This document shows, in pieces, positions 1-39,259 of a stretch of DNA of 39,259 nucleotides. Source of the DNA: Nitrospira sp. GTDB lineage: Bacteria; Nitrospirota; Nitrospiria; Nitrospirales; Nitrospiraceae. The notes beneath the pieces are model-generated. The model was not told the origin of the DNA, searched no databases, and was given only the letters and a program-made list of their open reading frames with translations. The DNA lies in contig JAUYAO010000060.1 of NCBI GenBank assembly GCA_030692565.1, forward strand, positions 1 to 39,259, written 5' to 3'. The stretch's first letter is position 1, and each line of letters opens with the position of its first letter. The position numbers and the translations under genes are program-made.

Positions 1-253
1 CCCCCAAACCGATCACAATTCCACTCATTGGCACACGTATCGGCCACACCCTTCGGCGGCGGACCGAATCGCTGCTGGTCCTGCCGTGAATCTACGTCTT
101 GTCACGCATGGTCAGCCATTACTCGGACAGGCTCCTAGCCCTTCCGTTGCAGTGTCATTTTCATTCGGGTATGCAGAACTTCGTGCGCTGATGGCATGGC
201 GGCAGATGACTCGTTGTAGACGAATTGGCAGGATAAATCAGGAAGGATGGAAT
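1..253. other. Leading stretch with no supported gene
   Basis: I see no convincing gene here. The only open frame (plus strand from about 86) has no recognisable domain, a composition unlike a folded protein, and runs through the palindrome at 254-277 into the end of the minus-strand PsiF-like gene, so I treat it as chance. Confidence 0.5.
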
Positions 254-277
254 CCGGCGCGGCGGGAGCCGCGCCGG
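254..277 (-). terminator. Perfect GC palindrome after the PsiF-like gene
   Basis: Perfect 10-bp inverted repeat (CCGGCGCGGC / GCCGCGCCGG) around a 4-nt loop, about 10 nt past the stop codon of the minus-strand PsiF-like gene. On the minus strand the stem is followed by a pyrimidine-rich run (ATTCCATCCTTCC) rather than a clean U-tract. It is probably an intrinsic terminator-like or mRNA 3'-end hairpin. Confidence 0.55.
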
Positions 278-287
278 GGTACCGCTG

Positions 288-599
288 CTAGTTTGAGAGA
301 CAGGTGCTCATGAATTTCTTCCGCTCGTCGCCCTTCAAGGTCTTCTCGCCCGCCTCTTTATTGCACGCCTTCATCTTCTCCTGCTGAGCCGTTTTCGCGC
401 TCTTGACCGGCTTGGCGGAGAGACATTCCTTCATAAACGCCTTCCGTTCGTCGCCCTTCCCTTCTCCCAACCCCTTCTCGTTCGCTTCCTTATTGCACGT
501 TGCCATCTTGTTTTGTGGGCCGGCGGCTTCGCTGGACACCGGGGGCAGCACAATCACGGCCAAAAAGAGTGAGAGGACGACCAGGCTGGCAATCTTCAT
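288..599 (-). CDS. PsiF-repeat family secreted protein
   Basis: Small exported protein of 103 residues. Residues 1-25 form a signal peptide (MKIASLVVLSLFLAVIVLPP, then a small-residue SEAA cleavage region). The mature part holds two copies of the PsiF repeat: each has a short Lys-rich stretch, CNKEA, a linker with GDERK, and a closing KxFMxxCLS (around 34-60 and 77-102). Each repeat carries a pair of Cys that could form a disulphide in the periplasm. The family is named after the phosphate-starvation-inducible PsiF of E. coli; its biochemical role is unknown. The gene stands alone, with a strong hairpin just downstream and no visible Pho box. The start is the ATG preceding an obvious signal peptide, with AGGAG upstream. 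Confidence 0.82.
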   Translation of the reverse strand: MKIASLVVLSLFLAVIVLPPVSSEAAGPQNKMATCNKEANEKGLGEGKGDERKAFMKECLSAKPVKSAKTAQQEKMKACNKEAGEKTLKGDERKKFMSTCLSN

Positions 600-688
600 G
601 GTGATGCTCCTTGTGTGAGAGGGTGAAGGATCGACGGGGCACTATACCAAAATGCTTAGTGGTTGTCTGTAAGGAGCAGCCCTAGCCC

Positions 689-1423
689 TCAATAGTCGAC
701 CCGCATGAGGCAGAGCCCTTGGGGAGGCGCAGTCTTCCCTGCTTTCCGGCGATCTCGTACGGCGAGAATAGCAGCAAAACTTTCCGGCGCACGCTTCCCC
801 TGGCCGACTTCGACCAACGTGCCTACGATGCTGCGGACCATCTGTTTCAAAAACCTGTCGGCATAGGCTTCGATACGGAGTTCGTGCCCCTCGCGAATAA
901 CGACGAGGCGTTGGAGATGGCAGATGGGATCTTCGTTTTCGGTCGGTTGCGTTTCGAAGGAGGAGAAGTCGTGCGCACCGACGAGGTGCAGGGCCGCCTG
1001 GTTCATCGCCGCATCGTCCAGCGGTTTGTAGACGTGCCAGACCAATTGCCGGCCCAACGCAGGACGCGGAGAGCGGTTGAGGATCCGATATTGGTAGAGT
1101 TTGCCAGTGGCTTTGTAGCGGGCATGGAACTCAGGAGGAGGAAAGTCGACGGCGCGGACTGAAATATCGGGAGGGAGATGGGCGTTCAACGCCATCTCCC
1201 AGTCATAGGCCGTCATGTCCCGGTCGATGCGAAAGCTGACGACCTGCCCCAGTGCATGCACGCCGGCGTCGGTGCGGCCGGCGGCGACGATGGAGATCGT
1301 CTGTTGCGTCACGTTCTTGATCGCGGTTTCGACCGCTTCTTGAATGGTTGGTTGATTGAGTTGACGCTGCCAGCCGGCGTAGTGCGTGCCGTCGTATTCC
1401 AGTGTCAGCTTGATTGTTGGCAT
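689..1423 (-). CDS. truA: tRNA pseudouridine synthase TruA
   Basis: Cytoplasmic enzyme that converts U38-U40 in the anticodon stem-loop of tRNAs to pseudouridine. At 244 residues it is about normal for TruA. The signature AAGRTDAGVHALGQV is present, placing the catalytic Asp at residue 52. The N-terminal LEYDGTHYAGWQRQ and the C-terminal FLKQMVRSIVGTLVEVG motifs are also typical. It lies 28 bp downstream of the amidase gene on the same strand and is probably co-transcribed with it. No anomalies seen. Confidence 0.95.
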   Translation of the reverse strand: MPTIKLTLEYDGTHYAGWQRQLNQPTIQEAVETAIKNVTQQTISIVAAGRTDAGVHALGQVVSFRIDRDMTAYDWEMALNAHLPPDISVRAVDFPPPEFHARYKATGKLYQYRILNRSPRPALGRQLVWHVYKPLDDAAMNQAALHLVGAHDFSSFETQPTENEDPICHLQRLVVIREGHELRIEAYADRFLKQMVRSIVGTLVEVGQGKRAPESFAAILAVRDRRKAGKTAPPQGLCLMRVDY

Positions 1424-1451
1424 GCCATGGCCTGAAGGTGCGGCGAGCGGG

Positions 1452-2732
1452 TTACCGTGCGGTCGGCTTGCCGGTGGCCAGGAATGATTTCACGCCGTTC
1501 AGCAGCGAGTCGGCCACATCGCGGATGAACGCATTCTTGCGCAGCAAGTCTTCTTCCGATGGATTGGAGATAAACGCGATTTCAGCCAGGATGCTGGGCA
1601 TGCTGGTATGGCGAAGCACATAGAATGGCGCAGTCTTTACCCCGTGGTCGGTGACGGTGTAGTGACCGTTCATATGCGTCATGAGAGATTCCTTGGCGGT
1701 CCAGGCGAGTTCGAGCGACTCCTCGATCTTTTTCGCCGTGAGCAAGTCCGCCACCAGATATTCCCAGCCCACGCCGGTACTACTCAAAGGCGTGCCGTTT
1801 TCGCGGGCGGCGACCTCCAGGGCCCGCTGATCTTTCGCTTCTCCAAAATGGTAAATCTCGATGCCCTTGACCGACCGGGAGGGATGGGAATTCACGTGGA
1901 TGGAGACGAAAAGATCGGCGTCATGGCTGTTGGCGAACTTGGCCCGTTCTTCCAATTCGACGAAAACATCCTGGTCGCGTGTCATCAAGACACGCACGCC
2001 GGGCTGCTTGCTGAGCCGATCCCGCAGTTGCAACGCCACTTTCAGCGTAATGTCTTTTTCCTCCGTGCCGCGCCGGCCGCGCGCACCGGGATCTTTCCCG
2101 CCGTGACCGGGATCGAGCACGATGGTCTTGAACGACTTGGCCTGGGGAATCGTCGGCTGCGGCGGCGGCTCGAACGTGCTCGGAGTCGGTGGGGCGGGTG
2201 GAGCCGGATCCGATGCGGGGGCATCCGGAACGGCGATGCCCGGGATCACGTCCACTACCAGCCGCGCAGGGTTCTCGAGAGAGAATTGTTTGTAACGGCG
2301 GATAGCGCGCGTCGGCACTGCCACAGTGACGGCCCCGGCGGTGGTCTGCGAAATCTGAAACGGGGCCGGAATGACTCCGCGATCGAGTCTGTGCCTGGCG
2401 GCCTGGCTCATCGTGGCATGGGGAAGGAAAAATACCACGTCATCCGAGTCCGCCGATTTGAGTTCAGTCACCTTCGTGTGGCGATCCAGATCGAGCACGA
2501 GCCTGGTTCGCTCAGGGGTGGAGAATACGCGAAAGTTTTGCACGGTGGCCGGCATCATTGAGGCCGGGGTGCCTTTGGTTTTACTTTTATGGGGGCGATG
2601 AGAACGGGCGTCGGAGGCGGCCGCAAACGCCTGGTCGAATCCTCCGGTCAGGAGGCCCAGCGTGAGGGCGAGCAGGCACAGGAATGCGAGAGAGATGCGG
2701 AACGGGAAAGCCTGCCGAGATCGTAGTCGCAT
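1452..2732 (-). CDS. N-acetylmuramoyl-L-alanine amidase, AMIN + Amidase_3 (AmiC type)
   Basis: Periplasmic zinc amidase that cleaves the MurNAc-L-Ala bond of peptidoglycan, normally to split daughter cells. Order: signal peptide about 1-38; a basic linker; an AMIN domain about 62-165 (targeting to wall or septum); a Pro-rich linker 170-200; the Amidase_3 catalytic domain about 202-418. Expected zinc and catalytic residues are visible: His210 in LDPGHGG, Glu225 in GTEEKD, His279 in FVSIHVNSH, and catalytic Glu384 in ILAEIAFISN. Length (426) fits AmiB/AmiC-like proteins. It precedes truA on the minus strand. AmiC-type enzymes usually need an EnvC/NlpD-type LytM activator, which is not in this window. 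Confidence 0.92.
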   Translation of the reverse strand: MRLRSRQAFPFRISLAFLCLLALTLGLLTGGFDQAFAAASDARSHRPHKSKTKGTPASMMPATVQNFRVFSTPERTRLVLDLDRHTKVTELKSADSDDVVFFLPHATMSQAARHRLDRGVIPAPFQISQTTAGAVTVAVPTRAIRRYKQFSLENPARLVVDVIPGIAVPDAPASDPAPPAPPTPSTFEPPPQPTIPQAKSFKTIVLDPGHGGKDPGARGRRGTEEKDITLKVALQLRDRLSKQPGVRVLMTRDQDVFVELEERAKFANSHDADLFVSIHVNSHPSRSVKGIEIYHFGEAKDQRALEVAARENGTPLSSTGVGWEYLVADLLTAKKIEESLELAWTAKESLMTHMNGHYTVTDHGVKTAPFYVLRHTSMPSILAEIAFISNPSEEDLLRKNAFIRDVADSLLNGVKSFLATGKPTAR

Positions 2733-2851
2733 GTGCCTATATTAATTGTAGGGGATAAAAACTTTTCTCAGATGTTTCATCACTTGTCAAGCCGTTGCAC
2801 CAGTTCCTCTCTGGCATTGACAGAGGGGAACCCGCCCGGTAGCGTGGGCCT

Positions 2852-3367
2852 ATGGCGACTCATCTTATCATTGATGGCTATAACCTGCTCGGGGCCCAGT
2901 CTGCAGCGAAGTCTGAGATGGCCAGGGAGTCGCTGTTGCACGACCTGGCCGCCTATCGGCATCGCAAGGGGCATCCGTTGACCGTCGTGTTCGACGGCTG
3001 GCAACAGGGGCATCCCGTTGAACATCGCGAGCATCGCGCAGGGGTTCAGGTGATCTACTCACGCCGGGGCGAGAAGGCCGATCAGGTTATTCAGCGGCTT
3101 GCGCGCGAGTATGGATCGGCTTGCGCTGTGGTGAGCTCCGACCATGAAATCGTGGCGACGGCCAGGGCGCATGGCGCGACGGTGATGACCGCGCAGTTGT
3201 TTATGAGCAAATTGGCAGGGAGCGGACTGTCGTCAGGGCCGATCCAGGGCAAAGAACTCGATTTTGGAGAGGACGAGCGGCCCCGCCGGGGACCCGAGAA
3301 GAAGGGCAATCCGAGGAAGCTCCCCAAGGCGGTCCGTGAACGGAACCGTCAGCTCAAGCGATTTTGA
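2852..3367 (+). CDS. NYN domain protein, YacP-like (Rae1-type) ribonuclease
   Basis: Predicted PIN-like (NYN) endoribonuclease of the YacP/Rae1 family, 171 residues. The acidic residues expected in the active site are present: Asp8 in LIIDGYNLL, Asp48 in VVFDGW and Asp97 in VVSSDHEI. The C-terminal tail is very basic (RRGPEKKGNPRKLPKAVRERNRQLKRF), suggesting RNA binding. In Bacillus, Rae1 cuts mRNA in the ribosomal A site; a similar job here is inference. The gene is transcribed towards TatD and the two coding regions overlap tail-to-tail by 14 bp. Confidence 0.85.
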   Translation: MATHLIIDGYNLLGAQSAAKSEMARESLLHDLAAYRHRKGHPLTVVFDGWQQGHPVEHREHRAGVQVIYSRRGEKADQVIQRLAREYGSACAVVSSDHEIVATARAHGATVMTAQLFMSKLAGSGLSSGPIQGKELDFGEDERPRRGPEKKGNPRKLPKAVRERNRQLKRF

Positions 3368-4133
3368 ACAGCCGTTTGGCGTTGCGGGTGGTGGCGAGGG
3401 CGATTTTCTCGGGCGACATGCCGACTTCATCGGCGCGAACGGTGGCGAGCTGTTGCGCCACATCCGCGACATAGGCCGGTTCATTCCGTTTCCCGCGATG
3501 CGGGACCGGTGTCAGATAGGGACAGTCGGTTTCGATCAGCAGTCGATCCAGCGGAACGGTCTTCGCAATGTCACGCAGTGCCGTGGCGCTCGGGAACGTC
3601 AGAATACCGGAGAACGACAGATAAAATCCCAGATCGAGCGCCTCCTTCGCCAGTGCCGCATTCCCGGAAAAGCAGTGAAACACCCCGCCGACTTCAGACG
3701 CCTTCTCTTCCCGTAAGATCGTGACCGTATCCGCGTCGGCCTCCCTGGTGTGAATGATCACCGGGAGCCGGAGTTCGTGCGCGAGCTGAATCTGTTCGCG
3801 AAACCGGTCGCGCTGCTCTTTCGGCGACGAGTGATTGTAGTGGTAGTCCAATCCGATCTCGCCATAGGCCACGACCTTTTTGTTCCTGGCCAGCCGGCGG
3901 AATTCGTCGTACCAGGTGTCTTGAATGTGTTTGACCTCGTGCGGGTGCACGCCGATGGAGGCATAGACAAAGGGGTGCTGGTCGGCCAGGGCAACGGCAG
4001 ACTGGCTGGTGGCGAGATCGCAGCCGATAGTGATGAAGTTGTCCACGCCGGCTTCGCGCGCCCGCGCGAGCATCGCGTCGCGGTCATCGTTGTAGCGGGC
4101 ATCGTCGAGATGGGTGTGTGTGTCAATGAGCAT
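3354..4133 (-). CDS. TatD family metal-dependent hydrolase
   Basis: TatD-type deoxyribonuclease/amidohydrolase with a TIM-barrel fold, 259 residues, normal for the family. Metal ligands are visible in order: His6 and His8 in DTHTHLD, Glu92 in YGEIGLDYHY, His128 in VIIHTRE, His153 in FHCFSG and Asp203 in ETDCPYLTP. Relatives act as 3'-5' exonucleases on single-stranded DNA/RNA or as D-aminoacyl-tRNA deacylase-like enzymes; the substrate here is not decidable. In many bacteria tatD follows metG or holB; here it is separate. A short-form hairpin repeat lies 13 bp upstream of its start, in its likely 5' leader. It ends tail-to-tail with the NYN gene, overlapping 14 bp. Confidence 0.92.
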   Translation of the reverse strand: MLIDTHTHLDDARYNDDRDAMLARAREAGVDNFITIGCDLATSQSAVALADQHPFVYASIGVHPHEVKHIQDTWYDEFRRLARNKKVVAYGEIGLDYHYNHSSPKEQRDRFREQIQLAHELRLPVIIHTREADADTVTILREEKASEVGGVFHCFSGNAALAKEALDLGFYLSFSGILTFPSATALRDIAKTVPLDRLLIETDCPYLTPVPHRGKRNEPAYVADVAQQLATVRADEVGMSPEKIALATTRNAKRLFKIA

Positions 4134-4146
4134 GCGGGTTTCTGGC

Positions 4147-4255
4147 AGGATGCTGAAAAATGCCGCCAGCTTCGTTCTCGGCCTTGCCCGCGGAACGGCG
4201 CGTCTCGGCGCGCCGGGGTTGGGCGGGTAAGAACCGTGGCCTTTTTGAGCATCCT
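4147..4255. repeat. Short-form intergenic hairpin repeat (copy A)
   Basis: 109-bp element with terminal inverted repeats: AGGATGCTGAAAAATGCC at the left pairs with GGCCTTTTTGAGCATCCT at the right. Inside is CGTTCTCGG (shared with the long copies), then a core with an apical hairpin GGCGCG-TCTCGG-CGCGCC and a second stem TTGCCCGC / GCGGGTAA around it. The core matches the copy at ~8605-8688. It lies between tatD and aroG. On the minus strand it can be read as a short frame, but that frame is a by-product of the repeat. Confidence 0.8.
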
Positions 4256-4366
4256 GTGGTTATTGGGGCTTTAATACTGTACGAAATATTCTCGCATATG
4301 TTTCGTGCGCACCGATTTGTTTTCAACCTGCTAGTGGAGGGGATCAGGCTGAAGACTGAAGTCTTG

Positions 4367-5425
4367 CTACGCAGGTTTGGTGATGATCGTGTCAGCCAGC
4401 TCGTTCAGCAATGCGGCTGTTTCATCCCAACCAAGGCAGGCGTCGGTGATGGAGACGCCGTGCGCGAGCGTCACGCCCTGCTTCCAGGCCTGCTTGCCGG
4501 GGTTGAGATTGCTTTCGAGCATCAAGCCCATGATGGAGTGGCGGCCCTCGCGGAACTGGCGGAGCACGTCGCGGGCGACGAGGCCCTGGCGTTTATGGTC
4601 CTTGTGGGAGTTGTCGTGCGAGCAGTCGATCATGATGGGACGCGCGATCCCTTCACCGGCGACCGCCGCTTCGGCTTTGGCGACATGCTCCGCTTCATAG
4701 TTGGTTTTGCCGCCGCCGCCACGGAGGACGATGTGCCGGTCCGGGTTGCCGGCGGTCCGGATGATCGACGTCTGTCCCTCGGCGTTGATGCCGACAAAAT
4801 GGTGAGGCGCGCGGGCCGAGGTCATCGCGTTCACGGCGACTTGCAGGCTGCCTTCGGTGCCGTTCTTGAATCCGACCGGCATCGACACGCCGCTGGCCAG
4901 TTCGCGATGGGTCTGGCTTTCGGTGGTGCGGGCGCCGATGGCGCTCCAGCTGATCAGGTCGGCGATATATTGCGGGCTGATCGGATCGAGCAGCTCGGTG
5001 GCGCAGGGCATGCCGGACTGATTGATCTTCAAAAGAATCGTACGGGCCAGTTCCATCCCGGTGGCGATATCGCAGGTGCCGTCCAGATGCGGATCGTTGA
5101 TGAGGCCTTTCCAGCCGACGGTCGTGCGCGGTTTTTCAAAGTAGGTGCGCATGACGATCAAGAGGCGGTCGCGCAGGGCTTCGGCCACCGGCTTGAGCTT
5201 GGCGGCATATTCGTAGGCGGCGTCGGGGTCGTGAATGGAGCAGGGTCCGACGATGACGAGCAGCCTGTCGCGGTCTTGGCCATGGAGAATCCGACGGATG
5301 GCATCACGCGTCTCGACGACGAGGGCCGCGGCTTCATCCGTGATGGGAAGCTTCGTCTTGATGGCGCGCGGCGAGGGGAGCGCGTTGATTTCTAAGACAT
5401 GTTGGTTGTCGATGGGTCGGTTCAT
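4367..5425 (-). CDS. aroG: 3-deoxy-7-phosphoheptulonate synthase, class I (AroF/G/H type)
   Basis: First enzyme of the shikimate pathway; condenses phosphoenolpyruvate and erythrose 4-phosphate to DAHP in the cytoplasm. The protein is 352 residues from the chosen ATG, normal for class I alpha enzymes. Family motifs are visible: VGPCSIHDP, MRTYFEKPRTTVGWKG, SWSAIGARTTESQTHRE, GFKNGTEGS (PEP/phosphate site) and MIDCSHDNSHKDHKRQ (metal-binding Cys/His region). I chose the ATG at 5425 (MNRPIDNQH) over an in-frame GTG at 5461 because it has GGACAGGT just upstream and the first 12 residues of the longer form look non-homologous. Which aromatic amino acid inhibits it cannot be read from the sequence. 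Confidence 0.93.
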   Translation of the reverse strand: MNRPIDNQHVLEINALPSPRAIKTKLPITDEAAALVVETRDAIRRILHGQDRDRLLVIVGPCSIHDPDAAYEYAAKLKPVAEALRDRLLIVMRTYFEKPRTTVGWKGLINDPHLDGTCDIATGMELARTILLKINQSGMPCATELLDPISPQYIADLISWSAIGARTTESQTHRELASGVSMPVGFKNGTEGSLQVAVNAMTSARAPHHFVGINAEGQTSIIRTAGNPDRHIVLRGGGGKTNYEAEHVAKAEAAVAGEGIARPIMIDCSHDNSHKDHKRQGLVARDVLRQFREGRHSIMGLMLESNLNPGKQAWKQGVTLAHGVSITDACLGWDETAALLNELADTIITKPA

Positions 5426-5533
5426 GGTACCTGTCCGCGAGTGGATCGCGGCCTTTTCCACTCAGGTTAGTTGCACGGGATCGTTTTGGGATTCGCTAGG
5501 ATATGCGAAAACACAAGGAAAAGTCCATATGGC

Positions 5534-5561
5534 TTGACAGGAGCTAGGGGCTATCGATACT
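5534..5561 (+). promoter_or_regulatory. Candidate sigma-70 promoter of the metal locus
   Basis: TTGACA (exact -35 consensus) at 5534-5539 is followed after 16 nt by GATACT (4 of 6 matches to the -10 consensus). Transcription would begin near 5568, upstream of the His-rich peptide gene, which favours the ATG at 5617 over the GTG at 5578. I did not recognise a Fur or Zur box. Confidence 0.45.
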
Positions 5562-5616
5562 TTGGCGTGGGTTCTCTGTGTCTATGGTGATGAGTCTGTC
5601 GGATGCGCGAGATGCT

Positions 5617-5946
5617 ATGATGAAGTTCCGTTCGCCCCATTCGCACTCGCTGCTCCGCCGGTGTCTCTCATTGGCGATGCTCGTCATCCTGCTCGGACTG
5701 GCCCCGTTCGCCGTCGCGCAGGATGTGCACCATGAGTTGGCGGCCGCCGATCACGACGGCCACGAACACTCCGATACCGACCTCTGTCAGTGGGTTCAGC
5801 ACCATACGGCCGGGTCGTTGGATGATGGCGCGCCGATTCTGGTTGCCGGTGAGCTGGTCCGATTCGCCGAGTCTCCTGCTGAGTCCATTCTGCTCTCCGT
5901 TGAGCCTTCTTCCTTCGATCCCTCCCGCGCTCCTCCGCGCCGCTAA
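5617..5946 (+). CDS. Small secreted His-rich protein (DUF2946-like)
   Basis: Exported protein of about 109 residues. The start is either of two adjacent ATGs (5617 or 5620); an upstream in-frame GTG at 5578 is less likely because the hydrophobic signal peptide (LLRRCLSLAMLVILLGLAPFAVAQ) directly follows the chosen start. The mature chain begins with a metal-ligand-rich stretch, VHHELAAADHDGHEHSD, then LCQWVQHH, and ends SRAPPRR. That organisation (His cluster, a short Cys/Trp motif, RAPP-type tail) resembles DUF2946 proteins, often encoded next to TonB-dependent metal receptors. It is immediately upstream of such a receptor. I infer periplasmic metal binding or sensing; the function is not established. 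Confidence 0.62.
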   Translation: MMKFRSPHSHSLLRRCLSLAMLVILLGLAPFAVAQDVHHELAAADHDGHEHSDTDLCQWVQHHTAGSLDDGAPILVAGELVRFAESPAESILLSVEPSSFDPSRAPPRR

Positions 5947-6036
5947 GTTCCCTTCAACGAGTCGTGCCGGGTTCGGCGCAGTCTGTGCCGGGCGCCGGCT
6001 TCTATTCTATTTCGATGTTGAACGTGGAGGATCTGT

Positions 6037-8448
6037 ATGCGACGCGCGTGGTTTCATATCTGTGCTGGTTTGATTATCGGGAGTCTGGTCGGGAATGGTG
6101 GGGGGCTGTCACCGGCTCATGCAGCGGAGGAAGCCGCCAGTACGATTCGCGGCTCGGTTCAGAATCAGGACCTTCGTCGGGTCGGGCAGGCGGTGGTGGA
6201 GGTGAAGGATCAGGAAGGCAATGTGGTGGCGACGGCGGTGTCGAACGATGCCGGCGAGTTCATCGCCTCCGTACCCGCGGCGGGAACCTACTCGGTCAGC
6301 GCTGTACAGGATACCTATCGGAGCGAATACGTGGTGTTGCAGATCAGGACGGATGAGCCGAAGCCCATTACGCTGACGTTGTCGAAGACGAAAGAAGTCG
6401 CATTGGAAGTGGTGTCCCCGCTGGCCCCGATCCAATACAAGGCGTCGAGCGAAACCTACTCGGTGAGCCGGAAAGACATCGAAGCGTTGCCGCGCGGCAA
6501 CAATAACGAGCTGCACGATGTGTTGCTGACGATCCCCAGCGCAACCTACGGCTCGCTGAAACAGGTCCACATCCGGCAGGACCATGCCAACCTCCAATTG
6601 CGCATCGACGGCGTGCCGATTCCCGACACCGTCTCGTCCACCTTTTCGGACGTCATCTCTCCCCGCTCCTGGGAGCGGGCGGACATCGTCCTCGGCGGCA
6701 TGGAGGCCAACGTCGGCAACAAGACGGCGGCGTTGATCGACATCACAACCAAGAGCGGGACGAAGCCCGGGTTCGGCTCGTTGCAGATGTTCGGCGGATC
6801 CAATCGCACGGTCAATCCCTCGTTCGAATACGGCGGGACCGTCGGCGAGAAGTTCCGCTACTACATCCTGAACAGCCACACATCGACGAACCGCGGCATC
6901 GAGCCGCCGACGCTCGGCCACTCGATTTTTCATGGCCAGAGCGAACGGAACCAGACGATGTTCCGGGGCGACTATCAGCACGACAACACCAACAACTTCA
7001 CCGTGCTCTTTTTGAACTCCGTGGCGAAGTATCAAATTCCCACGCTGCCGGGCCAGACTCAGAATGCGACAATTACGGGTCTGCTGCCGGCGGGGTTCTC
7101 GGCGGTGCCGTCGGAAATGGTTGATGAAAACCAGAAAGAGCAGAATCAGTACTCGCACCTGGTGTGGCGGCATGATGTGACGTCGAACCAGTTCTTCAGC
7201 CTGGCGGGCTATTTCCGGCATACCCGCGCGACGTTCAAGACCGATCCGTTCAACGTGCTGGCCTACGTGCCGGATGAAGCGGAGCCGTTTTCAGCCGGGA
7301 GTCAGGATCGCACGGCCTTCTCGGGCGGGCTTCGCCTGGATTACACCTACGTGCACAGCAAAGAGCATTTGATCAAGACGGGTTTCCAGTTCGACCGGAC
7401 GCAGGCCATCAACAAGACCCGGCTGTCGACGTTTCTGGATGACGGCGCGGGAAATCCGACGGGAAATGTCATCGGTCTCAATGCCGACAATCGCTTGATC
7501 GGCTACCGGCAGGAATTCTGGATTCAGGATCAATGGACGCCCAATGACCAGTGGACGTTCAATCTCGGGTTGCGCGGCGACGTGGTGCAATATCAACGGG
7601 ACGAGGCGCAGCTGAGTCCGCGTATCGGCGTGACCTACAAGGCGAACCAGTCGAATGTGTTTCACGTGTTCTACGGCCGGATGTTCACGCCGCCGAACCT
7701 GGAAGCGATTTCCTTTGCGAAGCTGAACACGGCCGGCACGAAAGCGGCGCCGGAAGATGCGACGAATGTGACGCCCCGGGCCGAACGGGCGCATTACTTC
7801 GAAGCCGGCAGCTACCATGCGCTCTCCAGTTGGGCGACGTTTCAATTGACGGGGTACTACAAGCTGGCCCGCAATCTGTCCGATGCCGGACAGTTCGGCA
7901 CGACGCCGTTGTTGAACTACTTTGCCTTCAACTATGGATGGCAGCGCGGCATCGACGGGGCCTTGAAGTTCCAGGTGATGGACAATCTCACGGCCCGGCT
8001 GAATGCGGCCTGGGGCCAGTGCAAAGGCTATGGCCTCCAATCGGGACATTTTCTGCTGCACGGCGAGGAAATCGGTGATATCAATTCGCCCGGCGGAGTG
8101 TTCTGCGACCACCAGCAGACGATCACCAGCTCGGCGCTCGTCAGCTACCGGCTGATGGAGCGGACGACGTTCAGCGGGCAGATGCTGTTCGGATCAGGCT
8201 TGCGGACGGCGGATGAAGGTGCGAAGACGAATTCGACGCATAGCCAGTCCTATACCGTCTTCAATACGTCGATCACCCATGTGATTCCGCTTCCCTGGGA
8301 AGGCCAGAAGTTTCTGATCGGATTCGATGTGGTCAATTTGTTCGATCAAAAGTACTACATCAATCGCGGCGAGGGGAGCATCGGGCTTGGCGTCTCGCAT
8401 GCGGGGATGCCGAGGTCGTTCTTTTTCCGCGGCCAGTGGTTCTTTTAA
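6037..8448 (+). CDS. TonB-dependent outer-membrane receptor with N-terminal carboxypeptidase-regulatory-like domain
   Basis: Outer-membrane beta-barrel for active uptake, 803 residues. Order: signal peptide about 1-29 (ending AHAAEE); a CarboxypepD_reg-like beta domain about 36-115 (STIRGSVQNQ to the TLTLSK region); plug domain about 138-240 (SVSRKDIEALPRGNNNELHDVL and the RIDGVPIP motif); then the barrel, closing in GQWFF with the C-terminal Phe expected for BAM recognition. A barrel loop near 660-690 is rich in Cys, His and Asp/Glu. GGAGG stands 7 nt before the ATG. Its neighbours are His-rich secreted proteins, a G3E GTPase and a CDF exporter, so a metal or metal-chelate substrate is likely, but this is inference. 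A long hairpin repeat starts right after its stop codon. Confidence 0.88.
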   Translation: MRRAWFHICAGLIIGSLVGNGGGLSPAHAAEEAASTIRGSVQNQDLRRVGQAVVEVKDQEGNVVATAVSNDAGEFIASVPAAGTYSVSAVQDTYRSEYVVLQIRTDEPKPITLTLSKTKEVALEVVSPLAPIQYKASSETYSVSRKDIEALPRGNNNELHDVLLTIPSATYGSLKQVHIRQDHANLQLRIDGVPIPDTVSSTFSDVISPRSWERADIVLGGMEANVGNKTAALIDITTKSGTKPGFGSLQMFGGSNRTVNPSFEYGGTVGEKFRYYILNSHTSTNRGIEPPTLGHSIFHGQSERNQTMFRGDYQHDNTNNFTVLFLNSVAKYQIPTLPGQTQNATITGLLPAGFSAVPSEMVDENQKEQNQYSHLVWRHDVTSNQFFSLAGYFRHTRATFKTDPFNVLAYVPDEAEPFSAGSQDRTAFSGGLRLDYTYVHSKEHLIKTGFQFDRTQAINKTRLSTFLDDGAGNPTGNVIGLNADNRLIGYRQEFWIQDQWTPNDQWTFNLGLRGDVVQYQRDEAQLSPRIGVTYKANQSNVFHVFYGRMFTPPNLEAISFAKLNTAGTKAAPEDATNVTPRAERAHYFEAGSYHALSSWATFQLTGYYKLARNLSDAGQFGTTPLLNYFAFNYGWQRGIDGALKFQVMDNLTARLNAAWGQCKGYGLQSGHFLLHGEEIGDINSPGGVFCDHQQTITSSALVSYRLMERTTFSGQMLFGSGLRTADEGAKTNSTHSQSYTVFNTSITHVIPLPWEGQKFLIGFDVVNLFDQKYYINRGEGSIGLGVSHAGMPRSFFFRGQWFF

Positions 8449-8574
8449 CCGGATGCTGAAACGGGCCACCAACGGCGTTCTCGGCTCGGCAACATCCTCA
8501 ACGTAGCCCAGAGGCTACGCCTCCGGTGTTGCCGTCGCCTGCGGCCTTGTTGGATGGCTCGTTTGAGCATCCGG
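8449..8574. repeat. Long-form intergenic hairpin repeat (copy B)
   Basis: 126-bp element beginning on the nucleotide after the TonB receptor's TAA. Outer arm: CCGGATGCT pairs with AGCATCCGG, then AAACGGGCCA with TGGCTCGTTT (one G-U). Next CCAAC pairs with GTTGG, CGGCAACA with TGTTGCCG, and an apical stem CGTAGCC-CAGA-GGCTACG. Constant boxes GGCGTTCTCGG and CTGCGGCCTTG match the copies at 27176 and 32982. Confidence 0.88.
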
Positions 8575-8604
8575 TGGGGAGTCTGCAAGTATGATTGTCG
8601 ATGT

Positions 8605-8688
8605 AATGCGGCCTTGCCCAGGCAACGCGCGTCTCGGCGCGCGGGGGGTGGGCGGGTGGAATTGATGACCTTGTTGGGCATCTGGTGG
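8605..8688. repeat. Degenerate short-form hairpin repeat (copy C)
   Basis: Partial copy of the short-form element also found at 4147-4255. It keeps GCGGCCTTGCCC, the apical hairpin GCGCG-TCTCGG-CGCGC and GGGTGGGCGGGT, and ends with a diverged arm (GACCTTGTTGGGCATCTGGTGG). The left terminal arm is missing or degraded. It lies 31 bp downstream of copy B, so two relatives stand side by side in the gap before the next gene. Confidence 0.62.
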
Positions 8689-8734
8689 TATAAGACAGTC
8701 GTCCGGGGAGATTAGAGTAAGAGAGTGAGCAATC

Positions 8735-9172
8735 ATGACTTCCTATAGCTTCATGGCGCTGTCAGTTGGATTCTTTTTGTCCCTTTCACCGGCTGCCGCG
8801 TGGGCGGTGGCCGGTGACGAGGCCACGCATGCCGATGACCATCACGAAGATGTGCTGGAGCTGCCTGAGGTGCATGTCCACGGCCTGTCGCTGAACAAAG
8901 ATCAGCAGCAGGGGCCGGTGGCAAAGTCGACCCCGTGGCCGGGCATTCCCTCATCCCTCGACGGCAAGGAACTCGATGACTGGATGAAGGCCCGCATGCT
9001 GGTGTCGAAAGACGCCAAGGTGACGGTGGTGGTGTTGGAGCCGGCCAAGCATCGGGAGCTGACGGCCGCCGGTATCGCAGCTCTCAGTAAGTGGACGTTC
9101 GATCCGCAAATGAAGGGCGACGAGATGGTCGACGGCGAGCTGACGGTCCGCATCCACTTCAGGACCAGGTGA
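8735..9172 (+). CDS. Secreted His-rich protein with TonB-C-like domain
   Basis: Protein of 145 residues with an N-terminal signal peptide (FMALSVGFFLSLSPAAAWAVA), a His/Asp/Glu-rich stretch (THADDHHEDVLELPEVHVHG, about 30-51) and a C-terminal region (about 90-145) whose pattern, KVTVVVLEP...GIAALSKWTFDPQMKGDEMVDGELTVRIHF, resembles the TonB C-terminal domain fold. It lacks the membrane anchor followed by a long Pro-rich spacer of true TonB, and the predicted cleavage site suggests a free periplasmic protein. It sits 286 bp downstream of a TonB-dependent receptor. It may be a receptor accessory or a metal-binding periplasmic partner. The domain assignment is by eye only. Confidence 0.6.
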   Translation: MTSYSFMALSVGFFLSLSPAAAWAVAGDEATHADDHHEDVLELPEVHVHGLSLNKDQQQGPVAKSTPWPGIPSSLDGKELDDWMKARMLVSKDAKVTVVVLEPAKHRELTAAGIAALSKWTFDPQMKGDEMVDGELTVRIHFRTR

Positions 9173-9216
9173 AGATCGCTTGACGCCTGACGAATGACGC
9201 TTTATCGTCAGTCTCC

Positions 9217-9783
9217 ATGAGCCTCGACGAATCACTCTTTCTTGCCATCAATGGCCTTGCCAGCCGCTCGGAATTCTTCGATCATCTGTTTCTCAGATTG
9301 AGCGCGACCAGTACGCTCTATCTGCCGGTGGCCTGTGCCGCAGGCTATTGGATCATGCGCCGGCGGTGGGAAGCGTTGCTCGGGAGCCCGTTTCTGGCCG
9401 GCGCCGTCGGGCTGTCGGATTTTCTCGGCGGGCAGCTGAAGTGGGTGTTTGCGCGAGTGCGGCCGTGCCATGCGATTCATGAGGCCATCGTCGTCGGGGG
9501 CGGAGCCTGCGGACGCTTATTCAGTTTTCCCTCCAACCATGCGATGAACACGGCGGCGGCTGCCGCCTTTCTACAAGTGCTCTATCCCAAGACCGGCTGG
9601 ATCAGCTGGCCGATCGTCTCGCTGGTGGGACTCTCGCGGGTCTATGTCGGAGCGCACTATGTGACTGATGTATTCGGCGGGTGGGTCTTGGGCGGACTGA
9701 TCGGCGGCGGCATCGCCTGGGCGCTGCTGCAGTGGCCGAGGTTTCGCACGGCCGCGCAGTCATCGGTTTCTCTCTCGCGGTAG
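9217..9783 (+). CDS. PAP2 family membrane phosphatase (undecaprenyl-diphosphatase-like)
   Basis: Integral inner-membrane phosphatase of 188 residues with about six hydrophobic segments. The three PAP2 signature motifs are complete: KWVFARVRP (KX6RP), FPSNHAM (the PSGH-type motif with Asn instead of Gly) and SRVYVGAHYVTD (SRX5HX3D). Relatives such as PgpB and BcrC dephosphorylate undecaprenyl pyrophosphate or phosphatidylglycerol phosphate on the periplasmic face; which substrate applies is unknown. It starts 44 bp after the TonB-C-like gene, with no strong Shine-Dalgarno sequence. Confidence 0.9.
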   Translation: MSLDESLFLAINGLASRSEFFDHLFLRLSATSTLYLPVACAAGYWIMRRRWEALLGSPFLAGAVGLSDFLGGQLKWVFARVRPCHAIHEAIVVGGGACGRLFSFPSNHAMNTAAAAAFLQVLYPKTGWISWPIVSLVGLSRVYVGAHYVTDVFGGWVLGGLIGGGIAWALLQWPRFRTAAQSSVSLSR

Positions 9784-9810
9784 GGCCGTTCTCTCCTGCC
9801 GGTTCGGTCT

Positions 9811-10773
9811 CTACGTTTCCATGCAAGCCAGCAGTGCGGTTCGCAATGTCTCCACGTCATAGCCACGCCCGATGAGGACGATGGCGGGACTGGGTTCGTC
9901 GAGGAGCATGATGGGGGCGATGGTGGGAGCTCCGGGCGGGGCGTATTGAAATTCCTGCAGCTCCGGCTCACCCGCGAAGCGAAAGAAGCCTTTGGCCCGT
10001 TCGAGTTCTTTGGGCAATGACTTGGTCCAAGTCTCAAATCGTGTGCGATTTAGCGGTGCGGGAAGTTTCACGGTCGTGGCGATGGGATGATAGTCTGCGC
10101 GTTTGCGAGAACTTGAAGGGCGAGGCTCGCCGAAAACCACGTTCGTCTGTTTGGCCGGTCGCGCCTGCTGCACCGGCGCCAGGAGCGCCGCGGCGTCGAT
10201 GCGCGCATGCGTGGTTTCCCAGATGCGGGCATAGGGGTTCTGTTTCACGATCCCGCTTTTGAATCCCTCCCAGTGGCCCGGCACATAGAGATCCTGCTTA
10301 TTGAGGATGAGTTCGTCCGCGCAGCGAATCGCTTGCGCGGTGACATACTGGCTGGAGTGGCTGGAGTGGCTGGTGTCGCTGGCGATGGGATGGAGCAGGG
10401 CAATTACCCGTTCCAGCGTGGCGAGGCGGGCGGTGTAGAGGTCCGTCACGGCGTCGATGACCTCAGCCGGATCGGCCAGCCCCGAGCACTCGATGATGAC
10501 GACATCGGAGGCAGCGTCGTTGACGAGCTGCGCGATGCCCCAGGAGAGATCTTCCTTCGTATCGCAGCAGACACAGCCGCCTGCCAGATTCATCACCTGT
10601 TCAGCGATCGTGCCGGCGCGCGGGCCGTCGATGCTTACGTCGCCCGCTTCGTTCATCAGCACGCCGGCCCTGAGGCCCTGACTCTTCCAATATTCCAGCA
10701 GGCGCATCAAGAGTGTGGTCTTGCCCGCGCCCAGCGAGCCGCAAAGGAGATAGAAGGGGACTGGCATATTCAT
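9811..10773 (-). CDS. G3E family GTPase, CobW/COG0523 type metallochaperone
   Basis: Cytoplasmic P-loop GTPase of 320 residues in the COG0523 group, whose members insert or deliver metals such as Zn, Co or Fe. Motifs in order: Walker A GSLGAGKTT (12-20), the metal-binding CVCC (67-70, the CxCC hallmark), ECSGLADP (95-102), NKQD (158-161) and a CobW-C-like C-terminal domain (about 220-315). Between ECSGLADP and NKQD lies SHSSHSS (135-141), encoded by a 9-bp tandem repeat and possibly an extra metal-ligand loop. It sits 70 bp downstream of a CDF exporter on the same strand, which supports metal homeostasis. Which metal is served is not decidable. Confidence 0.9.
   Translation of the reverse strand: MNMPVPFYLLCGSLGAGKTTLLMRLLEYWKSQGLRAGVLMNEAGDVSIDGPRAGTIAEQVMNLAGGCVCCDTKEDLSWGIAQLVNDAASDVVIIECSGLADPAEVIDAVTDLYTARLATLERVIALLHPIASDTSHSSHSSQYVTAQAIRCADELILNKQDLYVPGHWEGFKSGIVKQNPYARIWETTHARIDAAALLAPVQQARPAKQTNVVFGEPRPSSSRKRADYHPIATTVKLPAPLNRTRFETWTKSLPKELERAKGFFRFAGEPELQEFQYAPPGAPTIAPIMLLDEPSPAIVLIGRGYDVETLRTALLACMET
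10352..10378. repeat. 9-bp in-frame tandem repeat inside the G3E GTPase gene
   Basis: Two perfect copies of CTGGAGTGG (10352-10369) followed by a diverged third unit (CTGGTGTCG). On the coding (minus) strand each perfect unit encodes Ser-His-Ser, giving the SHSSHSS loop. The unit length is a multiple of three, so changes in copy number would keep the frame. Confidence 0.75.
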
Positions 10774-10843
10774 TCCTGGTTACCGAAAAGCTGCACGAAG
10801 ATAGTGCTCCGTATTCTACCGGTCGAAATGGATGCTGAACAAC

Positions 10844-11788
10844 TCAATGGTGATGGGTGAGGGCTTCGAGTTCAGGATGCTGCGCGGTGAGCTTGGTCAG
10901 ATCGCAATGGACATCGTCGGGATCGCAGCAGTGCGTTTCCAATTGGATCGTCATGTGTTTGATGCCGAAGTCGGCGGTGATTCGGTCATGGATCGAGCGC
11001 AGCAGCGCGTTGGTGAGGACGGCGTCGTCTCCATCCACCAGCACATGGGCGGTCAGCATGATGAGCCGGGGCTCCACGGCCCAGATGTGGAGATCGTGCA
11101 CATTCTTTACGCCAGGCAGGGACTCGATTGTCGTGGCGACCTGTGACGCGCTGATCGTGGGCGGGGTGGATTCCAACAGCACATCGAGGGATTCTCTGAA
11201 CAGCGGCCAGGCCCCGTGGAGAATGGCGCCGACCACGAGGAGGCTGATGAGCGGATCGAGCACTGTCCAGCCCGTTAGCATGATCGCGCCGCCGCTCAAC
11301 ACGACGCCGAGCGAGACCCAGGCATCGCCCAGCATGTGCCAAAAGGCGCTGCGGATGTTCAGGTCGTCTTTCGCGCCATGCTGGAGCAGCAAGGCGATGC
11401 TGAGATTGGCCGCAAAGCTTATGGCGGCAATGCCCATGATCCACCCGCCGTCCACCGGAACCGGATGCAGCAACCGCTTGAGGCCCACGAGGGTAATGCC
11501 GATCGCCGTCAGCACCAGGATGAACGAGTTGAGAAACGCGGCAATGACGCCGGCGCGATGGTAACCGAACGTGCGGGTTTCGCTGGCCGGCTGCCTGGTG
11601 AGGATGTGCGCATACAGCGCCAGAAAGAGCGAGCCCTGATCGACGAGATTGTGTCCTGCGTCGCTCATCAGACCGACGCTGTCGAGGAGGAAGCCGCCGA
11701 TGAATTCCGCGGTGATGACCAGGGCATTCAGCCCGAGCGAGAGGTACAGGCGGGAGCGCAGATGCTCAAATGAGGCGAGACCGGTCAT
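10844..11788 (-). CDS. Cation diffusion facilitator (CzcD/ZnT type) metal exporter
   Basis: Inner-membrane proton-coupled divalent-cation exporter, 314 residues, usual for bacterial CDF proteins. Six transmembrane segments lie in about residues 15-190. The transport-site ligands are present in TM2 (DAGHNLVD: Asp43, His46, Asp50) and TM5 (HMLGD: His151, Asp155). This HxxxD/DxxxHxxxD pattern is that of Zn/Cd/Co exporters rather than the Mn or Fe groups. A cytoplasmic C-terminal domain follows (PGVKNVHDLHIWAVEP), with ETHCC and a terminal HHH as further ligands. It is probably transcribed with the downstream G3E GTPase, pairing export with metal allocation. Confidence 0.93.
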   Translation of the reverse strand: MTGLASFEHLRSRLYLSLGLNALVITAEFIGGFLLDSVGLMSDAGHNLVDQGSLFLALYAHILTRQPASETRTFGYHRAGVIAAFLNSFILVLTAIGITLVGLKRLLHPVPVDGGWIMGIAAISFAANLSIALLLQHGAKDDLNIRSAFWHMLGDAWVSLGVVLSGGAIMLTGWTVLDPLISLLVVGAILHGAWPLFRESLDVLLESTPPTISASQVATTIESLPGVKNVHDLHIWAVEPRLIMLTAHVLVDGDDAVLTNALLRSIHDRITADFGIKHMTIQLETHCCDPDDVHCDLTKLTAQHPELEALTHHH

Positions 11789-11861
11789 AGGCGTAGTGTC
11801 GCACGGTTGTCGGGGAAGCTCTTAAGAAAAACCAGGACGTCAGAGAGAATCCGACGCGCCA

Positions 11862-12197
11862 TCATTCAACAATCCAACAGCCGTGCAGTTTGATCGCATC
11901 GTACATCGCATCGGGCGCGAGATCGGCGCCATTGGGCCATTGCACGACTCCCATAGCGACGCGCATTTGGGCGAACACTGCCGGGTCGCGCAACGGCTCG
12001 AATACCGTGCCCTGGATCTGAGGGGCATTCAGAAAATTCCGCAGATCGACCGTACCTGTTGTGCCATCGACAAACGTGACCCGTAACTGCCGCTCAGGCT
12101 CAGCATGCACGGAAGCAACCCGCCAAGGCGCGATCGGTTGAATCGCCGGCTCTACAGAAGCGGCTCGATTGGATTGGGAGACTTGAGTTGGCTGCAT
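11862..12197 (-). CDS. DUF2442 domain protein
   Basis: Small protein of 111 residues from the ATG at 12197, chosen because GGAGG lies 10 nt upstream; a longer in-frame start at 12242 would add 15 residues inside the upstream gene. The C-terminal 80 residues fit DUF2442: PWRVASVHAEPERQLRVTFVDG, a VDLRNFL motif and a closing LHGCWIVE. The start overlaps the end of the DUF4160 gene by 46 bp. DUF2442 and DUF4160 genes are commonly paired, and such pairs are often suspected to be toxin-antitoxin-like; no activity is proven. The N-terminal 30 residues are low-complexity and not conserved. Confidence 0.75.
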   Translation of the reverse strand: MQPTQVSQSNRAASVEPAIQPIAPWRVASVHAEPERQLRVTFVDGTTGTVDLRNFLNAPQIQGTVFEPLRDPAVFAQMRVAMGVVQWPNGADLAPDAMYDAIKLHGCWIVE

Positions 12198-12412
12198 AGA
12201 TTCCAGTCCTCCATGAGAGCATCTCGATGGTCGGTGGCCCACTCCAGAACAAGCGCCATCGCGTGACGGGGGAGCGCCCCGCGCAGTACCGTCAGATTTC
12301 GCAGATCAAAGATGGCTTCATGTTCTCCGTAGAGCGCATGGAAGTGCGGCGGATTATGATCCCGCCAGAACATTTGAATCACGATACCATAGAAGATGCT
12401 GATCGTCGGCAT
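12152..12412 (-). CDS. DUF4160 domain protein
   Basis: Protein of 86 residues matching DUF4160 over its full length: MPTISIFYGIVIQMFWRDHN, then PPHFHALYGEHEAIFDL and a C-terminal Trp-rich region (VLEWATDHRDALMEDWN). The HNPPHFHA motif is the most recognisable part of the family. It is first in a two-gene unit with the DUF2442 gene, overlapping it by 46 bp, which implies translational coupling. No strong Shine-Dalgarno sequence precedes the ATG. Function unknown. Confidence 0.82.
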   Translation of the reverse strand: MPTISIFYGIVIQMFWRDHNPPHFHALYGEHEAIFDLRNLTVLRGALPRHAMALVLEWATDHRDALMEDWNLCSQLKSPNPIEPLL

Positions 12413-12599
12413 AACCGCTGGTTACTGCACGGCTAGAAAAGAGGCGCTGCTCGATCACCCGATGCTGGGCCTATCTTACACAGGTTGAGTGGGTGAAGGA
12501 ATAGTAGGTCTAGGGTGCAAATGAGGCGTAGAGCGCCGCAGGCATGACAAGCGTGATCTACTTGATGCAAATCAGCGGTGGGAGGTGGTACAAAACCCC

Positions 12600-13502
12600 A
12601 TGCGCTGGAAACTCATACTCGGAACGATGGCGTTGCCGCTGGCGATGGGCGCGTGCGTGCTGGCTGCGTCTTCACCTAGAGGCGACAGCCCGACTCATGC
12701 CCCGTTGCCCAGACCCGATCATATCGTGATCGTGATCGAAGAGAACCATTCCTATAGCCAGATCATCGATTCGCCCCATGCGCCCTACATCAATGAATTG
12801 GCCGCCAAGGGTGCGTTATTCACACAGTCGTTCGGGATCACCCACCCGAGCCAGCCGAATTACCTCGCGTTGTTTTCAGGATCGACGCAGGACATCACCG
12901 ACAATTCGTGCCCGCATACGTTGATCACGCCGAATCTTGGGTCTGCATTGCTGGCAGCCGGGCTGACGTTCGCCGGATATTCTGAAGACCTGCCCTCAGC
13001 GGGCTCGGTGATCTGCAAAGACGGGAGTTATGCCCGCAAACATAATCCCTGGGTCAATTGGCAGAACAGCTCGACCAATGGCCTCCCGGCAGAGATTAAT
13101 CTGCCCCTGACGAGTTTCCCGGCCGACTATCGTGCGCTCTCCACGGTCAGCATCGTCGTGCCGAACCAGGCGAACGACATGCACCACGGCAAGGATCCGG
13201 AGGCCATTCAAACGGGGGATCGGTGGCTTCGGGACCACGTGGAGGCCTATGTTCAGTGGGCTCAGCAGCACAATAGCCTGCTGATTGTGACGTGGGATGA
13301 GGATAATGATCACGCGAAGGAGAATAACCGAATCGTGACGCTCTTCGTCGGTCCCATGGTGAACGCGGGGCGTTACGACCAACGGATCACCCACTACAAT
13401 GTCCTGCGCACAATTGAAGATCTCTACGGACTTCCCCACTCCGGCGCAAGCGCCGATGCCGCTCCGATCACTCGGATCTGGAAAGTTCCGACCAATCCGT
13501 AA
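12600..13502 (+). CDS. Lipoprotein phosphoesterase (AcpA/phospholipase C superfamily)
   Basis: Exported phosphoesterase of the PF04185-type alkaline-phosphatase superfamily, 300 residues from the ATG at 12600. The N-terminus has a hydrophobic segment ending in a lipobox-like AMGAC, so it is probably lipid-anchored. Family positions are visible: EENHSYSQI (metal ligands), THPSQPNYLALFSG (the nucleophile region), and WDEDNDHAKENNRI followed by HYNVLRTIEDLYGLP (C-terminal metal ligands). Relatives include acid phosphatases and phospholipase C. An in-frame GTG at 12585 overlaps the GGGAGG ribosome-binding site, so I prefer the ATG. It stands alone between two small accessory cassettes. Confidence 0.82.
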   Translation: MRWKLILGTMALPLAMGACVLAASSPRGDSPTHAPLPRPDHIVIVIEENHSYSQIIDSPHAPYINELAAKGALFTQSFGITHPSQPNYLALFSGSTQDITDNSCPHTLITPNLGSALLAAGLTFAGYSEDLPSAGSVICKDGSYARKHNPWVNWQNSSTNGLPAEINLPLTSFPADYRALSTVSIVVPNQANDMHHGKDPEAIQTGDRWLRDHVEAYVQWAQQHNSLLIVTWDEDNDHAKENNRIVTLFVGPMVNAGRYDQRITHYNVLRTIEDLYGLPHSGASADAAPITRIWKVPTNP

Positions 13503-13707
13503 TACTGCTGCCACGGCACGTCTGAAATTCACCCTCTCAAGTGACGAAGGAATATTCCGTCTCGTTCAGTGGATATCTGATGAAGCCCATCTCGTTATGG
13601 GCACCTGTCGTTGACGTATGTACGGGCTGTATGTACGCTGTCTATCGCGTGTATCGAACGGAAGCCGGGTCTGATTCGGATTATCTCAGCGTGAAAGGCG
13701 AACAGAC

Positions 13708-13974
13708 GTGAAGAGAAACACTACCAAGAAGCGGTCGCGGACGAACTGGGCAAGAATTGATGCGCTGAAGGATAAGGCTATCGATATGTCCGATATCCCG
13801 GAACAGGGGAAAGCCTTCTTCAAGCGCGCGGTGCTCAGGCTTCCTGAACCGAAGACGGCCGTCACGATCCGGCTCGATCAACAGGTCTTGAAGTGGTTCA
13901 AAGCAAAAGGTCCCGGCTATCAGACGCGAATTAATGCCCTCCTCAGGGCCTACATGGAAGCGCACAAGTCCTGA
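13708..13974 (+). CDS. BrnA-like antitoxin without a partner
   Basis: Protein of 88 residues with a GTG start. Its C-terminal half matches BrnA/COG3514 antitoxins: FKRAVLRLPEPKTAVTIRLDQQVLKWFKAKGPGYQTRINALLRAYM, a ribbon-helix-helix-like DNA-binding unit. In the BrnTA system, BrnT (a RelE-fold ribonuclease of ~90 residues) is normally encoded just upstream. The 205 bp upstream here contain no recognisable BrnT, so the gene is an orphan. It may be a stand-alone regulator, or the remainder of a lost toxin-antitoxin pair. It lies next to the AAA/DUF4276 cassette. Confidence 0.78.
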   Translation: MKRNTTKKRSRTNWARIDALKDKAIDMSDIPEQGKAFFKRAVLRLPEPKTAVTIRLDQQVLKWFKAKGPGYQTRINALLRAYMEAHKS

Positions 13975-14044
13975 AGCGGAAGGCAGGGGTGAAAAGACTC
14001 CCCGACCCCCTTGTTTTTCGCTCGCAAGACCTGAGGCTGCCATT

Positions 14045-14734
14045 TTATTTCTTAGTAGCATGGGGAGCAAGGGCTTCAAGGCTCTTGACCCAGGAACTAA
14101 AATGAGGGCATTTGCTTCGCAGGGCTGAGAGGCCGATGGCTCCGGCCGCAGCTGCGCCAACGCGTACTTTGCTTTTTTCGTAGATGGGCACGTGGCGAAT
14201 AATGCGCTTGCTGGGAGCTATGGTTGCCCCTTCGTTTATTTCTTCTGGGGGAATATTTTTGACTTCGTGTGCGAGTTTCCTAAATCCAGCCTCTGATCCT
14301 GAAATCCGCTTCTGGAGTTGTGAAAGGTCACAGTAAAGCAAGGCTTCAAATTCGTGAAGCTGGATATATGGGAGGAAGCGATCATCTGCAAAGTCGGCTT
14401 TAAGCGATTCTTCCAGCACTCTTATGCGATCATGAGGATACGTTAATTGCTTCGCTTTGGTCCAGCCAGGGAATTGATTGGGCAGTGCATACAGATCAAT
14501 CATAGTGGTAAACCGGGCTTCTGCCTGCTGGTCTTCGAGCATGAGTCGGTGAAGGTCGCCTCTAATCTTGTCGTAGTCAATGATGCCGCCACGTTTCCCA
14601 AGCTTTCGGTTGGTAAGGACAACTCGTGCCTTCACATCGATGTAATGGTTTGCTAGATGCGGGCGTAATACTTCTTCAGCAAACCTTCGCTCTGATTGCC
14701 CTTCGGTCGTAACGTAGAGCCGAACCCATTTCAT
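14045..14734 (-). CDS. DUF4276 protein, putative effector of an ATPase pair
   Basis: Protein of 229 residues of the DUF4276 family. Visible hallmarks: the N-terminal VTTEGQSERRFAEEVL (Glu11-Gly-Gln-Ser-Glu15), resembling the acidic motif of TOPRIM-like nucleases; FTTMIDLYALP at 74-84; and FLPYIQLHEFEALLYCD at 119-135, the strongest family signature. The start codon overlaps the ATPase stop codon (TGATG), so the two are translationally coupled. Similar ATPase-plus-TOPRIM-like pairs act in phage defence (PARIS, OLD/Gabija-like and AbiL/RloAB types). The nuclease role here is inference. AT content is visibly higher than in flanking genes, suggesting transfer. Confidence 0.82.
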   Translation of the reverse strand: MKWVRLYVTTEGQSERRFAEEVLRPHLANHYIDVKARVVLTNRKLGKRGGIIDYDKIRGDLHRLMLEDQQAEARFTTMIDLYALPNQFPGWTKAKQLTYPHDRIRVLEESLKADFADDRFLPYIQLHEFEALLYCDLSQLQKRISGSEAGFRKLAHEVKNIPPEEINEGATIAPSKRIIRHVPIYEKSKVRVGAAAAGAIGLSALRSKCPHFSSWVKSLEALAPHATKK

Positions 14735-15834
14735 CAGGGTTGGCCTCCGAGCTCATTCTTTTCCCACAGTTGACCCAAGGTGTATTCTTTGAGCCATGCT
14801 TCAAGCCTACTCCGGTCTTGACGTGCCAGAACTGTTTCGCCATCTTGATGGTTTGCGACAATTACCTGCTCAGGCTCAAACTCATCAAGCAATACTGATG
14901 ACTGTGTCGAAACGATCAGTTGAGCTCGATCAGATGCTTCGTGCAGCAGGCTGGCCAAGAGTTTGATGGCTTGAGGGTGTAGCCCGAGTTCAGGTTCGTC
15001 TATAAGGATTGTTGAAGGTGGGTTTGGTTGTAGGAGAAGGGTAGCGAGACAGATATAGCGCACTGTTCCGTCGGAGAGTTGATGAGGGTAGTACAGAAGA
15101 TCGGAGTACCGGTCTTTCCAGAGCAACTGGGTTTCCCCTGAGCCCACTTCCTTAAGGACAAATGTACCGAAAAATGGTGCGACCTGGCGAACGGTCTCAA
15201 GAATTTGTTCATAATGTTCTGTATAGCGATTAGACAGGTCCATGAGGAATGCAGCAATATTTGCGGCGTTGCTATGTAGTACGTCATTGTCAACGATATT
15301 ACACCTGCCCATGACTGGGGCTGATGGGGAGGTGTCATGAAAGTGATAAACTCGCCAGTCTCGGATGGTGCTTACCACCCACTGTTGCGAGCTGCTGAGG
15401 TTGGTTGATCTGGCCAAGGGACTTTCTAGGTGTCCACTACCTTGGTCGTTCTTTATGGGGCCATAGAGAGGGCCTTTGAATGGTGCAGATTCTTGGGCAA
15501 AAAAGAGAGACCTATCATCAGCTGCTCGCAGGGTGAATGTATATTCGTTAAGTCCAAACTTAAGATGTGCTTTGAACTCTGGTGTTACTTTCATGCCTTG
15601 AAAAAGGAAAGCGTCAGCACGGCCACGGCTGCTGACGTAATTCTGCAATCCTTTGTTGGCATCCATGATGTTGCCAAGCAATTCAAAGAATCGAATGAAG
15701 TTGGTTTTCCCTGATCCGTTGGCTCCGATGAGAACGTTGAGTCCACAGTGCATTGGGAAGGACTCAAGTTCCCGAAACGATTTGTAGCCGGAAAGGGAAA
15801 CATTTTCCAAAGGGTGTTTTTCTCGGACCTTCAT
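14734..15834 (-). CDS. AAA family ATPase (AAA_21/COG4637, SMC/OLD-like)
   Basis: Predicted ABC/SMC-type ATPase of 366 residues. Visible parts: N-terminal LSGYKSFRELESF; Walker A GANGSGKT (37-44); a divergent middle region 60-245; an ABC-signature-like LSDGT (253-257); Walker B TILIDEPELGLHP (275-287) with catalytic Glu280; and a switch-like STQS (309-312). It is the first gene of a two-gene operon, with DUF4276 overlapping its stop codon by one base. In defence systems such ATPases sense a phage product and control the partner nuclease; a similar role here is inference. The gene is AT-richer than its surroundings, indicating recent acquisition. Confidence 0.88.
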   Translation of the reverse strand: MKVREKHPLENVSLSGYKSFRELESFPMHCGLNVLIGANGSGKTNFIRFFELLGNIMDANKGLQNYVSSRGRADAFLFQGMKVTPEFKAHLKFGLNEYTFTLRAADDRSLFFAQESAPFKGPLYGPIKNDQGSGHLESPLARSTNLSSSQQWVVSTIRDWRVYHFHDTSPSAPVMGRCNIVDNDVLHSNAANIAAFLMDLSNRYTEHYEQILETVRQVAPFFGTFVLKEVGSGETQLLWKDRYSDLLYYPHQLSDGTVRYICLATLLLQPNPPSTILIDEPELGLHPQAIKLLASLLHEASDRAQLIVSTQSSVLLDEFEPEQVIVANHQDGETVLARQDRSRLEAWLKEYTLGQLWEKNELGGQP

Positions 15835-16136
15835 TATTTGTGGACTCTCAAAGATTCATATCCATACAAAGCAAAGTTTTTAATTTCCCTCATATCTGTC
15901 GGCGAAGGATACCCTTTTTATCGTTAGAAATCACCCGGCCAGTAGTAACCGCGATGGGCAAGACGTGTAAGACGTGAATTGATACCTGGTCAATTTACTT
16001 GCGTCGGATGGCGACTTAAAGGAGTCCTCAGATAGTTTGTTTACTGCTCGTATTGGGAGGTCACGGTCTCACCGCGTGGCTTCGGTGAGCACATGGGACG
16101 CTTTGACCGTTTACTAGCTACGCTATCTCCGCTGAC
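15835..16136. other. 302-bp gap between the ATPase operon and the methyltransferase gene
   Basis: No gene seen. It holds the candidate ATPase promoter (15855-15883) at its left and a 7-bp stem (CTCACCG 16068-16074 / CGGTGAG 16083-16089, 8-nt loop) about 48 bp past the methyltransferase stop codon. That hairpin could help end the methyltransferase transcript but has no U-tract. Confidence 0.5.
15855..15883 (-). promoter_or_regulatory. Candidate promoter of the AAA/DUF4276 operon
   Basis: On the minus strand, TTAAAA (15883-15878) and TATGAA (15860-15855) are separated by 17 nt; each matches its sigma-70 consensus at 4 of 6 positions. The region is AT-rich. Transcription would start near 15848, leaving a very short leader before the ATG at 15834. 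Confidence 0.35.
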
Positions 16137-16799
16137 CTATTTCACCGTGAATTCCAGGAAATACTGTTTCGGTAGGAAGCTGTGCTCGTGTGCGAGTTGA
16201 TACCCTGCTGCGGCCAGTTCCTGGACGACGGTGTCTCGCGCGACGAGATGGTGTTTGGGGAACCCGAGGTCGCCGGATCGTTCGTCCGGGTAGAAGTCGA
16301 TGATGGCGATGCGCGCTCCTGGTTTTAAGGACGACCGGAGATCGCGGAAGTATTTTGACCGGTTCTCAAGGTGATGGATGGTGTTGCAGACGAAGAGGAG
16401 ATCAACGGATTCATATGGCAGCTTAGGATTATCCGGCTGCGCGAGGATGAACTCGGCCGTGTAGGCGGTGTGCATATGGATGACGCTCTCTTTGGCGTAG
16501 GCCAGCATCTCCGGTTCGACATCCACGGCATAGACCATTCCGGTCTCGGTGACAGCTTCGATGAAGCGGCGGGTGAAGTAGCCTGATCCTGAGCCGAGAT
16601 CGGCGACGGCCATGCCCGGTTTCAATCTGAGCGCATCGATCACCTCGGCGGGCTTCTGATAGCGATCCCGCTCCGTACTGTCGAGATGCTCCAGATATTG
16701 TTTGATGTCGTCCGGACGCCGATGCTGGTGCTGGTCTTCAGCGAGCGCAGAACCGGCGAGGGTGACGCACAAGGCTGCGAGCAGAATTGTCGTCTTCAT
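16137..16799 (-). CDS. Class I SAM-dependent methyltransferase with a signal peptide
   Basis: Protein of 220 residues from the ATG at 16799, chosen because AAGAGG lies 8 nt upstream and the next residues form a clear signal peptide (MKTTILLAALCVTLAGSALA, cleavage before EDQHQHRR). The rest is a Methyltransf_11/25-type domain: motif I VADLGSGSGYFTRRF, an acidic residue ending beta 2 (VYAVDVEPEM), motif IV DLLFVCNTIHHLENR and post-motif ARIAIIDFYPDER. A signal peptide on a SAM-dependent enzyme is odd because SAM is cytosolic. Substrate unknown. A longer in-frame start at 16877 would bury the signal sequence and is less likely. Confidence 0.85.
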   Translation of the reverse strand: MKTTILLAALCVTLAGSALAEDQHQHRRPDDIKQYLEHLDSTERDRYQKPAEVIDALRLKPGMAVADLGSGSGYFTRRFIEAVTETGMVYAVDVEPEMLAYAKESVIHMHTAYTAEFILAQPDNPKLPYESVDLLFVCNTIHHLENRSKYFRDLRSSLKPGARIAIIDFYPDERSGDLGFPKHHLVARDTVVQELAAAGYQLAHEHSFLPKQYFLEFTVK

Positions 16800-17064
16800 G
16801 AAGCAGGCCTCTTGGGTGAAAAGTGTTGGTGAAACATGAGGAATGTACCAGGAGTTGTTGGTTGATGTCTCCAGCACCGCTGAGACAACCTCTTCTCAAA
16901 CAATTCTCGCCGATGTATCCTGCCGCAGTTTATTTCGGGGGCAGGTTTCTGGGTTGTTCTTACGATGACGGGATGAGGTTCGGCGCAATAAAGATGACGC
17001 GCTGACTGCGTATGGCCGATGGCTTATGGGACAAGCGTGATCCGATGGTTGAATCGGTGATGTC

Positions 17065-17413
17065 ATGAAGCTGCCATATGCAGACCGGTTGGTGATTCCC
17101 AAGTCCAAGGTGGCCCAGTATCTGCTGTCTTCGACCCACCGAACGGGTAAAGGGAAGGCCGAGTTTTTTTATTGCACATGGTTTTACCGCTTCTGGATGG
17201 GAAGGGTTGGCAGACGCTTTGCGGCAACATGCGAAGGAGCAGGTTGTGACGGTTGCTGAGAACACATCGTTTGGCACCCGCTACGCAATCGAAGGGCCTC
17301 TCGTCTCGCCGAACGGCCGACAATTGCAAGTTCGAACGGTCTGGTTTATAGATGAAGGTGGCCAGTCGCCGCGATTTGTGACCGCCTATCCCCTGAAACG
17401 GAGGACGCCATGA
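17065..17413 (+). pseudogene. DUF6883 gene with a +1 frameshift in a T7 run
   Basis: Two frames join into one DUF6883 protein. Frame 1 from the ATG at 17065 gives MKLPYADRLVIPKSKVAQYL...GKGKAE; the run of seven T at 17164-17170 then puts translation out of frame, and frame 1 stops at 17259. With six T the reading continues FFIAHGFTASGWEGLADALRQHA, then FGTRYAIEGPL and VWFIDEGGQSPRFVTAYPL, ending at 17413 (115 residues, full family length). The rest of both halves is intact, so the lesion is recent, a sequencing error, or a slippage site. The DUF4926 gene starts with an ATGA overlap at its end. Family function unknown. Confidence 0.82.
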
Positions 17414-17646
17414 TTCAGGAGTTAGAAGACGTGATTCTGGAATGCGACCTTCCCAAGCACGGGCTCAGGCGAGGAGACATTGGGGCTGTGGTGTTGATTC
17501 ATCGCGGCGGCGAAGGCTATGAGGTCGAATTTACGACATTGGATGGTGAGACGGTGGCGGTCGTGACGCTGTTGGCTTCTCAGGTTCGTCCGGCGCACAA
17601 ACGTGAGATCGCCCACGCGCGCGAACTGGCTGGTTCGGCTTCGTAG
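17410..17646 (+). CDS. DUF4926 domain protein
   Basis: Protein of 78 residues matching DUF4926: IQELEDVILECDLPKHGLRRGDIGAVVLIH, then YEVEFTTLDGETVAVVTL and the final VRPAHKREIAHAR. The predicted fold is a small beta barrel. It begins inside the DUF6883 stop codon (4-bp ATGA overlap), so its translation normally depends on the frameshifted upstream gene. DUF6883/DUF4926 pairs are recurrent two-gene cassettes in bacteria and are suspected, but not shown, to be toxin-antitoxin-like. The gene itself is intact. Confidence 0.85.
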   Translation: MIQELEDVILECDLPKHGLRRGDIGAVVLIHRGGEGYEVEFTTLDGETVAVVTLLASQVRPAHKREIAHARELAGSAS

Positions 17647-17734
17647 TTCTATCCCTCCCCTGAAATCTTTCCCCGCTTATCGTGGTCTTTCGCGACTTTC
17701 TGGCCTGATAGTTTGTGTGGGCGCGGCAGTCCCC

Positions 17735-18598
17735 CTATCTCGCCGATTTCGGCGGCAGCCGTTCGCTCAGTACCGGATACTTGGCTTCGGATACGCCGAA
17801 GTTACCGCTGGACGGATCGGCGGCGACGACGCGGAGGGTGATGCCGTCGGGCGCATCTTTAGGGAGCGGGACGAAGAAGGGCGCTTCGAAGGCGGCTTTG
17901 TCGCCGCTGTAGAACAGCTGCAAGCGCTCCATCACCTTCGTGCCGATGAGCAGCTCGCCGTAGATGTGGACTTTACGCGAGTCCCAATCGCCATGGGGAC
18001 GGACGAGTGCGCCGGAGAGGGTGCGGACGGATGCGCGTAGGACCACGTCGTCTTTCGCGATGAGGCCGCCGCCGACAGATTTCGGATGCTCGATCTGGAT
18101 GATGTAGCCGTAGAGCGTCAACACAATGCCGTCGCTGGTCAGGTCATGGCCGGGAATTAGCCAGGCGCGGGTGGAGACGCGTTGAGATGCGGCTGGAAAT
18201 GCGAGTGGTCCTTCGGCTGCAATATCCACGAGTGTCGGAGTAACCAGGTCGAGCGTGGCGGTGAAGACGGCAGCGGGACGGCTGCTGTAGTGAGCCTCTT
18301 CCATCAGGCGCGGGGTGCGCATGATCTGATTCTGATCGCCGGCATCGCCTTGTTGGATGCCGGTGGCGAGGATCTGGCCGCTGGCCACGTCGGTGATCGT
18401 CACGCGCGCGCCGCCGACCTCTTTGCCCAGCACCATGGAGCCATGGGCAACGACGCGCACGAGGATGGTCGTGGGTTTCGGATCATTCAGATGGAGGTCT
18501 GGCGGCGCGTCTTCCTGCGCGGGGAGGGCGAGACAGGGCAGAGGCATCAGGAGGAGTGAGAGGACGAGAACGCGGAGCCTGATACCCGCTCGGTTCAT
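17735..18598 (-). CDS. Conserved secreted protein of unknown function
   Basis: Protein of 287 residues with a signal peptide (LRVLVLSLLLMPLPCLALPA, cleavage near 25). The mature chain alternates short beta-strand-like stretches, for example TTILVRVVAHGSMVLG, GARVTITDVASGQ, DGIVLTLYGYIIQIEHP and GITLRVVAADPSSGNFG, suggesting immunoglobulin-like or other all-beta domains in the periplasm. No catalytic motif was recognised. Its start overlaps the metG stop by 4 bp (ATGA), so it is the last gene of the tmk-holB-metG unit. I do not recognise the family. Confidence 0.8.
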   Translation of the reverse strand: MNRAGIRLRVLVLSLLLMPLPCLALPAQEDAPPDLHLNDPKPTTILVRVVAHGSMVLGKEVGGARVTITDVASGQILATGIQQGDAGDQNQIMRTPRLMEEAHYSSRPAAVFTATLDLVTPTLVDIAAEGPLAFPAASQRVSTRAWLIPGHDLTSDGIVLTLYGYIIQIEHPKSVGGGLIAKDDVVLRASVRTLSGALVRPHGDWDSRKVHIYGELLIGTKVMERLQLFYSGDKAAFEAPFFVPLPKDAPDGITLRVVAADPSSGNFGVSEAKYPVLSERLPPKSAR

Positions 18599-20661
18599 TT
18601 GACCTTGGTGCCCGGTTCCACTTCTTCCAGGATGGTGGCGAGGCCGCGCACTTCGCTGTCGCCGGCGGCCAGGACCATGCCCTGCGACTCGATGCCCATG
18701 AGCTTCGCCGGTTTCAGATTCGCGACGATCACGATCATCTTGCCGACGAGTGCCTCCGGCTCATACTTCTTGCCGATGCCTGCCACGATCTGCCGTTGCT
18801 CCGTGCCGAGTGAGACTTGGAGCTTCAACAGCTTCTCCGACTTCGGTATACGCTCCGCGCTGATGACTTTCGCCGTCTTCAGCTGAATCTTCATGAAGTC
18901 GTCGATGCTGATCTGTGGCGGCGCGGCCGGTGCGGGCACTGCTGCCGGTGCCGCGGGAGTTGCTGTTGTTACGGCCGGGGTCGTGGTGGCTGTGGCGGGA
19001 ACCGGTTGCGGGGTCGCGGGTGTGTCGCTCACTGGTTTGGCTCCTTTTTTCGATGAATCTTTCTGTGCCTTGGGCGCGTCTTTTGCGGTGGCTGTCTTCG
19101 AGTCTGCGGCGATTTCGATCCGGGGGAACAACGGCGCTCCCTTGGCGATCGGGAGATCGGCCACGGGGCTGTCCCACTGGTAGGCGGAAGCCGGGACGGC
19201 CTTGGTAAAGTCAAAGTGGTAGCCGAGCTGCCGGGCCAGTTGTTCCGTCGTCTGCGGCATGAACGGGTGGAGTGAGACGGCCAGCAGGCGCAGGGCGCGG
19301 GCGGCGGTATTCAGGACCGTTTTCAGTTTCGGCGCGTCGTCGGGATTCTTCGCCAGCTTCCAGGGCGCGGCTTTGTCGATGTATTCATCGCAGAGGCTGG
19401 CCAGTTCGCCGATCGTTTGTAGATTGTCGCGGAAGGTGAGCGCGCTGAAGCCTCGTTCCAACATGGCCGGCAATTGCGTGGCGGCCTGGGCGATCTTCTC
19501 TTCGAGTTCCGGGAGCGCGGCCGGGCCGCTTGCCGGAATCTTCCCGTCTGCGAAACGCTCGATCATCGTGAGGGTACGGCTGAGTAGATTGCCGATGCCG
19601 TTGGCCAAGTCGCTGTTGATGCTGGTGATCATCGCCGTCTGTGAGAAATCTCCGTCTTGTCCGAACGGGACTTCGCGCAGGAGGAAGTAACGGAAGGCAT
19701 CGATGCCGTAGGTCTCGACCATCTTGTTGGGATCGACGACGTTGCCGCGGCTCTTCGACATCTTCTCGCCGTCGACGGTCCACCAGCCATGCGCAAAGAT
19801 GGTTTCCGGCAGCGGCAGGTTTAGCGCCATCAACATCGTCGACCAATAGACGGCATGGGTGGTGAGGATGTCTTTCCCGACGAGATGGACAGAGGCCGGC
19901 CAGTAGCGATTAACCGAGGGTGTCGTCAGCTTGTATTCCAATGCGGAGATGTAATTGACCAGGGCGTCGAACCAGACGTAGGTCACGTAGTCGTGATCGA
20001 ACGGCAATTCGATGCCCCACGAGAGGCGCGACTTGGGTCGGGAGATCGATAGGTCGCCGAGCTTCTGAGTGGTCAGGAACCCCAGGACTTCGTTGCGGCG
20101 GGACTCGGGCCGGATGAAGTGCGGGTACTGCTTGATGTGGTCGATGAGCTGTTCCTGATACTGCCCCATCTTAAAGAAATAGTTGTGCTCGCTGAGCTGC
20201 TCGATGGGGCGTTTGCAGTCCGGGCAGATCCCTCCCAGGACATCTTTTTCAGTCCAGAACCGTTCGTCGTACGTGCAATACCAACCTGTGTACGAGTCCT
20301 TATAAATCAGCTGCTTATCGTAGAGCTCTTGAAGATATCGTTGAACGACTTTCTTGTGCGGCGCATCGGTGGTGCGGATGAAGGCATCATTCGAAATGTT
20401 CAACCGTTTCCAGAGGTCTTGGAACTGCGGCGCCAGCTTGTCGCAATGGGCCTGCGGATCGATGCCGGCCTTTGCGGCGGCCTGCTGCACTTTCTGTCCG
20501 TGCTCGTCGAGGCCGGTCAGGAACATGACGTCGCGACCCCGCAGACGCCAGTAGCGCGCGAGCACATCGGCGGCGACAGTGGTGTAGGCGTGGCCGATGT
20601 GCGGCACATCGTTCACGTAGTAAATCGGCGTCGTAATGTAGAACGTGTTTTGATCTCGCAT
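18595..20661 (-). CDS. metG: Methionyl-tRNA synthetase with C-terminal tRNA-binding domain
   Basis: Charges tRNA-Met with methionine. From the ATG at 20661 it has 688 residues. Motifs: HIGH (21-24), zinc-site Cys in CTYDERFW and GICPDCK (129, 146, 149), KMSKS (300-304), an anticodon-binding helical domain about 390-510, an Ala/Pro/Thr-rich linker about 535-590 and a C-terminal EMAP/Trbp111-like OB-fold (IERIPKSEKLLKLQVSLG...) that dimerises and binds tRNA. The longer in-frame start at 20739 would overlap holB and is not conserved-looking. No Shine-Dalgarno sequence is evident, so translation may be coupled to holB, 37 bp upstream. Confidence 0.95.
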   Translation of the reverse strand: MRDQNTFYITTPIYYVNDVPHIGHAYTTVAADVLARYWRLRGRDVMFLTGLDEHGQKVQQAAAKAGIDPQAHCDKLAPQFQDLWKRLNISNDAFIRTTDAPHKKVVQRYLQELYDKQLIYKDSYTGWYCTYDERFWTEKDVLGGICPDCKRPIEQLSEHNYFFKMGQYQEQLIDHIKQYPHFIRPESRRNEVLGFLTTQKLGDLSISRPKSRLSWGIELPFDHDYVTYVWFDALVNYISALEYKLTTPSVNRYWPASVHLVGKDILTTHAVYWSTMLMALNLPLPETIFAHGWWTVDGEKMSKSRGNVVDPNKMVETYGIDAFRYFLLREVPFGQDGDFSQTAMITSINSDLANGIGNLLSRTLTMIERFADGKIPASGPAALPELEEKIAQAATQLPAMLERGFSALTFRDNLQTIGELASLCDEYIDKAAPWKLAKNPDDAPKLKTVLNTAARALRLLAVSLHPFMPQTTEQLARQLGYHFDFTKAVPASAYQWDSPVADLPIAKGAPLFPRIEIAADSKTATAKDAPKAQKDSSKKGAKPVSDTPATPQPVPATATTTPAVTTATPAAPAAVPAPAAPPQISIDDFMKIQLKTAKVISAERIPKSEKLLKLQVSLGTEQRQIVAGIGKKYEPEALVGKMIVIVANLKPAKLMGIESQGMVLAAGDSEVRGLATILEEVEPGTKVK

Positions 20662-20698
20662 GACGAGGGGGAAGATACCAGGTTGGGAATAAGGATTT

Positions 20699-21727
20699 CT
20701 AGGCAGGCATTCCGGCGGGTGCGAGGCCGAGGGCATCACGGAGTTTGAGCAGGCAGGATTCCAGGGCCATGTGGAGATTCAGATTGCGGGTGGCATTCTG
20801 CTGTGTGCGTTCGATCTCCTTGATCAGGTCGAGGAGCAGGGTGAGATCGGTCGTGCGGGCATACTCCTGGAGCTGGTCGAGCTGTTCGAGATGGAGAATT
20901 TGATCGTGGTCGCCGCCGACATGGACGAGTAGGAGATCCCGGATCCAGCGGCTGAGCCAGGTCAGCGTCTCGATGCCACGATCGGATTTGGCGAGGCTCT
21001 CGGCCAGTGTCAGGATTGCGCTGATCGATCTGAGCGTCGCGGGGGCCACGATGGCCAAACAGTCGCGTTGCCATTCACGCAGGGCGGCGACATCCAGCGT
21101 GAGCGCCTCGCCGATGCGGCCTTCCGTGACGAGCGCCAGGAGCCGCGCATCCGCCGGCGGCAGTTCGCGCTTGAGGATCACGGCGGCTTCGACCTGCGTG
21201 CGCGCCGGTGTGGTGAAGCGGAGTTGCTGGCAGCGCGAACGGATGGTGATGGGGAGCGCGTTGGGTCTGCTGGTAATCAGGAGGAAGAGTGCGTGACCCG
21301 GCGGTTCCTCCAGCGTTTTGAGCAGTGCATTGGCGGCGCCGATGGTCATGCGGTCGGCTTCGTCGATCAGGCAGATCTTTCTCTCGCCCATCAACGGGCG
21401 ATAGACGAACTGCTGTTCGATTTCCCTGACCTGCTCGATCTTGATGGCGGGATTGGCCAATTCACGGTCAGGGTCGATTGCGATAAAGTCCGGGTGCGTC
21501 CGCGCGGCGATCTGCAGGCAGGCGCGGCAGGCGCCGCAGCTGTCCAGCACATCCGGTGAAGGCGGTTGTTCGCAGTTCAAGGCCTGGACGAGATGGATCG
21601 CCGTCAGGCGTTTCCCGATCGCGTCTTCGCCATGGAAGAGATATGCATGTCCCAGCCGGTCGTGTGAGACGGCGGCCCGCAGGACCGCGATCGGATGTTC
21701 ATGTCCGGTGATATCGCGAAAGGGCAT
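20699..21727 (-). CDS. holB: DNA polymerase III delta' subunit
   Basis: Clamp-loader subunit of the replicative polymerase; 342 residues from the ATG at 21727 (MPFRDITGHE), which has GGAG upstream and follows the tmk stop by 2 bp. Seen: a degenerate P-loop GEDAIGKR (lacking the Ser/Thr after Lys, as in delta' proteins that do not hydrolyse ATP), a four-Cys zinc module (CEQPP...CGACRAC), LIDEADRM, LLKTLEEPP and the SRC motif in IRSRCQQLRF that acts as arginine finger for a neighbouring subunit. It sits between tmk and metG, a common arrangement. Confidence 0.93.
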   Translation of the reverse strand: MPFRDITGHEHPIAVLRAAVSHDRLGHAYLFHGEDAIGKRLTAIHLVQALNCEQPPSPDVLDSCGACRACLQIAARTHPDFIAIDPDRELANPAIKIEQVREIEQQFVYRPLMGERKICLIDEADRMTIGAANALLKTLEEPPGHALFLLITSRPNALPITIRSRCQQLRFTTPARTQVEAAVILKRELPPADARLLALVTEGRIGEALTLDVAALREWQRDCLAIVAPATLRSISAILTLAESLAKSDRGIETLTWLSRWIRDLLLVHVGGDHDQILHLEQLDQLQEYARTTDLTLLLDLIKEIERTQQNATRNLNLHMALESCLLKLRDALGLAPAGMPA

Positions 21728-21729
21728 GG

Positions 21730-22404
21730 CTAGTTTCTCCGGCCCGTTTGCGGCCGGCGCTTCTCCAGCCAATCGAACACGAGGGTCCGCACGTCGTCTG
21801 CAATCCTGTCGGGGGTTCGCGCTGCATCGACCGGCTTGATGCGCCGGGCTTCTTTGCGCGCAAGCTGCAAAAATCCTGAGCGCACATTTTCGTGAAAGCG
21901 TCTTGTCTCCCGGTCCAGCCGGTTTTGCCCCGCGGCGTCGCGCTGCCGCCGGCGCAGGCCGGTGGCTACGGGAAGATCGAAGAGTAGAGTGAGGTCAGGC
22001 GCAAGGCCCCCGGTGGCCCAGCGGTTCATCGTGCGCAGCGTCTTCAGGTCCAGCCCTCGCGCATAGCCTTGATAGGCCAAGGTGGAATCGATGAACCGGT
22101 CGCAGATCACAATTGCGCCCTGCTGCAGCGCCGGTGCGATCACGTGATCCACATGTTGGCGGCGGGCTGCGAGAATGACGAAGGCTTCCGTTTCTGCCGC
22201 CAGCGACTCCGAATTATTCTTAAGCAGCACCGCGCGGAGCTGCTCGGCTGCCGGCGTGCCGCCCGGTTCCCGTGTGAGGAGCACGGCATGGCCTTCGGCG
22301 CGAAGGGCCTGGGCCAGGCGAGCGGCTTGGGTCGATTTTCCGCTCCCTTCGGTGCCTTCCAGCGTGATGAAGATGCCGGCTGTATGACTGCGTCGTTTCG
22401 CCAC
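21730..22404 (-). CDS. tmk: Thymidylate kinase
   Basis: Phosphorylates dTMP to dTDP for DNA synthesis. At 224 residues it is slightly longer than the usual ~210. P-loop GTEGSGKST at 17-25, LTREPGGTPAAEQLR, the DRF motif in VICDRFIDSTLAYQG, and a LID region with several Arg (GLRRRQRDAAGQNRLD). Arg residues in the LID rather than the P-loop suggest the type II (E. coli-like) arrangement. First gene of the minus-strand unit tmk-holB-metG-hypothetical; the spacing to holB is only 2 bp. Confidence 0.94.
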   Translation of the reverse strand: MAKRRSHTAGIFITLEGTEGSGKSTQAARLAQALRAEGHAVLLTREPGGTPAAEQLRAVLLKNNSESLAAETEAFVILAARRQHVDHVIAPALQQGAIVICDRFIDSTLAYQGYARGLDLKTLRTMNRWATGGLAPDLTLLFDLPVATGLRRRQRDAAGQNRLDRETRRFHENVRSGFLQLARKEARRIKPVDAARTPDRIADDVRTLVFDWLEKRRPQTGRRN

Positions 22405-22569
22405 GAGTGGTTCCTGTCACGGGTTCAGAGTTCGACGCGATCGTAATGCCAAGCTCAATTGAATAGCAAGAATGACCGGAGAGGCTTGAGTGCGGGTTCT
22501 GCGAGTGACGCCTTGAGTCGTCCGGCGCGGCCGCTGTAGGGATCCGCCTACCGCTCTTTCATGAGAGGC

Positions 22570-22587
22570 TTCCCCGCTAACGGGGAA
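22570..22587. other. Perfect 7-bp hairpin in the divergent tmk / lipoprotein gap
   Basis: TTCCCCG-CTAA-CGGGGAA is a perfect stem with a 4-nt loop, about 165 bp upstream of tmk and 78 bp upstream of the lipoprotein gene. A second weaker inverted repeat (GTAGGG / CCGCCTAC) lies just to the left. Neither has a U-tract; either could be a regulator site or a leader hairpin. Confidence 0.35.
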
Positions 22588-22664
22588 TAGTGGTTGGACA
22601 AGCGTTTCGCTACTGTTGGATAGGAGAATGGAAGAGTGACTGATGTTTCAACCAGGAGGAAATA

Positions 22665-22886
22665 ATGAAGACCGGTCTTATTGTGTGCGCACTGTTACTG
22701 TCGTCCGGATGTACCTGGAACGATTACATCTCGCCGACCGGCAAGTCGGTGGCGGATGCCAAGCGGGATTTGTGGGAGTGTGAGCGTGAAGCCGGGACGG
22801 CTACGGGTCAGGCTTTCTTCATCCAGCTCCAGGAGCTCCAGGATCATTGCATGGAAGTGCGCGGGTACGAAACAGCTTCTAACTAG
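22665..22886 (+). CDS. Small lipoprotein
   Basis: Protein of 73 residues with a lipoprotein signal peptide: MKTGLIVCALLLSSGC, cleaved before Cys16 (lipobox LSSG-C). The mature chain of ~58 residues (WNDYISPTGKSVADAKRDLWECEREAG...DHCMEVRGYE) has two further Cys and looks mainly helical. AGGAGG stands just upstream of the ATG. The organisation (lipobox, DLWECE, C-terminal CMxxxGY) resembles many tiny lipoproteins of unknown role. It is monocistronic, with a strong hairpin after the stop. Confidence 0.8.
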   Translation: MKTGLIVCALLLSSGCTWNDYISPTGKSVADAKRDLWECEREAGTATGQAFFIQLQELQDHCMEVRGYETASN

Positions 22887-22901
22887 CCGCCGGTACGAAT
22901 C

Positions 22902-22945
22902 TCCGAAGGGGAGATGCCGATCCTCTGGCATATCTCCCCGACGGA
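22902..22945 (+). terminator. Strong hairpin after the small lipoprotein gene
   Basis: GGGGAGATGCC (22908-22918) pairs with GGCATATCTCCCC (22927-22939, two-nt bulge), and TCCG/CGGA extend the stem outward to 22902-22945. It starts 15 nt after the lipoprotein stop codon. No T-run follows, so termination would be atypical or it is an mRNA 3'-end stabiliser. Confidence 0.5.
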
Positions 22946-23047
22946 AGCCTTGAGGGCCGCCGAAGACCTCTTGCAATTCATCCTGGTTCCCTCTCGCCAG
23001 CGCTACTAGTTTCTTTGTGTAACCCATTGAAAATACCCATAAATGGA

Positions 23048-23076
23048 TTGCGGCACTTGGTGAATCTCTGTATGAT
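23048..23076 (+). promoter_or_regulatory. Candidate promoter of DUF502-glmU-glmS
   Basis: TTGCGG (23048-23053) and TATGAT (23071-23076, 5 of 6 consensus) are separated by 17 nt, 41 bp before the DUF502 start. The -35 match is weak (3 of 6). Confidence 0.42.
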
Positions 23077-23117
23077 GAGCCACCACATTATAGGGCCCCA
23101 TTCAAGACCTGATTGAC

Positions 23118-23786
23118 ATGCTGAAAACCTTGTTGAAACGATACTTTCTGACGGGTCTGCTCGTCATTACCCCGATTTGGGGGACGATCCTTATTTTGAA
23201 GGCCCTCTTTGTCACCGTGGATGGCATTTTGGGCGAAGCGGTGGCTCGGTGGATGCCGGAGTATTATGTGCCGGGTTTGGGGATTGTGGCGCTCATTGTG
23301 CTGATCTTCTCCGTCGGGCTGTTTGCCGCGAATTTCATCGGCCGGCAGATTGTGCGGATCTGGGAAGACTGGTTGAATCGCCTGCCGCTGGTTCGCGGGA
23401 TTTATTCGACACTGAAATCGATGATGGATATTCTCTCGTTTTCTGACCGAGGCTCCTATCATCGGGTGGTGCTCATTCAGTTCCCCAAGAACGGCCACTA
23501 TTGTTTTGCCTTTGTCACAGGGATCACCAAATCCGAGACGGCCTCGTTGGCGCAGGAGCCGTTGATCCATGTCTATGTGCCGACGTCGCCGAATCCCACG
23601 TCCGGGTATTTTCTGTTGGTTCCGGAACGTGAAGTCATGTCGGTGGATATCTCAGTCGAAGAAGCGATGAAGCTCATCGTCTCAGGCGGGCTCTATACGC
23701 CGGCCACCTCGATGGCGTCAGTGTTGAATGCGGATGCGAAATGGAGCGGGGTAAAGCAACCGGACGCGGGGGTGACCATCGGATGA
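23118..23786 (+). CDS. DUF502 family inner-membrane protein
   Basis: Membrane protein of 222 residues. Two hydrophobic segments, YFLTGLLVITPIWGTILILK (about 9-28) and LGIVALIVLIFSVGLFAANF (about 54-73), are followed by a hydrophilic domain with the family motifs IWEDWLNRLPLVRGIYSTLK, VVLIQFPKNGHY and VYVPTSPNPTSGYF. DUF502 proteins are widespread in Gram-negative bacteria and plants (LIKE COV), possibly in envelope or transport functions; the exact role is unknown. Its TGA overlaps the next frame's ATG, linking it to glmU. Confidence 0.9.
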   Translation: MLKTLLKRYFLTGLLVITPIWGTILILKALFVTVDGILGEAVARWMPEYYVPGLGIVALIVLIFSVGLFAANFIGRQIVRIWEDWLNRLPLVRGIYSTLKSMMDILSFSDRGSYHRVVLIQFPKNGHYCFAFVTGITKSETASLAQEPLIHVYVPTSPNPTSGYFLLVPEREVMSVDISVEEAMKLIVSGGLYTPATSMASVLNADAKWSGVKQPDAGVTIG

Positions 23787-23809
23787 TGCCGCATAAGCAG
23801 GAGATGGCC

Positions 23810-25336
23810 ATGGATGGGTTGGGTGTCGTGGTGATGGCGGCCGGGCGTGGCACGCGTATGCGGTCGGAGCAGGCCAAGGTCCTGCATCAGATCGTCGGGC
23901 GTCCGATGATCCGGTATGCGCTCGATGTCGCCCGTGCGGTTGCCGGGCATTCTGTCGCGGTGGTCGTGGGGCATCAGGCCGCGCAGGTCCGTGCGGTGCT
24001 GGAGGCTGCGCTCGCGGGCCAGTCCGGCGGCGCGGCGGTGCACATCGTCGAACAGGTTCAGCAATTGGGGACGGGGCATGCGGTGTTGCAAACGCGTTCG
24101 GTGTTTGCTCCCGGCAAGGCCAATGCGCCTGTGGCCTACCTCATTCTCAACGGCGATACGCCGCTGCTGCAAGAATCGACATTGCGCGCGCTGTTGCAAA
24201 CGCATCGGGCAGCCGGTGCGACGGTCACCCTCTTGACGGCGATTCTGGATAACCCTGGCGGCTATGGCCGGGTGGTGCGGCGGACGGCGAAGGGCGCGTC
24301 CGGTGCCGTCCATGCGTCCGCCGATGTGGTGAAAATCGTCGAAGATCGCGACGCGTCTCCGGAAGAACGAGGGATCCGCGAAATCAATGTCGGGACTTAT
24401 GTCGTCGACGGGCCCTTTCTCTTTGCGGCCTTGGACAAGGTGCAGCCGCACAATGCGCAGGGCGAGTACTACCTGACGGACATCGTCGATATGGCGGTCA
24501 CGCAGGGCCATCGGGTCGCGGCGTTGCCGCTGGCGAACCCGGACGAAGGGTTGGGGGTCAATTCGAGGTTGCAGTTGGCGGACGCTGAGCAGGTGATTCG
24601 TCAGCAGATCCGACGGCGCTGGATGGAAGCCGGTGTGACGATGATCGACCCGGCCTCCACCTGGATCGATGCTGAGGTCGTGATTGGCAAAGATACGATC
24701 TTGCATCCGAACGTGACCCTGGAAGGGAAGACGGTCATCGGAGAGGGCGGTGAAATCCGTTCCTTCACGCGGCTCACGAATTGTGCGGTCGGTTCCCATG
24801 TGACGATTCTGGATCATTGCGTCTGTGCCGACTCGCAGATCGACGAGCAGGCTACGATCGGTCCGTTCGTGCATTTGCGTCCCGGTGTGCGGGTGCGCAA
24901 GAAGGCGAAGGTCGGCAACTTTGTCGAGATGAAGAAGACGGATCTGGGCGAAGGCGCCAAGGCCAACCATCTGAGCTATCTCGGGGATGCGACGATCGGC
25001 AAGGACGTCAATATCGGCGCCGGCACGATTACGTGCAACTACGACGGGGTGCATAAGTACCAGACGGTCGTGGGCGATCATGTGTTTTTGGGGAGCGATA
25101 CGCAGTTGATTGCCCCGGTGACCATCGGGGCAGGGGCGGTTATTGCGGCCGGTACGACGGTGACGCAGGATGTGCCGGCGGATGCGTTGGCGATCGCCCG
25201 GGTGGCGCAAGTCAATCGGGCCGGATGGGCTGCCAGACGGCGTGCGTTGTTGGCGAATGAGAAGCAGGCTCCGGTGAAGCCGGCCGGTAAGCGAACGGCG
25301 GCCACCAAGGCGTCCAGCAAGAAGAAGCGGAGGTAG
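23810..25336 (+). CDS. glmU: Bifunctional GlcNAc-1-P uridyltransferase / GlcN-1-P acetyltransferase
   Basis: Makes UDP-GlcNAc, the precursor of peptidoglycan and LPS, in two steps. From the ATG at 23810 (AGGAG 6 nt upstream) it has 508 residues; other starts at 23783 and 23786 overlap the DUF502 stop. N-terminal uridyltransferase: VVVMAAGRGTRM, EQVQQLGTGHAV, LNGDTPLL, and NVGTYVVDGP. C-terminal left-handed beta-helix: hexapeptide turns from about 245, with GPFVHLRPGVRV, NFVEMKK, HLSYLGDA and GAGTITCNYDG. The protein is ~50 residues longer than E. coli GlmU and ends in a Lys/Arg-rich tail (KASSKKKRR). glmS follows after 7 bp, so both UDP-GlcNAc enzymes are co-expressed. Confidence 0.94.
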   Translation: MDGLGVVVMAAGRGTRMRSEQAKVLHQIVGRPMIRYALDVARAVAGHSVAVVVGHQAAQVRAVLEAALAGQSGGAAVHIVEQVQQLGTGHAVLQTRSVFAPGKANAPVAYLILNGDTPLLQESTLRALLQTHRAAGATVTLLTAILDNPGGYGRVVRRTAKGASGAVHASADVVKIVEDRDASPEERGIREINVGTYVVDGPFLFAALDKVQPHNAQGEYYLTDIVDMAVTQGHRVAALPLANPDEGLGVNSRLQLADAEQVIRQQIRRRWMEAGVTMIDPASTWIDAEVVIGKDTILHPNVTLEGKTVIGEGGEIRSFTRLTNCAVGSHVTILDHCVCADSQIDEQATIGPFVHLRPGVRVRKKAKVGNFVEMKKTDLGEGAKANHLSYLGDATIGKDVNIGAGTITCNYDGVHKYQTVVGDHVFLGSDTQLIAPVTIGAGAVIAAGTTVTQDVPADALAIARVAQVNRAGWAARRRALLANEKQAPVKPAGKRTAATKASSKKKRR

Positions 25337-25343
25337 ACGATCG

Positions 25344-27173
25344 ATGTGTGGCATTGTTGGCTATGTGGGAAATCAAGAAGCGGTTCCGATTCTGATCGGC
25401 GGGCTGGCCAAGTTGGAGTATCGCGGGTACGACTCCGCGGGCGTCGCCATCCAGCAGGGGCAGAAAATCAATGTGCGGCGTAGCGTCGGCAAGCTGGTGA
25501 ATCTTCAAAAGTCGCTGCAAGAGAAAGAGCTGAGCGGCATGGTGGGTATCGGTCACACCCGCTGGGCGACGCACGGCAAGCCGTCTGAGCAGAATGCCCA
25601 TCCGCATCGATCGAAGGGTTGTGTCCTCGTGCACAACGGCATCATCGAGAACTATCAGCCGCTGAAGCAGCAGTTAGAAAAAGAGGGCTACAAGTTTCAG
25701 TCGGAGACCGACACGGAAGTGCTGGCCCATTTGATCGATAAGTATCTTCAGCAGGGGCAGGGGTTGGCGGATGCCGTTCGCTCGGCGACGAAGGATGTGC
25801 GCGGGAGTTATGCCTTGGCGGTGATTTCTGAGAAGGAGCCGGGGACCTTGATTGCCGCGCGGTCCGGTTGTCCGTTGGTGGTTGGACGCACCAAACAGGC
25901 ATCGTTTGTCGCGTCCGACGTGATGGCGATGTTGGCGCACACGCGGGATGTGACCTACCTTGAAGAGGGTGACGTCGCGGTGGTGACGCAGCACGAGATG
26001 CATCTGACGAATGCGGATGGGCAGCCGGTCTTCCGGAAGGCGACGAAAATCACGTGGGATGCGTCCGCCGTGGAGAAAAGCGGGTATCCGCATTTCATGC
26101 TGAAGGAGATTCACGAGCAGCCCCAGACCATTCTCGATACCATGCGCGGGCGGTACTCCTACGAAACCGGAGAAGCCGATCTGCCGGACATCGGACTCAC
26201 GCCCAAGGAATTCGCCGCGGTGGAACGGATCTGGATCGTGGCCTGCGGGACTTCCTGGCACGCCGGGTTAGTCGGCAAGTATCTCTTCGAGGAAATGGTG
26301 CGGACGCCGGTGCAAGTCGATATCGGGAGCGAGTTTCGCTATCGCGATCCGCTGGTCGGGAAGAATGACCTGTTCATTACGATTTCCCAATCGGGTGAAA
26401 CCGCCGATACGTTGGCGGCTGCACGGGAAGCGAAAGCGAAGGGCGCGCGGGTCGTGTCCATCGTGAACGTGGTCGGCAGCACGCTGGCGCGTGAGTCGGA
26501 CGGGGTGCTCTATACGCATTGCGGGCCGGAGATCGGTGTGGCCTCGACGAAAGCGTTTACCGCGCAGCTCACGGCGCTGTATCTGCTGTCGCTCCATCTG
26601 GCGCGCGTGCGCAGGGTGATGAATGTGGCCGACGGAAAAGCCTGGTTGGATCGACTGGTGCAATTGCCTTCTCTGGTTGAGCGGGTGCTGGGCCGGGAAG
26701 CTGAAGTGGTCGCCATCGCGAAACGCTATTACAAGAAGCGCAATTTTCTGTTCCTGGGCCGTGGGATCAATTACCCGATCGCGCTGGAAGGTTCTCTCAA
26801 GTTGAAAGAGATTTCTTATATCCATGCCGAAGGGTATCCGGCAGGCGAGATGAAGCATGGGCCGATTGCCTTGATCGACAAGGGCATGCCGGTGGTGGTG
26901 CTGGCGCCGCGCGATCGCCTGTATGAAAAGACAGTGAGCAATCTGATGGAAGTGAAGGCGCGGCATGCGCCGGTGATTGCGTTTGTGGCTGAAGGCGAGC
27001 GCGAGCTCGGGAAAACGGCGGATGCGGTGTTTACGATTCCGGACACGCACCCGTTGCTCTCGCCCATTCTGTTCACGATTCCCTTGCAGTTGTTGGCGTA
27101 TCATATTGCTGTGTTGCGCGGGGCGGATGTGGATCAGCCGCGGAACTTGGCAAAGAGCGTGACGGTGGAGTGA
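25344..27173 (+). CDS. glmS: Glutamine-fructose-6-phosphate aminotransferase (isomerizing)
   Basis: Converts fructose 6-phosphate and glutamine to glucosamine 6-phosphate, the committed step to UDP-GlcNAc. 609 residues, exactly as expected. The N-terminal nucleophile Cys2 (MCGIVGYVG) is followed by the glutamine amidotransferase domain (GHTRWATHG, HNGIIENY) and two SIS domains (CGTSWHAG, ISQSGETADTLAA, EISYIHAEGYPAGEMKHGPIALID, closing in PRNLAKSVTVE). It follows glmU by 7 bp. No glmS ribozyme is evident in that gap, so regulation must act elsewhere. A long hairpin repeat begins 3 nt after its stop codon. Confidence 0.97.
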   Translation: MCGIVGYVGNQEAVPILIGGLAKLEYRGYDSAGVAIQQGQKINVRRSVGKLVNLQKSLQEKELSGMVGIGHTRWATHGKPSEQNAHPHRSKGCVLVHNGIIENYQPLKQQLEKEGYKFQSETDTEVLAHLIDKYLQQGQGLADAVRSATKDVRGSYALAVISEKEPGTLIAARSGCPLVVGRTKQASFVASDVMAMLAHTRDVTYLEEGDVAVVTQHEMHLTNADGQPVFRKATKITWDASAVEKSGYPHFMLKEIHEQPQTILDTMRGRYSYETGEADLPDIGLTPKEFAAVERIWIVACGTSWHAGLVGKYLFEEMVRTPVQVDIGSEFRYRDPLVGKNDLFITISQSGETADTLAAAREAKAKGARVVSIVNVVGSTLARESDGVLYTHCGPEIGVASTKAFTAQLTALYLLSLHLARVRRVMNVADGKAWLDRLVQLPSLVERVLGREAEVVAIAKRYYKKRNFLFLGRGINYPIALEGSLKLKEISYIHAEGYPAGEMKHGPIALIDKGMPVVVLAPRDRLYEKTVSNLMEVKARHAPVIAFVAEGERELGKTADAVFTIPDTHPLLSPILFTIPLQLLAYHIAVLRGADVDQPRNLAKSVTVE

Positions 27174-27175
27174 TC

Positions 27176-27297
27176 GGATGTTGAAAATGGCTTCCAGCGG
27201 CGTTCTCGGTCGTCCGTCTCCCTGCGACGTACCCCAGTGGGTACGCCTCGGTTAACGGACTTCCTGCGGCCTTGCTGGAAGGCCATTTTGAACATCC
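27176..27297. repeat. Long-form intergenic hairpin repeat (copy D)
   Basis: 122-bp element starting 3 nt after the glmS stop. Outer arm GGATGTTGAAAATGGCTTCC pairs with GGAAGGCCATTTTGAACATCC (small mismatches), CCAGC with GCTGG, GTCCGT with ACGGAC, and an apical stem CGTACCC-CAGT-GGGTACG. Constant boxes GGCGTTCTCGG and CTGCGGCCTTG are as in copy B, but every arm has different, compensating bases. Confidence 0.88.
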
Positions 27298-27322
27298 TCA
27301 ATGAGTGGGAAGGATAAACCGA

Positions 27323-27610
27323 GTGGAAATTACGAAACAGGAAGTTGAGAAGGTGGCGAAGCTGGCGCGGCTGCAGGTGACTGAGAGCGAGGTGGCCGTG
27401 TTCACCAAACAGTTGAGCCAGATTCTGACGCATGTCGAGACGCTCAAGAAATACAATACGGACGGAGTTCAGCCAACGGCGACGGTCTTGGGCCAGGTCA
27501 ATGTGTTTCGCGACGATGTGGTGCGGCCGTCGTTGTCGGTGGAGCAGGCCCTTGCCAATGCCCCGGAGCGTGAAGCGGACGGATTCTGCGTGCCGAAGAT
27601 TATTGATTAA
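27323..27610 (+). CDS. gatC: Asp/Glu-tRNA amidotransferase subunit C
   Basis: Small subunit that holds GatA and GatB together in the enzyme amidating Glu-tRNA(Gln) and/or Asp-tRNA(Asn). From the GTG at 27323 it has 95 residues (MEITKQEVEKVAKLARLQVTE...), the family length, with GGAAGGA 8 nt upstream; a GTG at 27305 would add six residues. Seen: LTHVETLKKYNTDGVQPTA and LRDDVVRPS-like VFRDDVVRPS, both typical. It heads the run gatC-panD-gatA. A perfect 9-bp hairpin follows directly after its stop codon. Confidence 0.93.
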   Translation: MEITKQEVEKVAKLARLQVTESEVAVFTKQLSQILTHVETLKKYNTDGVQPTATVLGQVNVFRDDVVRPSLSVEQALANAPEREADGFCVPKIID

Positions 27611-27631
27611 GATCCCCGCCGTGCGGGGATC
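27611..27631 (+). other. Perfect 9-bp hairpin between gatC and panD
   Basis: GATCCCCGC-CGT-GCGGGGATC begins on the nucleotide after the gatC TAA and ends 18 nt before the panD ATG. With no U-tract it is unlikely to be a full terminator. It may be a processing or stability hairpin that sets unequal levels of GatC versus PanD/GatA, or a partial attenuator. Confidence 0.5.
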
Positions 27632-27649
27632 CAGCCATAAAGGAGTCTC

Positions 27650-28018
27650 ATGTTTCGACAGATGCTGCGATCAAAAATTCACCGTGCGACCGTGACCGGC
27701 GCACACCTGGAGTACGAGGGGAGCTTGACGGTCGATGAGGAGCTGCTCGAGGCGGCCGGCATTCTTCCGTATGAGGCCGTCGTTTGTTCGAACCTGAATA
27801 ACGGCGAACGGTTTATGACCTACGCGATCACCGGAAAGCGGGGCGGCGGAGAAATCATCTTGAACGGGCCGACGGCGCGGAAGGGCGCGACGGGCGATCA
27901 GATCATTATCTTCTGTTACGAATACTACAGCGAAGAAGAGATCAAACGGCACGCGCCGAAGATCGTGCGCGTGGATGGAAAGAACCGCATCGTTGAGGCG
28001 GCGGCCAAGCACCCATGA
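27650..28018 (+). CDS. panD: Aspartate 1-decarboxylase proenzyme
   Basis: Makes beta-alanine from aspartate for pantothenate and CoA synthesis. 122 residues, close to the E. coli length. The self-cleavage site is present: [14 protein letters not shown], with cleavage between Gly24 and Ser25, the Ser becoming the pyruvoyl cofactor. Active-site Lys9 (SKIHRATVT), Arg in [28 protein letters not shown] and Tyr58-type residues (MTYAITG) are visible. It overlaps gatA by 4 bp (ATGA), an unusual insertion of a vitamin gene between gatC and gatA. SD AAAGGAG precedes the ATG. Confidence 0.95.
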
Positions 28019-29481
28019 GTCTGCATAAACTGACGCTCTGCGAACTGCAGCGGAAATTCACGGCCGGGGAAGTCACCGCCAAGGAGATCGTGCGCGCCTA
28101 TTTCCTGCGCATCGGGCAGGTCGAGCCCAAGGTCAAGGCGTACGTGACAACCCAAAAAGAGCAGGCGATGGTCGATGCGGCTGCGCTGGACGACTCGCTG
28201 AAGGGTTGGCGGAAAACGCAGCCGATGATGGGGATGCCCCTGGCGATCAAGGACAACCTCTGCACCGAGGGCGTCACGACCACCTGCAGCTCGCGGATGC
28301 TCCAGCACTTTGTGCCGCCCTATGATGCCACGGTCATCGCGAAGTTGCGGGCGCAGGGCTATGTGCTGTTGGGGAAGACCAACCTCGATGAGTTTGCGAT
28401 GGGATCCTCCACGGAAAACTCGGCGTTCGGTCCCAGCCGCAATCCCTGGAATCTGCAATGTGTGCCGGGCGGATCGAGCGGCGGATCGGCGGCCGCGGTG
28501 GCGGCGGACGAGTGCGCGGCGGCGCTCGGATCGGATACCGGCGGATCGATCCGGCAGCCGGCGGCGTTTTGCGGCGTGGTCGGCTTGAAGCCGACCTATG
28601 GGCGGGTGTCGCGCTACGGGCTGATCGCCTTCGCCTCGTCGCTCGATCAGATCGGGCCCATCACGAAGGATGTGGCGGACGCGGCTTTTCTCTTGGGTGT
28701 CATTGCCGGTCACGATCCGATGGACTCAACCTCGGCGGATGTGCCGGTGCCCGACTATACGAAGGCACTGAAGAAAAAAGATCTGAAGAAGCTGAAGGTC
28801 GGGATCCCGGCTGAATTTTTCGCAGAGGGTCTCGACCCGGAAGTCGAGCAGGCCGTGCGTGCGGCGATCGAAGAATTGAAAAGTCTCGGTGGAGAGATCA
28901 AAGAGATTCAGCTGCCGCGCACCGATGCGGCGGTGGCGGTGTATTATGTCATTGCCACGGCGGAAGCGAGTTCGAATTTGGCCCGCTTCGACGGCGTGAA
29001 GTTCGGCCTGCGTTCCAAGGATACGAAAGATCTGCTGGACCTCTATACCAAGACCCGCCAGGATGGATTTGGTCCGGAGGTGAAGCGCCGGATCATGCTG
29101 GGCACCTATGCGCTGAGCTCCGGCTACTACGATGCCTACTACGGGAAAGCGCAGGCGGTACGGACATTGATTCGGCAGGATTTTGACGCGGCCTTCAAAG
29201 AAGTCGATCTGATTGTGACGCCCGTGACGCCCACGCCGGCCTTTAAGCTGGGCGAGAAGAGCGAAGATCCCTTGCAGATGTATCTCTCGGATATTTTCAC
29301 GATCTCCGTCAATCTAGCCGGCTTACCGGCCATCTCATTGCCCTGTGGATTCAGCAAGGCAGGGCTCCCGATCGGTTTGCAGCTTATCGGGCGGGCATTT
29401 CAAGAGGACACCCTGTTGAGAGCCGCCCATGCGTATGAACAGGCGATGCAATGGCGTGCGAAGAAGCCGGCGGTACGGTAA
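28015..29481 (+). CDS. gatA: Asp/Glu-tRNA amidotransferase subunit A
   Basis: Glutaminase/amidase subunit; releases ammonia from glutamine to convert mischarged Glu-tRNA(Gln) or Asp-tRNA(Asn). 488 residues, normal. The amidase-signature Ser-cisSer-Lys triad is visible: Lys in [12 protein letters not shown], and the two Ser in [11 protein letters not shown] and [29 protein letters not shown] and the C-terminal [22 protein letters not shown] are typical. Translation is coupled to panD through ATGA. Its presence with GatB and GatC indicates that Gln-tRNA and/or Asn-tRNA are made by transamidation. Confidence 0.97.
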
Positions 29482-29514
29482 GACGTCGGAAGTGAGCATG
29501 TACGGGAGGGGATT

Positions 29515-29922
29515 ATGACCATTGTAGAAATTGCCGCCATCCTGATCGCGGTCGCCTTTGCGGTGCTGGTGGGCTATCTCGTTCCGGTGTTGATTCAGCT
29601 TCGGAAAACCGTGGCGGAGTCTGAGCACCTGCTGGCCAAAATGAATGCGGACATGCCGCCTCTTGTCGCCGACCTGCGCAGCATGAGTCAGAATTTGAAC
29701 GACCTGGCCGATCAGGCCCGCGGTGGTGTCGAACATGCGGCGGTGTTGCTGCATGCCGTGGGCGAAGTCGGCGAATCAGTGCAGCAGGTCCACAACGTGG
29801 TGCGCGGGTCGAGCGGCACGTTGCTGACGAACGTGGCGAGTGTGGTTGCGGGATTTAAGGCGGCGACGCAGGTCGTGCGCGAACGAATGAAACACGAAGG
29901 AGAACACCACAATGGCGGATGA
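29515..29922 (+). CDS. DUF948 domain protein
   Basis: 135-residue protein with a single N-terminal membrane anchor (IVEIAAILIAVAFAVLVGYLVPVLI) followed by a long helical region (QLRKTVAESEHLLAKMNADMPPLVADLRSMSQNLNDLADQARGG), typical of DUF948. GGAGG stands 4 nt before the ATG. It overlaps the YtxH gene by 11 bp. DUF948-YtxH neighbours recur in many bacteria (Bacillus ytxG-ytxH, general-stress genes), suggesting a shared envelope function that is not known biochemically. Confidence 0.88.
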   Translation: MTIVEIAAILIAVAFAVLVGYLVPVLIQLRKTVAESEHLLAKMNADMPPLVADLRSMSQNLNDLADQARGGVEHAAVLLHAVGEVGESVQQVHNVVRGSSGTLLTNVASVVAGFKAATQVVRERMKHEGEHHNGG

Positions 29923-30229
29923 ACGAGGATCCTCTGCGGGCGTATTCTTGGCCTTTCTGAGCGGAGCTGCATTGGGCGCGGTGGCGGCCCTGCTGTTGGC
30001 GCCGCAGTCGGGACGTGAATCCCGCGAGCAGCTTCGGGGCTACGCGCGTCGCGCCGAAGACAATCTGCGGGATTTGGCCGGCCGGGCCGGTGAGTCGTTC
30101 GAGGAAGTGGTCGATCAGGGCAAGGAGTTCGTCGACTCGAAAAAGTCGGTGCTGCGGGAGGCCTTCGAGGCCGGTCGCGAAGCGATGAAGCGTGAGCGTG
30201 ACCGCATGCGTGGAGAGGAACAGGGCTGA
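29912..30229 (+). CDS. YtxH family protein
   Basis: 105 residues. N-terminal Gly/Ala-rich membrane segment ([31 protein letters not shown]) carries the YtxH signature, ending [10 protein letters not shown]. The rest is a charged amphipathic helix ([28 protein letters not shown]) likely to form a coiled coil. Overlaps the DUF948 gene by 11 bp and is separated from gatB by 2 bp. Function unknown; YtxH in Bacillus belongs to the general stress response. Confidence 0.88.
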
Positions 30230-30231
30230 GG

Positions 30232-31662
30232 ATGATCTACGAAGTTGTCATCGGGGTCGAGGTGCATGCGCAGTTGCGCACGAAGACCAAAATGTTCTGC
30301 GGATGCGGGACGACGTTCGGCCGTTCGCCGAACAGCCAGACCTGCCCGGTCTGTTTGGGTCTGCCCGGCACGTTGCCGGTCATCAATCGCGCTGCCGTGG
30401 AAATGGCCGTGCGGGCTGGGTTGGCACTGAATTGCACGATCGGGGCGAACAATCAATTTGACCGGAAGAACTACTTCTACCCCGATCTTCCCAAGGGCTA
30501 CCAGATCTCGCAGTACGAATCGCCGATTTGCGAGCATGGGTGGATCGAGATTGCGGTCGGCGACAACAAGAAGCGCGTCAAGATCCGGCGGGCCCATCTG
30601 GAAGAAGATGCCGGGAAGAATGTGCATGAGACCGGCACCAGCGGCAGCCGGGTCGACTTGAATCGTGCCGGGACACCGCTGCTGGAGATCGTGACGGAGC
30701 CGGACATGCGGTCGGCCGACGAAGTCGTCGCCTACTTGAAGGGCTTGCGGGACATTTTGATGTATCTCGACGTGTGCGACGGCAATATGGATGAAGGCAG
30801 TTTTCGCTGCGAGCCGAATCTGTCGCTCCGTCCGCTGGGTCAGAAAGAATTCGGCACGAAGGTCGAGCTGAAGAACCTCAACTCCTTCAAGTTCGTGAAG
30901 GATGCGATCGAATACGAGATCAAGCGGCAGACCAAGGTATTGAGCGAGGGCGGGAAAATTTTTCAGGAAACGCGCCTCTGGAATCTCGAACGCGGTGAGA
31001 CGGCGGTGATGCGTTCGAAAGAAGAGGCGCACGACTATCGCTATTTCCCCGATCCGGATCTGGTGCCGTTGAAGCTCGACAAGGAATGGATTGAGGGATT
31101 TCGCGGCAGCGTGCCGGAGTTGCCGGCCGCTCGCGTAGCTCGATTGGTGCGCGACTATGGGTTGCCCGAGTACGATGCGGGTGTGCTGACCGTGTCCAAA
31201 GGCATCGCGGATTACTTCGAAGCCAGTGTGAAGCTGTTCAATCAGCCCAAGACCGTCAGTAACTGGGTGATGGGGGAGCTGACGCGGGAGTTGAACCTCT
31301 CGGGGACCGATATCACGGCCTCACCGGTGACGCCTGAACGGTTGGTCGATCTGTTGCAACTGGTCGAGAAGGGGACGATCAGTTTGAAGGTGGCCCGCGA
31401 GATTTTCCCTGAGCTCTATAGTAGCGGCAAGCAGCCGGAGCAGATCGTCCAAGAAAAGGGGCTGACCCAAGTCTCCGATGAAGGGGCGCTGGATAAGATC
31501 ATTGACGAAGTGCTGACGAAAAATCCGGCACAGGTGGCGCAGTTCAAGGAAGGGAAGCAGCAGGTGCTGGGTTTCCTGGTCGGGCAGGTGATGAAGGCCA
31601 GCGGCGGCAAAGCGAATCCGGGCAAGGTGAATGAGTTGTTGAAGAAGAAGTTCAGCAGTTAG
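30232..31662 (+). CDS. gatB: Asp/Glu-tRNA amidotransferase subunit B
   Basis: tRNA-binding kinase subunit that activates Glu-tRNA(Gln)/Asp-tRNA(Asn). 476 residues, normal. Visible: [19 protein letters not shown] with a zinc site (CGC...CPVCLG), [58 protein letters not shown]-like [11 protein letters not shown], and a C-terminal YqeY domain about 330-476 ending [16 protein letters not shown]. It starts 2 bp after YtxH. Together with gatC and gatA it completes the heterotrimer although three genes are interposed. Confidence 0.97.
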
Positions 31663-31688
31663 GACGTGCTACTAACCGAGGAGCGTAG

Positions 31689-32981
<1,293 letters not shown>

Positions 32982-33102
32982 CGGCGGCTGAAAACGCCCG
33001 CCAGCTTTGTTCTCACATCGCGCAGAGGCTCAACGTACGGGAAGAGTACGATTCGCCTCTTTGCTCGCTGCGGCCTCGCTGGACGGACGTTTTGAACCGC
33101 CG
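32982..33102. repeat. Long-form intergenic hairpin repeat (copy E)
   Basis: 121-bp element starting directly after the eno stop. Outer arm CGGCGGCTGAAAACG pairs with CGTTTTGAACCGCCG, CCAGC with GCTGG, GCAGAGGC with GCCTCTTTGC, and an apical stem CGTAC / GTACG. Outer bases differ from GGATGC/GCATCC in the other copies but still pair. Boxes TTGTTCTC and CTGCGGCC remain. Confidence 0.85.
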
Positions 33103-33166
33103 CGAGAGAGTGTCATTTGATGAGTGATGATTCGGTATTCGTGAGACGAGGGTTGCTGACACATTT

Positions 33167-33526
33167 ATGATCATTAAGCAGAATCGCGGACGGGTGTGGC
33201 TGGATTGGCAGCGCCGTATGGGCACCGTGGCTCAGGTGGCTGGCGCCGGTGCCTGCGTCTGGCTCCTGATCGCCTTTTGCTTCGGCAACATGGGGTTGCC
33301 TCGGTATCTAGCGATGCGCGAGCAGGTGGCTCAATTAGACCGGGATCTGCTCGCGTTGCGACGGGACAACGGCGGGTTGCGTGGAGAAATCGCCCGGTTG
33401 CAACATGATCCGGCCAAGATCGAACAATTAGCTCGCGAACGATTGGGATATGTGCGCAAGGGGGAAACGGTGTATCAGTTGTCCCCCGACCCAGTGAAGG
33501 ATCGATCGCTTCAGGAGGCCCCATGA
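33167..33526 (+). CDS. FtsB/DivIC-like septum formation protein
   Basis: 119-residue bitopic membrane protein: a short basic cytoplasmic head, one transmembrane segment (ACVWLLIAFCFGNMGL, about 26-43) and a periplasmic coiled coil (REQVAQLDRDLLALRRDNGGLRGEIARLQHDPAKIEQLARERLGYV), matching FtsB/DivIC. FtsB works with FtsL and FtsQ to activate septal wall synthesis. The motif ERLGYVRKGETVYQL is characteristic. enolase-ftsB neighbours are common in bacteria. Its stop overlaps the era start by 4 bp (ATGA). Confidence 0.87.
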   Translation: MIIKQNRGRVWLDWQRRMGTVAQVAGAGACVWLLIAFCFGNMGLPRYLAMREQVAQLDRDLLALRRDNGGLRGEIARLQHDPAKIEQLARERLGYVRKGETVYQLSPDPVKDRSLQEAP

Positions 33527-34407
33527 AATTCGGGACGGTAGCGATCATCGGCCGCTCCAATGTGGGGAAGTCCACATTGCTGAACCGATTGCTCGGAGAA
33601 AAGGTGGCGATTGTATCGAATAAGCCGCAGACGACCCGGACCCGTATTCTCGGCGTGGCGCATGTGCCGGGCGCGCAGATTGCGTTTTTGGATACGCCGG
33701 GGTTGCATAAGCCGGATCACTTGTTGAACCGGCGAATGGTGCGGACGACGGTGGAAGCGCTGGACGATGCCGATCTGCTCTATGTGCTGATGGAGTCGCT
33801 TCATCTGCCCGGGCCCGGGGATCTGGCGGCGATCACTCATGTGAAAACGGCCATGGCCAAACACCCTCGCCCGGTCATTCTGGTGGTGACGAAGGTCGAC
33901 GCGGTGAACAAGATCAAGTTGCTGCCGGTGCTGGAGGCCTACGGAAGGCTGTTCCCCTGGACCGAGGTGGTGCCGGTGTCCGCGGAGGACGGGGACAACA
34001 TCGATCGCCTGCTGGAGGTGACGGTCGCTCATTTGCCCGAGGGCGAAGGGGTGTATAACGAGGACATGCTCACGGACCAGTCGATGCGCACGCTGGCGGC
34101 GGAATTGATTCGCGAGAAAATTCTCGCCGTGACGGAGCAGGAAGTGCCCTATTCCGTCGCGGTCGAAATCGAAGAGTTCGTCGAGGAAAGTAAGATTACG
34201 AGGATCCGGGCCACGATTCTCGTCGAACGGGACACGCAGAAAGGGATCGTGATCGGCAAGCATGGCGAACGGTTGAAACTGATCAGTACCCAGGCGCGGC
34301 AGGATATGGAGCGCGTGTTCGACATGAAAGTGTTTTTGGAGGTGTGGGTCAAGGTACGGGAAGACTGGCGCGAAGACGAGCGCACGCTCATGGAGCTCGG
34401 CTACTAG
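33523..34407 (+). CDS. era: GTPase Era
   Basis: Ribosome-assembly GTPase that binds the 3' end of 16S rRNA near the anti-Shine-Dalgarno site. 294 residues, normal. G1 GRSNVGKSTLLN, G2-region QTTRTRILG, G3 DTPGLHKP, G4 TKVD, then a C-terminal KH domain (KGIVIGKHGERLKLISTQARQDME). The ATG overlaps the ftsB-like stop. mgtE follows after 10 bp, so ftsB-era-mgtE form a tight unit. Confidence 0.96.
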   Translation: MKFGTVAIIGRSNVGKSTLLNRLLGEKVAIVSNKPQTTRTRILGVAHVPGAQIAFLDTPGLHKPDHLLNRRMVRTTVEALDDADLLYVLMESLHLPGPGDLAAITHVKTAMAKHPRPVILVVTKVDAVNKIKLLPVLEAYGRLFPWTEVVPVSAEDGDNIDRLLEVTVAHLPEGEGVYNEDMLTDQSMRTLAAELIREKILAVTEQEVPYSVAVEIEEFVEESKITRIRATILVERDTQKGIVIGKHGERLKLISTQARQDMERVFDMKVFLEVWVKVREDWREDERTLMELGY

Positions 34408-34417
34408 GGATCCCGCT

Positions 34418-35878
34418 ATGCTGCCTACTGAACAACCAGTCGATCCGCAATCACCCGATGCCCGCCTTCGGGCGTCCGAACGGGACGTGTTGCGGGATGC
34501 GCTTCGGGATCAGTCGGATCGCGGGCAGACGAAGTCGGATATCATTTTGCTGTCCGTGCAGCGCCTGTTGCGACGCGGGGCGATCACGAATCTGTCGAAG
34601 ATGCTCGGCCGGATGCATCCGGCCGATGCCGCCAGAGTCATCACTCATCTGAGTTCTCCCAAAGAAAAGCGCGAAGTCTTTGAACTCGTTCGCGGCGAAG
34701 CCAAGCGCGGACAGGTCTTGAGCGAGCTGGACGGCGATAGTATTCAGCAAGTCTTGGCCGACCTGCTGCACTCCGATATCGCCTGGCTTTTGAAAGATCT
34801 GGGGCCCGACGACGTCGCCTATATTCTGGGATTCCTCCCTGAAGAGCGGGGCAAAGACATTCTGGCCCTGATGAAGACGGAGGACTCGACGGAAGTCGCC
34901 GATATTCTCAAGTATCCCAAGGATACGGCCGGCGGCATCATGACCACGGAGTTCTTTTCGCTGCCGGAAGATGCGACGGCGCAGGAGGCCATTCGACGGC
35001 TGCAGCAGGCCACCGATGCCGAAATGGTGTTTTATATTTATGTGACCGACAAGGATGAACACCTCGTCGGAGTGCTCTCGTTACGCCAGCTGTTGACGGT
35101 TCCTCCGGCCACGCCGCTGAAAAATATCATGATGCGCGATGTCATGAGCGTGGCGGTCGATATGGACCAGGAAGAGGTGGCGCGCCAGGTGGCCAGTTAC
35201 AACTTGCTGGCGATTCCTGTTGTCGAGAAGGACGGAAAGCTTGCGGGCATCATCACGGTCGATGACGTGGTGGACGTCATCCGTGAAGAGGCCACGGAAG
35301 ATATGTTGAAAATGGCCGGCGCGATCGAGGAGGACTCGGTCTCAAAGTCGTCCAGTTTCGGCGCGGCAAAGTTGCGGCTGCCCTGGCTGTTTACCAATTT
35401 GGTGGGCAGTCTCTTGTCCGGTGCGATTCTCTGGTACTTCAGAATGACATTGCAAGAGGTGGTGGCGATCGTCAGCTTTATCCCGGTCATCGCGGCGATG
35501 GGCGGCAACGTGGGATTGCAGTCGTCGACTTTAATCATTCGCGGACTGGCCACAGGGGTGGTCGAGCTGTCGGATGTGCGCACGGTCTTTTTCCGCGAGG
35601 TCAAGGTCGGACTCTTGATGGGCCTGGCTTGCGGCGTGATGCTGACCTTGGTCGGATGGGCTTGGCATCAGGCCTTTTTGGGCATGGTGGTCGGGACGTC
35701 GCTGGTGATCGCCTTCCTGGTCTCGACGAGCATGGCGACGATCATGCCGGTCGTGCTGAAGCGCATGGGTGTTGATCCTGCCGTGGCGGCCGGTCCCTTC
35801 GTGACGACGGCCAACGATATTACAGGCATCACGATCTATCTCTCATTGGCCACGCTGTTTTTAGACCATCTGCGGTGA
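34418..35878 (+). CDS. mgtE: Magnesium transporter MgtE
   Basis: Mg2+-gated inner-membrane channel, 486 residues. Order: a long N-terminal helical domain (about 60-165; LGRMHPADAARVITHL, DDVAYILGFL), two CBS domains (about 170-300; motif TAGGIMTTEFF and AGIITVDDVVDVI) that bind Mg2+ and close the pore, a connecting helix, then five transmembrane segments from about 315 with the pore motif PVIAAMGGNVGLQSSTLIIRG and VTTANDITGI. The N-terminus has an extra ~35 charged residues. Downstream of era by 10 bp. Confidence 0.95.
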   Translation: MLPTEQPVDPQSPDARLRASERDVLRDALRDQSDRGQTKSDIILLSVQRLLRRGAITNLSKMLGRMHPADAARVITHLSSPKEKREVFELVRGEAKRGQVLSELDGDSIQQVLADLLHSDIAWLLKDLGPDDVAYILGFLPEERGKDILALMKTEDSTEVADILKYPKDTAGGIMTTEFFSLPEDATAQEAIRRLQQATDAEMVFYIYVTDKDEHLVGVLSLRQLLTVPPATPLKNIMMRDVMSVAVDMDQEEVARQVASYNLLAIPVVEKDGKLAGIITVDDVVDVIREEATEDMLKMAGAIEEDSVSKSSSFGAAKLRLPWLFTNLVGSLLSGAILWYFRMTLQEVVAIVSFIPVIAAMGGNVGLQSSTLIIRGLATGVVELSDVRTVFFREVKVGLLMGLACGVMLTLVGWAWHQAFLGMVVGTSLVIAFLVSTSMATIMPVVLKRMGVDPAVAAGPFVTTANDITGITIYLSLATLFLDHLR

Positions 35879-35933
35879 TCAGCCTCGCCGCGGAGGGAGC
35901 CGGAGTATTGCGTGTGCGAAAAAGGCTTGGGCG

Positions 35934-36692
35934 ATGCCTCTCGTAAAAACCTCTGCGATCATTCTCAAAAGCCGTCGGTGGGGTGAAGCCGACCGGATTG
36001 TGACTTTCTATTCGAAAGAGTTCGGGAAAATCCGTGGCGTGGCGCGCGGTGCCCGGCGATTCAAGAGCCACTTCGGAGCCACGCTTGAGCCCTTTACCCG
36101 CTGTCATCTGGATTTGTTCGAGAAGCCGGGTGATTCGCTCTATCGGATTTCTCATGTCGATCTGATCGAATCCTTTCAGCCGCTTCGGGAAGAATTGGTG
36201 TTGATGGCCTGTGCGGCTCGGATGGTCAATGTGGTGGGGGCGGTCACGCCGGACGGCGATCCGGATGCCAGGCTCTTCGAGACCTTAGGTCAGGGGTTGG
36301 GGGCTCTCAAGGGGAGTCGAGATCCGGTCTTGGTGGCGTTGCTGTTTCAGATTCGTTTGCTGGGGCTGACGGGGTTTCGTCCGCAAACCGATCACTGTGC
36401 GACCTGTGGGAAGTCCGGTGTGACGGGGGAGCCGCAGTTCTCGCCGCTGGCCGGCGGATTTGTCTGTCTCTCCTGTGCGACGCGGCAGATGGTCCGGTGT
36501 ATCGTGATGTCACGCGGGAGCCTGTCGTTTCTGCAGCAAGCTATTCGACTGACTCCCGAGCTGGTCACGCGGCTGACGGCGACCGGCCAGGTACGGGCTG
36601 AGGTGGAGCGGGCGATTGAAGGCTATGTGACGGTCGTGGCTGGTCGGCGGTTGCCGCCGGTCGATTTCTTGGCGTCGATGTCTTCGGTCTGA
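35934..36692 (+). CDS. recO: DNA repair protein RecO
   Basis: Recombination mediator that helps load RecA on SSB-covered DNA with RecR. 252 residues. N-terminal OB fold (TSAIILKSRRWGEADRIVTFYSKEFGKIRGVARGAR), a helical middle, and a C-terminal zinc finger with CATCGKSG and CLSCA (four Cys). The initiator ATG gives MPLVKTSAIIL, as in most homologues. Adjacent to era in many genomes; here mgtE lies between them. The DUF971 gene follows after 34 bp. Confidence 0.94.
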   Translation: MPLVKTSAIILKSRRWGEADRIVTFYSKEFGKIRGVARGARRFKSHFGATLEPFTRCHLDLFEKPGDSLYRISHVDLIESFQPLREELVLMACAARMVNVVGAVTPDGDPDARLFETLGQGLGALKGSRDPVLVALLFQIRLLGLTGFRPQTDHCATCGKSGVTGEPQFSPLAGGFVCLSCATRQMVRCIVMSRGSLSFLQQAIRLTPELVTRLTATGQVRAEVERAIEGYVTVVAGRRLPPVDFLASMSSV

Positions 36693-36726
36693 GTCGATGG
36701 AACATGAGGGGATAAGGGGAGAGACT

Positions 36727-37080
36727 ATGGCCGCGGCATTGGTTCCCATCGACATGCAATGGTTGGAGAAGGGTGTGTTGGGCATCGAGTGGAGCGATGG
36801 CCACAAGGGAATCTATCCCGTTCGTGCGCTGAGGCTGCAATGTCCTTGTGCGGCCTGCGTCGATGAGTGGACGGGTGTGCGCCGATTGAAGCCTGATGAT
36901 GTGCCGATGTTTATTATGGCGCAGGACATTCAGCCGGTCGGGCGGTATGCGCTTCAATTTTCCTGGAGTGATGGGCATGACAGTGGAATTTATTCTTACG
37001 GGCTTCTGCGGCAGCTGTGCCAATGCGATGTGTGTGTGCCGGTGAAGCCAACCGAGCAGAAGAGTCGGCGGCTTCTATGA
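36727..37080 (+). CDS. DUF971 domain protein
   Basis: 117 residues from the ATG at 36727 (GGGGAGAG upstream); a longer in-frame start at 36697 is less likely. DUF971/GBBH-like N-terminal fold: GIEWSDGHKGIYPVRALRLQCPCAACVDEWTG, IQPVGRYALQFSWSDGHDSGIYSYGLLRQLC, with paired Cys (CPCAAC and CQCDVC) that may bind zinc or an Fe-S cluster. Some relatives are fused to or neighbour Apbc/Mrp Fe-S carriers. Substrate and partner here are unknown. Confidence 0.9.
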   Translation: MAAALVPIDMQWLEKGVLGIEWSDGHKGIYPVRALRLQCPCAACVDEWTGVRRLKPDDVPMFIMAQDIQPVGRYALQFSWSDGHDSGIYSYGLLRQLCQCDVCVPVKPTEQKSRRLL

Positions 37081-37104
37081 CGGGGGGGGAAGGGGGCAAA
37101 TGTG

Positions 37105-37587
37105 ATGGAACAGCCTGGGCAAGGTGAAGGGAGTGCTCGATGGGTTCTGCAGGTTTTAGGGAGCGTCCTGAGTCTGTTTGTAATGGCGGGTTGCCAGAGT
37201 ATGCCGCCATTGGGAGAGCAGGAACGCCTGGTGCAGAACAAGCAGCTCACAATCCAGATGATTTCCCCCAAAGCGTTCGTGAATGTCTGGGGCAAGCCGG
37301 TCTATCACCATAGTGAGTTCACGCAGTTTTTTGTCATGCCGGATAAGTCGATGATTCCGCGTTCGCGGGTGCCCATTGGTGAGGCCCCGGAGGGATGGGA
37401 GGCAAGTTTTGAGGCCGGGGAAGGGGTGTTTCTAGGCTATCCCGAGCAAGGCTGGATGTTAGTATTTTTGGATGATCGGTTGGTGTATCGGGAAGAGTTA
37501 AAGGCCGACAAAGTCCACGCGCTTGGAAAGACGTGGCAGTTTGAAGACCGATTTAAGACGAGCCTGGAAGGTGCGCCGCTCCGCTAG
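37105..37587 (+). CDS. Lipoprotein of unknown function
   Basis: 160 residues from the ATG at 37105 (an in-frame GTG precedes it by one codon). A hydrophobic segment WVLQVLGSVLSLFVMAGC ends in a lipobox (VMAG-C) preceded by an unusually long polar N-region (MEQPGQGEGSAR). The mature chain (QNKQLTIQMISPKAFVNVWGKPVYHHSEFTQFF, later GWMLVFLDDRLVYREELKADKVHALGKTWQFEDRF) looks beta-rich; I do not recognise a family. It stands between DUF971 and glgA, 21 bp before the latter. Confidence 0.78.
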   Translation: MEQPGQGEGSARWVLQVLGSVLSLFVMAGCQSMPPLGEQERLVQNKQLTIQMISPKAFVNVWGKPVYHHSEFTQFFVMPDKSMIPRSRVPIGEAPEGWEASFEAGEGVFLGYPEQGWMLVFLDDRLVYREELKADKVHALGKTWQFEDRFKTSLEGAPLR

Positions 37588-37608
37588 GATCAGCTGGCGT
37601 TTCACATC

Positions 37609-39117
37609 ATGGCGAGATCTCACCACATCGATTCACTGAACATTGTGATGGCCGCATCAGAGGCGGTTCCCTACGTCAAGACCGGCGGGCTGGCCGATGT
37701 CGCCGGTGCGCTTCCAGTGGAGCTTGCCAAGCTGGGGCATACGGTGACCTTGATGGTGCCCCGCTATCGCAGTTTTCAGACGGGTGGAAGGTCGCTGCAG
37801 GAGATTGGGACGATTCGCGTCAGGACTGCCAAGGGGTTTGTCGATGCGATGCTTGAAGAAGATGTGATTCCTGTCGGGGTGGCGGAACGATCGGTTCGAG
37901 TGGTGGCGGTTCGATATGATCCCTATTTTGACCGGGCTGGGTTGTATCAAGGGCCAGACGGGGATTTCAGTGACAATCTCGCTCGGTTCGCCTTTTTCAG
38001 CCGCGCGATCGTTGAAGTGTTGGCATATCTCCGGAGCAGTCTCGGTGAGCCGATCTCTGTCTTGCATTTGCACGATTGGCAGACGGCCCTTGCGGCTGTT
38101 TATCTGAAAACCACGGAGCGTGATCGGGCACTCGTCGGCGATGTCAGGACGCTGTTGACGCTTCACAATGTGGGGTATCAAGGTATCTTTCCCGGTTCCC
38201 AATTTTCTGAGACGGGCCTGCCCGCAGATCTGTTTACTCCTGCTGGGTTGGAGTTTTACGGATCGGTGAATCTGCTTAAAGGAGGCATTCTCTTTGCGGA
38301 CAAGGTGTCGACCGTGAGCCCGACTTACGCAAAAGAAATCATGAGCTCAGATGGCGGGTTTGGTTTGGAGGGTGTGTTGGCTGGTCGTCGGGATGGTGTG
38401 GTCGGGATTATCAATGGCATTGATGTTGGTTCCTGGGATCCTGAGACGGATAGCCTCCTCGCGGCTAACTACTCACGGACGGACCTATCAGGCAAAGCAG
38501 TTTGCAAGAAGGCCCTTCAGCACGAACTGGGCTTGCCGAATCGTGATGTTCCGCTCATAGGAGTCATCGGACGGTTGACGTCACAGAAGGGGTTTGATCT
38601 GCTGGCGGAGATTATTCCGGAGTTGATGGCGGTGGGCGTTCAGGTGGCGATTTTGGGTACGGGGGATCGGATTCTTGAAGATCGATTTCAATCGGCAACG
38701 GAGCGGTATCCACAGCAAATCGGTGTGTCTCTGAAATTCGATGAGGGTCGGGCGCATCGAATTGAAGCCGGTGCGGATATGCTGGTTATGCCGTCGCGGT
38801 ATGAGCCATGCGGACTGACTCAGCTCTATAGCCTGCGGTACGGCACGATTCCAATTGTGCGAAAGACGGGGGGGTTGGCAGATACGGTTATTCCATACCG
38901 GCCCTCTACGGCACTGGCCGGAGATGCGACGGGATTCCAGTTTGAAGGAGTTTCAGCGGACTCTCTGCTGGCGACAATCCTGCTGGCCTTGAAGGTCTAT
39001 GCAGATCGGGAGGCGTGGACGTCAATTCAGCAGGCTGGTATGGGGGTGGATTGTTCCTGGGAATGTTCGGCTAAGCGATATGTCGAAGAGTATGGGAAAT
39101 TAAGAGGGGAGAGATAG
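37609..39117 (+). CDS. glgA: Glycogen synthase (ADP-glucose type, GT5)
   Basis: Extends alpha-1,4-glucan from ADP-glucose. 502 residues, normal for GT5. Two Rossmann-like halves: N-terminal MAASEAVPYVKTGGLADVAGALP (the KTGGL ADP-glucose motif) and HLHDWQTAL; C-terminal IGRLTSQKGFDLL, then PSRYEPCGLTQLYSLRYGTIPIVRKTGGLADTV (the second KTGGL motif). The final residues WECSAKRYVEEYGKL are typical. The reading frame is complete, and the stop codon is followed at once by CCTAGG and what looks like an IS end, so its transcript may be cut short there. Confidence 0.94.
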   Translation: MARSHHIDSLNIVMAASEAVPYVKTGGLADVAGALPVELAKLGHTVTLMVPRYRSFQTGGRSLQEIGTIRVRTAKGFVDAMLEEDVIPVGVAERSVRVVAVRYDPYFDRAGLYQGPDGDFSDNLARFAFFSRAIVEVLAYLRSSLGEPISVLHLHDWQTALAAVYLKTTERDRALVGDVRTLLTLHNVGYQGIFPGSQFSETGLPADLFTPAGLEFYGSVNLLKGGILFADKVSTVSPTYAKEIMSSDGGFGLEGVLAGRRDGVVGIINGIDVGSWDPETDSLLAANYSRTDLSGKAVCKKALQHELGLPNRDVPLIGVIGRLTSQKGFDLLAEIIPELMAVGVQVAILGTGDRILEDRFQSATERYPQQIGVSLKFDEGRAHRIEAGADMLVMPSRYEPCGLTQLYSLRYGTIPIVRKTGGLADTVIPYRPSTALAGDATGFQFEGVSADSLLATILLALKVYADREAWTSIQQAGMGVDCSWECSAKRYVEEYGKLRGER

Positions 39118-39259
39118 CCTAGGAGCCTGTCGGACTTCCCGCATTATCAAATCACTAAAACCCGACGCCGGACTCTTGCACATCGGTATACTGACGCGTG
39201 TTCCTCAACAAGCTGGAGAGTCTGTATGAGCCGGTTCAAACCCATCAAACGTGAGATGA
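39118..39259 (+). mobile_element. Putative left end of an IS1182-like insertion sequence
   Basis: After the glgA stop comes the palindrome CCTAGG (39118-39123) and then AGCCTGTCGGACTTCC, which resembles the terminal inverted repeats of IS1182-type elements. About 100 bp further on a reading frame begins with MSRFKPI, a start typical of transposases of that group. The right end lies outside the window, so this is a probable, not proven, assignment. Confidence 0.45.
39226..39259 (+). CDS. Partial CDS, probable transposase (start only)
   Basis: The window ends 34 bases into a frame starting at ATG 39226, with GGAG 8 nt upstream, reading MSRFKPIKREM. This start resembles IS1182-type transposases (MSRFKP...), and the preceding sequence looks like an IS terminal repeat. 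Only eleven codons are visible, so the product is tentative. Confidence 0.4.
   Translation, partial: MSRFKPIKREM

Follow-up and report, generated by a model that had tools for sequence, protein, structure and literature searches.

We consider it slightly better than an even prospect that the protein described here is a periplasmic class I methyltransferase that is exported by Sec, most likely binds S-adenosylmethionine (SAM) and has as its methyl acceptor either a small molecule or a component of the envelope. Judging from the sequences compared, the branch of the superfamily to which it belongs is mostly exported, and the protein itself is probably enzymatically active. Its gene lies in a 39,259-nucleotide stretch of DNA of Nitrospira sp., a nitrite oxidiser, analysed as a whole and hereafter called the window, which is one contig of a 4.17-Mb genome; the closest named matches are Nitrospira MAGs, and the Nitrospira moscoviensis orthologue (L038) is 77% identical to the window protein. 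The original prediction had placed the gene at 16137-16799 and was silent on the strand. These coordinates are exact, and the gene lies on the minus strand, with its ATG at 16799, its stop codon at 16139-16137 and a product of 220 aa; on the plus strand, the frame that begins at 16137 contains five stops. The gene and its N-terminal features are as follows:

16137 to 16799, minus strand: class I methyltransferase gene of the exported type, 220 aa, stop codon included
16740 to 16799, minus strand: signal peptide MKTTILLAALCVTLAGSALA, predicted by rule to be cut after residue 20 (ALA-ED), of the same kind in close orthologues
16140 to 16739, minus strand: predicted mature protein, residues 21-220, with EDQHQHRRPDD as its first residues
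16808 to 16813, minus strand: ribosome-binding site AAGAGG, 8 nt 5' of the ATG, with AAGAGG also found in several close relatives

The N-terminus, MKTTILLAALCVTLAGSALA-ED, holds one Lys, an 11-residue core with a mean Kyte-Doolittle value of 2.83 and ALA before ED, that is, the positive n-region, hydrophobic core and AxA site of the Sec/signal-peptidase-I type according to our own simple rules, which underlie all signal calls in this study. A core of 2.83 was reached by 47 of 10,000 shuffles of the whole protein (0.47%). The textbook signal peptide followed by a complete class I methyltransferase domain, as originally predicted, is borne out by these rules, by Pfam and by the structural model. 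On the distinction between Sec and Tat, which the original prediction had left to be made, the rule-based call is Sec/signal-peptidase-I: a twin-arginine motif was sought before the core and is absent, residues 1-26 being free of Arg. Because the twin arginine is absent, Sec is the likely export route of the window protein.

The relatives of the protein were picked out of the collected loci by tblastn with the window protein, which matched 136 loci, 90 of them with distinct sequence. Of these, 85 were kept, after two partial loci (L027, L040) and three of the arsenite-methyltransferase type, judged by eye (L028-L030), had been left out. The resulting 85 rows consist of 78 close members (30-100% identity, window gene included) and 7 distant outgroup rows (25-30%); in 31 loci, 27 from the main set and 4 from the outgroup, the start was assigned manually, and many of the 78 rows are close kin, representing far fewer than 78 independent events. 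By our rules, an export-type N-terminus is present in 78/78 rows of the main set versus 0/7 of the outgroup, with hydrophobic cores of 2.14-3.47 and 0.09-1.72, respectively. The 78 signals comprise 45 of the signal-peptidase-I type, 32 lipoboxes (including four that were missed by the first pattern and relabelled) and one that is Tat-like (L047). The latter protein (from G283, 75% identical) carries the Tat-like TRRGFL where its relatives have Sec-type signals. The suggestion of the original prediction that the protein might be exported folded and already loaded with its cofactor finds no support in these data, given the missing twin arginine in the window protein, the single row of the 78 that has one and the 32 rows with a lipobox.

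The same comparison bears on another reading, to which we give a very slim chance: that the protein faces the cytoplasm, and that its N-terminus is hydrophobic by coincidence or serves as an anchor that is never cleaved. About 9% of 3,900 whole-protein shuffles of family members reach a core of 2.0, and a single hydrophobic start on its own is therefore weak evidence of export; moreover, all calls are rule-based. However, this reading is difficult to reconcile with 78/78 rows, three kinds of signal and 0/7 in the outgroup, or with the contrast found within the window's genome, where none of 33 other methyltransferase places has such a core with its best start and four pass 2.0 with another start. 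The profiles Methyltransf_11 and Methyltransf_25 have 30 and 34 matches in this genome, which combine to 35 places; 34 were checked, namely all 30 of Methyltransf_11 and four more of Methyltransf_25, the fifth being without a locus. With best-scoring starts, the core exceeds 2.0 in the window gene alone (1/34; 2.83, the next value being 1.99), and if any start is allowed, the four other places reach 2.08-2.36.

A maximum-likelihood tree was computed by a quick method from the domain, with the signal region left out. In it, the 7 outgroup rows all fall on the same side of a branch whose SH-aLRT value is 98; the tree program warned of long branches (L086, L081, L082 and others), and the deep order is unsure. 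On this tree, all four labels together need 7 changes, and the lipobox label alone needs 5, at least 3 of them forced by starred branches; one group of 23 rows is entirely lipobox. These changes suggest that export was retained in the branch while the kind of signal was swapped. Export was then tested on 30 further places that had not been examined before, 20 of them mostly of low identity; three (L238-L240) were too partial, leaving 27 usable, of which 8 have an export-type N-terminus and 19 have none. Those of the exported type are L231-L237, which belong to the lipobox group (L232 qualifying only if its best-scoring start is replaced by another), and L211, at 28% identity, which was judged by eye from its ORF and has Leu for Tyr in motif I. 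Eighteen of the 19 signal-less members are distant or resemble arsenite methyltransferases. The remaining one, L212, shares 37% identity with a lipobox member; it keeps motif I, and no signal was found with any start tried. Export is thus the norm for the branch, and at least one member (L212) departs from it.

Slow or partial export, or a dual location, could let the protein work in the cytoplasm, either ahead of its export, as the original prediction had considered, or in place of it. Such a protein would have its cofactor at hand, as SAM is located in the cytoplasm according to an excerpt of a study on the prepilin peptidase PilD (PMC3584216), and the fairly close L212 without a signal fits such a protein. 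We nevertheless judge this decidedly unlikely, as the lipobox in 32 of the 78 rows and the swaps between signal kinds suggest selection for a location outside the cytoplasm, and codons 21-50 of the window gene offer no ATG, GTG or TTG from which a cytoplasmic form with R44-P50 intact could be produced. These three residues, R44, Q48 and P50, are kept in 78, 77 and 76 of the 78 rows, respectively.

The start codon itself could be assessed from the junction with the gene upstream, which in the window is interrupted:

17735 to 18598, minus strand: upstream partner gene, 287 aa, with a signal-peptide-like start; in relatives, its stop codon and the ATG of the methyltransferase gene overlap
16815 to 17750, no strand assigned: ~936 bp that part the methyltransferase gene from its partner, read as an insertion by comparison with relatives, with ends placed to within a few bases

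Partner and methyltransferase genes were both recovered in 23 distinct loci, that of the window among them. Relative to the upstream stop, the ATG lies at -4 nt (an ATGA overlap) in 10 of these, at +2 nt in 2 and at other values in 11. Ten of these other offsets range from 47 to 6354 nt, including the window at 935 nt, and the eleventh (L040) is unreliable, its methyltransferase match starting only at residue 62. Beside the insertion in the window, CCAAGAGG and the ATG were left intact. The ATG at 16799 is well supported as the true start because of the 4-nt overlap in 10/23 loci and the ribosome-binding site kept in the window. An in-frame GTG lies 26 codons 5' of the ATG, with the frame open between them, and AAGAGG stands 8 nt before the ATG. 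A start 3' of the hydrophobic stretch, which the original prediction had named as a refutation of its reading, is not borne out: against it stand the retained ribosome-binding site, the ten overlaps, the startless codons 21-50 and the conservation of R44, Q48 and P50. The insertion has no blastn match in the other loci compared. It holds two small plus-strand ORFs (17207-17413 and 17410-17646) that overlap by 4 nt and carry DUF6883 (profile positions 47-110 only) and DUF4926, perhaps as a two-gene module. A 400-nt gap occurs at the same junction in L004 (G030) and has no blastn match to the window insertion.

The assignment to the class I methyltransferases is supported by Pfam and by structure prediction. 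Methyltransf_11 matches residues 67-166 with an E value of 7e-15 and 55.8 bits, against a cut-off of 21.2 bits, and an AlphaFold2 model built from 11 sequences (pLDDT 80.4, pTM 0.77; residues 11-27 below pLDDT 50) has seven core strands in the order of the seven-stranded Rossmann-like fold, with methyltransferases as its leading Foldseek matches. There is nothing unusual in a methyltransferase of this fold. Among solved proteins, the nearest relative is 3dh0, a SAM-dependent methyltransferase of Aquifex aeolicus whose title names no function beyond that, both by phmmer (E 4e-20, residues 36-185) and by Foldseek (rank 1, E 2e-15, TM 0.83 by target length, 29% identity); it differs in that the match begins at chain residue 12, so that the solved chain is too short at its N-terminus to include a signal peptide. 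A fold match was also obtained with 3ocj of Bordetella parapertussis, titled 'possible exported protein' (Foldseek rank 49, E 2.2e-9), although its identity is 17% and its export is stated by the title alone. Among the best 25 of the 50 matched NCBIfam families, none reached its cut-off. UbiE/MenG (equivalog, 46.8 bits) and the arsenite methyltransferase ArsM (subfamily, 45.3 bits) are among the top scores, yet they fall far below the respective cut-offs of 216 and 263 bits, and both identities were rejected. Protein-L-isoaspartate O-methyltransferase was likewise dismissed (equivalog, 22.8 versus 159.05 bits); the Pfam profile PCMT scores above its cut-off (31.6 versus 20.3), but over residues 51-110 only. 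The UbiE/MenG and ArsM families act in the cytoplasm.

The residues expected around the SAM site, and two further conserved positions, are located as follows:

16575 to 16601, minus strand: SAM motif I, residues 67-75 (DLGSGSGYF), with D67, G69, G73 and Y74 in 78/78 exported rows
16521 to 16523, minus strand: acidic residue 93, directly after strand 2, Asp in 72/78 and Glu in 6/78 rows
16374 to 16376, minus strand: H142, kept in 78/78 exported and 7/7 outgroup rows
16164 to 16166, minus strand: Q212, in 78/78 exported rows of the main set, an imperfect export marker

Motif I, which we take to have its usual role in SAM binding, and an acid after strand 2 are thus both present, with D67, G69, G73 and the acid at position 93 conserved in all 78 rows; G71 is Gly in 70 of them. 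Between the window gene and 11 orthologues, dN/dS is 0.07-0.12 for the mature domain, whereas the signal peptide is freer (0.09-1.14). Together with the invariant residues, these values are what one expects for a SAM site in use. The original prediction had also considered that the protein might bind another ligand than SAM, for which the conservation of the SAM-site residues leaves no support. A related possibility is an exported enzyme that uses another group donor or a nucleotide-like cofactor found outside the cytoplasm. The problem of supply would then vanish, and the sequence data give no pointer to such a cofactor; motif I and the acid at position 93 are kept, and the closest solved relative is titled a SAM-dependent methyltransferase, which makes this highly unlikely. 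We regard as unlikely, to a lesser degree, that the protein is exported but non-catalytic, its fold serving in the periplasm to bind or sense SAM, SAH or a nucleoside like them. It would suit such a protein that SAM is not known in the periplasm, that the ligand motif is among the best-kept residues and that binding needs no turnover. On the other hand, H142 lies outside motif I and is invariant in exported and outgroup rows alike, as expected if catalysis is kept, and no sensor gene occurs among the ten window genes scanned.

Q212 was at first considered as a marker of export, given its presence in 78/78 rows versus 0/7 of the outgroup, and was abandoned when the further places contradicted it in both directions: L211 is of the exported type without Q212, and L212, L225 and L229 have Q212 but no signal. 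The start of the mature protein (window 16719-16739, minus strand) is rich in His and might bind metal. By a rough cleavage rule, at least two His occur within ~22 residues near the cleavage site in 39/45 rows of the signal-peptidase-I type versus 5/32 lipobox rows.

The gene has a patchy distribution. In the phylum of Nitrospira, 80 of 295 genomes matched at E 1e-12, distant types and fragments among them, and ten of the 78 rows come from a second phylum, where a threshold of E 1e-25 gave matches in 9 of 149 genomes. A partial gene match stands beside a full copy in one genome (G026:C93:89381-89530) and is the sole match listed in four others (G067:C3:64332-64508, G320:C31:39609-39764, G251:C227:1652-1792 and G303:C10:168821-169138); three of these five are the 3' end of the gene. 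Such remnants suggest loss or recombination in several Nitrospira lineages. Twelve plasmid records also matched, of which seven were examined, with two of Bradyrhizobium, two with Delftia-like scores and one of Halostagnicola left out. Export-type stretches begin the Methylosinus and Delftia plasmid proteins, which both belong to the main set, and inspection by eye gave the same result for the Bradyrhizobium and Geminocystis proteins; no export-type start was found in the Halopiger and Peptoclostridium proteins or in a Rhizobium stretch that has no annotated gene.

The genomic neighbourhood varies by lineage. Close relatives have tmk, holB and metG, followed by the gene of a 287-residue secreted-type protein and then by the methyltransferase gene; holB was identified with Pfam, the other two of the first three by eye. 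The 287-residue partner starts like a secreted protein and, according to its model, is perhaps an Ig-like beta sandwich. Nothing on function was drawn from it, as it has no Pfam family, an AlphaFold2 model of low confidence (pLDDT 64) and weak Foldseek matches, the best 50 of which have TM values, by query length, of 0.18-0.27. A cation-efflux gene and a CobW gene directly follow the methyltransferase in L033, L035, L036, L037, L088 and L092; a role in metal homeostasis, considered from these neighbours and the His-rich mature start, was not kept because the neighbours differ in other lineages. Upstream of lipobox members, an RND-pump gene with its adaptor (L109, L110) or an adaptor-like gene (L108, L114, L115) was recognised by eye, and a HIT-type gene, also named by eye, follows the methyltransferase in L138 and L139. 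An amino-acid permease gene lies after the gene in Methylosinus L085 (annotated) and L113, and is divergently oriented in L102 (by BLAST cluster). Permeases of this APC type thus adjoin the gene in 3 of 53 neighbour loci (the methyltransferase itself was called in 51), and the supply of SAM by such a permease is an idea. The three loci represent distant lineages, and in Methylosinus (L085, 4860-6946) the permease gene overlaps that of the methyltransferase. Downstream of the methyltransferase in the window (14045-15834, minus strand), an AAA_21 ATPase gene is followed by a DUF4276 gene, a pair that recurs in L034 and its copy L125 and that resembles ATPase/DUF4276 defence-type modules. No gene partner is common across the lineages compared, and since the neighbours vary by lineage, they indicate no substrate.

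SAM is regarded as a cytoplasmic cofactor, and to our knowledge no periplasmic SAM pool has been described. The puzzle that the original prediction saw in an exported methyltransferase stands, as an export-type signal and a conserved SAM site occur together. Among the titles and opening abstract lines of the open-access papers listed, which leave out most subscription work, none concerns this branch, any other soluble periplasmic methyltransferase branch or a periplasmic SAM pool. Two known systems can be set beside the window protein. According to an excerpt of PMC13295639, Rv1988 of Mycobacterium tuberculosis is a secreted methyltransferase that works outside the bacterial cytoplasm; it differs in acting in the host nucleus (PMC13295639), where host SAM would be at hand, and is compared here by description and not by sequence. 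The prepilin peptidase/N-methylase PilD is predicted, in the excerpt cited above, to use SAM on an exported substrate, but it is an integral membrane enzyme that takes its SAM from the cytoplasm (PMC3584216).

Based on the signal and on established biology, we propose the following hypothetical sequence of events, in which the protein would (i) be synthesised in the cytoplasm as a precursor that bears a Sec-type signal peptide; (ii) pass unfolded through the inner membrane via Sec; (iii) lose its signal peptide to signal peptidase I; and (iv) fold in the periplasm. Because the SAM site is kept, the mature protein would then (v) most likely bind SAM there and (vi) transfer a methyl group to a small molecule or to an envelope or periplasmic target. 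As our own suggestions, SAM could reach the periplasm by leakage or through an exporter from the cytoplasm, or could enter from outside through porins. For the window protein, export, SAM binding and catalysis are all things that we infer from its sequence and that of its relatives.

In summary, the fold and the secreted Rv1988 were known, and what our study adds is a branch that keeps the SAM site and export while the kind of signal changes, with one fairly close member that lacks a signal. More tentatively, with confidence somewhat short of even, we suggest that Nitrospira and other bacteria perform SAM-dependent methylation in the periplasm. An exported branch that stays under purifying selection while its signals are swapped would then imply a periplasmic supply of SAM, by an exporter or by uptake from outside, and a methylation of the envelope of which we found no description. 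The small, soluble protein makes the question of whether SAM is present in the periplasm directly testable, and if the enzyme works, it would point to a new transporter and a new envelope modification.
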